A DNA stretch of 64,000 nucleotides from Pseudomonadota bacterium (GTDB taxonomy: Bacteria; Desulfobacterota; Desulfovibrionia; Desulfovibrionales; Desulfovibrionaceae): positions 1 through 64,000 of the forward strand of contig JAHJLB010000050.1 in the NCBI GenBank assembly GCA_018822105.1, read 5' to 3'. This document shows, in pieces, positions 1-64,000 of this stretch; positions within the stretch are counted from its first letter, which is position 1, and the number at the start of each line of letters is the position of its first letter. The notes beneath the pieces are model-generated. The model saw only the letters and a list, made by a program, of their open reading frames with translations. It had not been told where the DNA came from and did not search any database. The position numbers were made by a program, and so were the translations under genes.

Positions 1-180
1 AACCGCGGCCAGGAGTCAACCACTTTCTCGCATCTTGTCTGGAAAAGATCAACCGCCCTGCCTCGCCCCCGGGGCCTGTGCGTTGCGGCGAAGGGGGTTT
101 CTAGGGGAACTGCAGGCGGGAGTCAACACGTTTTTCACCGGCGTCGCGAAACGAAGGGCAAATACCTGAGAACATGGACA
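1..180. other. Left edge, no recognisable gene
   Basis: This stretch lies downstream of the minus-strand heptosyltransferase. I see no coding region with a credible start and no clear terminator hairpin. The only pattern is a short near-repeat, GGAGTCAACC near position 12 and GGAGTCAACA near 120. It could be the far end of a gene outside the window or a spacer. Confidence 0.4.
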
Positions 181-1296
181 TTATATGCAGCCGCAATCCC
201 CGTCGTCGCCGGCCAGAACGGGCTTGTCCCGGCCCTCCATGAGCTGAAGCAGCCGCGGCAGCGCCATTTCCGGGGTCAGCTCCGTCAGGCAGCGCAGGCC
301 CCGGGCGCAGCCGCCCTCGCTGCACGGCTGGCAGTCCAGGCCCAGGGCCAGGTCCTCCTGGCCGGGGCCGGGATAGGTCCAGGCGCCGCTGGTGGAGCCC
401 CGCAGGGTCAGGGTCGGCGTGCCCACGGCCACGGCGAAGTGCCGGGGCGAGGAGCAGTTGCCCAGGTGCAGGCGCGCGCGCTCCAGCAGCGCCGCCATCT
501 CCCGCAGGGAGAGCATGTCCCGGGGCACGATGACCCGGCTGCCCAACCCCGCGCCCTGGGCCACCTGGCGCACCACGCCCTCCTCGCCCGGGCCGTAGAG
601 CAGCAGGAAGCGCGCATCCGGCCGGGCCTGGGCCGCCAGGGCGAGGAGCCTGGCGTAGTGCCCCGCGGGCCAGCAGCGCGAGACGCGGCGGTGGGTGGGG
701 TCCACAGTGACCAGGGTGTCGCCCTGGCCCAGCCCCCAGGAGGCCAGCTGCCCCGCTGCGCGCTCGCGCTCGGCTGCGGAGAGGTAGATGCGCGGCGGGT
801 CGTTGTTCCAGGGGATGCCCAGGCCGCTCATGAGCACGCCGGCCTTGCACTTGGCCGCATAGGGGCCGCTGCCCGGCGCCCAGTGGGTGTAGAAGGGCAG
901 GTTGTACCAGGGCGGCGGGGTGGAGAGCTTCACCGCGCAGCGGGCGAACATGAGCATCCAGCGGATGCGCGGCAGCTGCTGGAAGTCGATGATCAGGTCG
1001 TAGCCCAGGCCGTCCGGCCCGCGCCCCACCTCCCGGTAGAAGCGCAGGTCCGCCAGGAGCCCCAGGCCCTTGTCCAGCCTCCAGACGTGCCCCACCTCCG
1101 GGTGCTGCTCCAGCACCGGGGCGCACTTCTTCTCCGTGTACACGTCGATGCGCGCGTCCGGGTAGCGCTTCTTCAGCATGTGGATGGCCGGGGTCAAAAG
1201 CACCACGTCACCGATCTGCCTGAGCTGGCAGAGCAGGATGCGCCGGGGGTTCAGGTCCGCCAGGCCGTGGACGCGGAAGGAGCCGGAATGGGGCAT
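181..1296 (-). CDS. Glycosyltransferase family 9 (heptosyltransferase-like)
   Basis: A 371-residue protein of the ADP-heptose:LPS heptosyltransferase (GT9) family, expected to act at the cytoplasmic face of the inner membrane in lipopolysaccharide core assembly. The N-terminal nucleotide-fold opening QIGDVVLLTP (residues 27-36) is the family hallmark, and the length is normal. The C-terminal half has clustered cysteines (CQPC, then a further Cys) and ends in DCGCI, a tail I do not recognise from the core family. The ATG at 1296 follows a GGGAG-type ribosome site and lies about 21 bases after the MsbA-like gene, so the two are probably co-transcribed. The acceptor sugar cannot be told from sequence. 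Confidence 0.85.
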   Translation of the reverse strand: MPHSGSFRVHGLADLNPRRILLCQLRQIGDVVLLTPAIHMLKKRYPDARIDVYTEKKCAPVLEQHPEVGHVWRLDKGLGLLADLRFYREVGRGPDGLGYDLIIDFQQLPRIRWMLMFARCAVKLSTPPPWYNLPFYTHWAPGSGPYAAKCKAGVLMSGLGIPWNNDPPRIYLSAAERERAAGQLASWGLGQGDTLVTVDPTHRRVSRCWPAGHYARLLALAAQARPDARFLLLYGPGEEGVVRQVAQGAGLGSRVIVPRDMLSLREMAALLERARLHLGNCSSPRHFAVAVGTPTLTLRGSTSGAWTYPGPGQEDLALGLDCQPCSEGGCARGLRCLTELTPEMALPRLLQLMEGRDKPVLAGDDGDCGCI

Positions 1297-1317
1297 GTCC
1301 TGTCTCTCTCCCGGCGG

Positions 1318-3042
1318 CTAGCCGGCCGCGCCGAACTGCATTTCGTAGAGGGTGCGGTAGATGTCGCAGCGCTCCAGGAGCTTGGCGTGCTTGCCCTGGT
1401 CCACGATGCGCCCGTTCTCCACGACCACGATGAGGTCGGCCGTAAGGATGGTGGACAGGCGGTGGGCGATGACCAGGCTGGTGCGGTGCTGCATGAGGTT
1501 CTCCAGGGCCAGCTGGACGATGCGCTCGCTCTCGGTGTCCAGCGCGCTGGTGGCCTCGTCCAGGATGAGCAGGGGCGGGTTCTTCATGATGGCCCGGGCG
1601 ATGGTCAGGCGCTGCTTCTGCCCGCCTGAGAGCTTGACCCCGCGCTCGCCCACCAGGGTGTCGTAGCCCTCGGGCAGCTCCAGGATGAAGTCGTGGGCGT
1701 AGGCGGCCTTGGCCGCGGCCTCCACCTCCTCCTGGCTGTAGCCGCCCACAGCGCCATAGGCGATGTTCTCGCGCACGCTGGCGTTGAACAGGAAGGCCTC
1801 CTGGCTCACCAACCCCATGCTGCGGCGCAGGCTCGTCAGGGTGTAGTCGGCCAGCGGCCGGCCGTTGAGCAGTATCCGGCCCCCCTGCGGATCGAAGAAG
1901 CGCGGCACCATGTTGGCCAGGGTGGTCTTGCCCGAGCCGCTTGAGCCCACGATGGCGATGCGCTCCCCGGCCTTCACCTGCAGGGAGACGCCGTCCAGGG
2001 CGGGACGGTTGGCCCCGCTGTAGCTGAAGGTCACGTCCTCGAAGGCGATGTCGCGGAAGGGGCCGGTGAACTCGACGCTGCCGCCGCGCTCGGTGATGCC
2101 GTCGGCCTTGTCCATGATCTCGAACACGCGCTCGGCCCCGGTGAGGGCCATCTGGATGTCGATGTTGGTGGCGTTCATGCGCTTGATGGGCTCGTAGAGC
2201 AGGGCCAGGGCGGTGAGGAAGGACAAGAGGGCGCCGGTGGTCAGGTCGCCCTCGATGACGCGGGAGCCGCCGTACCAGAGCACCAGCCCGGCGGCGAAGG
2301 AGCCCACGGTCTCCATGACCCGAGAGCTCTGCTCGCTGGCCAGGATCTGCTTGTTGTTGCTGGTGACGAGCTTGGCGTTCTCGTCCCGGAAGCGCGAGAT
2401 CTCCTCCTTCTCCTTGGCGAAGCCCTTGATGACCTTGATGCCGGAGAGGCCCTCCTGCAGGCGCACGCTGACGTCGGACACGTGGGACTGGGTGCGCCGC
2501 CCCAGTTTGCGCATGCGCTTGCTGTAGTAGATGAAGGGGTACAGGGCGGCGGGCAGCACCAAAGTGCCCCAGAAGGCCAGCTTCCAGTCCAGGTAGAACA
2601 CGTAGACGGCCAGGCCGATGACCGAAAAGACCTCGCGCGTGAACATGACCATGGAGGGCAGGCTGGCCCGGATGAGGCCCACGTCGTTCAGCACGCGGCT
2701 CATGAGCATGCCCACCTGGGATTCGTTGAAGTAGTCCATGGGCAGGCAGACGATCCTGGCATAGAGGTCGTTGCGCAGATCGTTGATGGCCAGCAGGCCC
2801 GAGGTGTTCATGTAGTAGTTCTGCAGAAAGCGGAACACGCCCTTGGCGGTCATGAGCACCACGATGCCCACGGTGACGAACTTGAGGGCCACGACGTCCT
2901 TGTTGATGAGCACGTCGTCCACGGCCTTCTTCACCAGCCAGGCCGAGGCCGCCGAACAGGGCGCCACCACGACCATGCCCAGGATGGCCACCGCCAGCCG
3001 GGCCTTGTAGCGCATGAAATAGGCCAGGCACCGCTTGAGCAT
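1318..3042 (-). CDS. msbA: MsbA-like lipid/polysaccharide ABC exporter
   Basis: A 574-residue half-transporter with membrane and ATPase domains fused. The N-terminal part (about residues 1-300) has the six-helix type I exporter fold. The ATPase part carries Walker [10 protein letters not shown] (366-374), signature LSGGQ (471-475), Walker B LLILDE (491-496) and the H-loop histidine near 527. It probably flips lipid A-core or a related glycolipid, which fits the heptosyltransferase directly downstream. The start is uncertain: ATG at 3042 has a poor ribosome site, and a TTG at 3084 preceded by a purine-rich stretch would add 14 residues. Substrate is inferred from family and context. Confidence 0.85.
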
Positions 3043-3317
3043 GTGCAGGGATTGCCCGCCGCCTTTGATCTTGGATTCAGCCAAACTGTTCCGCTCCGTC
3101 CTCGCGTTTCCCCTGTGGCCTGAAGCGCCGGGGTGAGGCCCATATACTGGCGCAGGCGGACGATGGCAAGGACCGGGCTTTCGGGCGGCTTGCCTTTGCC
3201 CCCGGCTGCGGGCTATTGTCTGGACCTCAGGCGGCCCCATCGTCGAGACCGCCTGGGGCCCGGCTTCTTGCGGCCGGCCCCCGCCGCCACCCCAACCCCA
3301 CGGACACGCGCCCGACC

Positions 3318-4385
3318 ATGACCAATCTCGCGGACACGCTCACCCTCGTCATCCCCACGCACTACCGCCACCACTACCTCTCGCGGGTGCTGACCTACTA
3401 CCAGGACTCCGGGCTCCGCCCCCTGGTCATCGACTCCACCAATCAGCCCTTCCCCGAAGGCGCACGCTTTCCGAACATGGACTACCGCCACTGCCCGGAC
3501 ATGCCCTTCCTGGCCAAGATCACCAGGCCCGTGCTGGACATCGCCACGCCCTACACCGTCTTCTGCGCCGACGACTCCTTCATCCTCCCGCGCGCGGCCG
3601 CGGCCTGCGTGGAGTTTCTGGAGGCCCACCCCGACCACCACGCCGCCCACGGCAGGCAGATCTCCGTGACCCGCGCCAACGGCCGGCTCGTGTACGAGCC
3701 CTGCTACACCCAGGACGCCAGCCTGCGCATCGACTCCGACGATCCGGCAGAGCGGCTCAGGCAGATCTTCCAGCCCTACAGCCCCACCTTCTACGCCGTG
3801 CACCGCACGGGCAGCGTGCAGGAGTTCGTGCGCACGGCCACGGGCCGCAGGATCAACGACGTCATGCTGGAATTGGTCAGCGCCATGACCGGGGCCATCG
3901 GCGGCAAGCACGCGGTGCTGCCCCTGCTCTACCATGTGACGGAGATCGTGCCGAGCATCCTGGACGCCAAGAAGCGCCGCCTGCCCGGGGCCGACGACAT
4001 CTGCGACAGGCCGGAGCACCGCGAACAGCTCGAGGACTTCGTGGCCGCCTTGAGCGAATGCTACGCCCGGCGCACGGGCAGCGCCCCGGAGGCCTCGCGC
4101 GCCGCCATCCTGGCCTCCATCGAAGCCTACCTGCTGACCCAGCGCGGCAAGCCGCGGCGGCCCTTCTGGAAAAAGCTGCCGCGCTACCTCATCAACTCCC
4201 TGGCCGGCCTGGGCTGGCAGAGCGGCGACTTCGGCTCCCTGGCCGAAACCCGCGCGTTCAAGGCCCGGCAACAGGGCCCGGACGCGGCCCTTCAGGACCT
4301 CATGGCCCTGTTCGACGAAACGGCCCGGACAGAGCTGGACTCCATCCGGGCCGTCATGGCCGCCTATTACGCAGGCAGGCCCTAG
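3318..4385 (+). CDS. Family-2-like glycosyltransferase
   Basis: A 355-residue soluble protein that opens with the GT-A strand TLVIPTHYR (about residues 9-17) and has an acidic CADDSF motif (residues 83-88) in the place of the metal/nucleotide-sugar DXD. This resembles the TIGR00180-type glycosyltransferases. It stands alone on the plus strand between minus-strand cell-surface genes and is divergent from the MsbA-like gene, with about 275 bases between the two start codons. The ATG at 3318 has no strong ribosome site, but the family strand begins right after it. Donor and acceptor are unknown. A 17-bp-stem hairpin follows the stop. Confidence 0.7.
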   Translation: MTNLADTLTLVIPTHYRHHYLSRVLTYYQDSGLRPLVIDSTNQPFPEGARFPNMDYRHCPDMPFLAKITRPVLDIATPYTVFCADDSFILPRAAAACVEFLEAHPDHHAAHGRQISVTRANGRLVYEPCYTQDASLRIDSDDPAERLRQIFQPYSPTFYAVHRTGSVQEFVRTATGRRINDVMLELVSAMTGAIGGKHAVLPLLYHVTEIVPSILDAKKRRLPGADDICDRPEHREQLEDFVAALSECYARRTGSAPEASRAAILASIEAYLLTQRGKPRRPFWKKLPRYLINSLAGLGWQSGDFGSLAETRAFKARQQGPDAALQDLMALFDETARTELDSIRAVMAAYYAGRP

Positions 4386-4428
4386 CCCCGCCAGGGGGCC
4401 TCAAGGCCCTCTGGACTCCCCACAGCGT

Positions 4429-4467
4429 GAAGGGCTTGCCCCAGGCTCCTCCTGGGGCAAGCCCTTC
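4429..4467. terminator. Perfect 17-bp hairpin, copy 1 of a dispersed element
   Basis: GAAGGGCTTGCCCCAGG pairs perfectly with its complement across a 5-base loop, followed by GCTTT on the plus strand. It lies between the convergent ends of the glycosyltransferase (4385) and the YfhO-like gene (4548). An almost identical element with the same orientation and flank lies at 7292-7330. Confidence 0.7.
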
Positions 4468-4547
4468 GCTTTAGGCAGGGCCGAAGCGCCGACGCGCAGG
4501 CAACGGCACGGCCCAGGGGGGAACTTCCCGCCCCCGGGCGCCCGCCG

Positions 4548-7082
4548 TCACAGCTTGCGCACCAGCCCCCGCGCCCACTGGCCGATGATCAGCCCCATGA
4601 GCGGGATGGTGGCCAGGGCGTAGGGCATGGACTCCGCCTCGGGCCCCCTGGCCTTGGGCACCACAAAGAGCACGAAGGCGAGCATCCAGGCCGAGGCCAT
4701 GACCAGGCTTGGGGCGAGGCAGCGCCACGCGCTGATCTCCAGCGGGCCGGGCGGGGGCGGCAAGAGCGCAGGGCCGGGCACGGCGCCTGAGGCCGGAACC
4801 GGCGGACGCCAGAGCGCGCAGAGCAACAGGAGCACCCCCGCGCCCGTGGCCAGGTGCAGCCACCAGATGAGCGGGCTGCCGAACCGGAGCTCCACGCAAA
4901 AGGGGCCGGCCCTGTCTATGCGCAGCCCCTGGAAGGCATGGTTGGCGCGGAACACCGGCGTGGCGACGCCGTCCACCCTGGCCTGCCAGCGCGGATCGAA
5001 ATTGTTGCTGACCACCAGCACGCAGGGCCCGGCGGCCACGCCCTCCATCCTCAGCACGTCGGGCCCCCAGGAGGTCAGGGAGACCCGCCCCGCATCCTGC
5101 CCTGGCGCAACAGCCGAAAATCCCTCCGGAACATCCTCGCGGGCCAGGAACGCCGTCCCGTTCAGCTCCTGGGCCGTGGCCGCGCCGAGGCTGCGCAGCA
5201 CCTCCTCGCGGGTGTCCATGACCCTCGGCAGGGCGAGACGGACCCGGGCCTGGGCCTCCTTCAGCGCGTAGATCCAAAGGGGCAGATCATGCAGGGAGCC
5301 AAGGCCCACGCTGGCCAGCCAGGGCCGCTCCTGGGCAAGCCCCGGGGAAAGCTCCGGGGGGCCGGCAAAGGGCTCCATGCCCTCGATGGGGCCAGCGGCA
5401 ACGACATGGGTCACGTTCATGGCCCGGAGCAGATTCCAGTTCAGGTCCGCTGCGCTGCGCGGACGGGCTGGCGTCAGCACGTAGGAGCGCTGGTCGTGGT
5501 CCTTCCTGGTCCGCGTCAGGTAGAGCTGGTGCCAAAGGGCGTCGAAGTCCGCGACGTCCTTGTCCGTCGGGAGCTGGGGCCGCACCGCCTCGCGGACGTA
5601 CTCCTTGAAATATTTGTTGAAGAGCGGCGACTTCCCGCCAACGGTGTCCAGGCCGCGGCTTTGGATGATGGCCGGATGCACATCCACGCAGGCCACGCGG
5701 AAGGGCGAGAGCTTGGCGGCGGCCGCCAGCCTGTCCAGGGCCGGGTGGCCGACAAAGCCCTTGGTGTAGGGGACAAAGAGCCCCGCCGTCATGTTGCGCT
5801 GGCGGGTCATCATGCCGAACCCCGCCAGGCAGGCCACGAGGGCGAACACGACCCAGGCCTGCCTGGGCTTCGGCAGGCCCACGCGGCCCCGCCGCAACAG
5901 CAGGATGGCGCAGACCAGCACCCCGAGCACAAGCACGTGGCCGATGACCTTGTGGGCCGCGCCGAGCAGGGGCAGGGCGAGCAGGGCCGGCGCCAGGTGC
6001 CAAGGGGCCAGCCGGGTCTTGTCCGCGCCGTATTCGTCGACAGCCAGGCCGGCGATGATGACGCTCACCGCTCCCGTGGCGGTGGTGAACATGAAGAGGT
6101 CCATCTTGAGCAGGAAGGAGCCGGCGAACAGGGCCTTGAGCTCGGAGCTGAAGGCCCCCGCGACCACGTGCATGGCCAGGTAGAACAAGAGGCCGATGCG
6201 GATGTCGCGCCGCCGCAGCAGGGGCGCCCCCAGGAGCACGCCCATGAGCAGGGGCTGGTCCGACATGCGCCCGAGAAACCAGCGCCCGAAGTCCAGCAGG
6301 GCCGGCAGCAGGCCGGCATAGGGGAAATCCCAGTCGCGCTGGGCAAAGGGGATGTAGAGGAACAGGCTGGTGATGGACGGCAGGAAGATGAGCACATAGC
6401 CCGTCCAGACCAGGAACACCCCCGCGATCTGGCGCTTGAAGTCCGGCAGGTGCCGGCCCAGGAACAGCACCAGGGCCAGGTGCAGGACGGGAAAATGGGG
6501 CAGGCTGAGCACCGGGAAGGACAGCAGGCCCACGAAGAGGATGAGCAGGGCGTTGCGCAGGCGCAGCCATCTCGGGCTGGCGTTGCGGAACATGTCCACG
6601 GTCCAGACGAAAACAGCAGGAAAGGCGTAGGACATGACCATGTGCACGTTGCCGCTCACCAGGGCCAGGGAGCTCAGGGCGGCGCAGACGAGGGCGGTCT
6701 GGCGCGAGCAGCGCGGCAGAAGCTGCAGGAACCGGTAGACTCCATAGCCCAGGAGGAACATCTGCCCGATGTTCCACACAAGGGCCAAGACCCAGATGGG
6801 CATGAGCGCGGAGAGAAACACGGCCGGGTTGTAGGGCGGGTGCTGCCCCACAAAGGACGGCACGCCGCCGGCATGGAAGGGGTACCAGCTGAAGGCCCCA
6901 TGCTGCGCCCAGAACTCGGCCATGTGCCTGAAGTGGGCGAAATGCACCTCGATGGCGTCGTAGAAGTCCACGACGGCATACGGACCAAGAAGGATCTTGT
7001 CGAAATAGCAGCCAACGGCGAGCAACAAGAGGGACAGGATGTCCCGGCGGTCATCCCGCCAAAATGGCAGCTGCATGCTCAT
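4548..7082 (-). CDS. YfhO-like polytopic membrane protein
   Basis: An 844-residue integral membrane protein with about a dozen hydrophobic segments in the first 420 residues, a large hydrophilic, probably periplasmic region (about 430-720) and further hydrophobic segments at the C-terminus. The layout and the N-terminal loop with WYPFHAGG and HPPYNP resemble YfhO-type membrane proteins related to GT-C glycosyltransferases that use lipid-linked sugars. Likely role: transfer of a sugar to a surface glycan, inferred from family and neighbours. TTG(7085)-ATG(7082)-AGC-ATG gives several starts; ATG 7082 is preferred behind a GAGG element. It is flanked on both sides by the same hairpin repeat, so it is probably a separate unit from the sugar operon upstream. 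Confidence 0.65.
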   Translation of the reverse strand: MSMQLPFWRDDRRDILSLLLLAVGCYFDKILLGPYAVVDFYDAIEVHFAHFRHMAEFWAQHGAFSWYPFHAGGVPSFVGQHPPYNPAVFLSALMPIWVLALVWNIGQMFLLGYGVYRFLQLLPRCSRQTALVCAALSSLALVSGNVHMVMSYAFPAVFVWTVDMFRNASPRWLRLRNALLILFVGLLSFPVLSLPHFPVLHLALVLFLGRHLPDFKRQIAGVFLVWTGYVLIFLPSITSLFLYIPFAQRDWDFPYAGLLPALLDFGRWFLGRMSDQPLLMGVLLGAPLLRRRDIRIGLLFYLAMHVVAGAFSSELKALFAGSFLLKMDLFMFTTATGAVSVIIAGLAVDEYGADKTRLAPWHLAPALLALPLLGAAHKVIGHVLVLGVLVCAILLLRRGRVGLPKPRQAWVVFALVACLAGFGMMTRQRNMTAGLFVPYTKGFVGHPALDRLAAAAKLSPFRVACVDVHPAIIQSRGLDTVGGKSPLFNKYFKEYVREAVRPQLPTDKDVADFDALWHQLYLTRTRKDHDQRSYVLTPARPRSAADLNWNLLRAMNVTHVVAAGPIEGMEPFAGPPELSPGLAQERPWLASVGLGSLHDLPLWIYALKEAQARVRLALPRVMDTREEVLRSLGAATAQELNGTAFLAREDVPEGFSAVAPGQDAGRVSLTSWGPDVLRMEGVAAGPCVLVVSNNFDPRWQARVDGVATPVFRANHAFQGLRIDRAGPFCVELRFGSPLIWWLHLATGAGVLLLLCALWRPPVPASGAVPGPALLPPPPGPLEISAWRCLAPSLVMASAWMLAFVLFVVPKARGPEAESMPYALATIPLMGLIIGQWARGLVRKL

Positions 7083-7291
7083 CAATGAACCTCAGGAAGT
7101 GAAGGGTTTCGTCCGTGGCGGGGCGGTCCTGGCATGAACGGTATGGGTCGGCTTTGTAGCCGAATTCCGCCGCTCCCGCAAGGACGCCGCGCCACACGCC
7201 CGTTGCGGCGGAAGGGCCCGGACAGAGCCCCCCCTCCCGCCGGGGGCGCCGCCCCCAAGACCTCGCCAGAGAGCCGGAGGCCCCGCAGCGC

Positions 7292-7330
7292 GAAGGGCTT
7301 GCCCCAGGAGGAACCTGGGGCAAGCCCTTC
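7292..7330. terminator. Perfect 17-bp hairpin, copy 2 of a dispersed element
   Basis: Same 17-base arms as the element at 4429-4467, with loop AGGAA and the same trailing GCTTT plus a partly conserved flank. It lies just after the stop of the last gene of the sugar operon (7356, minus strand) and probably ends that transcript. Confidence 0.7.
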
Positions 7331-7355
7331 GCTTTGGGCAGAGCCGGGCGCTGCG

Positions 7356-8288
7356 CTACTTCAGCCCGAACCCGGCCAGCACGGCTCCCGCGTCCACGCT
7401 GAAGGTCTCGGCGCCGGGCCTGTACCAGTCCTCGCTGTGCCCGCGCTTGACGAGCAGCGTCTTCACGCCCTGCTCCAGCGCCTCGGCGCGCAGGCCCTGG
7501 CCGGCGATGTTGGCGCTCTTGGAGTCGTCCAGGATCACCAGCCGGCCGGTTCTGCGGGCGTCCTCCAGGATGGGCGCGTAGTCCACGGGCATGGCCGCGG
7601 CCACGCCGAAGAGCGAGGCCGAAAGCCCCTGGCCCGCCAGCTCGTCCGCCAGCCCCTTGCCCTGGGGCAGGGTCAGGTTGCAGCAGGCCACGGTGAGGTC
7701 CGCGCCCCGGGCGTACTGGAAGATCTCGCCGTCGCGGTCCAGCAGGGGCTCGGCCCCGAAGTCCATGATCTCGGTGCCGAAGAGCCGCTGGGAGACCCCC
7801 ATGAGCCGGAAGCCGGGCCGGGCGAAGATGTTGCCGATGACCGAGTCCGCGTCCTGTTTGCAGGCGATGGTGTAGCCCGGAACACGGGCAAAGGAGCAGA
7901 AGTCGGCCAGGTTGTTCAGGCTGGACTGGATGCCCTCGAAGCCGGAGTCCACCACCGTGGAGACGATGGTGAAGCTGGCCCTGGGCGCGTGCTGGCGCAC
8001 GGCGTTGTAGGTGTTCACGATCTGGTCCAGGCCGAGCAGCAGAAAGTCCTGCTGCTTCATGAAGAAGGCCGAGGACACGCCGCCGAGCATCATGCCGAAG
8101 CCCGCGCCCACCAGCGTGTTCTCCACGTTGGGGGTGTTGAGCGCCCTGTGCCCCGGCGAACCGCCCAGCCCGCGCGAGAGCCCGCCCAGGCAGGAGCCCG
8201 CGGCGATGTTCTGGCCGAAGAAGACGAAGGGCTGGACCTTCTCGGCGGCGGCCTTGAAGGCCTGGTTCACATACTGCACGTATTTCAT
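7356..8288 (-). CDS. Thiamine-diphosphate E1 beta-like / transketolase C-terminal-like subunit
   Basis: A 310-residue protein resembling E1 beta chains of 2-oxoacid dehydrogenases: an early FFGQNI strand, NTPNVENTLVGAGFG with the beta-chain glutamate, then a KQQDFLLLGLDQI segment. It overlaps the E1 alpha-like gene by ATGA (ATG 8288, stop of alpha at 8285), a sign of translational coupling and complex formation. No lipoyl acyltransferase (E2) or E3 gene is nearby, and the pair closes a sugar-nucleotide operon. It may therefore pass a two-carbon acyl or ketol unit to a sugar instead of feeding CoA. That role is inference. Confidence 0.75.
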   Translation of the reverse strand: MKYVQYVNQAFKAAAEKVQPFVFFGQNIAAGSCLGGLSRGLGGSPGHRALNTPNVENTLVGAGFGMMLGGVSSAFFMKQQDFLLLGLDQIVNTYNAVRQHAPRASFTIVSTVVDSGFEGIQSSLNNLADFCSFARVPGYTIACKQDADSVIGNIFARPGFRLMGVSQRLFGTEIMDFGAEPLLDRDGEIFQYARGADLTVACCNLTLPQGKGLADELAGQGLSASLFGVAAAMPVDYAPILEDARRTGRLVILDDSKSANIAGQGLRAEALEQGVKTLLVKRGHSEDWYRPGAETFSVDAGAVLAGFGLK

Positions 8289-9205
8289 GCCCGCGCCTCC
8301 AGGGTGCCCGCGATCTCCGCCGCCAGCGCGTCCACCCGTGCTGGGCCGTGCACGCAGGCCAGCACGTGCACGGGGTCGTCGGCCTCGGCCCGCACGCAGG
8401 GCCCGTTGTCCAGGCACACCGAGGGCGTGCCCCCGGCGTGGTAGTTGATGTGCTTGCCGTCCGGAAACTCCGGGGTGGGCATGCGCCAGTCGCCCAGGGT
8501 GGAGAGCATGACCTCCACGATGACGGCGCGGCTGTCCGCCAGGGCGGCTTCGCGCGCGGTGGTGAGCTTTGCCAAGTAGGCCTCGGGGTCGTTGCCCGAG
8601 AGGCAGACGTAGTCCGCGCCCAGGGCAGCGGCCATCTGGTCCAGGCGGATGGGGCAGCGGCGCTCTTCGATGCGCGTGGCCAGCGACCAGCCGTTGTTCT
8701 CCACGATGATCATGGCCGGGAGCCGGTACGTGGCGTACATCTGCAGGCTCTCGTACAGCGTGCCCTCCTCCATGGCCCCGTCGCCGGTGACCACGATGGT
8801 CAGGCCCGTCTCGCCCTTGACCTTCTTGGCCAGGGCCAGGCCCGTGGCCACGGCCAGGTTGTTGCCCAGGATGCTTGAGGTATACGCGATGCCCGCGCCG
8901 GGGTTGGAGAGGTTCATGGAGCCCGCGCGGCCGCCGGCCAGGCCCGTGGGCATGAGGGCGAACTCGTCGCGCACCTGGGCGTACGTGGCCCCTCGGGCCA
9001 GGTTGTAGTGCAGGTTGCGGTGCGAGCAGGCCAGCTGGTCGCCCTCCTGCATCATGGCCGCCACGGCCACGGCGATGGACTCGTGCCCCAGGGCCAGGTG
9101 GATGGGCACCCGGAAGGCCTTGGCCTTGATGCCCTCGTTCAGCATGAGCATGGTCAGGCGCAGGCGCAGCACCTCGCGCGCCAGCCTTAGTACGGACTGT
9201 GCCAC
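8285..9205 (-). CDS. Thiamine-diphosphate E1 alpha-like subunit
   Basis: A 306-residue dehydrogenase E1 component alpha-like protein (PF00676-type). It shows the LALGHES segment (residues 37-43), RNLH (63-66) and a thiamine-diphosphate motif running from GDG (141-143) to NN (170-171) with LPAMIIVE before the asparagines. The start is GTG 9205, with GGGAGGA seven bases upstream; longer versions would run into the neighbouring epimerase frame. Together with the E1 beta-like gene it forms an orphan E1 heterodimer lacking E2 and E3. Related ThDP enzymes in surface-polysaccharide clusters make branched or chain-extended sugars, and I infer the same here. Confidence 0.78.
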   Translation of the reverse strand: MAQSVLRLAREVLRLRLTMLMLNEGIKAKAFRVPIHLALGHESIAVAVAAMMQEGDQLACSHRNLHYNLARGATYAQVRDEFALMPTGLAGGRAGSMNLSNPGAGIAYTSSILGNNLAVATGLALAKKVKGETGLTIVVTGDGAMEEGTLYESLQMYATYRLPAMIIVENNGWSLATRIEERRCPIRLDQMAAALGADYVCLSGNDPEAYLAKLTTAREAALADSRAVIVEVMLSTLGDWRMPTPEFPDGKHINYHAGGTPSVCLDNGPCVRAEADDPVHVLACVHGPARVDALAAEIAGTLEARA

Positions 9206-9231
9206 AGTGGTTCCTCCCGCAGCCCCGGCCC

Positions 9232-10125
9232 CTAGGCCAGAGGGATGTTCAGATGCGCCATGACGGACTTGAGGCCCGCCGTGAGGTCGATCTCCGGGGT
9301 GAAGCCCAAGAGCTCCTTGGCGCGCTGGTTGCTCACCAGGCGGATGCTCGGCTTGTCCGGATTGGATTCGGCCACCCTGGGGTTCTTGCCCGTGAGCCTC
9401 CTGCTCTCCTCGATGACGTCGCCCAGGCTGATGAAGCGGTCGCCCTGGATGTTGATGACGTGGAAGCCCTCGAGCCCCAGGGACAGCTTCACGGCCCGGG
9501 CGATGTCCTGGACATGCAGGAAGCGCCGCCCCGTGCGCAGGGAGCCCACGGTGACCTCGTCCTTGGTGGCCACGGAGTTCAGAAGCGACTCCACGGCCGA
9601 CCAGTTGGCCGGGCGCGGGCCGTAGATTATGCCGAAGCGCAGGATGGCCGTGGGACAGAAGCCGTGCTGCCACTGCTGGCGCAGGTTGACCTCGCTCACG
9701 TACTTGGAGAAGGCGTACTCGCTGGTCAATTTCGCGGCGTCGATGGGGTCGTCCTCGTGCTTCTCCACGCCCTCCGCAAAGGTGTCGTAGACCCATTCCG
9801 TGGAGGCGAAGACGAACTGCTTGACGCCTCTGGCCTTGGCCTGGTCCATGAGGTTGAGCGTACCCTGCACGTTGACGTCAAAGGTGCGGCAGGCGTTCAT
9901 GCGGCAGTCGGCATCGCGCGAGAGCGCCGCCAGATGCACGATGGCGTCCGCGCCCTCGGGGATGAGGTCGGCGATCGCCGGGTCGCGGATGTCGGCCTGG
10001 TGGTAGGCCGGGTCCGCGGGCTTGATGGCGTCCACGCCGAAGGTTTCAAACCCCGCGGCCTTGCACTGGGCCAGGAACTCCTTGCCGATGAAGCTCTCCA
10101 CGCCGGTGAGGAATATCTTTTTCAT
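9232..10125 (-). CDS. NAD-dependent epimerase/dehydratase (extended SDR)
   Basis: A 297-residue extended short-chain dehydrogenase that would act on a nucleotide sugar. It has a nucleotide-binding loop TGVESFIG (residues 7-14), which departs from the usual TGGAGFIG, then LAALS, a catalytic serine in FASTEW and YAFSK as the YxxxK pair. The ATG at 10125 has an AGGAGCACC ribosome site. It sits between the CmcI-like methyltransferase and the E1 alpha-like gene, 26 bases upstream of the latter. Which carbon is epimerised or dehydrated cannot be deduced. Confidence 0.8.
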   Translation of the reverse strand: MKKIFLTGVESFIGKEFLAQCKAAGFETFGVDAIKPADPAYHQADIRDPAIADLIPEGADAIVHLAALSRDADCRMNACRTFDVNVQGTLNLMDQAKARGVKQFVFASTEWVYDTFAEGVEKHEDDPIDAAKLTSEYAFSKYVSEVNLRQQWQHGFCPTAILRFGIIYGPRPANWSAVESLLNSVATKDEVTVGSLRTGRRFLHVQDIARAVKLSLGLEGFHVINIQGDRFISLGDVIEESRRLTGKNPRVAESNPDKPSIRLVSNQRAKELLGFTPEIDLTAGLKSVMAHLNIPLA

Positions 10126-10146
10126 GTCCGGTGCTCCTGGCGGCTG

Positions 10147-10881
10147 CTAGCGGCCGGTCTTGCGGCGCAGGTAGGCCTTGGGGTTTGAGGTCACGAAAAG
10201 CCGGGTGAAGTGCTCGTCGATCTCGAACTCGTCCTGGCCCTTGGCCGAGGCCATGAAGTCCTCGATGGCCGCCAGGGGGTTGTCGTCCTTCCACTCCTGC
10301 TTGCCGTCGGGCATGTCCCAGACAAAGGCCTGGGCCCCGTCCATGACCACCAGGTAGCTGCCGGGGCTGACGAACTCGCGGTAGAGCTCGATCTCCCTCG
10401 CCACGTGCTCCTTGGAGTGGTTGGAGTCCAGCAGCACCACCACCTTGTCGCCGGGGCGGATGAAGCTCTTGACCTGACGGATGGTGTCGGCCTCGATGGA
10501 GCTGCCCTCCACCATGCGCACGCGGTGGCCCATGGGGTGGTTCTGCACGGCGATGCGGTTGTAGGGGCGGATCTCCACGTCCACGCCGACGACAATGCCC
10601 TTGCCCATGAGCTCCATGAGCGAGCCGTAGAACAGGGCCGAGCCGCCGTGGGCGAAGCCGCATTCCACGATGACGTCGGGGCGCACCTTCCAGATGAGCT
10701 CCTCCATCATCATGATGTCTTCGGGGAACTGGATGATGGGCACGCCCATCCAGGTGCAGTTGTGGGTCAGCTTGTACTGCGCGTACAGCTTGACCCACAG
10801 GGAGCTGACCATCTCCAGGCCCTCCTGGGAAAACACGTCCACGGTCCTGGTCTGGCCATGCGCTTCAAGGGTGAGTTTCAT
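10147..10881 (-). CDS. CmcI/RfbH-like sugar O-methyltransferase (cephalosporin hydroxylase family)
   Basis: A 244-residue protein of the CmcI family (PF04989), a Rossmann-type SAM methyltransferase group that includes rhamnosyl O-methyltransferases. The VIVECGFAHGGSA segment is the SAM-binding loop, and a later VVVLLDSNHSKEHV carries the metal-site D and H residues typical of the family. Start ATG 10881 follows GGAGCACAC. Its place in a sugar operon supports O-methylation of a sugar or glycan residue; hydroxylation is unlikely. Confidence 0.78.
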   Translation of the reverse strand: MKLTLEAHGQTRTVDVFSQEGLEMVSSLWVKLYAQYKLTHNCTWMGVPIIQFPEDIMMMEELIWKVRPDVIVECGFAHGGSALFYGSLMELMGKGIVVGVDVEIRPYNRIAVQNHPMGHRVRMVEGSSIEADTIRQVKSFIRPGDKVVVLLDSNHSKEHVAREIELYREFVSPGSYLVVMDGAQAFVWDMPDGKQEWKDDNPLAAIEDFMASAKGQDEFEIDEHFTRLFVTSNPKAYLRRKTGR

Positions 10882-10929
10882 GTGTGCTCCATATATGTGT
10901 CGAAAAGATTCGTCGCTGGTTCCGGTTGG

Positions 10930-11910
10930 CTAATCGCTGACGTAGATGATCTTGCTGCCCTGGGGCTCGAAGCGGAAGGGGGTCTCCTTCAGGTCGGCCA
11001 GGGCCTGGCGCACCCGGTCCTGGTCCGCCTCCTCGGCGTAGAGCATGAGGAACCCGCCGCCCCCGGCGCCCAGGATCTTGCCGCCCACGGCACCGGCTCC
11101 GCGCGCCAGCTCGTAGAGTTCGTCGATGCGCGGGCTGGTGACGCCGGGCGCCAGCTTGCGCTTGCCCATCCAGCCCTGGTGCAGAAGCTCGCCCACGGCG
11201 TGCAGGTCATTCTTCACCAGCATCTCGCGCATGGTCTCGGAGAGCGCCACCATCTGGTCCAGGTACCCGGCGTTGTCCCGGATGCCGTCCTGCTGGTCGG
11301 CCAGGATGGTGGAGGAATGGCGCTCCACCCCGGTGTAGAACATGAGCAGCTTGGCGTTCAGCGCCTCGCGCGTGGCCCGCCGCCAGATGATGGGGTCCAC
11401 GAAGACGCTCTCGTCCTTGTTGAAGCGGTAGCGGTTGAAGCCGCCATAGGCCGCGGCGTACTGGTCCTGCTTGCCCATGGGGTGCCCCAGGCGGTCGATC
11501 TCGATCTCGCAGGCCTCGCGGGCCAGGCGCTCGGCCGAGACGTGCTTGCCCACATAGGCGTAGAGCGCGTTCAGCACGCCCACGGCCAGGCTGCTGGACG
11601 AGCCCAGGCCGATGCCCGCGGTGCCCAGGGGGATGTCGCCCATGTAGACGATGTCCACGCCGCGCTCCACGCCCACGATCTTCATGGCCTCGCGGATGAT
11701 GTTGTGCTCCACCTTGTCCACGTGGTCCACCATCTCCGTCTTGGAGTAGGACACCCGGATCAGGTCGTCGAACTTCCGGTTCACGGTGATGAAGATGTAG
11801 CGGTCGATGGCCGTGCTGAGCACCTGGCCGTAGCCCCGGCCGTAGTACACGGCGAGGTCCGAGCCCCCGCCGAGGAAGCTCACGCGCATGGGCGTGCGGG
11901 AAATGATCAT
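10930..11910 (-). CDS. hddA: GHMP kinase, D-glycero-D-manno-heptose 7-phosphate kinase-like
   Basis: A 326-residue GHMP-superfamily kinase. The opening IISRTPMRVSFLGGGSD is typical of HddA-type heptose kinases, and GLGSSSS (residues 101-107) is the phosphate-binding motif 2. A C-terminal GAGGGGFL motif completes the fold. HddA phosphorylates C-1 of heptose 7-phosphate on the way to a GDP-activated heptose; the fused nucleotidyltransferase/phosphatase of the same operon (15680-16897) would do the next two steps. Start ATG 11910 overlaps the stop of the upstream epimerase (ATGA). A GmhA isomerase is not in the window. Confidence 0.82.
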   Translation of the reverse strand: MIISRTPMRVSFLGGGSDLAVYYGRGYGQVLSTAIDRYIFITVNRKFDDLIRVSYSKTEMVDHVDKVEHNIIREAMKIVGVERGVDIVYMGDIPLGTAGIGLGSSSSLAVGVLNALYAYVGKHVSAERLAREACEIEIDRLGHPMGKQDQYAAAYGGFNRYRFNKDESVFVDPIIWRRATREALNAKLLMFYTGVERHSSTILADQQDGIRDNAGYLDQMVALSETMREMLVKNDLHAVGELLHQGWMGKRKLAPGVTSPRIDELYELARGAGAVGGKILGAGGGGFLMLYAEEADQDRVRQALADLKETPFRFEPQGSKIIYVSD

Positions 11911-12845
11911 GTCCTCTCACCTTCCGGCCGCGCGGTCGCGCAGCGCGTCATGTCGGAAAACCGCCGCGTCATGTCGGCAATGCCTTCGCCCAGGCCGATC
12001 CGCGCCACAAAGCCGGCGTCCGCCTGCATGCGGGCCGTGTCGGCCCAGAAATCCTCCGTGGCCTCGCCGCCGGCCGCCTGGGCGTCCAGATCCCCCAGCA
12101 GCTCCTCCCGGCCCAGGGCCGCATACACCATGCGCGCCACCTCCGCCACCCCCGTCGGGCTGCCCGACCCGACATTGTAGACCCCGGCCCGGGGGCTCTT
12201 CTCCAGGGCCAGGGCAAAGGCCAGGGCCGCGTCGTCCACGTGGAGGAAGTCGTTGCGGTTGGCCGGGCAGCGCAAGGCCGGGGCCGTGCCGGCCAGGGCC
12301 TGGGCCGCGAGCGCGGGCACGAGCGAGGCCGGGCGCTGGCCGAGGCCGTACACGAAAAAGAGCCGCAGCCAGGTGAAGGCCAGCCCCTGCTCCCGGGCCT
12401 GGGCGCGGCCCTCGGCGTGCAGGCGGTTCTTGGCCGCCGGAAAGGGCTGGTCGTGCCTGAGGGGCGCGTCCTCGGACAACCGCCCCTGGCGCGAGGCATA
12501 CTCCCAGCAGCTGCCGGAGGCAACGATGTGCCGCGCCCCGGCCCTGGCGGCCAGGCCGAAGGCCGCCAGCCCCAGCTCCACGTTGCGCTGGCTGACAAAC
12601 TCGGAATAGTCCGGCAGGCCCTGCCAGGCCAGGTGCAGCAAGGCCTCGGGCGCAAAGGCCTCAAGCCCGTCCAGGAGTCGCTCCGGCTGGGCCAGGTCGC
12701 CCGGCAGAAACGCCGCGCCCGGCAGCGCCGCACGCGCCGCGTCCGCATCGCGCGCCAGGCCCAGCACCTGGTGCCCGCGCTGGCAGAGCAGGCGCGCGGC
12801 GGCCTGGCCGATGAAGCCCGTGGCCCCGGTGACGAAGATGCGCAT
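11907..12845 (-). CDS. NAD-dependent epimerase/dehydratase
   Basis: A 312-residue extended SDR with the canonical TGATGFIG loop (residues 6-13), LHLAWQG, and NRLHAEG in the region where YxxxK is expected. The usual catalytic tyrosine is not obvious: the text reads PFPAAKNRLHAEG, so a reductase- or reduced-function variant is possible. The serine segment SGSCWEY is present. The start is ATG 12845; the longer open frame upstream is antisense noise over the cupin gene. Its stop overlaps the kinase start. Probable role: keto-sugar reduction or epimerisation in the operon's pathway. Confidence 0.75.
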   Translation of the reverse strand: MRIFVTGATGFIGQAAARLLCQRGHQVLGLARDADAARAALPGAAFLPGDLAQPERLLDGLEAFAPEALLHLAWQGLPDYSEFVSQRNVELGLAAFGLAARAGARHIVASGSCWEYASRQGRLSEDAPLRHDQPFPAAKNRLHAEGRAQAREQGLAFTWLRLFFVYGLGQRPASLVPALAAQALAGTAPALRCPANRNDFLHVDDAALAFALALEKSPRAGVYNVGSGSPTGVAEVARMVYAALGREELLGDLDAQAAGGEATEDFWADTARMQADAGFVARIGLGEGIADMTRRFSDMTRCATARPEGERT

Positions 12846-12862
12846 CACGACACCCGCATGGG

Positions 12863-13357
12863 CTAGAAGTCCCTTCTGGCCCAGTCGTAGGGGATGCCCC
12901 CGGCATGGGGATCGATGCGCAGGTACTTGAGGCCCGGGTCGTGGGCGTGGGAGGCCACGTTGCAGATCAGGGCGAAGGGTTCGGTCAGGCCCTTGGAGCC
13001 GTTGGCGATGCCGGGCGGGATGTGCACCAGGCAGTAGTTGTCGTCGCCGAAGAAGATCTCCTCGATGACGCCCTTGGTGGGGGAGCCCTCGCGCATGTCG
13101 CAGAGCACCAGCTTGATCATGCCCGTGAGGCAGAGGTAGTTCAGCTCCAGGGTCTCGTGCACGTGCCAGCCGTTGACCACGCCGCAATACAGCTTCTTGA
13201 AGTAGACCTCGCCGAAGGGCGAAAGGGCGTTGTCCGCGCGCACGCCATGCATGATGACCCCGCGCTCGTCCGGGATGCGCTTGAGCGGGCGGATGAGGAC
13301 ACCGTGGATCTTGCCGGGGGTGCATCCGGCCGGAAGACCGGCCTTTGTCTCAGACAT
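12863..13357 (-). CDS. dTDP-4-dehydrorhamnose 3,5-epimerase-like cupin
   Basis: A 164-residue RmlC-like cupin. HGVLIRPLKRIPDERG near the N-terminus and NGWHVHETLELNY match the RmlC fold, where the H-x-H region lies in the sugar pocket; IPPGIANG matches the conserved IPPG(FI)AHG strand with N in place of H. That change and the missing canonical catalytic tyrosine region suggest a relative, not RmlC itself. ATG 13357 overlaps the end of the C-methyltransferase by 8 bases. It likely epimerises a 4-keto sugar nucleotide made in this operon. Confidence 0.75.
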   Translation of the reverse strand: MSETKAGLPAGCTPGKIHGVLIRPLKRIPDERGVIMHGVRADNALSPFGEVYFKKLYCGVVNGWHVHETLELNYLCLTGMIKLVLCDMREGSPTKGVIEEIFFGDDNYCLVHIPPGIANGSKGLTEPFALICNVASHAHDPGLKYLRIDPHAGGIPYDWARRDF

Positions 13358-14606
13358 TGCTCGCCTCCTCCATGCCCATGGCCCTGGGCGGGTGCGGCAG
13401 GGGCATGATGATCCGTCCGGTGAAGCCGAAGCGCTGGCGCAGTATGCCCACGATCTCGGCAAAGAAGTTCCAGGCCAGGATGACCACGGTGTCGGGCTTG
13501 GACGCCATCACCAGCTCCGGCGCCTGGATGGGGATGTGCGTACTGGGCGAAAACAGGTCGTGCTTCATGGGGTTCTGGTCGGCGATGGCGGCGATGAGCC
13601 CGGGGCCGACGCTGCAGAAGTTGAGCATGGTGGAGCTGCGGGCCGAGGCGCCGTAGCCCACGACCCTGCGCCCGGCCCGGGCCTCGGCCTCGAGCAGGGC
13701 CAGCAGGGCTCCGCGGTGCTCGAAGGAGACCTGGGCGAAGCGCTGCCAGGCCGCCAGGTCGTTGGCCCCGCTCTGCTCCTCCGCAGCCTCGAAGGCCTTG
13801 AGCCTGGCGCTCTTTTCCGATTCGAGGGGGGGGCTGGTGCGCGAGAAGAGCACCAAGGAGCCGCCGCTGATGGGGCTCTCCTCCAGGTCGAAGGGGAAAA
13901 TGCCGTGGGCGTTCAGAAGCCGCGTCAGGCTCTTCAAAGTGAAGTAGCAGAGGTGCTCGTGGTAGATGGAGTCGTAGTGCAGCTCCTCCAGGATGGTCTT
14001 GGCGTAGTGGAACTCGATGGCCACCAGGCCGCCTGCTCCCGCCGCCACCTTGAGGCCCGCCACGAAGTCATTGGTGCCGGCCACGTGGGGCAGCACGTTG
14101 CGCGCGAACACGGCGCGCGCCGGGCCGCGCCCGGCCACCACGTCCTGCGCCAGCTCCGCGCCGAAGAAGCCGCAGCGGGTGGGCACGCCGTCGGCCTTGG
14201 CCATGTCCACGATGTTGGCCGCCGGGTCCACGCCCAGGCAGTCCACCCCGCGCCTCAAAAAGGGCTTGAGGAAGGTGCCGTCGTTGCTGGCGATCTCCAG
14301 CACGTAGCCGCCCTGCTCCGGCCCCAGGCGGGCCAGCAGCCGCTCGCAGAAGTCCTCGGCATAGGCCCGGGCCGTGCTGGAGGTGGAGGTGACCCAGACA
14401 TAGTGCGAGAACAGCTCGCCGGGGTCCGCCGTGTGGTCCAGCTGCACCAGGCTGCACTCGCGGCAGAAGGACAGGGAGAGCGGGTACACGGGGTCGCTGA
14501 CGGAGGCGTCGCGCACCAGGGCGTTGGCCAGGGGCTGGCCGCCCAGGTCGAAGAACTGCTCCACCTGGGCCGAGCCGCACACGCGGCAGTTGGCGATGCC
14601 CGCCAT
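13350..14606 (-). CDS. Sugar C-methyltransferase (TylC3/NovU-like)
   Basis: A 418-residue SAM-dependent methyltransferase of the three-domain C-methyltransferase type. An N-terminal zinc-binding CRVCG...CRECS part is followed by the SAM domain with VLEIASNDGTFL, and then by YDSIYHEHLCYFT, the His-Glu-His motif of enzymes that methylate C-3 of 4-keto sugars. A C-terminal domain with VVGYGASARSSTML completes it. The length is normal for the family. The product would be a C-methylated (branched) sugar nucleotide, consistent with the flanking epimerases. It lies 2 bases downstream of the epimerase gene at 14609. Confidence 0.85.
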   Translation of the reverse strand: MAGIANCRVCGSAQVEQFFDLGGQPLANALVRDASVSDPVYPLSLSFCRECSLVQLDHTADPGELFSHYVWVTSTSSTARAYAEDFCERLLARLGPEQGGYVLEIASNDGTFLKPFLRRGVDCLGVDPAANIVDMAKADGVPTRCGFFGAELAQDVVAGRGPARAVFARNVLPHVAGTNDFVAGLKVAAGAGGLVAIEFHYAKTILEELHYDSIYHEHLCYFTLKSLTRLLNAHGIFPFDLEESPISGGSLVLFSRTSPPLESEKSARLKAFEAAEEQSGANDLAAWQRFAQVSFEHRGALLALLEAEARAGRRVVGYGASARSSTMLNFCSVGPGLIAAIADQNPMKHDLFSPSTHIPIQAPELVMASKPDTVVILAWNFFAEIVGILRQRFGFTGRIIMPLPHPPRAMGMEEASNV

Positions 14607-14608
14607 GC

Positions 14609-15664
14609 CTAGGCCCTCCAGCGCAGGTTGTCGTCCAGCTTCCCGGCCTGCATGAGGGTCTTGAGCCGGGCCAGGCGGATGACCTTGTCACCCCGGAAGT
14701 CGGCCTCGGTGAGGCCCACGCGGGTGAAGAACTCCACCAGCTCCACGCCGCCCTTGGGCAGGTCCCAGGCGGGCTTGTAGTGGTCGCCCAGCCTGGACAA
14801 GATCTTGTCGAAGCACACGCGGTAGGTGCGCGAATCCGGCCCGTGCTCCCCGGTGAAGACAAGCCCGCTGCCGGGCACGGCCTGCTGCGCGGCCTCGGCG
14901 ATCTGGCGCACGGTGTAGTTGCCGTTTTTGACGCCGATGTTGAAGGCCTGCTTGTTCAGCACCTCGCGCTCGGCCGTGAGGCCGGAGATGAAGGCCTGGC
15001 AGACGTCCTTGATGTGCACGATGGGCCGCCAGGGCGTGCCGTCGCTCTTGATTTCGATGGTGCCGGTGGTGAAGGCGCAGGCCACGAGGTTGTTGTAGAC
15101 GATGTCGCAGCGCAGGCGCGGGCTGGCGCCAAACACGGTGGACGGGCGGAAGTGCGTGGGCAGGAAGTCCGGCCCGGCCAGGTTGTTCAGGTCGCACTCG
15201 GCCTGCCACTTGGTCTTGGCGTAGGCCGTCACCGGGTTCTTCTCGGAATTGTCCTCCTCGACCTCTTTCGTCACGTCGGCCACGCCGTACATGCTCTGGG
15301 AGGAGGCGTAGATGAAGCGCCTGACCCCGGCCTTCTTGGCCATCTCGGCCACGCGCATGGTGCCCAGGTAGTTGATCTGGTGCGTCATCTCCGGGGCCAG
15401 CTCCCCCAGGGGGTCGTTGGACAGGCCCGCCAGGTGGATCACCGCGTCCACGCCCTCGAAGTCCGAGGCCTCGATGTCGCGCATGTCCTTCCTGATCTGC
15501 TTGGTCACGCGGGGGTCGAAGGGCTCAAGCTGGCAGTGGGAGTCGAAGTACTCGGTGTCGAAGCCCACCACGGTGTAGCCCCGGCGGGCCAGCTCGGGCG
15601 TGAGCACGCAGCCGATGTAGCCCTGGTTGCCCGTGACGAGGACTGTCTTGATGCTTTCTTTCAT
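14609..15664 (-). CDS. NAD-dependent epimerase/dehydratase
   Basis: A 351-residue extended SDR opening with TVLVTGNQGYIG, containing ASSQSMYG for the catalytic serine and AYAKTKWQAE for YxxxK. A C-terminal extension includes HYKPAWDLPKGG. ATG 15664 follows AAAGGAT. It resembles sugar-nucleotide epimerases of heptose and 6-deoxy-heptose pathways. It lies second in the operon, directly after the nucleotidyltransferase/phosphatase fusion, so it probably takes the activated sugar made there. Confidence 0.83.
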   Translation of the reverse strand: MKESIKTVLVTGNQGYIGCVLTPELARRGYTVVGFDTEYFDSHCQLEPFDPRVTKQIRKDMRDIEASDFEGVDAVIHLAGLSNDPLGELAPEMTHQINYLGTMRVAEMAKKAGVRRFIYASSQSMYGVADVTKEVEEDNSEKNPVTAYAKTKWQAECDLNNLAGPDFLPTHFRPSTVFGASPRLRCDIVYNNLVACAFTTGTIEIKSDGTPWRPIVHIKDVCQAFISGLTAEREVLNKQAFNIGVKNGNYTVRQIAEAAQQAVPGSGLVFTGEHGPDSRTYRVCFDKILSRLGDHYKPAWDLPKGGVELVEFFTRVGLTEADFRGDKVIRLARLKTLMQAGKLDDNLRWRA

Positions 15665-15679
15665 GGAAAAATCCTTTGG

Positions 15680-16897
15680 TTATGGCGCGTTCGCCGGCAG
15701 CAGGTCCTCGCGGACCACATCCAGCAGGCGGCGCGTCCCGGTAACGAGGATGGTCGGGCAGCCCGCGGCCTGGCCCGCCTGCATGTCGCGCTCGTCATCG
15801 CCGATGAAGGGCGTACGCGTCAGGTCCAGGCTGTGGTCGCGCTGGGCGGCAAAGAGCATGCCGGGCTTGGGCTTGCGGCACCCGCAGCCTTCGTCCCAGC
15901 CGTGCGGACAGACGTAGATCTGGTCCAGGCCAGCGCCCGCGGCGGCCAGATCGGCCCGCATCCTGGCGTGCACGGCCTCCAGGCCGGCGGCGGTCATGAC
16001 GCCCCGGGCGATGCCCGCCTGGTTGGAGACCACGAGCACCAGCCAGCCGGCGTCGCAGAGCAGCCGCACGGCCTCGATGGCGCCCTCCGCCCAGAGGAAT
16101 TCCTCGGGTTTGGTCACGTAGCAGGCCCGTGGAGGCTTTATATTGAGCACCCCGTCACGGTCAAGCACCACCGCCGGGCGGCGCGCCAGGAAGGCCTCGG
16201 TGAGGGGCAGGCGGCGGAAGTCGCCCACGGAATAGTAGCGGTGCCGCGAGCAGAAGGCCCCCAGTCGGCCCTGGGCCACCAGGGTCGGATACACGGCGCG
16301 CTCGAAGTTCACGTCCTCCTCGGGGATGAGGTCCAGCACCTCGCGCTTGAGCAGGAAGTAGCCGATGTCCACCCCCTTGAGGTCCGGGGTGGCGCGGGAC
16401 TTGTCGTACACGGCCACCAGGCCGTCCGCCACGCGCAGGTTGTCCCTGGTCCAGCCGTCCTCGTTTTCGTAGACCACCACCTGGGCCGGGGCGCCGCTGG
16501 CGCGCCAGGCGGCCTCCAGGGCCGCGAAGTCCATGGGCCAGTAGTTGTCGCAATACAGCAGCAGGAACTCCGGCTCGATCAGGTCCTTGGCCAGGCGCAG
16601 GCGCGTGCCGGTGTCGTTGTCCACGTGGGTGACGGAGTAGGAGATGGAGACGCCGAAGCGCGAGCCGTCGCCGAAGTGCTCCATGACGGACTCGGGCAGG
16701 TAGCCCAGAAGCAGCAGCACGCGCTCGAAGCCCTGCTCGCGCACCTGCTCGATCAAGTACTCCAGGAAGGGCCGGCCGTGGAAGGGGATCATGGGCTTGG
16801 GCGTGGCGGCGGTGAGGGGCAGCAGCCTGGTGCCGCGCCCGCCCGCCAGGATCACCGCCTGCCGGGGCCGGTCGTGGTGCTGGGATTGTGTGTTCAT
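15680..16897 (-). CDS. Fused heptose-1-phosphate nucleotidyltransferase and heptose bisphosphate phosphatase
   Basis: A 405-residue bifunctional protein. Residues 1-235 are a sugar-phosphate nucleotidyltransferase with GGRGTRLLPLT (19-29) and PKPMI (33-37), HddC-like. Residues 241-405 are a HAD-IIIA phosphatase of GmhB type: DRDGVLN (246-252), a zinc loop with C330, H332, C338 and C340, and GDDERD (366-371). GmhB removes the 7-phosphate of heptose 1,7-bisphosphate and HddC then activates the 1-phosphate, so the fusion joins consecutive steps after HddA. It is the first gene of the sugar operon. The nucleotide used (GDP, CDP, other) is not clear from sequence. Confidence 0.82.
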   Translation of the reverse strand: MNTQSQHHDRPRQAVILAGGRGTRLLPLTAATPKPMIPFHGRPFLEYLIEQVREQGFERVLLLLGYLPESVMEHFGDGSRFGVSISYSVTHVDNDTGTRLRLAKDLIEPEFLLLYCDNYWPMDFAALEAAWRASGAPAQVVVYENEDGWTRDNLRVADGLVAVYDKSRATPDLKGVDIGYFLLKREVLDLIPEEDVNFERAVYPTLVAQGRLGAFCSRHRYYSVGDFRRLPLTEAFLARRPAVVLDRDGVLNIKPPRACYVTKPEEFLWAEGAIEAVRLLCDAGWLVLVVSNQAGIARGVMTAAGLEAVHARMRADLAAAGAGLDQIYVCPHGWDEGCGCRKPKPGMLFAAQRDHSLDLTRTPFIGDDERDMQAGQAAGCPTILVTGTRRLLDVVREDLLPANAP

Positions 16898-16921
16898 GCT
16901 TCCTTCGCTGCTCCCCTGGGA

Positions 16922-17467
16922 CTATTCCTGGTCGCGGCGCTTCAGGGGCGCCAGCACCGGCCGCACATGCTCCATGACCTTCCTGTGGGCGGCCTCGTAC
17001 TCCGGCGTGGCCAGGGCCAGGGCCTCCCGGCGCGTCACCAGGTGCATGGCCCCGCAGGGGCACATCTCCACGCAGGCCGGGGCCATGCCCACGCTGCGGC
17101 GGCGCTGGCACAGGTCGCACTTGGCCACGGCGTCCTCCAGCCCGGTGCAGAAGATGCCGCCAAAGGGGCAGGCCAGGATGCAGCTCTTGGTCTCGCACCC
17201 GGCGCAGAGCACGGGGTTCAAGAGCACCGCGCCGTCCGCGCCCTTCTGCAGCGCCCCGCGCGGGCAGGCCTTGATGCAGGCCGCGGCTTCGCAGTGCCGG
17301 CAGTACACCGGGGCCATGATGCCGCCCACGGTGCGCGTCATGTTGATCCTGGCCTGGCCGTGGATGAAGCGGCAGGCGGACTCGCAGGACTCGCAGCCGA
17401 TGCAGCGGGAATAGTCGATGAACAGGATGGTTTCGTCAACGTTCGTCATCGTCTCGTCGGGTGCCAT
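16922..17467 (-). CDS. Four-cluster [4Fe-4S] ferredoxin, electron-transfer subunit
   Basis: A 181-residue HycB/CooF-like ferredoxin with four cysteine motifs: CIGCESCESAC, CRHCEAAACIKACP, CAGCETKSCILACP and a late CDLCQ...CVEMCPCGAM. It has no signal sequence, so it is cytoplasmic. ATG 17467 follows GGGAGGGTTC. It sits 15 bases downstream of a GltD-like flavoprotein, and the two probably form one electron-transfer unit, for example between NAD(P)H and a ferredoxin-linked enzyme. The catalytic partner is not in the window. Confidence 0.82.
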   Translation of the reverse strand: MAPDETMTNVDETILFIDYSRCIGCESCESACRFIHGQARINMTRTVGGIMAPVYCRHCEAAACIKACPRGALQKGADGAVLLNPVLCAGCETKSCILACPFGGIFCTGLEDAVAKCDLCQRRRSVGMAPACVEMCPCGAMHLVTRREALALATPEYEAAHRKVMEHVRPVLAPLKRRDQE

Positions 17468-17482
17468 GAACCCTCCCGCGCC

Positions 17483-18607
17483 CTAGCGCAAGTCTTCCCG
17501 CGTGATGGGCGGCTCTTCGCGGTATTCGAATTCGCGGTTGATGCCCTTGAGGGTGAGCCAGCGCGACAGGGACTGGGCCGCGCGCAGCCCGGAATACACG
17601 GCCTTGCCGATCTTGCTCGGGCCCGAGAGGGCGTCTCCGGCCACGAACACGCCCTCCATCTGCGTCATCTGCAGCCAGTGGATCTCGTTCTTGCGCACGG
17701 ATTCGAGCCCCAGGCGCTCGGCAAAGGGCGGGGAGGCGGTCTCGCCGATGGCTCCGACCACGATGTCCGCCGGAAGCACCATCTTGGCGCAGGAGTCGGG
17801 CACGGCGCGGCGGCGGCCGTCCTCGTCCGGCTCGCCCAGGTGGCACTGGATGCACTCGATGCCCTCCACCTGGCCGTGCTCGCCCAGGATGCTGACGGGC
17901 GTGACCAGCTCCAGCCACTGCCCGCCCGCCGCCTCGAAGAGTTCGATCTCGTGGCTGCCGCAGGGGGCCTCGCGCCTGGTGCGGCGGTAGAGCATGCTCA
18001 CCCGCGCCGCGCCCTGGCCCAGGGCCCCGTGGGCCACGTCGATGGCCGAGAAGCCCGCGCCGATGACCACCACGTTCTTGCCCGCCACGTTGATCTCGGA
18101 CATGCGGCTCCTGTCGTACTGGGCCGCGCGGATGGGGAACAGGAAGGCCAGGCCGGTGTAGACGCCGCGCAGGTCCTCGCCGGGCACGTTGAGCCGCCTG
18201 GGCTTCCAGGAGCCGGTCGCCAGCATCACCGCATCGTGCCCGCGCACCAGTTCGTCCAGGTCGATGCAGCGCGTGGAGAACTCGTCCCCGGTGTCGTCCA
18301 CCTGCCTGCGGTCGCAGACCTTGGTGCAGGGGTGGAAGCTCACCCCGTAGTGGTTGGCGAGGGTCTCCACGCCCTGGGCGATGCGGCCGGCCGGGATGCG
18401 CTCGGCCGGGATGCCGAAGACCATGAGCCCGCCGGGCTTTGGCAGCTTGTCGTACACGTCCACGCGGTAACCCAGGCAGGCCAGAAAGCCCGCTGCGGCC
18501 AGGCCGGACGGGCCGGCGCCGATGACCGCCACGCTGCGGCCGTTGGCCCTGGCCGGTCCAGGACCGGCAAAGGCGAAATTCATGGGCGTGGCCGAGGGCT
18601 CTGGCAT
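17483..18607 (-). CDS. GltD-like FAD/NAD(P)-dependent oxidoreductase
   Basis: A 374-residue flavoprotein related to the small (beta) subunit of glutamate synthase. VAVIGAGPSGLAAAGFL is the FAD-binding loop (about residues 26-42), PGGLMVFGIPAERI the family marker, VVVIGAGFSAIDVA the NAD(P) loop, and GVFVAGDALSGPS the second FAD contact. The N-terminal CxxC iron-sulfur part of classical GltD is absent; the ferredoxin gene just downstream would supply the clusters. Likely cytoplasmic electron input from NAD(P)H. The start is the ATG at 18607. Confidence 0.83.
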   Translation of the reverse strand: MPEPSATPMNFAFAGPGPARANGRSVAVIGAGPSGLAAAGFLACLGYRVDVYDKLPKPGGLMVFGIPAERIPAGRIAQGVETLANHYGVSFHPCTKVCDRRQVDDTGDEFSTRCIDLDELVRGHDAVMLATGSWKPRRLNVPGEDLRGVYTGLAFLFPIRAAQYDRSRMSEINVAGKNVVVIGAGFSAIDVAHGALGQGAARVSMLYRRTRREAPCGSHEIELFEAAGGQWLELVTPVSILGEHGQVEGIECIQCHLGEPDEDGRRRAVPDSCAKMVLPADIVVGAIGETASPPFAERLGLESVRKNEIHWLQMTQMEGVFVAGDALSGPSKIGKAVYSGLRAAQSLSRWLTLKGINREFEYREEPPITREDLR

Positions 18608-18640
18608 GGTTCCTCCTTGAGGGCGCGGGCGGGGCCCGCC

Positions 18641-20080
18641 TCAGCGGGTCCGGTCCGGTTGAACAGGCGGCTGGCCGCCCGGGGCCACCAGGGTCATGCC
18701 GGCCAGGCCCTCCAGCAGGGTGCCCGCCCGGGCCACGTCCGGCAGCTCGCGGCCCGGCTCCAGGGTGGTGATGACCGTGCGGCCCAGGACCACGCGGCCC
18801 TCCACCCCGCTTTCGTCCAGGGACCTCAGGCCCCAGATGGCGTGCAGCATGACCGCCCTGCCCTGTCCGGCCACGCTGGCCCGGCCCAGGTAGAGCATGA
18901 TGTGTCCCGGCTTGTGCAGCAGCGTCAGGAGCGGGGTCCCGCGCTCAAGGAGCAGGGCCTCCTTCTGCGGCCCGGAAAGCCCCTGGAAGCTCACGAACTC
19001 CCCGGACCTGGCCTGCTGGCTGGAGTTGCGCGGCATGAAGATGCCGAAGGGGGCCAGGAGGTCGAGGAGCAGCGCCGAGCAGTCGCGGTTCTCCAGGTAG
19101 CCGCCCCAGCCGTAGGGCTGGCCCAGCGTCTGGTCGGCCAGGCGGGCCAGGTTGCGCGGCGTGAGGCCGAGGGGCATGGCCGCCGCGTCGGCCCTGGGGA
19201 TGCGTACGCTGACGGACTCGGCCAGCCCGTTCGCGCCGCGCGCCGGGGCCAGGGCCGTGTATCCGGCGGCGTCCTCGGCCACCAGGGGCAGCAGCGTGCC
19301 GATGCGCCCGTGGAACAGGAAGGCCTCGCGCCCACCCCGGGCCTGGCCGAACACAGGCGCGCGCTCGCGGGTCACGGCCAAAAGCGGCAAGGACGTCCAG
19401 CGGGCCATGAAGGCCTCGTCCACATAGGCCAGGTCGGCCACGCGCACCCAGCCCCCGGCATAGCGCGTCTCCACCAGGGCCCAGGCCCCGTCGGCGGAGA
19501 GGTGCGTGACCAAAAGCGGGGTGCCCGCCCAGACGCCGGAGTTCTGCCAGTAGTCGAAGGGGAAGCCCTCGCCGGGCCGGGTGGGCTTGAGGAAGCCGGG
19601 CCGGATGGTGGGCAGCACGCGCAGGGAGGTGTTGACCGTGGCTATGGCCGGACGCGCCAGGGAGGGATAGGCCCAGGCCTGGCACAGGGCCTCCATCTCG
19701 GCCCGAAATTCCGGCCCCAGGGGGCGCAGGTTCTCGCCGAAATGGCGCCCGTTGCCCAGCTTGTCCAGGCCCCAGAAGGCGCTCTGCACGCCGTAGCTGG
19801 CGTTGGCCTGGGTCCAGGGAGCGAAATGGGCCGCGCGCAGGCGCTCCAGAAACCCGGCCTGGGCCTCGGGGGTCAACAGCGGCAGGTCCAGGCCAGCCGC
19901 GGGCAGCAGGGCGCCGACGCTCTGGGGGATGTCGCGCAGGTCGCGGGGCTCGGCCTCCGCGGCCGGGACCGCGCCCAGGGTCTGGGCCCCTGGCCTGGGC
20001 CGCTGCGCGCAGCCGCCAAGACCAAGGGCCAGGACCAGGAGGCCCGCGGCCAGCAGGACGACCGGCCGCAGCCGGCCCAT
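18641..20080 (-). CDS. NlpC/P60 cell-wall peptidase lipoprotein with SH3 domains
   Basis: A 479-residue exported lipoprotein: signal peptide ending in the lipobox LGLGGC, a middle region with SH3b-like domains, and a C-terminal NlpC/P60 peptidase. The catalytic cysteine lies in ENRDCSALLLD and the histidine in KPGHIMLYLG. Such enzymes cut stem peptides in peptidoglycan and act in the periplasm. I chose ATG 20080 because it gives a standard signal peptide; a GTG at 20113 would add 11 residues. It lies 33 bases downstream of the SYLF lipoprotein, so co-transcription is likely. Confidence 0.85.
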   Translation of the reverse strand: MGRLRPVVLLAAGLLVLALGLGGCAQRPRPGAQTLGAVPAAEAEPRDLRDIPQSVGALLPAAGLDLPLLTPEAQAGFLERLRAAHFAPWTQANASYGVQSAFWGLDKLGNGRHFGENLRPLGPEFRAEMEALCQAWAYPSLARPAIATVNTSLRVLPTIRPGFLKPTRPGEGFPFDYWQNSGVWAGTPLLVTHLSADGAWALVETRYAGGWVRVADLAYVDEAFMARWTSLPLLAVTRERAPVFGQARGGREAFLFHGRIGTLLPLVAEDAAGYTALAPARGANGLAESVSVRIPRADAAAMPLGLTPRNLARLADQTLGQPYGWGGYLENRDCSALLLDLLAPFGIFMPRNSSQQARSGEFVSFQGLSGPQKEALLLERGTPLLTLLHKPGHIMLYLGRASVAGQGRAVMLHAIWGLRSLDESGVEGRVVLGRTVITTLEPGRELPDVARAGTLLEGLAGMTLVAPGGQPPVQPDRTR

Positions 20081-20113
20081 GGGCAAGGCCCCCGGCCCGT
20101 ACAGCAGCCGCAC

Positions 20114-20818
20114 CTACTTGCCCTTGGCCGGCACCGTCAGGGCGTCCTTCAGCAGGGCCGCGCCCCTGGCGTCGGCCTTGCGCTCCAGCACGACCTGCCG
20201 GGGGCTGAGGGCCTGGCCGTAGTAGTTCCTGTTCATGTTCTCGCGCACGTGGATCACCCCGCCCTCCAGGGACACCCCGGCGAACAGCCCGCCCACGTCG
20301 GCGAAATAATAGACATCCTTGAAGATGTGCGTTGAGGCCACCTCTCCGGTGACGCCCGCCGTGCCCGCGGCCGCCGTGGCGTCCGCCCCCAGGGTCAGTC
20401 CGGTGTCCAGGGCCGCCTTGAAGGCCTTGTCGTTCATGAACACCAGCACGATGGCGGCCTCCTGCACGCCGATCTGCAGGCCGATGCTGCCGCCGCCCAG
20501 GGTGTAGAAGGCCGGGGCGCTCCAGGAGCCGTCGGCCGCGCGGGCCAGGAGCACGCCGTTGCCGCCCTGGCCGCCGTAGATGAGCCCGGCCTTGATGACG
20601 CTGGGCAGCACCAGCGCGCCCTTGGCGTTCTTCAGGTAGACCTCGATGTGCTTGAAGGCCGGATCCTGGCGCATGCCGCGCACCACTGCGGCGGCCTTGT
20701 CCACCAGGCCCTGCTCGTAGCGCGGGGAGTCGGAGGCCGGCTGGTTGTGCGCCCCGTAGCAGGCCGAAAGCAGGCCCAGGGCCAAAAGGAGGGAAGCCGC
20801 GAGAAGAGTTCTGCGCAT
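20114..20818 (-). CDS. SYLF-domain lipoprotein (Ysc84-like lipid-binding)
   Basis: A 234-residue lipoprotein with a signal peptide ending in LGLLSAC and a single SYLF/DUF500-type domain. Recognisable parts are IKAGLIYGGQGGNGVLLAR, APAFYTLGGGSIGLQIG, and GLTLGADATAAAGTAG before the C-terminal DVGGLFAGVSLEGG. SYLF domains bind membranes or phosphoinositides in eukaryotes; the bacterial role is unclear but periplasmic membrane association is expected. It is followed by the NlpC/P60 gene with a 33-base gap. Confidence 0.85.
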   Translation of the reverse strand: MRRTLLAASLLLALGLLSACYGAHNQPASDSPRYEQGLVDKAAAVVRGMRQDPAFKHIEVYLKNAKGALVLPSVIKAGLIYGGQGGNGVLLARAADGSWSAPAFYTLGGGSIGLQIGVQEAAIVLVFMNDKAFKAALDTGLTLGADATAAAGTAGVTGEVASTHIFKDVYYFADVGGLFAGVSLEGGVIHVRENMNRNYYGQALSPRQVVLERKADARGAALLKDALTVPAKGK

Positions 20819-20934
20819 GAAAAGGCTCCTTGTGCATGAGGATGGGCCGGGCCCCCGCGAGGCGGGTGGCCGCTGGCCGCCGATGGCAAAGGGTACACCA
20901 GGGCCCTGCGGAAGCGCAACCGCTTGCGCAGGGG

Positions 20935-21687
20935 CTAGGCGGCGAATCGGGCCAGGCGCTCCTTGATCTCCTCGTCGAAGAGCCAGGCCAAAAGGGCCAG
21001 CACAAGCCCGGCGCCGAAGACGAGCTTCACCGCCAGCATGTTGCCGTCCATGGCCGCCCCGGTGAAGGTGAGCACCCCCAGCCCGGGCAGCCGCCCCAGG
21101 GAGTTCACCAGGATGAGCTTCCAGACCGGGAAGCGCGTCAGCCCGGCCATGAAGCAGATGGCGTCCTTGGGCGTGCCGGGCAGCAGGAAGAGCATGAAGA
21201 AATTGCCCAGGCCGCCCCGGTGCATGGCCGCGTCGAAGCGCTCCTGGATGCGCCGGGGCACGAAGGGCCGCATGACGCGCTCGCCGAAGAACCGCGTCAG
21301 CAGCATGGCCGTCAGCGAGCCCACGGCGTTGCCCGCCACGTTCAAGGCCAGCCCGCGCCAGAAGCCGAAGACGAACCCGCCCACCATGCCGGTGAGCTGG
21401 CCGGGGATGGGCGCCAGCACCACCTGCAGGAACTGCACCCCCAGAAAGACCCAGGCCGCCACCGCGCCCCAGGCGTCGAACCAGGCCTTGAGCGAGGCCT
21501 TGCGGCCCTCGAAGTCCTCGGCCATGAGCTCGGAGACGAAGTCCAAGAAGCCCTTGGGCAGGTGCGGCTTGAGCAGCCAGGCCGCAAGGGCCAGCAGGGC
21601 GGTGACCACAAGGGCGCCCGCCAGCACGGGCAGCACGGCGCCCAGGCGGCGCAGCTTGCGGTCGAGTCGTGCGGAGAGTGGGGCCAT
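20935..21687 (-). CDS. TVP38/TMEM64 family (DedA-superfamily) inner-membrane protein
   Basis: A 250-residue integral membrane protein. The segment with APIPGQLTGMVGGFVFGFWRG and the later RFGxG-like FLLPGTPKDAICFMAG (re-entrant loops) are hallmarks of the VTT/DedA superfamily, which includes lipid-carrier flippases and TVP38 proteins. Likely role: lipid or undecaprenyl-phosphate recycling, inferred from family. ATG 21687 is divergent from dnaE across 166 bases. Confidence 0.8.
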   Translation of the reverse strand: MAPLSARLDRKLRRLGAVLPVLAGALVVTALLALAAWLLKPHLPKGFLDFVSELMAEDFEGRKASLKAWFDAWGAVAAWVFLGVQFLQVVLAPIPGQLTGMVGGFVFGFWRGLALNVAGNAVGSLTAMLLTRFFGERVMRPFVPRRIQERFDAAMHRGGLGNFFMLFLLPGTPKDAICFMAGLTRFPVWKLILVNSLGRLPGLGVLTFTGAAMDGNMLAVKLVFGAGLVLALLAWLFDEEIKERLARFAA

Positions 21688-21792
21688 GGCTTCCGTTCAG
21701 TATGCCGCGCCATGCGGGGCCTGGCAAGGACTGCCGGGCCTCCGGCAGCAAAACATACTTGAATTCTTGAATATTTTTCGGCGGCTCCGGCG

Positions 21793-21821
21793 TTTCCAAG
21801 CCTGCCGACTTGGGCTATACA
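21793..21821 (+). promoter_or_regulatory. Possible sigma70-type promoter of dnaE
   Basis: TTTCCA (21793-21798), 17 bases, then TATACA (21816-21821), about 33 bases before the dnaE ATG. It matches the -35 consensus in 4 of 6 positions and has a good -10 box. No experimental support. Confidence 0.4.
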
Positions 21822-21853
21822 GGAATCCGCCACCAGGCGCAAAGGGGACCACC

Positions 21854-24800
21854 ATGCCGGACTTCGTTCACCTGCACTGCCACAGCGAATACAGCCTGCT
21901 CGACGGCGCCATCCGCGTCAAAGACCTCTGCACCCGGGCCAAGGATCTGGGCATGCCCGCCGTGGCCCTGACCGACCACGGCAACATGCACGGTGCGCTG
22001 ATCTTCCGCCAGAAGGCCATAGACACCGGCATCAAGCCCATCATCGGCTGCGAGGTCTACGTGGCCCCGGGCCACCGCACGGACAAAAAAGCCACCAGCT
22101 CGCGCTCCTCCGCCTTTCACCTGGTGCTCCTGGCCCAGAACAGGCAGGGCTACCAGAACCTCATCAAGCTGACCACCGCCGGCTATCTGGAGGGCTTCCA
22201 CTACAAGCCCCGCGTGGACAAGGAAATTCTGGCCCTCTACTCCGAGGGCTTGATCGCCCTCTCGGCCTGCCTGGGGGGCGAGGTCAACCGCGCGCTGCTC
22301 GGCCAGGGGCTGGACGCGGGCATCCGTGTGGCCCGCGAATACGCGGCCATCTTTCCGGAGCGCTTCTACCTGGAACTTCAGGAGAACGGCATCCCGGACC
22401 AGACCCGGGCCAACGAGATGCTCCTCGAGGTGGCCAAGGAGACCGGCCTTCCCCTCGTGGCCACCAACGACTGCCACTACCTGACCCGTGACGACTCCGA
22501 GGCCCACGACATCCTTCTGTGCATCGGCACCCAGCGCACCGTGCTGGACCGTGACCGCATGCGCATGGGCACCACGGACCTCTACTTCAAGACCATGGAG
22601 GAGATGGAGGCCGCGTTCCACTATTGCCCGGAGGCCATCAGCAACACCGTGCGCATCGCCGAGCAGTGCAACGTGGAGCTGGAGCTCGGGCAGGCGCACT
22701 TCCCGGTGTACGACCTGCCCGAGGGCGTGAGCATCGACGAGGAGTTCGACCGCCTGTCCCGCGAGGGCCTGCAGAAGCGCCTGGCCGCCTGCGCCGCCCC
22801 GGTGGACGAGAAGGTCTACTGGGAGCGCCTGGAGTACGAGCTCGGGGTCATCAAGGGCATGGGCTTCCCGGCCTATTTCCTCATCGTGCAGGACTTCATC
22901 AACTGGGCCAAGTCCCAGGGCATCCCCGTGGGGCCGGGCCGCGGCTCGGCGGCCGGCTCCCTGGTGGCCTGGGCCCTCAAGATCACCAACATCGACCCCC
23001 TGCCCTACGACCTCTTGTTCGAGCGCTTCCTGAACACCGAGCGCGTGAGCCTGCCGGATATCGACGTGGACTTCTGCGAACGCCGCCGCCTGGACGTGGT
23101 GCGCTACGTGGCCGAGAAGTACGGCACCGACCGCGTGGCCCAGATCACCACCTTCGGCACCATGAAGGCCAAGGCCGCGGTGCGCGACGTGGGCCGCGCC
23201 CTGGGCATGAGCTTCGCCGAGACCGACCGCATCGCCAAGCTCATCCCCGAAGAGATGAAGATGACCATCGCCAAGGCCCTGGAGAAGGAGCCCGAGCTCA
23301 TGGCCATGAGCGTGGGCAACCCCCAGGTGGAGAAGCTCATCGACATCTCCCAGCGCCTGGAGGGCCTCTCGCGCCACGCCTCCACCCACGCCGCGGGCAT
23401 CGTCATCTCCGACCGGCCCATGCTGGACTACCTGCCGCTGTACAAGGGGAAAGAGGGCGAAATCGTCACCCAGTACGACATGAAGCTGGTGGAGAAGGTC
23501 GGCTTGATCAAGTTCGACTTTCTGGGCCTGCGCACCATGACCGTGGTCGAGGACACCCTGGACATCATCCGCGGCCAGGGCAAACAGGCCCCGGACCTGG
23601 ACTCCCTGGACCTCACCGACCCCAAGACCTACGAGATCTTCTGCTCCGGCGACACCGACGGCATCTTCCAGGTGGAGTCAAGCGGCATGCGCAAATACCT
23701 GCGCATGCTCAAGCCCACCTGCTTCGAGGACATCATCGCCATGCTGGCCCTGTATCGGCCCGGCCCCCTGGGCTCGGGCATGGTGGACGAGTTCATCAAG
23801 CGCAAGCACGGCCAGATCAAGGTCAGCTACCCGCACCCCAGCCTGGAGGAGACCCTCGCGCCCACGTACGGGGTCATCGTCTACCAGGAACAGGTCATGA
23901 GCACGGCCCGGGTCATCGGCAACTATTCCCTGGGCGAGGGCGACCTCCTGCGCCGGGCCATGGGCAAGAAGAAGCCCGAGGAGATGGCCAAGCAGCGCCA
24001 GCGCTTCATGGAGGGCGCGCGGGAGAACAGGATCGCCGAGGCCGTGGCCGCCGAGATCTTCGACCTCATGGAGAAGTTCGCCGAATACGGCTTCAACAAG
24101 TCGCACTCCGCGGCCTACGCGCTCATCAGCTACTACACGGCTTTCCTCAAGGCCCACTTCCCCAGCGAGTTCATGGCCGCGCTCATCAGCTCGGAATTGA
24201 GCAACACCGACAAGGTCTTCAAGTACATCAACGCCTGCCGCGAAATGGGCATCAAGGTGGTGCCGCCGGACGTGAACCTCTCCCTGGCGCGCTTCTCGGT
24301 GCGAGACGAGCAGGTCATCTTCGGCATGGCCGGGGTCAAGGGCGTGGGCGAGGACGCCGTGGACGACATCGTGGCCGAGCGCGAGCAGAACGGGCCTTTC
24401 CTGGACATCTTCGACCTCTGCGAGCGCGTGAACCTGCGCAAGATCACCAAGCGCACCCTGGAGTCGCTCATCAAGGCCGGCGCCCTGGACTGCCTGGGCC
24501 AGACCCGCGCCGGGCACATGTTCCTGCTGGAGCGCGCCGTGGCGCTGGGCCAGAAAAAGGCCAAGGAGAAGTCCCAGGGCATGATCAACATGCTGGACAT
24601 GCTGAACACGGGGCCGGGCGGCGGGGCCAAGACCGCCGAGATCCGGCCCGGCATGAGCGCAGAGGACGCACTGCCCGAGTGGGGCGACGAGGAGAAGATG
24701 CGCCTGGAGAAGGAGGCCCTCGGGTTCTTCCTGTCCTGCCACCCGCTCTTGCGCTACCGCCACGAACTGCGGCGACTGGGCCTCACCCCCCTGGACGAAC

Positions 24801-25324
24801 TGCGCGAGCTGCCCGGCGGACACCTGATCCGAGTGGCGGGCATCGTCACCGCCCTCAAGGAGTTCATCAACAAGAAGGGCGACAAGATGGCCTTCCTGCA
24901 GGTGGAGGACTTGACGGGCACCAGCGAGTGCACCCTCTTCTCCGACACCTACGCCCTGAGCAAGGAGCTGCTGCACCAGGACCAGCCGCTGATCTTCGAG
25001 GGCAAGGTGGACGCGAGAAGCCGCCCCGGCGAGGAGGAAGGCCCGCGCGAAGCCAAGATGCTGGCCGAAAAGATCGTGCTCTTGTCCGAGGCCGCGGCCG
25101 CAAGCTTCGAGCCCGTGCGCATCCCCGCGCGGGAGGAGCACTGCGCGCCGGAGCGCCTGGAGGCGCTCAAGGCCGTGCTGGCCCACTACCCCGGCCAGGT
25201 GCCGGTGCTCATGGACCTGCACCTGGCCGAGGCCGTCTGCTCCATCAAGCTGGGCGACCGCTACCAGGTCTCGGCCAGCCCGGAGCTCTGGGCCGAGGTG
25301 GACAAATGGCAGCAGGCGGGCTGA
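21854..25324 (+). CDS. dnaE: DNA polymerase III subunit alpha
   Basis: The 1,156-residue replicative polymerase of DnaE1 type. The N-terminal PHP domain is clear (VHLHCHSEYSLLDG at residues 5-18, then LTDHGNMHG). The polymerase core includes GPGRGSAAGSLVAW and the catalytic aspartates in LPDIDVDF. YGVIVYQEQVM and NKSHSAAYALISYYTAFLK follow, and the C-terminal part has an OB-fold region (IRVAGIVTALKEF). Length and motifs are complete. ATG 21854 follows AAAGGGGA. The FUSC gene begins 14 bases after its stop. Confidence 0.97.
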   Translation: MPDFVHLHCHSEYSLLDGAIRVKDLCTRAKDLGMPAVALTDHGNMHGALIFRQKAIDTGIKPIIGCEVYVAPGHRTDKKATSSRSSAFHLVLLAQNRQGYQNLIKLTTAGYLEGFHYKPRVDKEILALYSEGLIALSACLGGEVNRALLGQGLDAGIRVAREYAAIFPERFYLELQENGIPDQTRANEMLLEVAKETGLPLVATNDCHYLTRDDSEAHDILLCIGTQRTVLDRDRMRMGTTDLYFKTMEEMEAAFHYCPEAISNTVRIAEQCNVELELGQAHFPVYDLPEGVSIDEEFDRLSREGLQKRLAACAAPVDEKVYWERLEYELGVIKGMGFPAYFLIVQDFINWAKSQGIPVGPGRGSAAGSLVAWALKITNIDPLPYDLLFERFLNTERVSLPDIDVDFCERRRLDVVRYVAEKYGTDRVAQITTFGTMKAKAAVRDVGRALGMSFAETDRIAKLIPEEMKMTIAKALEKEPELMAMSVGNPQVEKLIDISQRLEGLSRHASTHAAGIVISDRPMLDYLPLYKGKEGEIVTQYDMKLVEKVGLIKFDFLGLRTMTVVEDTLDIIRGQGKQAPDLDSLDLTDPKTYEIFCSGDTDGIFQVESSGMRKYLRMLKPTCFEDIIAMLALYRPGPLGSGMVDEFIKRKHGQIKVSYPHPSLEETLAPTYGVIVYQEQVMSTARVIGNYSLGEGDLLRRAMGKKKPEEMAKQRQRFMEGARENRIAEAVAAEIFDLMEKFAEYGFNKSHSAAYALISYYTAFLKAHFPSEFMAALISSELSNTDKVFKYINACREMGIKVVPPDVNLSLARFSVRDEQVIFGMAGVKGVGEDAVDDIVAEREQNGPFLDIFDLCERVNLRKITKRTLESLIKAGALDCLGQTRAGHMFLLERAVALGQKKAKEKSQGMINMLDMLNTGPGGGAKTAEIRPGMSAEDALPEWGDEEKMRLEKEALGFFLSCHPLLRYRHELRRLGLTPLDELRELPGGHLIRVAGIVTALKEFINKKGDKMAFLQVEDLTGTSECTLFSDTYALSKELLHQDQPLIFEGKVDARSRPGEEEGPREAKMLAEKIVLLSEAAAASFEPVRIPAREEHCAPERLEALKAVLAHYPGQVPVLMDLHLAEAVCSIKLGDRYQVSASPELWAEVDKWQQAG

Positions 25325-25337
25325 GGCCGAGGCGACC

Positions 25338-26426
25338 ATGACCCTCGACCCGCCCCTGCTGCTGCACGCCCTGCGCACGGCCCTGGCGGCCACGCTCACC
25401 GCCGCGCTGACAAGGCTTCTGCACCTGGAGCAGGGCTACTGGGCGGTGTTCTCGGCCATCCTGGTCATGCAGACCGACTTCGGCAGCTCCATCCAGGCCA
25501 GCTGGTCGCGCCTGCTGGGCACGGCCGTGGGCGCGGCCCTGGGGGCCATCAGCGCCACCCTGGCCGAGAGCCTGCTCGGGCCGGGGGTCAGCGCCCTGAC
25601 CCTGGCCATGTTCGCGGCCATCTTCCTCTGCGCCGTGCTGGCCGGACAGGTCGCCAACTTCCGCCTGGCCGGGGTCACGGCGGCCATCGTCATCTGCCTG
25701 CACGAGATCGGCGGCAACGCCTTCAGCCTGGGGGCCAGCCGGTTTATCGAGGTGGGCCTGGGCATCGTGGTGGCCCTTGGGGTGTCCCTGGCCTGGCCGT
25801 CCAGGGCCAGGGTTCTTCTGCGCTTCGGCGCGGCCAAGGGGCTGGAGGCCCTGGCCGGGCTTTTGGCCGCGCTCATGGACTCCCGCCTGTCCGGCCGGTA
25901 CGACCGCCAGAGGATATTCCGCTGCAAGGATGTGTGCCTGCGCCTGGCGCTGAAGAACCGCCAGCTCCTGGCCGCGGCCCGGCGCGAGCCCGGCCCGGCG
26001 GGCGAGGCCGAGCTGTTGTCCGACCTGCTGCAGACCCTGGACCGCCTGGCCGAACACCTGCTGGCCATGGACCACGCCATCAAGGACGCTCCGCCCGAGG
26101 GCTTCCACCGGCACCTGCCGGAGGAGCTGTCCAGGCTGGGCGCGGGCGCTTGCGCGGCCATGCTGGCCCTGGCACGCAATCTGGGCGGCCCCGGGCAACC
26201 CCAGCCGAAATCCCAGACCGACCCTCCGCACCGGTCCCTGCCCGACTCCCTGGCGGAACTTGCCAGCGCCCTGGACGCCGCCGAGGCCAAGCTCCTGGCC
26301 CTGCGGCCCACGCGCGTCATCGCGGGCTACGACCTGGACGAGGTCATGCACTTCTACAGCTTCTACCACGCCCTGCGCTCGAGCGCGCGCGAGACACTGG
26401 CCCTGGCCGCGCGGCTGGGGGAGTGA
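25338..26426 (+). CDS. FUSC/ArAE-family membrane protein
   Basis: A 362-residue protein with the aromatic-acid exporter (FUSC) architecture. An N-terminal membrane block of about six helices includes LEQGYWAVFSAILVMQ and RLLGTAVGAALGA, the family signature. A soluble, helix-rich C-terminal half begins near residue 180. The related E. coli AaeB exports aromatic acids, but the substrate here is unknown. It lies 14 bases downstream of dnaE on the same strand and converges on the KefB-type gene, with only 6 bases between stops. Confidence 0.78.
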   Translation: MTLDPPLLLHALRTALAATLTAALTRLLHLEQGYWAVFSAILVMQTDFGSSIQASWSRLLGTAVGAALGAISATLAESLLGPGVSALTLAMFAAIFLCAVLAGQVANFRLAGVTAAIVICLHEIGGNAFSLGASRFIEVGLGIVVALGVSLAWPSRARVLLRFGAAKGLEALAGLLAALMDSRLSGRYDRQRIFRCKDVCLRLALKNRQLLAAARREPGPAGEAELLSDLLQTLDRLAEHLLAMDHAIKDAPPEGFHRHLPEELSRLGAGACAAMLALARNLGGPGQPQPKSQTDPPHRSLPDSLAELASALDAAEAKLLALRPTRVIAGYDLDEVMHFYSFYHALRSSARETLALAARLGE

Positions 26427-26432
26427 GGCGGC

Positions 26433-28451
26433 CTACTCCCAGGGCCGCGACCGGGAGGTGAACAGCCCGGCCTTGGCCGCAATGTCCCTGTGGGAGCCGA
26501 ACACGTAGGCCACGTCCCCGGCCGCGAGGCGCAGGGTGCCGTCCGGGTTTCCCATGACCTCCTCGCCCCGGCCCACGGCCACCACGGTCAGCCCGTGGAT
26601 GCGGCGCAGGCCGGACTCTTCCAGGGTCTGCCCGTCCAGCACGCAGCCCGCCTCCACAGTGATGGCGCTCAGGTCCATGTCCGGGAACTGACGATTGAGG
26701 GCGCAAAACGAGTCGCCGCGCTGTTCCGCGCTGCGCAGCATGCCGTACCCCTCGGCACGCACGCTCTCGGTGAAGCCCTCGATGTCGGCGCGCGGCACCA
26801 GGTAGCGCATCATCACCCGGGTGAATATCTCGATGGAGGTCTCGAACTCCTCGGGCACCACGTCGCTGGCGCCCAGGTCCTTGAGCGGGCCGATCTCGCT
26901 TTGAAAGCGCGTGCGGGTGATGATGTGCAGGCCGGGGTTGAGCCTGCGCGCGGAATCGGTGATGCGGCGGATGGACACCGGGTCGGACACGACGATGGCC
27001 AGCACCCGCGCCTGGGCCACGCCCACATGCTCCAGCACGGCGGTCTGGCTGGCGTCGCCGTAGACGATGGGCTCGCCCTGGGCGGCGCTGTGCCGCACGG
27101 TGTTCGGGTTCATCTCCACCACGCGGTAGCCGATGCCGAAGGACTTGGCCGCGCTGGCAAGGTGCCTGCCGCCCACGCCGAAGCCCACGATAACCAGATG
27201 GTCGGACAGGGCGGCCTGGGCCTGCCCGGCCCGCTCCATCTCCCGCTCGAAGGGCCGCTTGGGCATGCGCGCCACAAAGCCCAGGCCGCCCACCCACTGC
27301 GCCGCGCGCGGGGCCAGGGCGATGAGCGGCGGGGTCAGCCCCATGGTCAGGATGCTGGCGGCCAGGAAGAGTTGGTAGCCGTCCACGCCCAATAGGCCGT
27401 GGGTCAGGCCCACCTTGGCCAGCACGAAGGAGAACTCGCCCACCTGGCACAGGGCCAGGCCGACCATCACCGCCGGGCCCGCCGGATAGCCCAGCAGGTA
27501 CGCGGCCAAGCCTGCGGCCAGCGCCTTCAGCACCAGCACCGCGCCTGTGGTTCCGGCCACCAGCGCGATGTTGGTGAAGAGAAAACTTATGTCGAGCAGC
27601 ATGCCCACGGAGATGAAGAACAGGCTCGTGAAGACGTCGCGGAAGGGCAGGATGCCCTCCAGGGCGCTCAGGCTGTACTCCGAGTCGGAGATGATGAGCC
27701 CGGCCAGAAACGCGCCGAGCGACAGCGACAAGCCCAGGTGCGAGGTCAGAAAGGCCGTGGCCAGGCACAGGGCCAGGGTGCTGATGAGGAAAAGCTCGCG
27801 GCTTCTGGTCTGTACGATGCGGTGCAGCAGCGGGGGAACCACCCGGCGCGCCAAAACAAACACCAGCCCCACCAGGCCGAAGCCCTTGGCCAGGGGCCAA
27901 AGGAACCACAGGCCCGAGCCGCCGGTTCCAGCCGCGCCGCCCGCCAGGAAAGGCACCAGGAGCATCATGGGCACTATGATGAGATCCTGGAAAATGAGTA
28001 CGGACAGGGCCACGCGCCCGTGGACGCTCTCCATCTCGGCCCGTTGCTGGAGGATCTTGAGCACGATGGCCGTGGACGACAACGACGCCAGAAAGCCCAG
28101 GAACACGCCGAAGGACACACCGTGGCCCAGGCTCAGGGCCAGCGCGGCAAAGGCGCCGATGGTCAGCAACACCTGTGCCCCGCCGCCCAGGAGCACGTTG
28201 CTGCCCAGGCGCACAAGCTCGCCCAGTGACAGCTCCAGGCCGATGGTGAACAGCAAAAGCACCACGCCCACCTCGGCCATGAACTCGACCTCGTGCACTG
28301 CGCTGACGAGCTTCAGGCCGTAGGGCCCGGCGATGACGCCGGTAATGAGAAAGCCCACGATGGGCGGCACCCGGACCTTGTGGCAAAGGTAGATGACGCC
28401 GACGGAGAGGCCGAAAATCGTCAAAATTTCCGTGAGCAGCGTAAGGTCCAT
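26433..28451 (-). CDS. KefB-type monovalent cation:proton antiporter (CPA2) with RCK domain
   Basis: A 672-residue transporter: about 12-13 membrane helices (residues 1-385), with GFLITGVIAGPYGL and GLELSLGEL typical of CPA2 antiporters, then an RCK-N Rossmann domain (LVIVGFGVGGRHLA) and a C-terminal TrkA-C-type domain. Likely potassium/proton exchange controlled by ligand binding to the RCK domain. The start is ATG 28451; a longer frame from 28466 adds five residues. It is divergent from no gene: trpB2 lies upstream on the same strand, separated by a strong terminator. Confidence 0.87.
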   Translation of the reverse strand: MDLTLLTEILTIFGLSVGVIYLCHKVRVPPIVGFLITGVIAGPYGLKLVSAVHEVEFMAEVGVVLLLFTIGLELSLGELVRLGSNVLLGGGAQVLLTIGAFAALALSLGHGVSFGVFLGFLASLSSTAIVLKILQQRAEMESVHGRVALSVLIFQDLIIVPMMLLVPFLAGGAAGTGGSGLWFLWPLAKGFGLVGLVFVLARRVVPPLLHRIVQTRSRELFLISTLALCLATAFLTSHLGLSLSLGAFLAGLIISDSEYSLSALEGILPFRDVFTSLFFISVGMLLDISFLFTNIALVAGTTGAVLVLKALAAGLAAYLLGYPAGPAVMVGLALCQVGEFSFVLAKVGLTHGLLGVDGYQLFLAASILTMGLTPPLIALAPRAAQWVGGLGFVARMPKRPFEREMERAGQAQAALSDHLVIVGFGVGGRHLASAAKSFGIGYRVVEMNPNTVRHSAAQGEPIVYGDASQTAVLEHVGVAQARVLAIVVSDPVSIRRITDSARRLNPGLHIITRTRFQSEIGPLKDLGASDVVPEEFETSIEIFTRVMMRYLVPRADIEGFTESVRAEGYGMLRSAEQRGDSFCALNRQFPDMDLSAITVEAGCVLDGQTLEESGLRRIHGLTVVAVGRGEEVMGNPDGTLRLAAGDVAYVFGSHRDIAAKAGLFTSRSRPWE

Positions 28452-28510
28452 GCTTGATTTGCACACAGCGGAGGGATGGCGTCAAGGCCGGGTCCGGGTT
28501 TTGGACGCAA

Positions 28511-28539
28511 AAAAGGGGGCCCCGTTTGGGCCCCCTTTT
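28511..28539. terminator. Bidirectional intrinsic terminator
   Basis: AAAAGGGGGCCC pairs with GGGCCCCCTTTT around a 5-base loop, with A- and T-tracts at the two ends, so it can stop transcription either way. It lies after the trpB2 stop (28577, minus strand) and before the KefB-type gene. Confidence 0.85.
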
Positions 28540-28576
28540 GCTTTGACGGATCGGATAGCGAAGGTACGCGGCCCGG

Positions 28577-29923
28577 CTAGCCCCCGATGTTCGGGCACAG
28601 GGACAGGGCGCTGTCGATGTCCTCCTGGGGCAGCTCGAAGTTGGTCAGGTCGCCGCGCAGGTAGGCGTCGTAGGAGCCCAGGTCGAGCATGCCGTGGCCG
28701 GAATACAGGAAGACCACGCAGGAGCCGGGCTTGGCGGTCTTGGCCACGTCGATGGCGCTCATGATGGCGTGGCTGGTCTCCGGCGCGGGCAGGAAGCCCT
28801 CGGTCTTGAGGAAGAGCTGGGCCGCCTCGAAGCATTCCTTCTGGTAGTAGGCGCGCGCGTCGATGAGTCCCTCGGCCATGAGGTTGCAGACGATGGGCGC
28901 GTCGCCGTGGTAGCGCAGGCCGCCGGCGTGGATGGGCGCGGGCATGAAGGCGTGGCCCAGGGTGTGCATCTTCATCAGCGGGGTCAGCCGGGCCATGTCG
29001 CCGTAGTCGTAGCGGAAGCTGCCGCGCGTCAGGGTCGGGCAGGCCTTGGGCTCCGCGGCCACGAAGGTGATGTCCTCGCCCGCGAGCTTGCGCGGCAGGA
29101 ACGGCAGCACCAATCCGCCGAAGTTCGAGCCTCCGCCCACGCAGCCCACCAGGTAGTCGGGCTTCTCGCCCACCATGGCCAGCTGCTTCTCGGTCTCCAG
29201 GCCCACGATGCTCTGGTGCAGCAGCACGTGGTTCAGCACGCTGCCCAGGGTGTAGTTGGTGTCGGCGTGGGTGGCGGCGTCCTCCACGGCCTCGGAGATG
29301 GCCAGGCCCAGGCTGCCCTTGCAGTCCGGATCCTTGGCCAGCATGGCGCGGCCGGTGTTGGTCTGCATGGAGGGCGAGGCGAAGATCTCCCCGCCGTAGG
29401 TGTTGATGAGGATCTTGCGGTAGGGCTTCTGTTCATAGCTCACCCGGACCATGTACACGGTGCAGGCCATGTCGAACTGGCTGCAGGCGAACGAGAGCGC
29501 CGTGCCCCACTGGCCCGCGCCGGTCTCGGTGGACAGGCGCTTCACGCCCTCGCGCTTGTTGTAGTAGACCTGCGGGATGGAGGTGTTGGGCTTGTGCGAG
29601 CCGGCCGGGGAGACGGACTCGTTCTTGTAGTAGATGCGGCACTTGGCCCCGATGGCCTCTTCCAGGCGCTTGGCGCGCACCAGGGGCGTGGGCCGGTACA
29701 GGCGGTAGACGTCGATGACCGGCTCGGGGATGGCGACCCAGCGTTCCGGGCTCATCTCCTGCTCAATCAAGGCCTTGGCGAAAATGGGCTCCAGCGCCTC
29801 CGGGGTCAGGGGCTTTTGCGTGGCCGGGTCCAGGGGCGGGGCCAGGGGGGTGGGCAGGTCGGGCAGGGCGTTGTACCACTGCGTGGGCATCTCGGACTGG
29901 GGCAGATTGATCCTGGTCTCCAC
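28577..29923 (-). CDS. trpB2: TrpB2-type tryptophan synthase beta chain
   Basis: A 448-residue PLP enzyme of the TrpB2 group, longer than TrpB1 at the N-terminus. The PLP lysine is K111 in [21 protein letters not shown] and the phosphate loop [10 protein letters not shown] are present. TrpB2 joins indole and serine, often without a TrpA partner, and no trpA is adjacent. In many anaerobes it salvages indole or uses phosphoserine. The gene stands alone between a terminator and the divergent icd, with about 280 bases upstream containing a GGCCGGCC-rich inverted repeat near 29950. Confidence 0.92.
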
Positions 29924-30202
29924 GGCAAATCTCCTTCTGGTGCTGGCCGGCCCTGCGGGGCGGCCCTGAATTTCAGCTCGTTGTCCTGCGCGCCATGAGG
30001 CCTCGTGGTGGCCCGCGGGACGGCAATTCCGTATCTTTTGGATTGTGAGTGCCTACGTGCGCCGGCGACAATTGTCAAGGCGGGCATTCACTCGCCTGGC
30101 GCACACTCCGCTTGCCTTGGGTCCGAAGCCCGGCTATCAAGGGGCACGCGACGGCCGGCCCCAGGGGCGGACATGCGCGAATTTTTTCGGGAGGCATCAG
30201 CA

Positions 30203-31354
<1,152 letters not shown>

Positions 31355-31444
31355 CAGGCAAAGAAATCGACGGGCCGCCCGGTGCTGTCCAGCTCCCGCT
31401 CCAGCGGGCCTGGCGGGGTCGGGCGGCTCTTTTCGTGGGAGAGG

Positions 31445-31846
31445 CTATTCCGGCAATTCCACGGACCAGACGCTCGAGGGCTCCAGGGCCAGGGCGGCGA
31501 TGAGCGCGCGGGCCTGCCGCAGCACAAGCTCGGCCTCGCGCCGCAGGGCTTCCAGCAGCAGGACGGCCACGCCCCTGTCGTCGCGCTTGACGGCATCGCC
31601 CAGGGCCTTGGCCTGTTCGGACATGACGTAGGCATGCACCGCGCCGGAGATGTTCACCAGGGAATGCAGGCACTGGCGGACGGCCATGACGTCCCAGGCG
31701 GCGAGATGGCTCCCCAGCTGCTCCATGCGCTCCCTGGCCTGGGGCTCAAAGAGGCCGAGCATCTGCGCGAGGATGTCCTCGTTCCCGGCAAAGGCGTCCT
31801 GCAGCGAGACCATGTTGATTCCGGTCAAGACACTCCCCACGCTCAT
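31445..31846 (-). CDS. Hpt (histidine phosphotransfer) domain protein
   Basis: A 133-residue all-helical protein with an Hpt domain: the phospho-accepting histidine is H61 in CLHSLVNISGAVHA, with the helical partner before it (ARERMEQLGSHLAAWD). It would relay phosphate between a hybrid kinase and a response regulator. No hybrid kinase is adjacent; the nearest two-component genes are 5 kb away (36139-38866). Converges on icd. Confidence 0.7.
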   Translation of the reverse strand: MSVGSVLTGINMVSLQDAFAGNEDILAQMLGLFEPQARERMEQLGSHLAAWDVMAVRQCLHSLVNISGAVHAYVMSEQAKALGDAVKRDDRGVAVLLLEALRREAELVLRQARALIAALALEPSSVWSVELPE

Positions 31847-32037
31847 GTGCTTCCCATCCCTGCCGGCAGACGCCGGTCCGCGTATTTTTCCATGTTCACT
31901 CCATAGCTCCCCTTCGCCTGCCGCGCAAGTGCCAAGGCTGCACTAATCGCTTCCGTGTTGCATGCGCAGGCGTGCAAGGATACGGTCAAAGCCAAGGCCT
32001 GGGCTTTCCCAGGCAAATCTCCAGCAAGGATGTCCAC

Positions 32038-32925
32038 ATGCCTTCAGACGATAATGGTTTTGCGCGACTCATGAAAGAGAAGCTGGCCGAAATCCGCGCC
32101 GTGGACATCCTGCCCGAGGAGCTGGTGGGGCTGGTGGAGCGGGTGCTGCCCGTGCAGCTCGGCGCCCGGGACAAGGCCCGCGTGACCCTGCCCGAGGCCT
32201 CCGGCTGCGCCACGGTGGAGGCCCTGTTCGCGGGCAGCCCCCTCATCCTGCGCGAGAACTTCCCCCACGACTTCGAGCAGGCCCTGGGGCTGTTTGAGAC
32301 CCTGCTGACCCTGCTGGCGGACAGCGGCGGCGCGGCGGGCCAGGCCGCGAAAACCCTGCGCGCGGCCCAGGCCGCGGGCGAGCTCGACCCGGCCCAGGTG
32401 CTGCGCGCCCTGCCTGCCGGAGACGAGACCCTGTTCGCGGCCTGGCGCCAGCGCCTGCCCGACAGCCCAAGGGCCCTGGATTTTCTGGCCGTCTCGTCCC
32501 TGTGGCCCGGCCTGAACGCCGCAGCCCGGGCCCTGGCCCCGCGCCTGCCCGAAAACATGCCCCACGACCAGGGGCACTGCCCGCTTTGCGGCAGCCTGCC
32601 CTACCTGACCCTGCTGCGCGAAAAGGAGGGCCTGCGCTTCGGGGCCTGTTCCTACTGCGGGCACGAATACCGCCTGCGGCGCATCAGCTGCCCCTACTGC
32701 GACGAGTCCGACACGGCCAAGCTCAGGCTCTTCCGCGTGGAGGAGTATCCGGGCGTGGCGGTCAGCGTCTGCGACACCTGCTCCATGTACGCCAAGACCC
32801 TGGACTTCCGCCAGCTGGGCAAGGACATGCTGCCGGCCCTGGACGACATGGCCACCGTGGCCCTGGACGTGCTGGCCCAGAGCCAGGGTTACAAGCGCCC
32901 CACCCTTTCGGCCTGGGGCTTTTAG
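32038..32925 (+). CDS. fdhE: Formate dehydrogenase accessory protein FdhE
   Basis: A 295-residue cytoplasmic chaperone of the FdhE family with four CxxC-type metal sites in the last third: CPLCGSLPYL, CSYCGHEYR, CPYCDE and CDTCSMYAKTLD. FdhE binds the catalytic subunit before Tat export. ATG 32038 has an AAGGA element about 8 bases upstream. It lies 9 kb from fdhAB and stands alone, followed by a 20-bp-stem hairpin. Confidence 0.9.
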   Translation: MPSDDNGFARLMKEKLAEIRAVDILPEELVGLVERVLPVQLGARDKARVTLPEASGCATVEALFAGSPLILRENFPHDFEQALGLFETLLTLLADSGGAAGQAAKTLRAAQAAGELDPAQVLRALPAGDETLFAAWRQRLPDSPRALDFLAVSSLWPGLNAAARALAPRLPENMPHDQGHCPLCGSLPYLTLLREKEGLRFGACSYCGHEYRLRRISCPYCDESDTAKLRLFRVEEYPGVAVSVCDTCSMYAKTLDFRQLGKDMLPALDDMATVALDVLAQSQGYKRPTLSAWGF

Positions 32926-32933
32926 GCCCCGCA

Positions 32934-32986
32934 CCAAGGGGCAAGTCCGGAGCCGGGCCTTCCCCCGCTCCGGACTTGCCCCTTGG
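32934..32986. terminator. 20-bp stem hairpin between convergent genes
   Basis: CCAAGGGGCAAGTCCGGAGC (32934-32953) pairs perfectly with 32967-32986 around a 13-base loop. It lies between the stops of fdhE and the small lipoprotein gene (33012, minus). There is no T-tract, so it may work as a bidirectional or Rho-assisted end. Confidence 0.65.
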
Positions 32987-33011
32987 CCGCGGCCCGGCCT
33001 GGACCAGCGGA

Positions 33012-33332
33012 CTACTTCACCGTCTTGCGGAAGGTCATGCCGCCCGTGCCCGGCATGTCCAGCTCCAGGGCGCCCGCGCCCAGGCGGACCTTGATGACGC
33101 CGCCCTGGCGCGTGTGCAGAAGCACCACCCCATTGCCCCGGGCCTCCCAGCGGAAGGGGGCCTCCTCCGCGCCCACGCAAAGCGCCCCGCCGCCATCGGG
33201 GCGCAGGGTGAGCCGCGCCGGGCCGGTGTCCACGCGTTCGCACTCATAGTCGCCCTCCAGGCCCTCCACAGGGCCCCTGCAGCCCGCAAGCAGCAGCGCA
33301 AGGGCCAGCGCAGGAAACACCCTCCGGCTCAT
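33012..33332 (-). CDS. Small lipoprotein of unknown function
   Basis: A 106-residue protein with a signal peptide ending in the lipobox LLLAGC, then a compact beta-rich domain (GDYECERVD...RLTLRPDGGGALCVG...GGMTFRKTV). The alternating strands resemble small MliC/META-like lipoproteins, but I cannot assign a family. It is the last gene of the seven-gene sensory operon and its ATG overlaps the stop of the MauE-like gene (ATGA), so its product is probably needed by the same periplasmic system. Confidence 0.7.
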   Translation of the reverse strand: MSRRVFPALALALLLAGCRGPVEGLEGDYECERVDTGPARLTLRPDGGGALCVGAEEAPFRWEARGNGVVLLHTRQGGVIKVRLGAGALELDMPGTGGMTFRKTVK

Positions 33333-33808
33333 GGTGCAATCTCCTTGAGTTTGCTCTGGTAGCGCCCTTCCAGCGCCAGCGGGGAATCAAAGAAGAAGAC
33401 GTGGACGGCCATGCCCAGCCAGATCAGGTCGCGCACCACGGTCATCCAGGTCATGCGCTCCTCCAGGGAGTGGAAGCAGCCGCAGTCGATGGGCGTCTCG
33501 CGCAGCAGGTTCAGGGCCACGGCCAGGCAGAAGACCGCCAGCAGCCCGGCCAGGATGGCGCTCACCGTGCGCACGCGCACCCCGGCCACCAGCATCGCCC
33601 CGCAGATGAGCTCCAGCCAGGGCAGCGCCAGGGCCACGGCGTTCACCGCCAGGGCGGGCACGATCTGGTAGCTGGCGATGGTCTCGGCGAACTCCGCCGC
33701 GTAGCCGATCTTGTAGACGCTGGCGTAGACGAAGACCCCGCCCAGATAGATCCGGAACCCCAGGGCCAGCCAGCGGCCCAGCGCATCGCGCCACAGGCCG
33801 CGTCTCAT
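33329..33808 (-). CDS. MauE/DoxX-like membrane protein
   Basis: A 159-residue four-helix inner-membrane protein with LGGVFVYASVYKIGYAAEFAETIASYQIVP, typical of the MauE/DoxX group, and a DCGCF cysteine motif in the C-terminal half. MauE proteins assist disulfide or cofactor formation in exported partners. The thioredoxin-like gene two positions upstream in the operon is a likely partner. Both ends overlap neighbours by ATGA. Confidence 0.75.
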   Translation of the reverse strand: MRRGLWRDALGRWLALGFRIYLGGVFVYASVYKIGYAAEFAETIASYQIVPALAVNAVALALPWLELICGAMLVAGVRVRTVSAILAGLLAVFCLAVALNLLRETPIDCGCFHSLEERMTWMTVVRDLIWLGMAVHVFFFDSPLALEGRYQSKLKEIAP

Positions 33809-35571
33809 GGCTCCACCGGATAGCCCCGGGCCACCCAGGCCGAAAGCCCGTCGTCGATGACCATGACGCGCTCGTGCTCGCGCGCCAGGAGCCTCGCCGC
33901 CACGTCCTCGTCCCAGCGGCGGCTGATGTTGCCGCCATAGACGATCAAGGGCGTGGACAGGGGCAGCTTGGCGAAGCGCATGATGTAGACCATGTCGAAC
34001 AGGGCCGGGGTCAGGCTCACCGCCCCGCGCACGCGCCGCTGCTCGAAAAAGGCCTGGGGCCTGGCGTCCACGATGACCGCGCCCTCGCTCTGCTGCAGCT
34101 CCCGCGCCTTCTGGGCCGTGATGCTGTGGGCCGGGGGCCGGCTCAGGTGCCCGGGCACCAGGGGCACGCCGTTCGGGCTGGCCAGGTTGAACAGAAAGCC
34201 CAGGAGCATGGACGCCAGGAGGATGACCCCGCAGTCCAGCCAGGAAAAGCGCCTGGAGCGCAGGCCCTCGGCGTGCAGGAAGGCTCGCACGCGCTCCCCG
34301 GCGCGCTCCAGCAGGGCGATGGTCTGTCGGGCCTCGGTGAGCTCGGCCACGGTGCGCGTGAGCTCCTCGTTCTGCCGCACCAGGCCGTCGTTCAAGGCCG
34401 TGATGGTGGAGAGGCGCCGCGCGCCCTGCACATAGCCCAGCAGGGTGGCCACCTGGGCGCGCAGCATCTGCGCATCCTCCTCCTCCAGCGCCTCGCCGGA
34501 GAGGGTCTCGCCCAGCACAAGCACGCCCTGCACCTCGCGGTCCAGGGCGAAGAACAGGGCGCAGGCCGGCTCAAAGGCCAGGCCGCAGCCCGCCAGCGCG
34601 TCCGCTGCAGCGGCCACGGGCTCCACGGTGAGCGGGGCCACGCTGCGCGCGCCGGTGGCGGCGAAGGCCTTGTACACCAGGACGTCCGCCGCGGCGAAGC
34701 CGGACAGCCCGGTGTCCGGCGCGCCACGGATGGCCAGGTCCACCCCGCGCCCGGCCCGGTCCAGCACCAGCGCCAGCCCGCTGCTCACGCTGAAGGCCCC
34801 GAGCATGGTCAAGAGGAAGCTGTCCAGGACCTTCCGCACCTCGTGCAGGTGCGCCAGCTCCCCGGCCAACTCGTTGATGGCCGCCAGCTGGTGCACGCGG
34901 CGGTCCAGGCGGCGCTGCGCCGTCTGCGAGGCGGCCAGGGTCTCGGTGAGGCGGTCGTTCTTGCGGCCCAGGTCCACGCTGAGCTGGCGGATGCTGCTGA
35001 CGGCCAGGGCCCCGCGCAAGGCGCCCATGAGGATGTAGAGCAGGCTCTGCAGCAGGTCCGCGGCGTCCTGGTGCAGGGCGGTCCCGCCCCCGGCCAAAAG
35101 CGGCCCCAGGGCCAAAAGCCCGCAATGCTCCTCGTCCACGGTGAAGCAGTACAGGATGTCCATGCCCCTGGGCAGCAGGCTGTCGCCCCCGGCCTGATCG
35201 CGCTGGATGGCCCGTATCTTGGAGACCTGGAAGTCGCCGTCCAGGTCGCGGTAGGGGAAATAGGCGTCGCAGATCTCGGGCAGGCGCTGCTCCAGAGCCT
35301 CGGCCTCCGCCGCGGGCAGCCCGCGCGAAAGCACCATCCCCTCGCAGGCCGCCGGGCGGGCCAGCACGGCCACGCCGCACCTGGCCCCCACAGGCCCCAT
35401 GGCCGTGAGCAGGAAGGTCTCCACGATCTTGCGCGGCTGCAGGATGCCGGAAAGCTCCTGGGCGGTCTCCAGCAAAACGCGCATGCCCAGGCGCTTGCGC
35501 TCCAGCTCCAGGCGCATGTCCTGCCCCACGTCGTCCGGGCCTACCGCCGAATACCCTGTGCCGCCTTCCAC
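33805..35571 (-). CDS. Tandem GAF-like sensor with membrane anchor and degenerate rhodanese domain
   Basis: A 588-residue protein. Residues about 30-190 and 235-385 are two GAF-like domains, linked and followed by coiled coils (about 195-235 and 395-425). One membrane helix follows (445-463), then a rhodanese-like domain (483-588) that would lie on the other side of the membrane. The rhodanese loop reads VYGGNISRR (544-552), with glycine where the sulfur-carrying cysteine belongs, so sulfurtransferase activity is not expected. The start is GTG 35571, one base after the upstream stop. I infer a signal- or redox-sensing scaffold; there is no kinase or cyclase output domain. Confidence 0.65.
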   Translation of the reverse strand: MEGGTGYSAVGPDDVGQDMRLELERKRLGMRVLLETAQELSGILQPRKIVETFLLTAMGPVGARCGVAVLARPAACEGMVLSRGLPAAEAEALEQRLPEICDAYFPYRDLDGDFQVSKIRAIQRDQAGGDSLLPRGMDILYCFTVDEEHCGLLALGPLLAGGGTALHQDAADLLQSLLYILMGALRGALAVSSIRQLSVDLGRKNDRLTETLAASQTAQRRLDRRVHQLAAINELAGELAHLHEVRKVLDSFLLTMLGAFSVSSGLALVLDRAGRGVDLAIRGAPDTGLSGFAAADVLVYKAFAATGARSVAPLTVEPVAAAADALAGCGLAFEPACALFFALDREVQGVLVLGETLSGEALEEEDAQMLRAQVATLLGYVQGARRLSTITALNDGLVRQNEELTRTVAELTEARQTIALLERAGERVRAFLHAEGLRSRRFSWLDCGVILLASMLLGFLFNLASPNGVPLVPGHLSRPPAHSITAQKARELQQSEGAVIVDARPQAFFEQRRVRGAVSLTPALFDMVYIMRFAKLPLSTPLIVYGGNISRRWDEDVAARLLAREHERVMVIDDGLSAWVARGYPVEP

Positions 35572-35572
35572 G

Positions 35573-36121
35573 CTACCGGATCGCCTCCTTGATGCGCGCC
35601 AGCATGGCCTCGACGTCCTCGTCCACGCCCAGGTGGGCGAAGAGGACCTTGCCCGCCGGGGTGACGAGCATGGTGAAGGGCGTCTTGGGCTCGTGCAGGA
35701 GCTTGTGGTTCTTGTAGTGCTCGTCCGCCACCAGGGGATATTTGTAGATGCCGTTCTGGCGCAGGCTCTGCACCTCCATGTCCGTGCCGCCGGCGGCCAG
35801 GCCGAGCATCAGCACCTCTCCGGCCTGGATGCGCCGGGCCAGGCGGGCGTAGAGGGCGTTGAAGGCGCGCACCTGCTTGGCGCACTCGGCGCAGTAGACG
35901 CCGATGACCTCCAGCACGATGACCTTGGCCTTGAGATCCTTCAGGCGGAAGGTCTTTTTCCCGGCCACGCCGAGTTCCTGCGCGTCCTGGGCGAAGGAGG
36001 GGGCCTTCAGGCTCAGGGCGGGCAGGGTCTGGCCGGGCACGGGCAGGGGCTCCGCCGCGAACAACGGCCCGGCGGCCAGGACAAGGGCGAGAAGCGCGGC
36101 TATGGGAAAGTGCATCCGCAT
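35573..36121 (-). CDS. Exported thioredoxin-like (TlpA-type) protein
   Basis: A 182-residue protein with a signal peptide ending near GPLFAAEP, then a thioredoxin fold with active site YCAEC (VIGVYCAECAKQVRAF) and the cis-proline TPFTMLV. The spacing C-A-E-C is unlike DsbA (CPHC) and fits TlpA/ResA-like reductases. It acts in the periplasm. It is followed one base after its stop by the GAF-rhodanese gene and sits 17 bases after the receiver-STAS gene, so a role in redox control of the operon's sensor is likely but inferred. Confidence 0.78.
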   Translation of the reverse strand: MRMHFPIAALLALVLAAGPLFAAEPLPVPGQTLPALSLKAPSFAQDAQELGVAGKKTFRLKDLKAKVIVLEVIGVYCAECAKQVRAFNALYARLARRIQAGEVLMLGLAAGGTDMEVQSLRQNGIYKYPLVADEHYKNHKLLHEPKTPFTMLVTPAGKVLFAHLGVDEDVEAMLARIKEAIR

Positions 36122-36138
36122 GATAGTCTCTCCTCGGC

Positions 36139-36855
36139 TCAGGGCGCGGCCAGGGCTTCGGCGTCGGTGTCGTAGGTCTCCACCAGCTTGGCGATGCCGA
36201 CGATTTCAAACACCTTGCGGAAGTTCTCGGACAACCCGGCGATGTACACCCGCTCGCTGCGCTCCCGCGCGTCCAGCAGCAGCTGGGTCAGAAGGGCCAG
36301 GCCGGCTCCGTTGGTGGAGGCGGACTCGTCGAAGTGCAGGATGATGCGCGGACGGCCAAGCTCGCGGGCGCGCTCCATGGCCCGGGCCAGAAAGGGCTCG
36401 GAGCGGGCCGTGACGCTGCCCCGGATGGTCAGGATGGCCGCGGCCGGGGTGTCCTCCACGCTGATCTCCTCGGCCTTGCTCTTGGCGATGGCGATGCGCT
36501 CCTCGGCGCGCTTCAGGGCCTGGCTCAAGGCCACGCGCTGCACGGGCTTGTTGATGAAGTCCGTGGCGTCCAGGTTCAGCGCCCGGATGGCCAGGTCCAT
36601 GTCCCCGTGGCCGGTGATGACGATGACCTCGGCGTGGGGGTCGATCTCCTTGATGCGCTTCAAGACCTCGATGCCGTCCATGACCGGCATCTTGATGTCC
36701 GTCAGGACCACGCTGGGCCGCTCGCGCTCGAAGGCTTCCAGGCCCTCGGCCCCGTTGGCCGCGGTGAGTATCTCGTAGCCGTAGGCCGCCAGAAGCAGCC
36801 GGAACATGTTCAAGGTCGGCTGCTCGTCGTCGATGACAAGAATTTTCCGCTCCAC
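36139..36855 (-). CDS. Response regulator with receiver and STAS domains
   Basis: A 238-residue protein. Residues 1-122 are a receiver domain with the acidic pair at 9-10, phospho-acceptor D53 (LTDIKMP) and lysine 103. Residues 138-230 are a STAS (anti-sigma-factor antagonist) domain; the phosphorylation loop reads FDESASTNGAG with S180/T181 at the regulatory position. There is no DNA-binding domain, so output is by protein partner switching. The gene lies 16 bases downstream of the histidine kinase, its probable partner. No anti-sigma factor or RsbT-like kinase is in the operon. Confidence 0.85.
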   Translation of the reverse strand: MERKILVIDDEQPTLNMFRLLLAAYGYEILTAANGAEGLEAFERERPSVVLTDIKMPVMDGIEVLKRIKEIDPHAEVIVITGHGDMDLAIRALNLDATDFINKPVQRVALSQALKRAEERIAIAKSKAEEISVEDTPAAAILTIRGSVTARSEPFLARAMERARELGRPRIILHFDESASTNGAGLALLTQLLLDARERSERVYIAGLSENFRKVFEIVGIAKLVETYDTDAEALAAP

Positions 36856-36871
36856 GCAAACACTCCTCTCG

Positions 36872-38866
36872 TTATTGCACTTGCGGGAAGAACAGACGGA
36901 AGGTGGTGCCCTTCCCCGGCTCGCTGTCGATGCGTATCTGGCCGCCGTAGTCCCGCACTATCCCGTAGGTGATGGCCAGGCCCAGGCCCATGCCCTGGCC
37001 GGTCTCCTTGGTGGTGAAGAAGGGCTCGAAGATCTTGTCGCGCACGCTGTCCGGGATGCCCACCCCGGAGTCGGAGACATCCACGGCCACGCCCCCGCCC
37101 TCGGCGCTGGTGCGGATGCCGATAAAGCGCCGGGCGTCCATGTCCGAGGCCTTGCTGGCCTCGTTGATGGCGTCGCGGGCGTTGGTCAGGAGGTTGAAGA
37201 AGACCTGCTGCAGACGGTTGTCCTGGACCAGGATGGGCGGCAGGTCGCCTCCGAGATCGAGGTTGAAGCGGATGTTGTCCAGCTCGAACTGGCGGCGCAC
37301 GATGGTCAGCACGCTGCCGATGGGCTTGTTCACGTCGATGCGCTCTTTCAGCATCTCGGCCTTGCGGCCGAAGGCCCGCAGGGTGTTGATGATCTCGGCG
37401 GCGCGGTCCACCTGGGCGCTGATCTCGAGCACCACCTCGTGGAACTGCTCCGGGGTGGCCGTGCGCCCCTGCTCCTCCATGAGGGCCAGGAACTCGCTGC
37501 CCATCTTGATGGCGTTGAGCGGCTGGTTCAGCTCATGGGCGATGCCCGCGCTCATCTCGCCCAGGGACTTCATCTTGCCCGCCTGGATGAGCTGGGCGTC
37601 CTTCTCGATCATCTCGGTGATGTCCGTGACGGCGATGATGATGGCGTGCCGCCCCCGGTAGGAGATGGGGCAGGCGTGGACGTTGACGTAGAAGGGCTTG
37701 TTGCCCTTTTTGTAGTGCAGCACCTTGGGGTGGTACAGGCAGCCGGTGCCGCCGCTCTTGCCCTCAAAGGTGATGAGGCAGTCGCTGCGGTTTTCCGGCC
37801 CCAGGGCCAGGTAGGACAGGCCCAGGAGCTCGTCCTTCTCGTAGCCATAGAGCTCCTGGGCGCGCGGGTTGGCGTCCACGATGCGGAAGTCCTCGCAGTC
37901 CACCACGAACACCGGGTCCGGGCCGGAGTCGAACAGCGAGCGGTACTTCTCCTCGCTCTCGCGCAGGCGCCTGCGGTAGAGCTTGATGCTCCAGACCATG
38001 TTGCGGAAGCTGTCGCCCAGCTGCACCACCTCGTCGCCCTGGCGCTTGCGGTAGAACACGCAGTTCTTGCAGGTGCGGTGGGCCGCGGCCTGCCGGGCCG
38101 ACTGGTCGAAGTGCCAGCAGGGCATCTCGGTGTTCACGTAGGCCGGGCACTCCGCGGGCCGCCAGTTCTGGTCCTCCTCCTGGAAGTCGAGGGAGATGTC
38201 GAAGTTCCCGCGCGAGAGCTCGTCGGAGATGCGCGTGAGCTTGGAGATGGGCCGGGTGATGTACTGGGTGATGCGGTTTGAGAGGAAGAAGATGATGCCG
38301 ATGATGGCCGAGATGAAGCCCAGGAAGGTCAGCCGCAGCTTGGAGATGAGGTTGTCGATGTGGCTCTTGGACAGGCCCACGTGCACGGTGCCGATGCGGT
38401 ACAGGCCCTCCTTGATGGGCACGGCGATGTCGTGGATGGACTCCTGCTCCACCGTGACCAGGCGCAGGCTGCGGCTCATGTTCTGGGGCACCTGGTTGGC
38501 CAGGCGCAGCTCGCTGGGAAAGGGCCGGGTCATGGTGTGGGCCAGCACTTCGCCGCCCTGGTCCGTGATGAAGATGTAGGAGATGAGGTTCTTGCGCTCG
38601 TGCAGGCGGGCCTCGTCAAAGATGAGCGAGAGCAGCTGCGGATAGTTCTTGTCCAGCATGTAGGTGCCGCCGCGTTCGGCGATGGAGTGGGCAATGGCGC
38701 TGCCGCGCATCTCCAGCTCGGCCGTGAGCGAGGACACGAGGATGTAGCGGGCCACAAAGGCGATGGCCACGCTGATCAAGAGCACCACGGCCAGGATGGA
38801 GCCGAAGATCTTGTTCTTCAGGCTGAGCGAGCCGTAGCGGCGCAGGGAGTCCTGCAAGACGCTCAT
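36872..38866 (-). CDS. Sensor histidine kinase with periplasmic domain, cysteine insert and PAS
   Basis: A 664-residue kinase: first helix 20-42, a periplasmic sensing domain (about 43-178), second helix 179-196, HAMP (197-230), then a cysteine-rich insert with C240, C250, C266 and C269. A PAS domain follows (about 303-420), then the HisKA dimer with H444 in GIAHELNQPL and the ATPase domain (VQDNRLQQVFFNLLTNARDA, SDSGVGIP, GLGLAIT). The cysteine insert (CPAY, PCWHF, CKNC) could hold an Fe-S cluster or zinc and so report redox state. ATG 38866 overlaps the stop of the periplasmic binding protein (ATGA), so the pair are probably a receptor and kinase. Confidence 0.9.
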   Translation of the reverse strand: MSVLQDSLRRYGSLSLKNKIFGSILAVVLLISVAIAFVARYILVSSLTAELEMRGSAIAHSIAERGGTYMLDKNYPQLLSLIFDEARLHERKNLISYIFITDQGGEVLAHTMTRPFPSELRLANQVPQNMSRSLRLVTVEQESIHDIAVPIKEGLYRIGTVHVGLSKSHIDNLISKLRLTFLGFISAIIGIIFFLSNRITQYITRPISKLTRISDELSRGNFDISLDFQEEDQNWRPAECPAYVNTEMPCWHFDQSARQAAAHRTCKNCVFYRKRQGDEVVQLGDSFRNMVWSIKLYRRRLRESEEKYRSLFDSGPDPVFVVDCEDFRIVDANPRAQELYGYEKDELLGLSYLALGPENRSDCLITFEGKSGGTGCLYHPKVLHYKKGNKPFYVNVHACPISYRGRHAIIIAVTDITEMIEKDAQLIQAGKMKSLGEMSAGIAHELNQPLNAIKMGSEFLALMEEQGRTATPEQFHEVVLEISAQVDRAAEIINTLRAFGRKAEMLKERIDVNKPIGSVLTIVRRQFELDNIRFNLDLGGDLPPILVQDNRLQQVFFNLLTNARDAINEASKASDMDARRFIGIRTSAEGGGVAVDVSDSGVGIPDSVRDKIFEPFFTTKETGQGMGLGLAITYGIVRDYGGQIRIDSEPGKGTTFRLFFPQVQ

Positions 38867-40155
38867 GGCCGCGCCCCCGCCACAGCCTTGGCCCCATGCC
38901 CGGAGCGGACCTCTTCCAGGGCCCGCAGCACCTCCGGCCAGTCGCTCACCAGCACGAAGCGGCCGTCCACCAGGCGGGTGAAGTACACGCGCTCCATGCC
39001 CTGGTGGTTGTCCGGCCCGAAGGAGATGACCGTGCCCGGGCCCAGGGTGTAGTCGCGGATGGACTCGATGGCGCTGATGAACCCGTCGCGGGTCAGGTCG
39101 CGGCCGGCCAGCTTCAGGCCCTCCACCAGGATGCGGGCGTTGACGTAGCCCTCCAGGCCCACGGAGTTGGGCTTGTCGTCGGGGAAGTACCGGGCCAAGA
39201 GGTGCACGTACTCCTCGACGCTGCCGAGCAGCTGGCGCGCGTCCGGGCCCTCGAAGGGGGGCACCACCTGGGACATGACCACCACCTGGCCGGAGGAGTC
39301 GCCCAGGCGGCGGGCCAGCTCCTCCGCGCCGACAAAGGACACCGTGTGGAAGATGGGCGTGAAGTGGCGCTCCGCCGCCAGCAGGATGAACTTGGCGCAG
39401 GGATCGTAGGTGCCGATCATGACCACGGCCTCGGCCCCGGACTTCTGGATCTTGGCCAGGCCCTCCTCCACGTCCAGGGTGCCGCGCACGTAAAAGCCGC
39501 GCGCCACGGGCTCCAGGCCGAACTCCTTCAGCGCCAGCTCCGTGCCGGTGAGGCCGTCGAAGCCGTAGGCGTCATACTGGTAGAACACCGCGATGCGCTT
39601 GAGCCCCAGGTCCTTGACCAGATGGCGCACCGCCGCCGCGGTCTCCTGGTAGTAGGAGGCGCGGATGTTGATGACATAGCGGTTGAAGGGCTCGCGCAGC
39701 GCGTTGGCGCCCGTGAACATGCCCAGAAGCGGGATGCGCGCGTCCTCCACCAGGGGCAGGATCTTCACCGTGGTGGGGGTGCCCACATAGCAGAACAGGG
39801 CGAAGACCTGATCCTGCACGATGAGCTTCTGGGTGTTGGCCAGGCAGCGCGGCGGGTCGTAGGAGTCGTCGTAGGCCGTAAGCTCGATCTGGCGGCCCCA
39901 GACCCCGCCCTGGTCGTTGATGTGCTTGAGGTAGGACAGGGCGCCGCGCAGGGTCTGGGTGCCCAGGTAGCTGGCGTGCCCGGACAGGGCCAGGGAGGAG
40001 CCCAGGGAGACCTTGTTTTCCGTGACGCCGGGGGTGCCGTGCTCAGGCGCGGCCTTCTCCCCCTGTGCGCCGCAGCCCGAAACCAGGAGAAGCGTCAGGA
40101 CCGCCAGCGAAATGCGCGCCAGAATCTTTCCCGCATGGCGTTTGCTGCTGACCAC
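38863..40155 (-). CDS. Branched-chain-amino-acid-type periplasmic binding lipoprotein (receptor)
   Basis: A ~430-residue lipoprotein with a signal peptide ending in LLLVSGC and a type I periplasmic binding fold (LivK/urea-binding group): VSLGSSLALSGHASYLGTQTLRGA, then GVWGRQIELTAYDDSYDP. No permease or ATPase genes follow; it is translationally coupled to a histidine kinase, so it is likely a sensor subunit and not a transport component. The start is uncertain: GTG 40155 or 40158 lie behind GGAGG (40164-40160), and a TTG at 40221 is also possible. The ligand is unknown. Confidence 0.8.
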   Translation of the reverse strand: MVSSKRHAGKILARISLAVLTLLLVSGCGAQGEKAAPEHGTPGVTENKVSLGSSLALSGHASYLGTQTLRGALSYLKHINDQGGVWGRQIELTAYDDSYDPPRCLANTQKLIVQDQVFALFCYVGTPTTVKILPLVEDARIPLLGMFTGANALREPFNRYVINIRASYYQETAAAVRHLVKDLGLKRIAVFYQYDAYGFDGLTGTELALKEFGLEPVARGFYVRGTLDVEEGLAKIQKSGAEAVVMIGTYDPCAKFILLAAERHFTPIFHTVSFVGAEELARRLGDSSGQVVVMSQVVPPFEGPDARQLLGSVEEYVHLLARYFPDDKPNSVGLEGYVNARILVEGLKLAGRDLTRDGFISAIESIRDYTLGPGTVISFGPDNHQGMERVYFTRLVDGRFVLVSDWPEVLRALEEVRSGHGAKAVAGARP

Positions 40156-40325
40156 CACACCTCCGGGCCGGATGCGCCGGCACGCCCTAGAGGACCGTTT
40201 TCGTAGGAAGGACAAGGCCAACGCTACCCCAGTTGCAGCGGCGCTTCAACATAAATCCCCATGCCACCCCCTGCGATGTAATACACCTCTTGCCAAAACT
40301 CGTTCGAGATGTCATCGGACGCAAC

Positions 40326-40937
40326 ATGCCGCACCTGAGCACGAACTCGCGCCGCCCTTGCCGGGCCCTGCCGCTGCTGCTGGCGCTGCTCCTGGCCCTG
40401 TGGACCGCCAGCGGCCAGGCCGCAGGCCCGCAGACCGGCTTCCCGGACCTGGCCCTGGACCTCGATTTGGCCAGCGCCACGGCCTTGGGCCTCGGCTCCG
40501 GAGGCCAGGCCAGGCTCTCGCGCCTGCCGGCCCAGGGCCTCATCGTGGTGCTCGTGAGCTATTTCTGCCCGCCCTGCCACAAGGAGGTGCCGCACATCAA
40601 GGACCTGGAGAGGCGCCTGCGCGAACGCGGCCTGTCCGGACGCATCCGCATGCTCGGCCTGGCCGTGGGCGACGACCAGGCCCTGGTGGAGCGCTTCCTG
40701 TCGCGGCATGGCGGCCTGCCCTTCCCCCTGCTGCCGGACCCATCCCTGGCCGCGCACAAGCGCCTGGGCAACCCCGTGGTGCCAACGCTTTACGCCGTGG
40801 CCAGCCAGGCCGGGAAGCTGCGCCTGCTGTCCCTGCACCAGGGCGAGTTCATGGAGGATCCGGACGAGTTCCTGGACGCCCTGCTGCGGGCCCTGCCCAC
40901 CTCCCCCGGCCCTGCGCCGGCGGCGCGCCCCAAATAA
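40326..40937 (+). CDS. Exported thioredoxin-like (TlpA-type) protein
   Basis: A 203-residue protein with a signal peptide ending near ASGQAAGP and a thioredoxin fold with active site CPPC in VSYFCPPCHKEVPHI, plus the cis-proline PVVPTLYAV. It resembles TlpA/ResA reductases. It is divergent from the sensory operon across about 170 bases and lies just upstream of the IS1595-like gene and fdhAB. A link to formate dehydrogenase maturation or to the sensory operon is possible but not shown. Start ATG 40326 comes soon after AACATG-type context with no strong ribosome site. Confidence 0.75.
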   Translation: MPHLSTNSRRPCRALPLLLALLLALWTASGQAAGPQTGFPDLALDLDLASATALGLGSGGQARLSRLPAQGLIVVLVSYFCPPCHKEVPHIKDLERRLRERGLSGRIRMLGLAVGDDQALVERFLSRHGGLPFPLLPDPSLAAHKRLGNPVVPTLYAVASQAGKLRLLSLHQGEFMEDPDEFLDALLRALPTSPGPAPAARPK

Positions 40938-40997
40938 TCATCGACTCAAGAACTGGCACCAGCTATGATGCAGGACGAAGCAGTCAGGGAGGCGGAC

Positions 40998-41846
40998 GTG
41001 GGCGAAGGAACGACGACAGAGGCCCGGGCCAGGGAGGCGCTCCTGCGGCGCTGCTGGCCCGACGGGACAAGGGCCTGCCCGCGCTGCTGCGCCGCAAGCC
41101 CCTATGCCCTGGCCGAAGGCCGCCTGCGCTGCGGGGCCTGCCGCTACACCTTCCACGACTTCACGGGCCGCTGGCTCAACCTGAGCGGGCTCTCCCCCGC
41201 GCAGTGGCTGGACCTGGCCCAGGCCTTCGCCCTGGAGGCCTCCACCCGCGAGGCCGCCCACGCCGCGGGCATCTCCTACAACACCGCCTTCAAGGCCCTC
41301 ACGGTGCTGCGCCTGGCCCTCCTGGCCCAGGGCGCCGACGCCCGGCAGCTCCTCGGCCCGCAGACAGGCCTGGACACCATGTTCACGGGCGGGAAGCTCT
41401 GCCCCGCTCCGGCGGAGCCCACCGGCAACTTCCCGGTCTACGGCATCCTGAGCCAGGGCCGGCGCGTCTTCGTCGACCTGGTGCCGGAGCTCACCGTCGA
41501 GAGCGTGCTGCACTTCAACCACAACTTCCACCTGCGCGTGGCGCGGCTGGGCAACATCCTGCTCACCGACCGCTACAAGACCTACGACGCCCTCGTCCTC
41601 TGCGGCGACGAGCGGCTGCCCTACCATTACCTGCTGCGCCACCAGGGCCACCCCTTCGCCGAAACCGGCTGCCCCTTCTGGATCTACGCCAGCCAGCGCC
41701 TGCGCCAGTTCAAGGGCCTCTCCACGCGGCGCTTCCCCATGTACCTGAAGGAGCTGGAGCTGCGCTACAACCGCCGGGGCGAGGATCTGCTGCCGCTGTT
41801 CCTGGACGCCCTGTGCGCACAGGTCCCCACCTCCCCCGCAGACTGA
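40998..41846 (+). CDS. IS1595/ISXO2-like transposase-related protein, possibly domesticated
   Basis: A 282-residue protein with an N-terminal zinc ribbon (CPRC...RCGACRYTF), a helix-turn-helix (AAHAAGISYNTAFKAL) and a C-terminal ISXO2-like DDE-type fold: LDTMF, GILSQGRRVFV, LLTDRYKTYDAL and KELELRYNRR. The third catalytic acidic residue is not obvious in FWIYASQRLRQFKG, where active members have an E-x-x-W type motif. I see no terminal inverted repeats or target duplications, and genes run closely on both sides. GTG 40998 has GGGAGG five bases upstream; an ATG at 40965 has none. It may be a dead transposase or a DNA-binding regulator of the fdh genes that follow. Confidence 0.6.
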   Translation: MGEGTTTEARAREALLRRCWPDGTRACPRCCAASPYALAEGRLRCGACRYTFHDFTGRWLNLSGLSPAQWLDLAQAFALEASTREAAHAAGISYNTAFKALTVLRLALLAQGADARQLLGPQTGLDTMFTGGKLCPAPAEPTGNFPVYGILSQGRRVFVDLVPELTVESVLHFNHNFHLRVARLGNILLTDRYKTYDALVLCGDERLPYHYLLRHQGHPFAETGCPFWIYASQRLRQFKGLSTRRFPMYLKELELRYNRRGEDLLPLFLDALCAQVPTSPAD

Positions 41847-41968
41847 CCGGCCCTCTCCCCAGCCTCCTCCCCCTTCTCCACCCGGTGCCACATCTTGCGC
41901 AAGCGGCTACCTGATTGACTCGGGCTGCGCTATACGTGCAAGGATTCTTGGCATAGAGTGGAGGCACT

Positions 41969-42211
41969 ATGGATACCCCATCCGTCGCTCCCCCGGGAGC
42001 CAACACACAGACCAGTCCGAGCCTTTCGACCCTGCCCTTCGCGGGTCTGGGCCTGGACCTGGCAGAGGTCCGGCGCAAGGTGCGCGGACTTGTGCTCAAG
42101 CCCTTCGCCAAACGCGAAGCGCCGCAGCGCGAGCCCCGTCCCGAGGCGCCGCCTGCGCTTTCCGGCTACCGCCTCCTGGTGCGGCTCAGCCGGGAAACCC
42201 TGGGCAGTTAG
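41969..42211 (+). CDS. Small protein of unknown function preceding fdhA
   Basis: An 80-residue protein, mostly polar, with a proline-rich start and a middle LAEVRRKVRGLVLKPF helix; it ends with SGYRLLVRLSRETLG. It has no cysteines, signal peptide or membrane helix. An excellent ribosome site, GTGGAGGCACT, precedes ATG 41969, and the stop lies 29 bases before fdhA, which has a near-identical GGAGGCCAC site. This supports a real small gene co-transcribed with fdhAB. I do not recognise a family. Confidence 0.5.
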   Translation: MDTPSVAPPGANTQTSPSLSTLPFAGLGLDLAEVRRKVRGLVLKPFAKREAPQREPRPEAPPALSGYRLLVRLSRETLGS

Positions 42212-42240
42212 GCTACAAACACATAACCAACGGAGGCCAC

Positions 42241-45200
42241 ATGAAGCTTTCGCGCAGAGGGTTCCTCAAACTCTCCGCAGCAGCGGCCTTGAGCACGGCA
42301 TTCGGCGGCATCGGCTTCGCCCTGAAGCCCGCGGCCCTGGACCGCATCGCCATGCTCAAGCCCGACTGGAGCAAGCAGACCACCACCGCGTGCTGCTACT
42401 GCGCAGTAGGTTGCGGACTCATCGTCAACACGGCCCTTTCCGGCGCCAAGCGCGCCATCAACATCGAGGGCGACCCCGACCACCCCATCAACGAGGGCGC
42501 GCTGTGCGCCAAGGGCGCCAGCATCTACCAGCTGGCCGAGGGCACCCCCGGACAACCCAACCCGCGCCTGCAGAAGGTCATGTACCGCAAGCCCTACGGC
42601 ACCAAATGGGAAGCCAAAAGCTGGGACTGGGCGCTTGAGCGCATCGCCAAGAACATCAAGCGCGACCGCGACGCCACCTTTGTCACCAAGAATGCCAAGG
42701 GGCAGACCGTCAACCGCTGCGACGGCCTGGCCTCGGTCGGCTCCGCAGCCATGGACAACGAGGAATGCTGGGCCTACCAGGCGTTCCTTCGGTCCCTGGG
42801 CCTGGTGTACATAGAACACCAGGCGCGAATCTGACACAGCGCAACAGTAGCGGCTCTGGCAGAGTCGTTCGGACGCGGCGCGATGACCAATCACTGGATC
42901 GACCTGAAGAACAGTGATTGCATTCTTATCATGGGCAGCAACGCTGCCGAAAACCATCCCATCTCCTTCAAGTGGGTCACCAAGGCGCAGGAAAAGGGCG
43001 CCAAGGTCATCCATGTGGACCCCCGCTTCACCAGAACGAGCGCGAAATCCGACATCTACGCGCCCTTGCGCTCGGGTTCGGACATCGCGTTTTTGGGCGG
43101 CCTGATCAACTACATCCTTTCGAACGACCTTGCGTTCAAGGAATACGTGCTCAACGCCACCAACGCCTCCTTCATCGTCGGCAGCGACTTCGACTTCAAG
43201 GACGGCATGTTCAGCGGCTTTGACGAGGCCACGCACAAGTACGACAAGTCCAAGTGGAAGTTCGCCCTGGACGAGAAGGGTGTGCCCCAGCGCGACATGA
43301 CCCTGCAGAATCCCAGGTGCGTGTACCAGCTTCTGAAGAAGCACTACAGCCGCTACAGCGTCAAGAACGCCGTGGACATGACCGGCACCCCCGAGGACAA
43401 GCTGCTGGAGGTCTACAAGACCTATGCGGCCACCAACAAGCCCGACCGCGCCGGCACCGTCATGTACGCCATGGGCTGGACCCAGCACACCGTGGGCGTG
43501 CAGAACATCCGCTCCATGAGCATCGTGCAGATGCTCCTCGGCAACATGGGCGTGGCCGGCGGCGGCGTCAACGCCCTGCGCGGCGAGTCCAACGTGCAGG
43601 GCTCCACCGACCAGGCCCTGCTCTTCCACATCATCCCCGGCTACATGCCCACCCCGACCACGGCCCAGCCGGCCATTGCGGACTACCTCAAGCTGGTGGC
43701 CCCGGTGTCCAACGACCCCAAGAGCATGAACTGGAAGAAGCATTATCCCAAGTACGCCGTGAGCCTCATCAAGAGCTTCTACAAGAACGCCGAGCCCGCC
43801 GTGGGCTACGACTGGATGCCCAAGCTCGACGCCGGGCAGAACGCCTCCTGGCTGGTGCTCTTCGACGAGATGCTCAAGGGCAAGTTCAAGGGCTTCTTCG
43901 CCTGGGGCATGAACCCCGCGGTTTCCGGAGCCAACTCCAACAAGACCCGCGAGGGCCTGACCAAGCTCGACTGGCTGGTCAACGTCAACATCTTCGACAA
44001 CGAGACCGGCAGCTTCTGGCAGGGCCCGGGCATGGACCCCAAGAAGATCAAGACCGAGGTCTTCATGCTGCCCTGCTCGGTTTCCGTGGAGAAGGAAGGT
44101 TCCATCACCAACTCCGGGCGCTGGATGCAGTGGCGTCAGCAGGGTCCCAAGCCCCTGGGCGATTCCCGCCCGGACGGCGAGATCATGTTCGAGCTGGCCC
44201 AGAAGGTGCGCGAGCTGTACAAGAAGGAAGGCGGCGTGTTCCCCGAGCCGGTGCTCGGCCTGAACTGGGAGGACATGGGCGGCGAGCACGGCTTCGACGT
44301 GCACAAGACGGCGAAGCTCATCAACGGCTACTACCTGAAGGACGTCGAGGTGAAGCAGCCCGACGGCTCCATGAAGGTCTTCAAGGCCGGCACCCAGGTG
44401 GCCGCCTTCCCGGCCCTCCGTGACGACGGCAGCACCTGTTCCGGCAACTGGATCTACTGCGGCTCCTATGTGGACAGCGACCCGGCCAAGGGCAACCGCT
44501 CGGCCAAGCGCTCCAAGGAGCAGACCCCGGCCCAGGCGGCCGTTGGCCTGTTCCCCAACTGGTCCTGGTCCTGGCCGGTGAACCGCCGCGTCATCTACAA
44601 CCGCGCCAGCGTGGACGCCACGGGCAAGCCCTATGCCCCGCAGAAGCCCATCCTGGCTTGGAACGGCAAGGGCTGGGACATCGACGTGGTGGACGGCGGC
44701 GGAAACCCCGGCACCGTGCACCCGTTCATCATGCAGCAGCACGGCATGGCCGCGCTCTATGGCCCCGGCCTGAACGACGGCCCCTTCCCGGAGTACTACG
44801 AGCCACTGGACTGTCCGGTGAGCGAGCATCCCTACTCCAAGGTGCTGCACAACCCCACGGCGCTGACCTTCAAGGGCGAAAAACGGGCCGTGTGCGACCC
44901 GCGCTTCCCCTTCGTCTGCACCACCTACCGCGTCACCGAACACTGGCAGACCGGCCTCATGACCCGTTACCAGCCCTGGCTGCTTGAGGCCGAGCCCCAG
45001 ATGTTCTGCGAAATGAGCGAGGAACTCGCCCAGCTTCGCGGCATCAAGAACGGCGAGAAGGTCTGGCTGGAGAACGAGCGCGGCAAGCTCTGGGCCATCG
45101 CCATCGTGACCAAGCGCTTCAAGCCCTTCATCGTGCAGGGCAACATCGTCCATGAGGTGGGCATCCCCTGGCACTTCGGCTGGCGCTTCCCCAAGGACGG

Positions 45201-45306
45201 CGGCGACTCGGCCAACCTGCTCTCCCCGTCCGTGGGCGACCCCAACACCGGTATCCCTGAGACGAAGGCCTTCATGGTCAACGTCAGCAAGGCTAAGAAG
45301 GCCTAA
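42241..45306 (+). CDS. fdhA: Periplasmic formate dehydrogenase, catalytic selenoprotein subunit
   Basis: A 1,021-residue molybdopterin enzyme (Mo or W) that oxidises formate in the periplasm or reduces CO2. The Tat signal begins with SRRGFLK (RR at 5-6). A [4Fe-4S] site is formed by C51, C54, C58 and C89. Codon 198 is an in-frame TGA (42832-42834) in the ARI-U-HSATVA context where the family has selenocysteine; the same frame continues to 45306. A SECIS-like hairpin follows at 42851-42867. Late motifs such as RVTEHWQTG and WGMNPAV match FdnG/FdhA. Start ATG 42241 has CGGAGGCCAC. It is followed by fdhB; no gamma subunit is present, so electrons probably pass to cytochrome c3. Confidence 0.95.
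42851..42867 (+). promoter_or_regulatory. SECIS-like hairpin of fdhA
   Basis: CGGCTCT pairs with AGAGTCG (one G-U) around loop GGC. The loop begins 23 bases after the TGA at 42832-42834, with a G in first position, matching the usual distance and loop rule for bacterial selenocysteine insertion elements read by SelB. Confidence 0.75.
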
Positions 45307-45317
45307 GGAGGCACGTC

Positions 45318-46043
45318 ATGAGTGGTAAGAGCTTCTTCGTCGACCTGACGAAATGTACCGCCTGCCGTGGCTGCCAGGTTGCCTGCAAGCAATGGAAAAA
45401 GCTGCCCGGCGAAAAGACCAGGAACACCGGTTCGCACCAGAACCCGCCCGACCTCTCCGACGTCACCCTGCGCGTGGTGCGCTTCAGTGAGAAGGAGATC
45501 GGCGGCAAGATGCACTGGTTCTTCCTGCCCGACCAGTGCCGCCACTGTCTGGACGCCCCGTGCAAGTCCGGCGCGACCCTGCCCGATTCCATCATCGTGG
45601 ACCCGGACACCGGCGCCGTGATCTACAACGAGAAGACGGCCAAGGAGTCCGCGGAGGCCATCCGCTCCTCCTGCCCGTACAACATCCCGCGCGTGAACAA
45701 GAAGACCAAGGTCATCAGCAAATGCGACATGTGCAACGACCGCGTGAAGGCCGGAAAGCTTCCGGCCTGCGTGCAGTCCTGCCCCACCGGAACCATGAAC
45801 TTCGGGGACCGGGACGCCATGCTGGCCCTGGCCAAAAAGGCCCTGGCCGAGGCCAAGGCGAAGTATCCCGACGCCCAGCTGGTGGATGAGGAATCCGTCC
45901 GGGTCATCTTCCTGACCCAGGACAAGCCCGGCCTCTACGCCAAGAACCTCATGGCCGACGCAGGCCCCACAGGCCCCCGCCTGTACACCAGGCAGGAGGC
46001 CCTGGCCTCGTTGGCCAGGCCCTTCCGGGCCTTCCTGGGCTAG
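45318..46043 (+). CDS. fdhB: Formate dehydrogenase, iron-sulfur (beta) subunit
   Basis: A 241-residue ferredoxin-like subunit with four [4Fe-4S] motifs: CTACRGCQVACKQW, CRHCLDAPC, the CPYNIPR region, and CDMCNDRV with CVQSCPTGTMNFG. It lacks its own signal sequence and is expected to be carried across the membrane by the Tat signal of FdhA. ATG 45318 has AAGGAGG upstream and starts 11 bases after fdhA. There is no C-terminal membrane helix, unlike FdnH, which supports a soluble periplasmic FdhAB enzyme. Confidence 0.93.
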   Translation: MSGKSFFVDLTKCTACRGCQVACKQWKKLPGEKTRNTGSHQNPPDLSDVTLRVVRFSEKEIGGKMHWFFLPDQCRHCLDAPCKSGATLPDSIIVDPDTGAVIYNEKTAKESAEAIRSSCPYNIPRVNKKTKVISKCDMCNDRVKAGKLPACVQSCPTGTMNFGDRDAMLALAKKALAEAKAKYPDAQLVDEESVRVIFLTQDKPGLYAKNLMADAGPTGPRLYTRQEALASLARPFRAFLG

Positions 46044-46077
46044 GCCCATCGATGTAGTGGAACGCACCTCTAGATAG

Positions 46078-46142
46078 GAAACCGCCGGGGAGGATGGTCC
46101 AAGCTGGCGGTTTCCCCTTCGGGGGGGCGATGAGCCCCCCCG
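46078..46142 (+). terminator. Tandem hairpins ending the fdh operon
   Basis: GGAAACCGCC (46078-46087) pairs with GGCGGTTTCC (46107-46116); a second stem of GGGGGGG and CCCCCCC lies at about 46123-46142. They follow the fdhB stop by 35 bases and probably end the fdhAB transcript. Confidence 0.75.
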
Positions 46143-46237
46143 ATTGCGTTTAAGGCCCGGCCTAGGCCTTGCCAACCGGCATCCGGGACCTATTCTCCTG
46201 GCTTCCAGGCTTTACACCGCAGAACCAAGGATCCGCC

Positions 46238-46813
46238 ATGAACCGATCCGCCATGCATTTTTCCACCGCCCTGCTCCTGGCCCTGCTGCTGTTCTGCACC
46301 CCGGCCCTGGCCGCCAAGCTCAAGGCCGGAGACATCCTGCCAGACCTGGATGTCAAGGCCCAGCCCCTGCCCGCCGAGGCAGCCTACCTGGGGCTCAAGC
46401 CCGGCGTGCAGAGCTTCCGGCTCTCGCAGATCAAGGCCGAGGCCCTGCTGGTGGAGGTCTTCAGCATGTACTGCCCGCGCTGCCAGGCCGCCGCCCGGTC
46501 CGTGAACCAGGTCTTCGAGAGCCTGGCCGCCCTGCCCCAGGGCCAGAAGCTGAAGATGCTGGGCCTCGGCGCGGGCAACTCGGCCTACGAGGTGGACGTG
46601 TTCCGCAAGCAGTACGCCATTCCCCTGCCGCTGTTCCAGGATGGCGACTACGTCCTGCACAAGGCCTTCGGCAACGTCTACACCCCGACATACATGGTGC
46701 TCAAGCCGGCGCCCGGCGGGCACGGCTTTTTGGTGCTCCACCTTCAGGAAGGCCCCTTTGGCGACGGCCCGGCCTTCCTGGAGCAGATGCTGCGCGTCTC
46801 CGGCGTGCAGTAG
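46238..46813 (+). CDS. Exported thioredoxin-like protein (CPRC)
   Basis: A 191-residue protein with a signal peptide ending near TPALAAKL, then a thioredoxin fold with active site CPRC in FSMYCPRCQAAARS and the cis-proline TPTYMVL. The domain is close in layout to the thioredoxin-like gene of the sensory operon (35573-36121). It acts in the periplasm, perhaps as a reductase for the peroxiredoxin gene 25 bases downstream. ATG 46238 has AAGGAT upstream. Confidence 0.75.
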   Translation: MNRSAMHFSTALLLALLLFCTPALAAKLKAGDILPDLDVKAQPLPAEAAYLGLKPGVQSFRLSQIKAEALLVEVFSMYCPRCQAAARSVNQVFESLAALPQGQKLKMLGLGAGNSAYEVDVFRKQYAIPLPLFQDGDYVLHKAFGNVYTPTYMVLKPAPGGHGFLVLHLQEGPFGDGPAFLEQMLRVSGVQ

Positions 46814-46838
46814 CCTCACGGCCCGGCAAGGAGAACAT

Positions 46839-47435
46839 ATGCGCAAGGCTTCCCGGCTGCTCTTGAGCGCCGCCCTGGCCTGGGCCCTGCTGGCCCCGGC
46901 CCCGGCTCTGGCAATGGAACTGAAGGACATGATCTTTGACCCCGGCCAGCTCAAGCCCGTGGACAGCACCCTCAAGGTGCGCCCAGGACAGGCGGCCCCT
47001 GACTTCGCCCTGCCCTCCACCACGGGCGCGAGCGTCCGCCTGTCGGACTATCGCGGCAAAAGGAACGTGGTTCTGTCCTTCGTGCCCGCGGCCTTCACCC
47101 CGGTGTGCTCGGACCAGTGGCCCGGCTACAACCTGGCCCGCGGCCTCTTCGAGGAGCGCGACGCCGTGATCCTGGGCATCAGCGCGGACAACGTGCCCAG
47201 CCTCTACGCCTGGGTGCTGGAGATGCGCGGGCTGTGGTTCCCGGTGCTGTCCGACTTCTGGCCCCACGGGGCCGTGGCCAGCAAGTACGGGGTGCTGCGC
47301 AGCGGCGGCACCACCGAGCGGGCCATCGTCATCATCGACAAGAAGGGCGTGGTGCGCTTCGCCAAGAGCTTTGACATCAACCGCCGGCCCGACCTCGGGC
47401 TCATCATGGGCGAGTTGGACAAGCTGGCCAAGTAG
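46839..47435 (+). CDS. Exported AhpC/TSA-type peroxiredoxin
   Basis: A 198-residue peroxiredoxin with a signal peptide ending near APALAMEL. The peroxidatic cysteine is in AAFTPVCSDQW, preceded by LSFVP, the standard FxPxxFTxxC motif; VLGISADNVPSLYAW follows. No clear second (resolving) cysteine is seen, suggesting a one-cysteine enzyme that needs an outside reductant, such as the CPRC protein upstream. It would remove hydrogen peroxide in the periplasm. ATG 46839 has AAGGAGAAC. Confidence 0.83.
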   Translation: MRKASRLLLSAALAWALLAPAPALAMELKDMIFDPGQLKPVDSTLKVRPGQAAPDFALPSTTGASVRLSDYRGKRNVVLSFVPAAFTPVCSDQWPGYNLARGLFEERDAVILGISADNVPSLYAWVLEMRGLWFPVLSDFWPHGAVASKYGVLRSGGTTERAIVIIDKKGVVRFAKSFDINRRPDLGLIMGELDKLAK

Positions 47436-47512
47436 TCCGCCTTCCCCATTGCCGGACCGGCCGTGCTTCGAGTAGGGGATGGACACAACATCCTGCCCGA
47501 CCGAGGTGGCCC

Positions 47513-49324
47513 ATGTCCAACGCCATATTCCGCAACTGGTTCCTCGCCCTGCCCCTCATCCTGGCCCTGGCCCTGCTCTCCGGCTGCGTCCCCGGATCGA
47601 CCTGCATATCCGGCGACTGCCAGAACGGACAGGGCACCATGTCCATGCTCGGCGGCTACCGCTACACCGGAGAATGGCGCAACGGCGAGGCCAACGGGCA
47701 GGGCACCTTCATCTATCGCGACGGCACGCGCTTCGATGGCCAGTTCGACGGCGGCAGACGCATCGGTCCCGGCGTGCTGACCCGCACCAACGGCCAGGTC
47801 GTGCGCGGCGTGTGGCGGGACGTCAAAACTGTGGGCTGGCAGACCATCGAAGAGTTCAGCGCCGCGCCCCCGGTGCAGGATTCAACCCTGGCCGACGGTT
47901 CCCAGGCCGCTAACGGCAGGGCCCGGCCGCCCGCCGAACGGCCCGCCGCCGAACGCCCCCCCACGGACGCCGGGCGCTGCGCCCAGGGCGACTGCGTGAA
48001 CGGCCAGGGCACCTTCATTTGGCCCACTGGCCAAAAATACGTGGGCGGCTTCAGGGACGGCAAACGGCACGGCCAGGGCAGCGTAACCTCCAGCAACGGC
48101 CTCTACGGTCATAACTACACCGGCGAACTCAGGGACGACAAGGCCAACGGCCAGGGTACCCAAACCTGGCCCAACGGCAACAAGTATGTCGGCGAATTCC
48201 GGGATGACATGCCGAACGGCCAAGGGACATTCACCCGCCCCGACGGCCATCGCTACGTCGGCGAGTACAAGGACGGCAAGGCCAACGGCCAGGGCATAGT
48301 GACCTCCCTCAACGGCCACAGCTACGTCGGCGAACTCAAGGACAACAAGGCAGACGGCCAGGGCACCGTCATCTACTCCAACGGACAGAAATACTCGGGC
48401 GATTTCAGGGACGACAAGCGCGCTGGCCTCGGGATGCAGACCACCCCTGGCCAGCCGACCCAATGGGGAGTATGGGCCAATGATCTCCTCGTCCAGGCCC
48501 TAAGCGAACAGGAGTTCGCGGCACGCCGGGCCAACGCGGACGGGCAGGCTTCGCCAAGCCTGGCCCTGGCCGGAAATATGACCCCGGCGAAAGCAGAGCA
48601 CCCGAAGGCCGTACAATCGATCAGCCAATCTGCGGCTCCCGGCCCGAAGCAGCGCCGCGTGGCCCTGGTCATCGGCAACGGCAGCTACACCACGGCCCCG
48701 CTCAAAAACCCGGTCAATGACGCCCGCGACATGGCCGCCGCGCTCAAAGCCCTGGGCTTCGAGGTCATCCTGCGCGAGAACGCCAGCCTGGCCCAGATGG
48801 AGGGCGCGGTGGAGGAGTTCTGGGTCCAGCTGAAAAAGGGCGGGGCCGGACTGTTCTATTTCGCGGGCCACGGCCTGCAGGTCCACGGCAAGAACTACCT
48901 CGTGCCCGTGGACGCAAAGCTCTCCGCCGAGCAGGACGCCCGGTACAAGTGCATGGACGCCGGGCTGGTGCTGGGGCGCATGGAGAACGCGGGCAACGAC
49001 CTGAACCTGGTCATCCTGGACGCCTGCCGCAACAACCCCTTCGCCCGCAGCTGGCGCAGCGCGGAGCAGGGCCTGGCCAAGATGGACGCCCCCCGCGGCT
49101 CCATCATCGCCTACGCCACGGCTCCGGACTCCGTGGCCGCGGACGGCGCGGGCAGAAACGGCATCTACACGGAGAAGCTGCTCCGGGCCATCCGCGCGCC
49201 CGGCCAGCCCGTGGAGCTGGTGTTCAAGCGCGTGCGCGACGAGGTCATGCGCGCCACGGGCGACAAGCAGGTGCCCTGGGAATCCACCTCCTTGCGCGGA
49301 GACTTCTATTTCACCAACCCATAA
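47513..49324 (+). CDS. Lipoprotein with MORN repeats and a caspase-like (C14) domain
   Basis: A 603-residue lipoprotein. The signal peptide ends in ALLSGC (C25). Residues about 47-115 and 160-320 hold MORN-type repeats (GEWRNGEANGQGTF-like units every ~23 residues). Residues 380-603 are a caspase/metacaspase-type peptidase with the catalytic pair H453 (YFAGHG) and C505 (LDACRNNPF). Both residues are present, so activity is plausible; specificity cannot be read. It would act in the periplasm or at the outer membrane. It starts 77 bases after the peroxiredoxin stop. Confidence 0.88.
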   Translation: MSNAIFRNWFLALPLILALALLSGCVPGSTCISGDCQNGQGTMSMLGGYRYTGEWRNGEANGQGTFIYRDGTRFDGQFDGGRRIGPGVLTRTNGQVVRGVWRDVKTVGWQTIEEFSAAPPVQDSTLADGSQAANGRARPPAERPAAERPPTDAGRCAQGDCVNGQGTFIWPTGQKYVGGFRDGKRHGQGSVTSSNGLYGHNYTGELRDDKANGQGTQTWPNGNKYVGEFRDDMPNGQGTFTRPDGHRYVGEYKDGKANGQGIVTSLNGHSYVGELKDNKADGQGTVIYSNGQKYSGDFRDDKRAGLGMQTTPGQPTQWGVWANDLLVQALSEQEFAARRANADGQASPSLALAGNMTPAKAEHPKAVQSISQSAAPGPKQRRVALVIGNGSYTTAPLKNPVNDARDMAAALKALGFEVILRENASLAQMEGAVEEFWVQLKKGGAGLFYFAGHGLQVHGKNYLVPVDAKLSAEQDARYKCMDAGLVLGRMENAGNDLNLVILDACRNNPFARSWRSAEQGLAKMDAPRGSIIAYATAPDSVAADGAGRNGIYTEKLLRAIRAPGQPVELVFKRVRDEVMRATGDKQVPWESTSLRGDFYFTNP

Positions 49325-49338
49325 GGCAAAATGAAAAA

Positions 49339-49379
49339 CGGCAGGGCCGCCAGGGAATCCGTCCCCGGCGGCCCTGCCG
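49339..49379. terminator. Terminator between convergent genes
   Basis: CGGCAGGGCCGCC (49339-49351) pairs perfectly with 49367-49379 around a 15-base loop. An AAAAA run precedes it, giving a U-tract for the minus-strand mltA transcript; it serves the MORN-caspase gene on the plus strand less well. Confidence 0.75.
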
Positions 49380-49411
49380 CGTTTGCGCCCGGCGCTCTGC
49401 TTCCCGGCCCG

Positions 49412-50824
49412 CTACGGCGTGGGCGCGCCGTTGCCGTTGCCGTTGCCGTTCTTGGATCCGTGGCCATTGGCCGCGCCGTTGCCGTTCTTGGCTGCGGCAC
49501 CGTTGCCGTTCTTGGCTGCGGCACCGTTGCCGTTCTTGGCTGCGGCGCCGTTGCCGGGGGTCGGCGGGGGCAGGTCGGCCAGGGCCCGGCTGCTCACCAG
49601 GATGTGCAGCTGGCCGGGGTTCTTCATGCGGCCGGACACGAATTCCGCATAGACCCCGGCCCCGCAGAACAGGTCCACGTGGTTGCCCACGATGGCCCCG
49701 CCCGTGTCCTGGGCCAGCATGAGCCCGGACAGGCGCGCCGGCCCGCCCTGCTTGGGCACCGGCAGGGGCGTGGTCATGGCCAGGGCCGCGCCCAGGGGGA
49801 TCAGCGAGCGGTCCACGGCGATGGAGGTCATGGGCGTGAGCAGGCTGCCCATGCTGCCGAAGGGGCCCACGTCGGACAGGCGGAAGAACACGTAGCTCAG
49901 GTCGGCGGAGAGCAGGTCCTTGGCCAGGTGCGGGTTCTGCTGCACAAAGCTGCGGATGCGCGGCATGCTGGCCTCGTCGCGGGTCAAATAGCCCCGGTTG
50001 ATCACCGTGCGGCCGAGCATGGCCAGCTCCCGGCCGTTTTTGTTGGCGTAGAGCACGTGCTTGACGCTGCCGTCGGGCAGGATGAGCCGGCCCGAGCCCT
50101 GGATGTGCAGGAAATACAGGTCAATGGGATCCTTGACCCAGGCCAGCTCCGCGCCCTTACCCTTGAGCGCGCCGCCGAAGTCGATCTCCCCGCGCGAATG
50201 GTAGGGCTTGATGCCGTTCCTGGTCAGCCGGTAGTGCAGCTTGTGGCCCTTCCAGCGCGAATGGAATTCGCCCAGGTCGGCCACGAGCATGTCCTTGGGC
50301 TGGCTGTAGATGGCGTAGGGAAAGTCCGGGTCCGGCTCCAGGCTGGCGTCCAGCAGGGGCTCGTAGTAGCCGGTGACCAGGGTGTCCTGCTGCTCCACCG
50401 GGAACCAGGCGAAGACCCGCGCCAACAGGGCCGGATCGTCGTCCAGATAGGGCAGGGCCCCGAGGAGGTCCTCCAGGGTCTGGCGCACGGCGCCCCAGGT
50501 GAGCCTCAGGCCCGGCCGGTCCACGGCCACGTCGCGGGCGGGCTTGCCCGAGACATAGGCCAGGTTGGCCTTGAGGCCGGGCTCCAGGTCGCGCCAGGAG
50601 GTGAGCCCCTGGGTGGAGGGGTGCATCTGGCCCACGCGCTGGAGGGCCTGCTCCACGCTCAGGGGCTCCAGGGAGGGCCGCTCGACCTTGGGCGGCGGCG
50701 GAGCAGGCGGAGCCACGGGCTTGGCGCAGCCCCAGGCCAGGACCAGGGCGAGGAGCAAGAGCCCGAGAGCCCGGAACAAGGCGGACGCGGCCCTACGGCT
50801 GCGCCCGGAGCGGGTGTGGATCAT
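49412..50824 (-). CDS. mltA: Membrane-bound lytic murein transglycosylase A
   Basis: A 470-residue lipoprotein (signal peptide ending LAWGC) that cuts the glycan strand of peptidoglycan with formation of 1,6-anhydro ends. The MltA domain shows VTGYYEPLLDAS and a 3D domain with GLMLAQDTGGAIVGNHVDLFCG, which carries the catalytic aspartates (AQDTGGAI, HVDLF). The last ~55 residues are a low-complexity tail built on three copies of an 8-residue AAAKNGNG-type unit, absent from typical MltA. ATG 50824 overlaps the stop of the AI-2E-type gene by ATGA, so the two are translationally coupled. Confidence 0.9.
   Translation of the reverse strand: MIHTRSGRSRRAASALFRALGLLLLALVLAWGCAKPVAPPAPPPPKVERPSLEPLSVEQALQRVGQMHPSTQGLTSWRDLEPGLKANLAYVSGKPARDVAVDRPGLRLTWGAVRQTLEDLLGALPYLDDDPALLARVFAWFPVEQQDTLVTGYYEPLLDASLEPDPDFPYAIYSQPKDMLVADLGEFHSRWKGHKLHYRLTRNGIKPYHSRGEIDFGGALKGKGAELAWVKDPIDLYFLHIQGSGRLILPDGSVKHVLYANKNGRELAMLGRTVINRGYLTRDEASMPRIRSFVQQNPHLAKDLLSADLSYVFFRLSDVGPFGSMGSLLTPMTSIAVDRSLIPLGAALAMTTPLPVPKQGGPARLSGLMLAQDTGGAIVGNHVDLFCGAGVYAEFVSGRMKNPGQLHILVSSRALADLPPPTPGNGAAAKNGNGAAAKNGNGAAAKNGNGAANGHGSKNGNGNGNGAPTP
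49476..49547. repeat. Three 24-bp tandem repeats in mltA
   Basis: Units at 49476-49499, 49500-49523 and 49524-49547 are identical except for the last base of the third; a partial fourth follows. They encode the Ala/Lys/Asn/Gly-rich C-terminal tail of MltA. The length is a multiple of three, so copy-number change keeps the frame. Confidence 0.9.
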
Positions 50825-51963
50825 GGTTCGTTCCTGTAGGTCTTGAATCCCGTCCGGGAGGTCAGCAGTTCGCTGTACTCCTCGGAGTAGATCTTGAGCA
50901 TGACCATGAGGAAGCTCAGGATCAGCGGCCCGTAGAAGATGCCCAGCGCCCCGAAGGCGTGGATGCCGCCCAGGATGGCGAAGAAGATGTAGAAGGGCGA
51001 AACCTGCGCGGCCTTGCGCATGAGGATGGGCCGCAGGATGGTGTCGATGCTGGTCACCAGCAGGACGTTCCAGAGCAGGAAGAACATGGCCCAGGAGGGG
51101 TTGACGAAGAGGTAGAGGTAGGCCGCCACGGGGATCCAGACCAGCCCGGTGCCGATGACCGGGATGAGGGCGGCCAGGCCCATCATGGTGCCCCAGAACA
51201 GGGGCTTGATGCCCACTATGTAGAGCCCCAGCGCGCCGGCCAGGCCCTGGAGCAGGGCGATGAGCAGGCTGCCGAAGAGCACCGCCCGGGCCACCCGCTG
51301 CAGGCTGTCGATGATGACGTCTTCCTGATGCGTGGGCAGGGGGGCCAGGAACTTGAGCTTCTGCACCATGACCCGGCCCTCGCGCAGGAAATAGAAGACC
51401 ATGAAGATCATGATGAAGAAGCGCAGCAGAAGCTTGGTCATGTTGCCCACCAGGGTGGCGCTGGTGTCGAAGATGGACTGGGCGACGCCGCGCAGGTACT
51501 GGATGAGCTTGGCCTGGATGGTGGCCTCGCTGATGTCCAGGAAGGGCAGCTTGGCCCGCAGCCAGGCCAGGTAGGGCTCCAGGGGATGGTCGCGGAAGAA
51601 GCTCCCGGCGTCGTTCTTGTCCATCCACAGGGTCACCGTGCGCACGGCGTCCAGCCCCTGGGTCACCAGGCCCCAGGCCAGAAAGGCCGTGGGCAGGATG
51701 AGGGCGAAGACCACGATGGCCACGGTGATCCCGGCCGCAAGGTTGGCGCGTTCGCCCAGGCGGGAGCTGATGCGCACGTAAAGGGGCGAGAAGATGATGG
51801 CCAGCACCGCGGAGATGATGATGGTGTGCATGAACGGCTCCACCAGCACAAACCCCAGCACCAATCCCACCACGAGGAAGAAGAGCATGAAATAGGAAAA
51901 GATCTTGCTGGAATGCCGCGGCGGGATGGGGGTGTCCGGGGTCTCCGGCGCGCTGTTCATCAT
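50821..51963 (-). CDS. AI-2E family transporter (PerM/YdiK-like)
   Basis: A 380-residue membrane protein with about eight helices. The family hallmark is in the C-terminal half: GLAALIPVIGTGLVWIPVAAYL, then PILMRKAAQVSPFYIFFAILGGIHAFGALGIFYGPL. A large cytoplasmic or periplasmic loop lies at about residues 85-150. Members are suggested exporters of autoinducer-2, or sodium/proton antiporters; function is not assigned. Start ATG 51963 or 51960. Coupled to mltA. Confidence 0.85.
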   Translation of the reverse strand: MMNSAPETPDTPIPPRHSSKIFSYFMLFFLVVGLVLGFVLVEPFMHTIIISAVLAIIFSPLYVRISSRLGERANLAAGITVAIVVFALILPTAFLAWGLVTQGLDAVRTVTLWMDKNDAGSFFRDHPLEPYLAWLRAKLPFLDISEATIQAKLIQYLRGVAQSIFDTSATLVGNMTKLLLRFFIMIFMVFYFLREGRVMVQKLKFLAPLPTHQEDVIIDSLQRVARAVLFGSLLIALLQGLAGALGLYIVGIKPLFWGTMMGLAALIPVIGTGLVWIPVAAYLYLFVNPSWAMFFLLWNVLLVTSIDTILRPILMRKAAQVSPFYIFFAILGGIHAFGALGIFYGPLILSFLMVMLKIYSEEYSELLTSRTGFKTYRNEP

Positions 51964-52318
51964 ACATTCTGTCCGTGGTGTTGTGCCCGCCTGGCCGCCG
52001 GCCGAAGTCCGGTCCTGGCGCCAGGTGCAGAGGTGCTCGGGAGCGGGCCTTGGGCCTGTGTAAGCCCAGGCGGCGCCGGGGTCAAGCGGGCCGGTTCCTG
52101 CGTATGGGATTGCGGGCACTTGCCCGCATCCCTGCAGCTGGTTCTTGTCATTTGATCGCGATGTGTCTATGGGAGAAGTCTGTGTCGTGCGTCGTGGCGC
52201 GCCACAGAGGGAACAATTCCGGAATCCCCCCGGCCAGGCATCATTATCCAGCTGCTTTGGTCGGGAATGTCATGTCGTGTGGTTGCACTCACTGAACGCT
52301 TCAACTGGAGGAAAGTAC
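51964..52318. other. Divergent intergenic region, 355 bases
   Basis: It lies between the minus-strand AI-2E/mltA pair and the plus-strand amino-acid transporter and probably holds promoters for both. I see no coding frame with a start and ribosome site and no strong hairpin except short GC-rich inverted repeats around 52010-52085 and GGGCACTTGCCC near 52117. No -10/-35 pair is good enough to call. Confidence 0.5.
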
Positions 52319-53128
52319 ATGAAAAGCCTGATCAAGTCCCTGCTCTTCGTGGCCGCCTGCGCAGTCCTCGCCCTGGGTGTGGTCGGCTGCGGCGAAAAGA
52401 AGGAAGAGAAGAAAGCCGAGGCCCCGGCCGCCGCTCCCGCCGCCCCCGCCGGCCCCAAGACCATCATCTTCGCCTCCGACGCCGCCTACCCCCCCATGCA
52501 GTACGTCAACGACCAGAAGGAGATCGTGGGCTTCGAGGTCGACGTGATCAAGGCCGCCGCCGAAAAGGCCGGCTTCAAGGCCGAGTTCAAGAACGTGGCC
52601 TGGGACGGCATCTTCGCCGGCCTGGCCGCCGGCAAGTACGACGCCATCTCCTCCAGCGTCTCCATCACCGACGAGCGCAAGGCCAGCATGGACTTCTCCG
52701 ACCCCATCATGTCCATTGAGCAGATGCTCGTGGTCGGCGTGAAGGAAAAGGCCACGGATCTGGCGGGCCTCAAGGGCAAGAGCATCGGCGCCCAGATCGG
52801 CACCACCAGCTACCTGGTCATCAAGGACGTGAAGGGCTTCAAGGCCATCAAGACCTACGACGAAGTGGGCCTGGCCATGGAAGACCTGGTGAAGGGCAGC
52901 ATCCAGGCCGTCGTCGCCGACAGCCCGGTGGCCGTGGACTACACCACCAAGAAGCACGCCGACAAGATCAAGATCGCCGCCACCCTGAAGAGCGACAAGG
53001 TCGAGAACATCGGCATCGCCGTGAAAAAGGGCAACAAGGAAGTGCTTGACCTCGTGAACAAGGGCCTGGCCGCCATCAAGGCCGACGGCACCTTCGACAA
53101 GATCAAGGAAGAGCACAAGATGAAGTAA
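52319..53128 (+). CDS. Polar amino-acid ABC transporter, substrate-binding lipoprotein
   Basis: A 269-residue lipoprotein: signal peptide ending in GVVGC, an Ala/Pro/Lys/Glu linker (about residues 24-47), then a GlnH/HisJ-type binding domain beginning TIIFASDAAYPPMQYVND and containing GFEVDVIKAAAEKAGF and the GLAAGKYDAISSSVSIT ligand loop. It captures an amino acid, probably glutamine, arginine or similar, in the periplasm. ATG 52319 has GGAGGAAAGT. The permease and ATPase follow after a GC-rich hairpin. Confidence 0.92.
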   Translation: MKSLIKSLLFVAACAVLALGVVGCGEKKEEKKAEAPAAAPAAPAGPKTIIFASDAAYPPMQYVNDQKEIVGFEVDVIKAAAEKAGFKAEFKNVAWDGIFAGLAAGKYDAISSSVSITDERKASMDFSDPIMSIEQMLVVGVKEKATDLAGLKGKSIGAQIGTTSYLVIKDVKGFKAIKTYDEVGLAMEDLVKGSIQAVVADSPVAVDYTTKKHADKIKIAATLKSDKVENIGIAVKKGNKEVLDLVNKGLAAIKADGTFDKIKEEHKMK

Positions 53129-53163
53129 GCCGGCCCGCCAGGACCGAGCCTCCGCCTTCCCCA

Positions 53164-53193
53164 CCGGGGGGCCGCCAGACGGCGGCCCCCCGG
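53164..53193 (+). terminator. Intercistronic GC-rich hairpin
   Basis: CCGGGGGGCCGCC (53164-53176) pairs perfectly with 53181-53193 around loop AGAC, with no T-tract. Placed between binding-protein and permease genes, it likely protects or partly terminates the upstream message so that more binding protein is made. Confidence 0.65.
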
Positions 53194-53220
53194 CATCCCA
53201 ACCACAGAGGCCAAGAACGC

Positions 53221-53989
53221 ATGAACGAAGCACGAACCATCGACGTCGGCGAAGGGGCGGCCATACCCAGCAGAAGCGACTGGGGGCTGTTCAACGCCTG
53301 GACCATCAGCATCACCGGCGCGGTGGGGGCCATCCTCTACCTCTATTTCTTCCAATCCACCCCCTACAAGCGCATCGCGCACTACGTGGCGGACGGCATC
53401 ATCATCACCTTCCAGGTGACCATCATGTCCATCCTCTGCGCCTGCTGCATCGGCCTTGTGGTCGGCCTGGGCCGGGTGTCCAAGAACAAGGCCGTCAACC
53501 TCGCGGCCTCCACCTACGTGGAGGTCATCCGCGGCATCCCGCTCCTGGTGCAGCTGTTCTACATCTACTACGCCCTGGGGCGCCTGCTGAACGTCCACGA
53601 CCTCACCGCGGCCGTCATCGCCATGAGCGTGTGCTACGGGGCCTACATGGGCGAGGTGTTCCGCGCGGGCATCACCTCCATCGACAAGGGCCAGACCGAG
53701 GCCGCGCGAAGCCTCGGCTTCAACACCAAGCAGACCATGTTCCTGGTCATCCTGCCCCAGGCCTGGCACACCATCCTGCCCCCGGTGGGCAACGAGTTCA
53801 TCGCCCTGCTGAAGGACACCTCCCTGGTGTCCATCCTCGCGGTGTCCGACCTGCTGCGCCGCGGCCGGGAGATCTCCAGCGAGTCGTTTCTGTACTTCGA
53901 GACGTACACCCTGGTCGCCCTGATCTATCTCGTCATCACGCTCATCCTGTCCAAGGGCGTGAGCATCATGGAAGCGAGGCTCAGCCACT

Positions 53990-54003
<14 letters not shown>
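53221..54003 (+). CDS. Polar amino-acid ABC transporter, permease
   Basis: A 260-residue inner-membrane permease of the HisM/GlnP group. The EAA loop is clear ([24 protein letters not shown]), preceded by [17 protein letters not shown], the standard start of the permease domain. About five to six helices. ATG 53221 follows the intercistronic hairpin; its end overlaps the ATPase gene by 14 bases, confirming the operon. Confidence 0.93.
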
Positions 54004-54742
<739 letters not shown>

Positions 54743-54765
54743 CCCTGCGGCGCACCGCCAAGCCC

Positions 54766-54791
54766 AGGCCGCCTCCTCCGGGGGGCGGCCT
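54766..54791 (+). terminator. Terminator of the amino-acid transporter operon
   Basis: AGGCCGCC (54766-54773) pairs with GGCGGCCT (54784-54791), followed by TTCATTTCC. It lies 24 bases past the ATPase stop. Confidence 0.7.
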
Positions 54792-54857
54792 TTCATTTCC
54801 CCCCTTGCGCCCATGCGCCCGGAAAGATACACCTTCAGGCCAACACAGGAGGCACAC

Positions 54858-56351
54858 ATGCGCAGCACGGCCAGCGTCCACACCATCCTCGCCGCCCTGG
54901 CCCTGGCCGCGGCCCTGGCCCTCTCAGGCTGCGGCGCGGGCCGCGCCACCACGCCGCAGGCGCCCCTGGAGGCCCCGCAGCCCAGCCAGGCCAACGCCAC
55001 GGCCCAGGCCCCGGCCGCCTCTCCGGACGCCCCTGCCCCAGACAACGCGGCCAGCGTGACGCGCACGCTGAACCTCCTGGTCAACGACACCGACCCCGCC
55101 TCCCCGGACTACGCCCGGCTGCGCGCAGAGCTGGCCGCCCTGGCCCAGGACCAGTCCCTGCCCGGCGACCTGCGCCTGGCCCTGGCGCGTGTGGCGGCCT
55201 TCAACCCGCCGCAGCTGCGCGAACGCTGGCAGCTCCACAGCAAGGCCCTGGACAGCGTGGCCGCCCTGTACGCCGAAAATCCCCCCGTGGACACCGACGC
55301 CCTGCGCGGGGCCAGCGTGGTGCGCAGGCTGGGGCCGGCCCTGTACCTGGTGCGCCTGCCCGGCGGCGACACGGCCTTCTTCTCCACCAACCGCAGGCTC
55401 AAGGCCGGCGCGCGCCTCAAGGGCATCCCCGCCGTGGAGCAGCCGCAGCCCAAGCCGGACAAGGCCAAGGGCGACCTGGTGGACGAACTGGGTGACTCGG
55501 CCAGGACATTCCGGGCCATAACCAGGCAGGAGGCGCAGGACATCGCGGCCAGGCGCGCGCCGGTGCTGGCCCGGCTGAAGCAGCTGGAGGCCGAGCGCGC
55601 CTCGTTCCAGCAGGCCATCGACGCGGACCTGGCCAGCCTCGACTCCCTGGCCCGCGACGTCAACGCGGTCATCAGCCCGCGCCTGCTGGGCCTGCGCGGG
55701 TCTGACCCCGGCAGGCGCCCCGCCCGGCTCATCCGCCAGGTCAAGCGCCTGGGCCACTCCTACAGCTCTGTGCAGTACTACCGCTACGCCCTGCCCGTCA
55801 CCGGCAAGGCCCAGGCGGACAGCGTGCTGATGAGCTACCTGGACGGGCGCAAGAAGGATGTGCAGGAGCTCCTGCGCAGCGTGGGCGTGGGCAAGGGGCT
55901 GGCCCGGACCAATACCGACCTCGTGGCCTTCAAGAGCTTCCGGAGCTCGGACCAGCTCCTGTCCGTCCGCTTCGAGGCCATCCGCGACACCGGCGGGGCG
56001 CACCCCAACCAGAACTACGCGGCCTTCGTCTTCGACATGCAGGGCCCGGCAGTGCTGGGCCTGGCCGACATCTTCAGCGACCTCCCCGCCGCTCTTGCCG
56101 TGCTCTCGGACCTTTCGGCCCGGCGCATGGAGCTGGTCCTGGACGGGCACGTGTTCGCCGAAGGCCTTGCGCCCAAGGCGGAGAACTTCCAGGTCTTCGT
56201 CATCGACGGCACGGACCTCGTGTTCACCTTCCCGCCCTACCAGGTGGCCAGCTACTCCGAGGGCGCGCAGACCCTGCGCGTGCCCCTGTCGCACCCGCGC
56301 CTCATGCCGCTGGTGTCGCCCAGGCTGCGCACGGCCCTGGGCGCACGGTGA
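54858..56351 (+). CDS. Lipoprotein with C-terminal DUF3298/RsiV-like domain
   Basis: A 497-residue lipoprotein: signal peptide ending in LALSGC, an Ala/Pro-rich linker (to about residue 60), a helical middle part with charged heptads (ARLKQLEAERASFQQAID), and a C-terminal DUF3298-type domain marked by VRFEAIRDTGGAHPN, FVFDMQGPAVLGLADIF and TFPPYQVASYSEGAQTLRVPLS. Such domains occur in periplasmic lipoproteins and in the lysozyme-sensing anti-sigma factor RsiV. Function unknown. ATG 54858 has AGGAGGCAC. Confidence 0.75.
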   Translation: MRSTASVHTILAALALAAALALSGCGAGRATTPQAPLEAPQPSQANATAQAPAASPDAPAPDNAASVTRTLNLLVNDTDPASPDYARLRAELAALAQDQSLPGDLRLALARVAAFNPPQLRERWQLHSKALDSVAALYAENPPVDTDALRGASVVRRLGPALYLVRLPGGDTAFFSTNRRLKAGARLKGIPAVEQPQPKPDKAKGDLVDELGDSARTFRAITRQEAQDIAARRAPVLARLKQLEAERASFQQAIDADLASLDSLARDVNAVISPRLLGLRGSDPGRRPARLIRQVKRLGHSYSSVQYYRYALPVTGKAQADSVLMSYLDGRKKDVQELLRSVGVGKGLARTNTDLVAFKSFRSSDQLLSVRFEAIRDTGGAHPNQNYAAFVFDMQGPAVLGLADIFSDLPAALAVLSDLSARRMELVLDGHVFAEGLAPKAENFQVFVIDGTDLVFTFPPYQVASYSEGAQTLRVPLSHPRLMPLVSPRLRTALGAR

Positions 56352-56426
56352 GGGAAAGGGAATAACGCCGGAGAGGGCATCCCGGGGGGGACGGAATCAC
56401 CCCAGCCCTCCGCGAAACGCCGCTGA

Positions 56427-56475
56427 CAGGGCAAAGGGCCGGAACGAGTTTCGCTCGTTCCGGCCCTTTGCCCTG
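56427..56475. terminator. 22-bp perfect hairpin
   Basis: The 22 bases at 56427-56448 (from CAGGGCAAAG to AACGAG) pair perfectly with 56454-56475 around a 5-base loop. It lies 76 bases after the DUF3298 lipoprotein stop and probably ends that transcript. No T-tract follows. Confidence 0.7.
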
Positions 56476-56760
56476 CGGAGAGGGGGTCCGGGGGGAATGA
56501 TTCCCCCCAAAGGTATCCAATTATTTCTGAGATATTATGATTTATCTTATCAAGTTGTGTCGGGGTGCTCTTGGGCTGTTGCTGGCATTTCGGGACACGT
56601 ACGGGACACGCAAGACGTCATTAAGCTGCCTCGAACTGGGATGAAATGGAAGAATTCCAGTGTGGACATCATCTTTGCTCAAAGACCCTGCTGAAGGCAT
56701 TCTAGCCTATCATCCAAAGGGAAGCAAAAGGTCTGTAAGCTTGTAGGCGCAATGCGCAAC

Positions 56761-56787
56761 GCCCCCCCTCCTTGCGGAGGGGGGGGC
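56761..56787. terminator. GC-rich hairpin in gene-poor region
   Basis: GCCCCCCCTCC and GGAGGGGGGGC pair around a TTGC loop. There is no adjacent gene end; the element stands alone inside the scar-like region. Confidence 0.5.
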
Positions 56788-57033
56788 TGTGGCGCGCAGG
56801 CGGCGTAACCCGACAAAGCCTTTCCCGCACGCGCGGGGATAGCGAAGGGTGAAACGGAAAGCGGGAATGCTCTCACTTCAAATGGTCCATTGGGGTCAAG
56901 GCCACCTTCCTGCGTCCTGTCCACTGGCGAGGAACCGCCTACAGCTCCGGGGCTCGCCCCCATCAGTTGAAGGAATACGATACGACTAAAAACGATTGTC
57001 TCTGTCAAGCAGCTGCTTTGATTGGTTTTTAAC

Positions 57034-57062
57034 TTGACAGCGTGCACGGAACCAGCTACCTT
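57034..57062 (+). promoter_or_regulatory. Strong sigma70-type promoter of candidate small RNA
   Basis: A perfect -35 box TTGACA (57034-57039), exactly 17 bases, then TACCTT (57057-57062) as -10. Transcription would start near 57069, just before a stable hairpin. Confidence 0.65.
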
Positions 57063-57068
57063 GTGTTT

Positions 57069-57240
57069 GTTGATGTCGCTCCTCGCCGCTAACAAGCGGG
57101 CACAACAAGAGGAGCGTGGATTGAAACGAACTCGCTTTTGTCCAGGTTCAAGTCGCCAGAAATGGGGTTGCCCCCACCGTCGACCAAGCAGCGAAAAGAG
57201 AAAGGTCTTACCCTCGTGGTGGGCCTTTCCTTTTTTATTT
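57069..57240 (+). ncRNA. Candidate structured small RNA with CRISPR-repeat-like segment
   Basis: A ~170-base transcript is predicted between a good promoter and a clear intrinsic terminator. Its 5' part folds as CGCTCCTC (57077-57084) against GAGGAGCG (57109-57116), with an inner CCGC/GCGG hairpin. The 3' arm continues GTGGATTGAAAC to 57127, so GAGGAGCG plus this tail matches the 3' half of type I-C CRISPR repeats; the expected 5' half (GTCGCTCCTC) is also there, but the loop between the halves is 24 bases instead of about 4. A TGGGG-TTGC-CCCCA hairpin lies further on. No family such as 6S, tmRNA or SRP RNA was recognised. Confidence 0.55.
57200..57240 (+). terminator. Intrinsic terminator of candidate small RNA
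   Basis: GAAAGG (57200-57205) pairs with CCTTTC (57224-57229) with further inner pairing, followed by six T and ATTTTAT. This is the best T-tract in the window. Confidence 0.85.
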
Positions 57241-57268
57241 TATCAGATACATAAATAGTTCACATGCA

Positions 57269-57588
57269 ATCTCCAGGGCGGACCGCCAGGCGGCCATTGA
57301 GTGCTCGGCAGACGCTGACGGAGGCTGTCCGCTGTGCAGGACGGGGCCTGCAAGGCTTTTGAATCCCGGCCCCTGCGCTGCCGCTTACATGACCTGCCCC
57401 TGGCCGAGGCCGGGCGGTTGGAGACAGAGCTTGCACCCGCCTTGGCCAAGACCTCGCGCGAGATCTACCAGGCGCTCACGGGCCAGTTCCTGCCCGAGGA
57501 CTTCCCGCGCTTCAGCGTGGCCGACGCGGTGTCCGGCCGCTATGTGCAGGTCTTCTTCAACTGGCAGAAGGCCCGAACTCAACCCTGA
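57269..57588 (+). pseudogene. Truncated, frameshifted YkgJ-family cysteine-cluster protein
   Basis: The 3' part reads DGACKAFESRPLRCRLHD followed by a C-terminal GRYVQVFFNW segment, the signature of YkgJ-family zinc/iron-chelating proteins. Only the last ~84 codons are in one frame (from GTG 57334). Directly upstream, a different frame reads ECSADADGGCPL, the expected preceding cysteine segment, so a small insertion or deletion near 57332 breaks the gene. The N-terminal CxxCC part is missing; sequence turns into the small-RNA terminator region near 57240. I read it as a gene cut and shifted by a rearrangement. Confidence 0.65.
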
Positions 57589-57612
57589 CCAGGCCCTGAT
57601 ACGGCAACGCGA

Positions 57613-58380
57613 TCAAGGCACCCGCACCAGCCGCAGCCCCGTGCTCGCGGCCTTGCACCGGTCGGACATGTAGCAGCGGAACGAGCAGCGCGCGCAAGAC
57701 ACAACGCCGCCCCAATACCCGCCGCGCGCCACGCGGCCCCAGCCTGCGGTGTGCAGGGGGTTGTTCCGGGCGTGGTGGGCGTAGGCCGTCTTCTCGTACA
57801 TGTCCTCGGTCCACTGGAACACGTTGCCGCTCATGTCGTAGAGGCCAAGCCCGTTGGGAGTCTTCTGGCCCACGGGATGCGGCACGCCCCCGCTGTTTTC
57901 GGCATACCAGCCCAGGGAATCCAGCTTGGCCCCGCCAGCGAACATTTCGGCCTTGCCTCCGCTGCGGCAGGCATACTCCCATTCGGCCTCCGTGGGCAGG
58001 CGGAAGCGCATTCCATCCTTGCCCTGGACGTTCAGCCGGGTCACAAAGGCCTTGGCCTCCTGCCAGGTCACGGAGTCCACCGGATAGTCATCGCCCTTGG
58101 GAGAAGTGGATGGGTTGGCGCCCATGACCTGGACCCACTGCTTCTGGGTCACGGTGAACCTGCCCAGCCAGAAGCCGTCCAGGCAGACCTCATGCACGGG
58201 CTTTTCCTCGGACTCCCGATCGCCAAAGGTGTCGCCCATCTGGAAGCAGCCCTTCGGCACCCACACGAATTCCATTCCTGTGACGGGATCCTTCCACTCC
58301 CTGCCGGGGGTGCTCGCCAGGGCGAGGCTGCACAGTGCCAGCGTCGCCACGACACATAGGGAAACAGCTCCTGACCTCAT
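57613..58380 (-). CDS. Exported sulfatase-modifying-factor (SUMF1/FGE-like) domain protein
   Basis: A 255-residue protein with a signal peptide ending near SLALAS and one SUMF1-type domain: GMEFVWVPKGCFQMGD, FTVTQKQW, RLPTEAEWEYACR, YDMSGNVFQWTEDMYE and a late RGGYWGG...GLRLVRVP. The region where true formylglycine-generating enzymes have their active cysteine pair reads SCARCSFRCYMSDRC, with five cysteines, so activity cannot be excluded, but most such exported proteins are not FGE. No sulfatase gene is nearby. ATG 58380 has GGAGGGAAAT. It lies downstream of the Hdr-like cluster on the same strand. Confidence 0.8.
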   Translation of the reverse strand: MRSGAVSLCVVATLALCSLALASTPGREWKDPVTGMEFVWVPKGCFQMGDTFGDRESEEKPVHEVCLDGFWLGRFTVTQKQWVQVMGANPSTSPKGDDYPVDSVTWQEAKAFVTRLNVQGKDGMRFRLPTEAEWEYACRSGGKAEMFAGGAKLDSLGWYAENSGGVPHPVGQKTPNGLGLYDMSGNVFQWTEDMYEKTAYAHHARNNPLHTAGWGRVARGGYWGGVVSCARCSFRCYMSDRCKAASTGLRLVRVP

Positions 58381-58518
58381 GTGATTTCCCTCCTGCCAGT
58401 TGTGCTGCGTAAGCATTCTCCGCAAATGTTGCCGCGAGCCTTTTTACGGTCATTGCAAGATGGCGGCGGCGGAGTATTCTTTCCATACCCCTCTTATTCG
58501 CCTGCGCGCAAGCCAGAC

Positions 58519-59838
58519 TCACAGCTCCCCGTCAGGGTTGATGCCAAAGGCCTCCCACTGGGCGCTGGCCGATTCCGCCATCTGCGTGGCCTCGTCGTCA
58601 GTCTGGGGCTCGATGATGAGCGCCTCGGCCACCACCTGCCAGAGGTACTTCACCTCATACTTGAGATCCTTGTAGTACTTGGGCAGCCGCTTCATGATCT
58701 GGTCGCGGCAGTTGGAGCAGCCGACCACCACCACGTCCGCGCCGCAGCGCCGGATCTGGTCCGCCTTGTAGCGGCCATGGAAGGCTGACTGCTTCTCAAA
58801 CGGCATGGGCCAGTTGCCGCCGCCCGCGCCGCAGCAGTAGTTGGCCTCCCGGGTGGGAGTCATCTCCACGAAATCGTCCACGCATTGCGAGAGGATGAAA
58901 CGCGGCTCGTCGAAAAAGGCCTGCCCGTAGTGCTTCAGGAGTTCGCGGCCATGCTTACAGGAGTCGTGCCAGGTGAAGCGCTTGCCCGCGTGCACGCTCT
59001 TGTCCAGCCGGATGCGGCCCTGCTGGATGATCTCCTGGAGGTATTCGTACAGGTAGATGAAGTTGACGCGGTTCTCCTTGTTCAGCTCGATGCAGGACTT
59101 CATGCCCGTGCGGCAGCCATAGGACCCGCCGCCGCAGTCCGGCATGATCATGCGCTTGATGCCATGAGCCTTGACGTACTCGATCTTGCGCTCGGCCAGG
59201 GCGCGGATGCCCTCGTAGTTGCCGGTGAACAGGGCCCAGTCCACGGCCTCCCAGCCCTCGGAGGGAACGGTCCAGTTCTCATGCGCGGCGTAGAAGATCT
59301 TCCACCACCAGAACTGGTCCTCAAAGTCGCCGAAGACCTCCTTGGAGTTGGGGAAGAACAGGATGTCGGCGCCCTGGCGGTCCACGGGCACGAAGAAGCC
59401 GGGGCAGTCCTCGCCGGCCAGCTGCTGGCCCAGCTCGGCCATGCCTTGCAGGTAGTCGTCGCGGGAGATGGCCAGGTTGTTGCCGCTGTTCAGGTTGTTC
59501 AGGAAGCCCTTGTGCAGGGTGCCGGGGATCTGGTCGCGGGGGCGCAGGTGCTTCATGTGCAGCATGACCGGCACGATGTCGATGCCCATGGGGCAGGCGT
59601 ATGAGCAGCGCCCGCAACCGGCGCAGAGCCAGGGGAAGTTGGAGTTCATCACCTCGGCCACCGTGCCGTAGGCCAGCCTGCGCAGGACCTTGCGGATGTT
59701 CCAGCCCTCGTTGTCCGGGGCATTGGTGGTGGGGCAGCCGCTGCTGCACGCCCCGCAGGCCACGCAGGCGCTGAAGTCAAACGTGGCAAGGTGCAGGCGG
59801 ATCTATTCCGGCAGGGAAGCGGGGACGACGGCGTTCAT
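58519..59838 (-). CDS. HdrD-like iron-sulfur protein with in-frame amber codon 12
   Basis: A 439-residue reading frame (with readthrough) of heterodisulfide reductase subunit D type: two ferredoxin motifs (CVACGACSSGCP and CAGCGRCSYACP), then two CCG-type segments ending in NYCCGAGGGNW and VVGCSNC. The ATG at 59838 has GGAGGG seven bases upstream, as in its neighbours, but codon 12 is TAG (59803-59805). The only ATG/GTG after it is GTG 59763, which lies inside the first cluster motif and would destroy it. So either the amber is read through or suppressed, the gene is broken, or the base is an error. It follows the selenoprotein HdrD gene by 84 bases. Confidence 0.75.
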
Positions 59839-59922
59839 GGAGAAACCCTCCGTGTGCGGATGGACGTTTCGAAGTGGCCCGGCCCCTCTCTTGACGGGGA
59901 ACCGGGCGCACTCCGATATGCG

Positions 59923-61218
59923 TCACAGCCCCACGCTGGCCAGGTCTTCGCCCAGATAACTGCGCTCGTTCTCGCCGAGGCAGCCCATGGACAGGCAGAT
60001 CAGGGTCCACAAATGGACCACCGGAAAGTGCTTCCCGGAGTGTTCCGAGAGGTCATGAATCTGTGAATGGCAGTTGTGGCAGGGCGCGATGCAGTAGTCT
60101 GCGCCGGTTTCCACAATCTGCCGCAACTTGCGATCTCCGTAGGCGCGTCGCTCCTCGGTGTAGCCCGACTGGAGGTAGCCCCCGCCCCCGCCGCAACAGT
60201 AGTTGTTAGACTTGTTGGGATACATCTCGATGAAGTGCTCTTCGCCCACCACGGACTTGACCACGAAGCGCAGATCCTCGGCCACGGGGTCGCCATAAGT
60301 TTTGCGCACCAACTGGCAGGGGTCCTGAACCGTGAAGGTCACGCCCAACTCCCGGTTCCAGTCGGAGCTGACCTTGAGCCTGCCTTCGCGTATCCAGCGT
60401 GCGTACAGGCGGATAATGCTTTCGATCTCGAACTTGGGAGTGATCTTGAACTTTTGCAATCCGGCCCGGACTGCGTACATCTCGTGGCCTCACTCGGTGT
60501 TCAGCCAGTATCGGCACCCCAGGTCCTCCACGGCCTTGACCTTGTTGCGCACGATGGTTTCCCAGGCTGCATCGTCGGCCAGAAACATGCAGTAGTTCTC
60601 CGCAGCCCAGCCAATGGTGCCGTAAGTCCAGTCGCAGCCCACCGTGTGCAGGATCTTCCACAGCGGAACCATCTCGTCGGGCTCGGTCACGGGCTCGCGG
60701 GAATTCTGGTTCAGGAAGTATTCGGCACCCGGCCTGTTGAAGGAGACCTGCATGTCCTCCCACGCCGGCTGGGCTTCCTTGACCTCTTCAAGGATATCCC
60801 CAGCCACGAACACGAAGTCCTCGCTACGGGCACCCATGGCTGAGTTGCTTTCGTTTTTCAGGGCCTGGTCGCAGGAGCCGAGGATGCCCTTGGGCCTGTC
60901 CTCCCGTGGCCAGGCAGCGCGGGCCTCGTAAATCAGCCGGGGGATGTCTATGGCCATGGGGCAGGCGTAAACGCAGCGTTGGCACATGGTGCACATCCAG
61001 ACCCAGGGGCTGGAGAGCACCATTTCGTCCTGCCCCAGGGCGCACAGCCGCAGGAACTTGCGCGGGTCCATATCGTGCAGCCCGCTGGCAGGGCAGCCGG
61101 AAGCGCACAGGCCGCATGTCAGACACATGGAGAGGTGCCCGCCTTCGGGGAGCATGTCCATCACCTTGGACAGGAACACGCTTTGCTTGGGCAGGATCAC
61201 GGTTGCCGCTTCGCCCAT
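59923..61218 (-). CDS. HdrD-like iron-sulfur selenoprotein (UGA at codon 243)
   Basis: A 431-residue protein, read through TGA at 60490-60492. The N-terminal half has two [4Fe-4S] motifs, CLTCGLCASGCP and CTMCQRCVYACP; the C-terminal half has CCG-domain motifs DPCQLV, NNYCCGGGGG and CHNCHSQ. Codon 243 lies in YWLNTE-U-GHEMYA; relatives have cysteine in ECGH at this place, a ligand site for the active iron-sulfur cluster. The frame continues 246 codons later without change, and a SECIS-like hairpin follows the TGA. I infer a selenocysteine cluster ligand in a thiol/disulfide or quinone-linked electron carrier. ATG 61218 has AAGGAGGTG. Confidence 0.88.
60456..60474 (-). promoter_or_regulatory. 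SECIS-like hairpin of HdrD-like gene
   Basis: On the minus strand GCAGTCC (60474-60468) pairs with GGATTGC (60462-60456; one G-U) around loop GGGCC. The loop starts 22 bases after the TGA, almost the same distance as in fdhA (23), and begins with G. Confidence 0.75.
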
Positions 61219-61269
61219 GGGGCACCTCCTTGGTTGGTATGGTTGCGGGCCTTCAGGAGCGCGCTCCAG

Positions 61270-61665
61270 CTAGCCGCCGGCGCGCTCCTCCTCCAGCTTC
61301 TTTTTGTGGGCTCTGTCGATCAGCTCCAGGATCTTTTCTGTCTTGCAGGGCTTGAGAATGTAGTCAAAGGCCCCGAGGCGGATAAGCTCTGCGGCATCAT
61401 CGGCCGAGGCATGACCGGTGACCACGATGACCTTGGCCTTGACCCCGGCCGCGCGCAGGCGCTCCAGGGTGGCCGTGCCGGTGAACCCCGGCATCCGCAT
61501 GTCCAGAAGCACGACATCATAAGCCATTCTCTGGAGTTCATCCAAGGCCTCTTCGCCGCTGTAAACCGTATGGGCGAAAAGGCCGTTCAACCCCAGAAGC
61601 TTGGCCAGATTGTCGGCGTAGCGCTTCTCGTCGTCCACCACCAAAACCCTGGTCAGCTCGGACAT
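61270..61665 (-). CDS. Single-domain response regulator
   Basis: A 131-residue CheY-like receiver: acidic pair at 11-12, phospho-acceptor D55 (VVLLDMRMPG), threonine in VVVTGHAS, and lysine in FDYILKPCK. A short charged C-terminal tail (KKKLEEE) is the only addition, with no DNA-binding domain. It lies between a universal stress protein and the selenocysteine HdrD gene, so it may control the redox complex by protein contact. No histidine kinase is adjacent. ATG 61665 has GGAGGGTGAGG and starts 4 bases after the USP stop. Confidence 0.85.
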   Translation of the reverse strand: MSELTRVLVVDDEKRYADNLAKLLGLNGLFAHTVYSGEEALDELQRMAYDVVLLDMRMPGFTGTATLERLRAAGVKAKVIVVTGHASADDAAELIRLGAFDYILKPCKTEKILELIDRAHKKKLEEERAGG

Positions 61666-61669
61666 GGCC

Positions 61670-62632
61670 TCACCCTCCGGCTCCGGCGGCGGCCTTGTGC
61701 TGCGTCTCGACGGCCTCGCCGGTCTGGTCGTACATCAGCCCGCAGCGCAGATCGAAGTGCCGGTTCACGCTGATGGTCGGGCAGGGGGAGTTCAGCGCCA
61801 CCTGGACCACGGTGGAGCCCAGGAAGGCCTTTTCCGGGTCCCGCTCCCGGGTGTGGTGGGCCACGAGGATGAGATTGGCCTCGCGCATCCTGGCGAGCTT
61901 CAAGATCTCCATGGCCGGCATTCCTTCCCAGGCCTCAAAGGTGCTGTTCTTGATGCCGCGGAGCTTGTCGCCGTAGCGTTCCTCCAGCCGTGCCTTGCTC
62001 TCGGCGATGGAGCGCTTGACCTCGTCGTGCCCCAGGGACACGCGCCCGGTTTCGCCGCTCAAGTCTACGCAGTGGAACACCGTGAGCCCGGCCTTGTAGT
62101 GCCGGGCGATCTGGCCGCCGTAGTGCACCGCGCAGTCCGCCTGGTCGGAGAAGTCCGTGGCCGCCACGATGTTCAGGAAGTTGTGCTCGCCGTAGGGCGT
62201 TGACTTGGCCACGATCATCACCGGGCAAGCGGCCTTCTGGCTGACCTGCTCCAGCGTGCTGCCGGTCATGCCCCACATGCGTGAGCGCTGTTCCGAATAC
62301 TCCTTGGTATGCGGGCCCATGACCACGAGGTCAGCATTCATCTTGCGGGCGATGCGCAGAACCTCAACATGGGGCACGCCGGGCACCACCTTGACCTCGT
62401 AGTTGTCGAGGCCCCGGAGCTTTTCCTTGTAATACTCCTCCACCGAGGCCTTGATCTTGGCGACCTCCCCTGAGGACTCCAGGAATTCCATGTCGCCCCA
62501 GCCCTGGGCCAGGCCGCAGACATGCACGATCACCAGACGGGACTCGAAGCGTTGCGCGAAGTGGAAGGCCGCCTCGGCAGCGCAGTCGCATAATTCAGAC
62601 GGTGTGATGGCGAGAAGAATGTCCTTGAACAT
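61670..62632 (-). CDS. Tandem universal stress protein (UspA family)
   Basis: A 320-residue protein with two UspA domains. The first opens FKDILLAITPSELCDCAAEAAF and has VVMGPHTKEYS...GSTLEQV near its end; the second opens LNIVAATDFSDQADCAVHY and ends AHHTRERDPEKAFLGSTVVQVAL. These GxxG-GS/T loops bind ATP in related proteins. Its place inside the Hdr-like operon, next to a response regulator, suggests control of the electron-transfer complex by energy state; that is inference. ATG 62632 has GGAGGGTAGG. Confidence 0.9.
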   Translation of the reverse strand: MFKDILLAITPSELCDCAAEAAFHFAQRFESRLVIVHVCGLAQGWGDMEFLESSGEVAKIKASVEEYYKEKLRGLDNYEVKVVPGVPHVEVLRIARKMNADLVVMGPHTKEYSEQRSRMWGMTGSTLEQVSQKAACPVMIVAKSTPYGEHNFLNIVAATDFSDQADCAVHYGGQIARHYKAGLTVFHCVDLSGETGRVSLGHDEVKRSIAESKARLEERYGDKLRGIKNSTFEAWEGMPAMEILKLARMREANLILVAHHTRERDPEKAFLGSTVVQVALNSPCPTISVNRHFDLRCGLMYDQTGEAVETQHKAAAGAGG

Positions 62633-62665
62633 GTGCCTACCCTCCGGTTGAGGTTTGCTTGCCCA

Positions 62666-63541
62666 TCAAATCCTGGCGGCCTCGCAGGCGCGGAGTTTGC
62701 TTTTGAGCGCGTCCGTGACCGCCAGATTCTTGTCCAAAAGCGTTTGCCCGTCCGAGAGCCCGAAGGCCAGCCCCAGGAGCTGAGGTAGGTACAGTACGGA
62801 GATGGTGTTCGCGTGGTGCGCCTGGCTCTGGTACGCCTCCAGGTTCATCTGGCACATGGGGCAGACCGTGACGATGACGTCAGCTCCGGCCGCCGCCTCC
62901 AGGATGGCGGCCACGGAGACCAGGGCCACGTCGCGCCTTGTGGCCATGAGCGAGGCCCCGCAGCAACGGCCGCCCATGTCCCAGCCGAGAACCGTGGCGC
63001 CCAGGGCGCTGATGAGCGCGTCCATGGACCGGGGGTGCTCGGGGTCGTCGAACAGGGCGAAGGGGCGCAGGGCCTGGCAGCCATAATACGGGGCCACTAC
63101 CAGCCCTTCCAGGCGGTGGCTGACCTGAGCCGCAACGGCCTCTGGCCCGATGTCCTTGGCCAGGACGTCCAGCAGGTGCCGGACCCGGATCTTGCCGGCA
63201 TAGCTCAGGCCCTCGGCCCCCAGGGCCTCGTTGATCCGGCCAGGCAGGGTGCGGTCTGCGGCGCATTCCCGCGACACCCGCAGGTGGTTCAGGTAACAGG
63301 CGCTGCACGGCACGAGCATGTCCAGGCCTGCGGCATCGCGCTCGGCCAGGGCCAGATTGCGGGCGGGCAGGGCCAGGGTCAGCAGGCGGCTCACGGGTTC
63401 GACCGCGCTGGCGCCGCAACAGGTCCAGTCCGCGATTTCAGAGAGTTCCACGCCGAGCCGGTTCAGCACCCTGCGGGTGGAGATGTCGTATTCCTCGGCG
63501 CTGGCCTCAAGAGAACAGCCCGGGTAGTATGCGTACCTCAT
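62666..63541 (-). CDS. HdrB-like CCG-domain protein
   Basis: A 291-residue heterodisulfide reductase subunit B-like protein with two CCG domains. Domain 1: YYPGCS (N-terminus), TCCGAS, CSACY. Domain 2: YYGCQAL, RCCGAS, CPMCQMN. In HdrB each domain holds a non-cubane [4Fe-4S] cluster that carries out disulfide reduction. All key cysteines are present. ATG 63541 overlaps the stop of HdrC by ATGA. Substrate is unknown; sulfate reducers use HdrBC modules to reduce proteins such as DsrC, which is a guess here. Confidence 0.88.
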   Translation of the reverse strand: MRYAYYPGCSLEASAEEYDISTRRVLNRLGVELSEIADWTCCGASAVEPVSRLLTLALPARNLALAERDAAGLDMLVPCSACYLNHLRVSRECAADRTLPGRINEALGAEGLSYAGKIRVRHLLDVLAKDIGPEAVAAQVSHRLEGLVVAPYYGCQALRPFALFDDPEHPRSMDALISALGATVLGWDMGGRCCGASLMATRRDVALVSVAAILEAAAGADVIVTVCPMCQMNLEAYQSQAHHANTISVLYLPQLLGLAFGLSDGQTLLDKNLAVTDALKSKLRACEAARI

Positions 63542-64000
63542 GATGCCCCCTCCATGCTCCGGACCTTGGCGAACAGCGGACCCAGTCTGCCGCGCTGGGC
63601 GCTGCCGCCCAGGTGCAGCTTGCCCTTGCCGAGAAGCTTCAGGCCCAGCGGCGTGTATTCCAGGGGCAGGAGCGGGTCGCGCATGGCCAGGAAGTAATGG
63701 CACATGAAGCCCATCTCCTGCACCCGCCCGTTCTGCTCCACATTGCGCATGAACTCTTGGTAGAACAGCGCCTTCTTCCTGTTGGCATGATCGCCTTCGG
63801 CCCCTGCCAAGCGCTTGAGCGCGGCCATAGCCGCCGTCAGGGGCAGGCCTCTGGGGCAGCGCAGGGTGCATGAATAGCAGGAAGAACAGAGCCAGAAGGT
63901 GCGGCTTTCCAGCACCTCCTGCTGTAGACCGAAGAGCAGCAGCCGCCACATCTGGCGCGGGGCGAGGTCCATGGCGAAGGCGTTGGGGCAGGAGGCCGTG
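63538..64000 (-). CDS. HdrC-like iron-sulfur protein (cut by window edge)
   Basis: The C-terminal ~154 residues of a heterodisulfide reductase subunit C-like protein. The frame is open to the last base of the window, where it reads TASCPNAFAMD: SCP is the end of a first CxxCxxCxxxCP motif, and a second motif CSSCYSCTLRCP follows. The N-terminus and the start lie outside the window, so the ATG at 63972 is not the start. It is translationally coupled to hdrB. An HdrA or further partner may be upstream. Confidence 0.85.
   Translation of the reverse strand, partial: TASCPNAFAMDLAPRQMWRLLLFGLQQEVLESRTFWLCSSCYSCTLRCPRGLPLTAAMAALKRLAGAEGDHANRKKALFYQEFMRNVEQNGRVQEMGFMCHYFLAMRDPLLPLEYTPLGLKLLGKGKLHLGGSAQRGRLGPLFAKVRSMEGAS

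Follow-up and report, generated by a model that had tools for sequence, protein, structure and literature searches.

We read this seven-gene operon as an outside-sensing two-component module (module A) joined to an inside-out thiol-control module (module B), for which the periplasmic formate dehydrogenase FdhAB would be the likeliest client; we give this reading a probability of roughly 0.45. Among CO2-reducing enzymes the FdhAB of sulfate reducers is one of the foremost. A disulfide governs its activity, and we found no description of how the cell controls that bond. The locus offers concrete candidates for such control, genetically linked to fdhAB across the whole order Desulfovibrionales. 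A bolder proposal, which we regard as doubtful though worth stating, is that the operon represents a new kind of transmembrane signalling, in which swappable cytoplasmic sensors (a GAF pair driven by a receiver-STAS protein, or a cyclic-nucleotide-binding domain) act through a dead rhodanese on a MauE-TlpA relay that, in Desulfovibrionales, sets the disulfide by which the CO2-reducing formate dehydrogenase is protected from O2. Whatever the client, a pseudo-rhodanese gated by a sensor and fused to MauE would give cells a new means of controlling extracytoplasmic disulfide chemistry by internal signals. The open-access literature yielded no description of the seven-gene grouping, and only unrelated work on the combination of a rhodanese with MauE.

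Gene order and the two modules

The seven open reading frames lie on the minus strand of the window (the whole stretch of 64,000 nucleotides that was analysed, from a genome of 3.17 Mb) and are packed as tightly as an earlier, sequence-only reading had claimed. The binding-protein and kinase genes overlap by four bases (ATGA), as do those for the GAF-rhodanese and MauE and for MauE and the small lipoprotein, while gaps of 16, 17 and one bases, computed from the coordinates, separate kinase from receiver-STAS, receiver-STAS from TlpA and TlpA from GAF-rhodanese, respectively. A ribosome-binding site, GGAGG, precedes the GTG start of the binding protein at 40155, and the strong inverted repeat beyond the lipoprotein gene is a convergent terminator that ends the operon (Table 1). 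Neither plasmid spread nor a defence system of note was found.

Table 1. Features of the operon and of the adjoining formate dehydrogenase locus (window coordinates).
Feature	Coordinates	Strand	Basis or remark
FdhE, formate dehydrogenase accessory protein	31972..32925	+	context
Strong inverted repeat	32933..32987		between lipoprotein and fdhE stops; fold -70.6 kcal/mol, z -6.4
Small lipoprotein, module B gene 4	33012..33332	-	lipobox C18; no Pfam family
MauE/DoxX-family 4-TM protein, module B gene 3	33329..33808	-	Pfam MauE 3.3e-25
GAF-coil-GAF-coil-TM-rhodanese, module B gene 2	33805..35571	-	Pfam Rhodanese; AlphaFold model
TlpA/ResA-like secreted thiol-disulfide protein, module B gene 1	35573..36121	-	AhpC-TSA 9.9e-08
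Receiver-STAS (REC-STAS), module A/B link	36139..36855	-	Pfam Response_reg + STAS
Histidine kinase, module A gene 2	36872..38866	-	sCache_3_2 - HAMP - Cys4 insert - PAS - HisKA - HATPase_c
Binding lipoprotein, module A gene 1	38863..40155	-	Peripla_BP_6 202 bits, 2.7e-59; 430 aa
Second secreted TlpA-like protein (CPPC), divergent from operon	40233..40937	+	true start probably ATG near 40326
IS1595-like single-copy protein, conserved beside fdhA	40965..41846	+	context
fdhA, selenocysteine (UGA 198) formate dehydrogenase alpha subunit	42241..45306	+	SECIS_3 match at UGA, below curated cut-off
fdhB, iron-sulfur beta subunit	45318..46043	+	sequence; one cluster of fdhB genes, in 20 loci
Third secreted TlpA-like protein (CPRC), recurs at other fdh loci	46238..46813	+	context

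Relatives of the GAF-rhodanese were sought in 297 genomes of Desulfovibrionales, where the genome draws are samples and the gene calls mechanical, and a gene-level comparison was made of 44 loci. The exact seven-gene order recurs in 31 of these 44 loci, one further locus has the same order with an extra TlpA gene, and conservation extends over tens of genera and several families. Seven of the 44 hold only receiver-STAS, TlpA, GAF-rhodanese, MauE and lipoprotein genes, and in two others (L064 and L068) fdhAB separates the two halves, each of which has its own receiver-STAS gene; in L068 the second copy lies at the edge of the locus. Wherever module B is detached from module A, in nine loci, its own receiver-STAS is still the first gene, so the receiver-STAS protein goes with both modules.

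The two modules differ in their distribution. Module A (binding protein, kinase and receiver-STAS) also occurs alone and is far commoner than module B (TlpA, GAF-rhodanese, MauE and lipoprotein), which within Desulfovibrionales is hardly ever found without module A. The binding-protein gene is present in 160 of the 297 genomes and the GAF-rhodanese gene in 57, and 55 of those 57 have both, where the background frequency of the binding protein is 160/297 (hypergeometric P 5e-15). The kinase gene is followed by receiver-STAS in 55 of 57 loci.

From binding protein to thiol-disulfide proteins

The binding protein, which the sequence-only reading had found to be without transporter genes, is a partner of the sensor rather than a transporter component: no permease and ATPase genes stand beside it, and the kinase is the next gene in 55 of 55 loci. 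Besides its lipobox cysteine (C28), the protein has an invariant C104 (54/54) and a near-invariant C253 (51/54); its closest solved relatives, 4kv7 and 3lop, gave no answer as to the ligand. Sensor kinases assisted by binding proteins are known from the LuxPQ and TorT/TorS type, and the likeness is that a periplasmic binding protein is encoded with, and likely acts on, the kinase. In contrast to those systems, the operon pairs a Peripla_BP_6 lipoprotein with an sCache_3_2 kinase bearing a Cys4 insert, and its output is a receiver-STAS protein without a DNA-binding domain. A second binding-protein gene of the same genome, 37% identical, is found in one locus (L069; G000:C33, 69975-71099), where it is followed by a weak kinase match and possibly forms a parallel sensory pair.

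The residues of a two-component pair are conserved throughout, with the phospho-histidine H444 of the HisKA/HATPase_c kinase invariant (56/56) and the phospho-acceptor D53 of the receiver likewise (43/43 and 17/17, or 60/60). The HAMP match of the kinase is below the Pfam cut-off. The cysteine insert that had been picked out in the kinase consists of C240, C250, C266 and C269, kept in all but two gapped relatives; its pattern, CPA...PCW...C..C directly after HAMP (window 38050-38150), makes it a candidate metal or Fe-S site. The sCache_3_2 domain had no sequence match to solved structures. Sensors of the sCache_3_2 type for formate or carboxylates include Atu0526, DcuS and CitA. In Atu0526, R115 is the ligand arginine (PMC8698456). 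Formate sensing by the sCache domain in the manner of Atu0526 or PacF received no support, a formal alignment being impossible. Compared by eye with DcuS, the kinase domain appears to have no arginine at the DcuS arginine positions.

The central protein of module B is laid out as a cytoplasmic GAF-coil-GAF-coil region, one transmembrane helix (about 444-464) and a periplasmic, Cys-less rhodanese (482-581). Although Pfam calls no GAF domain in the window protein, the earlier GAF-GAF assignment is borne out by GAF_3 matches in six of 37 relatives and by the AlphaFold model (mean pLDDT 86, pTM 0.50), which resembles phytochromes, phosphodiesterases and other proteins of GAF-coil-GAF build. The orientation that we give to this protein and to MauE is inferred from charge, with an RSRR motif ahead of the transmembrane helix, and from the position of the CGC loop between the MauE segments. 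At the position of the catalytic cysteine the rhodanese has glycine in all 64 sequences (44/44 at operon loci and 20/20 outside Desulfovibrionales), and a role as a sulfurtransferase is rejected on this ground.

Separate rhodanese genes with a transmembrane segment that adjoin MauE keep the catalytic cysteine, clearly so in ten of the 11 aligned, the eleventh alignment being shifted. Such pairs, with the catalytic cysteine in the rhodanese and a CGCF motif in MauE (L211-L224), are widespread in Desulfovibrionaceae and to our knowledge undescribed; they show the same adjacency as the operon, whereas their rhodaneses retain the cysteine and carry neither a GAF nor a cyclic-nucleotide-binding domain.

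A profile of the GAF-rhodanese was used to find relatives outside Desulfovibrionales. Four genomes of other families (L255-L258) have the exact seven-gene order, which, together with its recurrence within Desulfovibrionales, upholds the claim of a single unit. About fifteen genomes carry a shorter relative in which a cyclic-nucleotide-binding domain (Pfam cNMP_binding, 76-93 bits) makes up the cytoplasmic half, with MauE as the next gene, the lipoprotein too in most cases and TlpA often in front. In five loci (L270-L274) the cNMP domain, transmembrane helix, Cys-less rhodanese and MauE form a single protein of 479-492 aa. Nothing speaks more strongly for the pseudo-rhodanese as a signalling arm joining the cytoplasm to MauE than this swap of sensor domains and the natural fusion to MauE, and the fusions predict an interface between the rhodanese and MauE. 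In the loci examined outside Desulfovibrionales no fdhA was found near the whole operon or module B, so that the use of the device extends beyond formate metabolism.

The remaining module B proteins are those of a secreted thiol-disulfide system. TlpA has a signal peptide, read from the sequence, a thioredoxin fold with ResA matches in the PDB, and a C77-x-x-C80 motif whose CxxC is present in 43 of 43 sequences. MauE scores 89.3 bits against a cut-off of 27 (PF07291), has both cysteines of C109-G-C111 in 43 of 43 sequences and shows four hydropathy peaks, with the CGC loop, predicted to be periplasmic, between hydrophobic segments three and four. The small lipoprotein, whose lipobox cysteine is conserved in 42 of 42, is predicted to be an 8-stranded β-barrel (AlphaFold mean pLDDT 84.8), and its fold search returned weak YedD/NlpE-like matches, none of them significant. 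The claim of periplasmic thiol chemistry is supported by the invariant redox cysteines of TlpA and MauE and fails for the rhodanese as a working redox or sulfur-transfer enzyme. Pairs of MauE and TlpA are familiar from methylamine dehydrogenase maturation, and in the MauE/MauD system of methylamine utilisation (DoxX/MauE family, PF07291) a 4-TM MauE adjoins a TlpA-like secreted thiol-disulfide protein, as here. The operon MauE differs in being tied, and in places fused, to a transmembrane pseudo-rhodanese with a cytoplasmic sensor domain, and in its presumed client.

Proposed mechanism and alternatives

We tentatively propose the following sequence of events. The binding lipoprotein, in its ligand-bound or its free form, would act on the kinase through its periplasmic sCache domain, and the kinase would then pass phosphate to D53 of the receiver-STAS protein. 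Once phosphorylated, receiver-STAS may bind the cytoplasmic GAF and coiled-coil part of the membrane protein, and the signal could then cross the single transmembrane helix to the Cys-less rhodanese, which would serve as a regulatory arm on MauE. Through its periplasmic CGC motif MauE, probably exchanging electrons with the quinone pool, would set the redox state of TlpA, and the CxxC motif of TlpA would in turn set the disulfide state of a periplasmic client, presumably assisted by the small lipoprotein. In Desulfovibrionales the likeliest such client would be FdhAB, by way of a disulfide corresponding to C845-C872.

More prosaic explanations were weighed against this scheme. Each of the separate domains is common, and the genes might be ordinary ones grouped by chance, or an ABC uptake operon minus its permeases; the conservation of the order in tens of genera, with the kinase always after the binding protein, makes this scarcely credible, and the neighbourhood comparison that the sequence-only reading had called for refutes a chance grouping. 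The idea of a single device set out in that reading survives, although it missed both the division into two modules and the link to the formate dehydrogenase locus. Its further suggestion, that receiver-STAS is an anti-sigma-factor antagonist in a partner switch based on serine phosphorylation, fared worse. The STAS domain exceeds its Pfam cut-off, shares its fold with the SpoIIAA/RsbV antagonists (e.g., TM1442, 1sbo; E 0.0017), and HATPase_c_2 matches occur in the genome. However, within its S-x-N-G-A-G motif the position of the phosphorylated Ser59 of TM1442 is glycine in 45 of 45 Desulfovibrionales sequences, the domain is fused to a receiver, and the genome has no match to a SpoIIE-type PP2C phosphatase while control genomes do. 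The 11 HATPase_c_2 matches all fall in open frames of 368-1440 aa, none of them a small RsbW-like gene. A classical partner switch is rejected on the evidence of the glycine and the missing phosphatase, and we consider this explanation very improbable; for the same two reasons there is little prospect of finding an anti-sigma partner.

Two other explanations accept the anatomy of the operon and differ as to what module B does. It could work from the outside in, as a periplasmic redox sensor in which TlpA and MauE report the thiol or quinone state to the pseudo-rhodanese and thence, through the transmembrane helix and GAF domains, to receiver-STAS, which would integrate this report with the signal from the kinase in controlling fdhAB. 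The same anatomy and conservation would fit, and a receiver-STAS gene always accompanies module B in Desulfovibrionales; the cNMP-type modules, however, have a cytoplasmic ligand-binding domain and no such two-component genes adjoining, which suits an input from inside better than an output, and we think this direction unlikely. Alternatively, module A might regulate fdhAB while module B, simply transcribed along with it, is a MauE/TlpA disulfide system that matures periplasmic enzymes outside the control of module A. Such a division of labour is what the many genomes with module A alone beside fdhAB would lead one to expect, and MauE/TlpA pairs have a known maturation role. Against it stand the retention of the order over several families, the receiver-STAS gene that detached module B keeps and the near confinement of module B, within Desulfovibrionales, to genomes with module A, and we think it likewise unlikely.

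Formate dehydrogenase as candidate client

Across 45 loci the neighbours include fdhA in 25, the IS1595-like gene in 23, fdhB in 20 and fdhE in 15, and FdhD, MoaA and MobA-like genes, named from their sequences, recur as well. The binding-protein gene lies at most 16 kb from fdhA in at least 60 of 105 genomes, against about one expected. In twenty further loci, mostly without module B, the binding protein, kinase and receiver-STAS are beside fdhAB in nearly all, and in many cases module A follows immediately after fdhB in the same orientation; two of these loci come from the genus closest to D. vulgaris, with an FdhA about 91% identical to 6sdr. Given this linkage and these neighbours, module A is best understood as the sensing apparatus that serves the periplasmic formate dehydrogenase.

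In D. vulgaris FdhAB the C845-C872 disulfide turns the enzyme off and protects it from O2, and its reduction restores activity (PMC11323313, PMC13397495); we found no cellular reductant or oxidant of this allosteric switch named in these two papers. In the window FdhA the two cysteines are present with identical spacing (C858/C885), and module B is a candidate redox partner within the locus. The pair is present in 25 of 26 FdhA sequences linked to module B and in 16 of 18 without it, so that the two do not covary, and the pair is rejected as a co-varying target of module B; no other cysteine of FdhA or FdhB specific to module B genomes was found. Among loci not picked for module B, TlpA-like neighbours accompany, by our count, 10 of 26 FdhA genes with the pair and 3 of 14 without, which is no clear enrichment. 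Since the genus closest to D. vulgaris, the source of the switch discovery, is without module B, this module cannot be the sole agent for the FdhA disulfide. FdhAB as the likeliest client in Desulfovibrionales is a proposal with which the sequences are consistent and which they do not demonstrate. In genomes that lack module B, its task could fall to other secreted TlpA-like genes at fdh loci.

Some genera (L102-L107, L139, L152, L155 and others) have an FdhA in which the switch cysteines are replaced (C-A or S-A for C-C), and none of these has module B. The two TlpA-like genes with CPPC and CPRC motifs flank fdhAB in the window, and other genera too have one or other of them at their fdh loci (L189-L208); at some fdh loci a peroxiredoxin-like gene lies beside the TlpA-like gene. 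It seems that fdh loci generally include thiol-redox proteins.

The IS1595-like gene is single-copy and, in the 49 loci examined, lies near fdhA or the operon. Its product, a transposase relative, keeps the cysteines of the zinc ribbon but not the DDE residues that one would expect (D137 is present in 16/49, D202 in 32/49). This pattern suggests that the protein has probably been domesticated, perhaps as a regulator of fdhAB.

Follow-up and report, generated by a model that had tools for sequence, protein, structure and literature searches.

An in-frame amber codon in an HdrD-like gene is probably a recent nonsense mutation in one of two gene copies

Introduction

Two paralogous HdrD-like genes stand in tandem in one operon near the end of the 64,000-nucleotide stretch of DNA analysed here (the window). 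The first of them, HdrD1, has an in-frame TGA that likely encodes selenocysteine (Sec); the second, HdrD2, has an in-frame TAG at codon 12. Is the TAG a second recoded codon in the same operon, a stop that ribosomes bypass, a nonsense mutation, or an error in the sequence?

Results

The HdrD2 gene and its in-frame TAG

The features of the locus are listed in Table 1. As the initial annotation had stated, the minus strand carries an ATG behind a GGAGGG ribosome site and a TAG at codon 12. We counted 7 nt between GGAGGG and the ATG. Codons 2 to 11 are AAC GCC GTC GTC CCC GCT TCC CTG CCG GAA, and the TAG is followed by ATC CGC CTG and, further on, by the codons for CVACGACSSGC. The TAG is thus really present in the assembly. 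The frame that follows runs unbroken to the TGA at 58519; we counted 427 codons, in agreement with the earlier figure of about 420, with every cluster cysteine kept.

In the predicted protein, Pfam matches were found for Fer4_17 (residues 24-87) and CCG (residues 289-381), with invariant cysteines, and the closest PDB relatives are HdrC subunits. Both the dicluster ferredoxin motifs and the CCG domain of an HdrD-like protein are therefore present. An Rfam search of the 45-64 kb part of the window gave no matches. Since the frame downstream of the TAG belongs to a conserved gene on which purifying selection has acted (see below) and codon 12 aligns with a glutamate codon in the closest homologues, the open frame past the TAG is more than chance.

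Table 1. Features of the HdrD2 gene and of neighbouring genes of the operon (window coordinates)
Feature	Coordinates	Strand	Basis or remark
HdrD2 Shine-Dalgarno (SD) sequence GGAGGG	59846..59851	-	Sequence; orthologue G006 has AAGGAGGG, UBA4079 has TGGAAGG
HdrD2 start codon ATG	59836..59838	-	Sequence; aligned with ATG starts of syntenic orthologues G006 and UBA4079
In-frame TAG, HdrD2 codon 12	59803..59805	-	Sequence, relatives; Glu (GAG/GAA) in close relatives
Codon 13 (ATC), a very weak candidate for restart	59800..59802	-	Sequence; non-canonical as a start; orthologues have an Ile or Val codon
Codon 15 (CTG), a candidate rare start	59794..59796	-	Sequence; Leu in two syntenic orthologues
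First [4Fe-4S] motif of HdrD2, C25-x2-C28-x2-C31-x3-C35	59734..59766	-	
HdrD2 (439 aa on readthrough), HdrC-like dicluster ferredoxin with a single CCG domain	58519..59838	-	Pfam Fer4_17, CCG; 93 homologues
HdrD1, paralogous HdrD-like gene with a likely Sec codon, the in-frame TGA at 60492-60490 (codon 243)	59923..61218	-	tRNA-Sec in genome
Response-regulator receiver domain protein, same operon, ends in TAG	61270..61665	-	
Double universal stress protein (Usp), same operon	61670..62632	-	
HdrB-like CCG protein	62666..63532	-	
HdrC-like gene, runs off the window edge	63538..64000	-	

Codon 12 and start codons in relatives

In G006 and UBA4079, HdrD2 occupies the same place in the operon, behind HdrD1, and these two syntenic orthologues have GAA as codon 12. 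Four close homologues, namely those of G002, G005 and G013 and the further HdrD2 copy that this genome carries on contig C28, have GAG, which a single G-to-T change converts to TAG. We found TAG at this position in no HdrD2 homologue, so the amber codon is unique to the present gene. The comparison with close relatives that had been proposed as a check fits the suggestion of a recent mutation or a base error one change away from CAG or GAG, as the relatives do carry GAG or GAA.

For the 93 homologues in which it could be measured, we looked for a canonical in-frame start (ATG, GTG or TTG) in the interval from the nearest upstream stop to the first cysteine of the cluster. All 93 have one. The present gene is the sole exception, with none of these three codons after the TAG and before that cysteine.

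Several apparent lesions in relatives were rejected. The frameshifts seen in G006 and the deletion seen in UBA4079 reflect runs of N in those assemblies, and a TAG flagged in G046 (L010) is the normal terminator of that gene.

Selection on HdrD2 and the age of the lesion

With a codon model fitted to eleven sequences, omega was 0.062 overall and 0.090 (about 0.05-0.16) on the branch of the present HdrD2. The higher value on this branch was not significant against one common omega (2dlnL 2.0), while omega of 1 was rejected for it (2dlnL 39). When a terminal part of the branch was allowed to be neutral, the best fit was about 5% of its length, with zero allowed and an upper bound of about 11%. 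Purifying selection thus acted along nearly the whole branch, and the gene, if dead, died within about the last tenth of it. With such a short neutral tail, the TAG is recent, an error or harmless, and old decay is excluded; the earlier argument against old decay is now a quantitative one. Little or no other decay was seen, given the low omega, the bound on the neutral tail and an operon that is otherwise intact. At strongly conserved sites the present HdrD2 has three deviations, compared to two in the intact copy on C28. Raw counts of unique changes (13 replacement, 10 silent) had hinted at relaxed constraint, with which the codon model disagreed.

A second operon copy in the same genome

The genome contains the entire operon a second time, on contig C28 (L108:69-9677). 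The order common to both copies is mvhD, fdhB-like, hdrA, hdrC, hdrB, usp, rec and hdrD2, and the copies are 87-91% identical in DNA. The HdrD2 paralogue on C28 (L022) is intact and 89% identical in protein to the present one; the two proteins differ, for instance, around residues 54-73. Unlike the present HdrD2, it has no TAG, its N-terminus is 10 residues longer, and its operon has no HdrD1; of the two operons, only that of the window locus, on contig C4, has the Sec-containing gene. The C28 flank occurs only once in this genome, and each of the four genus genomes searched has homologues of it, which argues against C28 being an obvious contaminant contig.

In genome G010 (L111:7494-8770, G010:C5), the second HdrD gene has the ribosome site of HdrD2 and about 38 of its codons and then continues with HdrD1-like sequence, 64% identical to HdrD1 and with cysteine instead of Sec. 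The junction falls inside the ferredoxin motif common to both paralogues, which suggests that the two tandem genes may have recombined.

Nine of the 15 genus genomes, some of them incomplete, gave no HdrD2 match at E<=1e-60. From the intact C28 copy, these nine genomes and the replacement in G010, HdrD2 is redundant in the present genome and apparently dispensable elsewhere in the genus.

Nonsense mutation or base error

Taken together, these results point to a recent nonsense mutation, G to T in a GAG glutamate codon of one of two hdrD2 copies, as the probable origin of the TAG. Translation from ATG 59838 would yield a peptide of 11 residues before release factor RF1 ended it at the TAG, so that little or no HdrD2 would come from the C4 copy. 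The intact C28 protein could stand in for it, or the protein may be dispensable, and the mutation would be too recent for further damage to have accumulated. However, the remaining frame is intact and conserved, as would be expected also of a gene that is still translated.

The main rival, a more doubtful reading, is that the gene is intact and a coding-strand G was read as T in the consensus or assembly. TAG and GAG are one base apart, the rest of the gene is conserved and has a low omega, and the TAG is the sole candidate gene lesion in the roughly 41 kb compared. The absence of any other real lesion in these 41 kb also speaks against this reading, since errors are then not frequent and the consensus is not visibly error-ridden. 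Moreover, with a DNA difference of 9-13% between the operon copies, reads of one should not be confused with reads of the other. Most of the "stops" that appeared when the window was compared with relatives were judged to fall ahead of the true start codons or within antisense shadow frames.

Restart or readthrough past the TAG

It is improbable that HdrD2 is still translated past the UAG, whether through readthrough or through a restart at AUC, CUG or ACG, with the frame thus staying under selection. The restart would take place at the non-canonical ATC 59802, CTG 59796 or ACG 59784 and give a protein 12-18 residues shorter. Since the N-terminal ten residues are variable among relatives and modelled with low confidence (pLDDT 60 for residues 1-10), a protein begun at codon 13, 15 or 19 might be functional. 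In some relatives (Desulfomicrobium) the start may lie just 16 residues before the first cysteine, a strong SD is nearby, and the frame has been kept by selection. However, ATC, CTG and ACG are poor start codons, none of them has a good SD placed for it, and no new ribosome site was found. The present gene is also alone among the measured homologues in offering no canonical start in this interval; the first one after the TAG, GTG 59763, lies past C25 and would cost the protein this cluster ligand. The ATC CGC CTG sequence is identical in G006 and is therefore inherited, so no new start has evolved. We found no positive support for the earlier proposal of initiation at CTG or another rare start, and such a restart is unlikely. 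Our literature search on reinitiation returned only a general review (PMC5972666).

Low-level natural readthrough of the UAG by near-cognate tRNAs, in amounts of HdrD2 that matter, is highly improbable. Codon 12 lies in the variable N-terminal tail, where any inserted residue would probably be tolerated. On the other hand, RF1 is present, no conserved element was found, and natural UAG readthrough is expected to give only traces of product.

Amber decoding and pyrrolysine

The initial annotation had also raised the possibility of a second recoded codon, by amber suppression or pyrrolysine (Pyl), and had suggested a search for pylT, pylS, pylBCD or a suppressor tRNA. In the genome, the best match to the PylS profile TIGR02367 scored 21.7 bits against a cut-off of 178; its frame reads as a HisS-like histidyl-tRNA synthetase, and the match was rejected. 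With the same profile, one control genome scored over the cut-off. PylC was not found, and PylD reached 19.7 bits against a cut-off of 150. The 44 tRNAs and the tRNA-Sec found in the 63 contigs of the assembly include none with a CUA anticodon. Nor did a pattern search aimed at CUA anticodon arms turn up such a tRNA; since both the tRNA model and the pattern could miss an odd-shaped tRNA-Pyl, it is the absence of PylS that carries the argument against pyrrolysine.

RF1 was found with 530 bits, above its cut-off. Counts of TAG use and of gene lesions cover the window and selected further stretches. In the window TAG is the commonest terminator, ending 25 of the 53 predicted genes, including the response-regulator gene of the operon. 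With RF1 present and this use of TAG, an efficient amber decoder would be expected to harm the cell broadly.

Pyrrolysine is known in a few Deltaproteobacteria, namely Bilophila wadsworthia and an Olavius symbiont, although nearly all Pyl proteins known so far are methylamine methyltransferases (PMC3941956). A pyl gene could also be missing from an assembly of this many contigs. Still, none of the three Pyl proteins scored above its cut-off, no CUA tRNA was seen, and no homologue has the TAG at codon 12. Dedicated decoding of the UAG, as a second recoded codon in the operon, is barely credible, and recoding of this codon is altogether very unlikely.

Discussion

The early stop is best read as a recent single-base mutation, or else a consensus error, in a duplicated, dispensable gene, an ordinary event with no sign of a second recoded codon. 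The HdrD2 TAG does not extend the genetic code. It does offer a caution: what looks like another recoded stop next to a probable selenocysteine codon can be the plain loss of one duplicate. If HdrD2 were translated after all, it would show that non-canonical starts or a leaky UAG are tolerated in a sulfate reducer, and a restart or readthrough would make it a natural case of an iron-sulphur protein produced without a canonical start.

To our knowledge, HdrD is not a known Pyl protein. The pyrrolysine codons of Bilophila wadsworthia are likewise in-frame ambers within a long open frame; here, unlike in that species, the search for pyl genes and a CUA tRNA was negative and the codon is not conserved. 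A further comparison is with the HdrD-type proteins of sulfate reducers, fusions of HdrC and HdrB with Fer4 and CCG domains, such as hdrD of Desulfobacterium autotrophicum (PMC2702500). These are also soluble, with a dicluster ferredoxin and CCG, their genes stand beside hdrA and hdrBC, and Sec and Cys versions coexist. In contrast to these, the present copy has a nonsense codon at position 12, and its operon adds Usp and receiver-domain genes.

The UGA recoding in HdrD1 is well supported and is a matter separate from the HdrD2 amber codon. The TGA, in the context ...WLNTE-U-GHEMYA..., is conserved in the five other genomes examined (L109, L111, L031, L035, L036), and a tRNA-Sec was found in the genome. 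In HdrD2 the residue aligned with the Sec position appears to be Cys235.

We also observed that the G+C content at third codon positions varies within the operon. For HdrD1 and the receiver gene (59923-61665) it was 0.80-0.84, compared to about 0.93 for most window genes and 0.93 for HdrD2, so that genes of a single operon may perhaps have had different histories.
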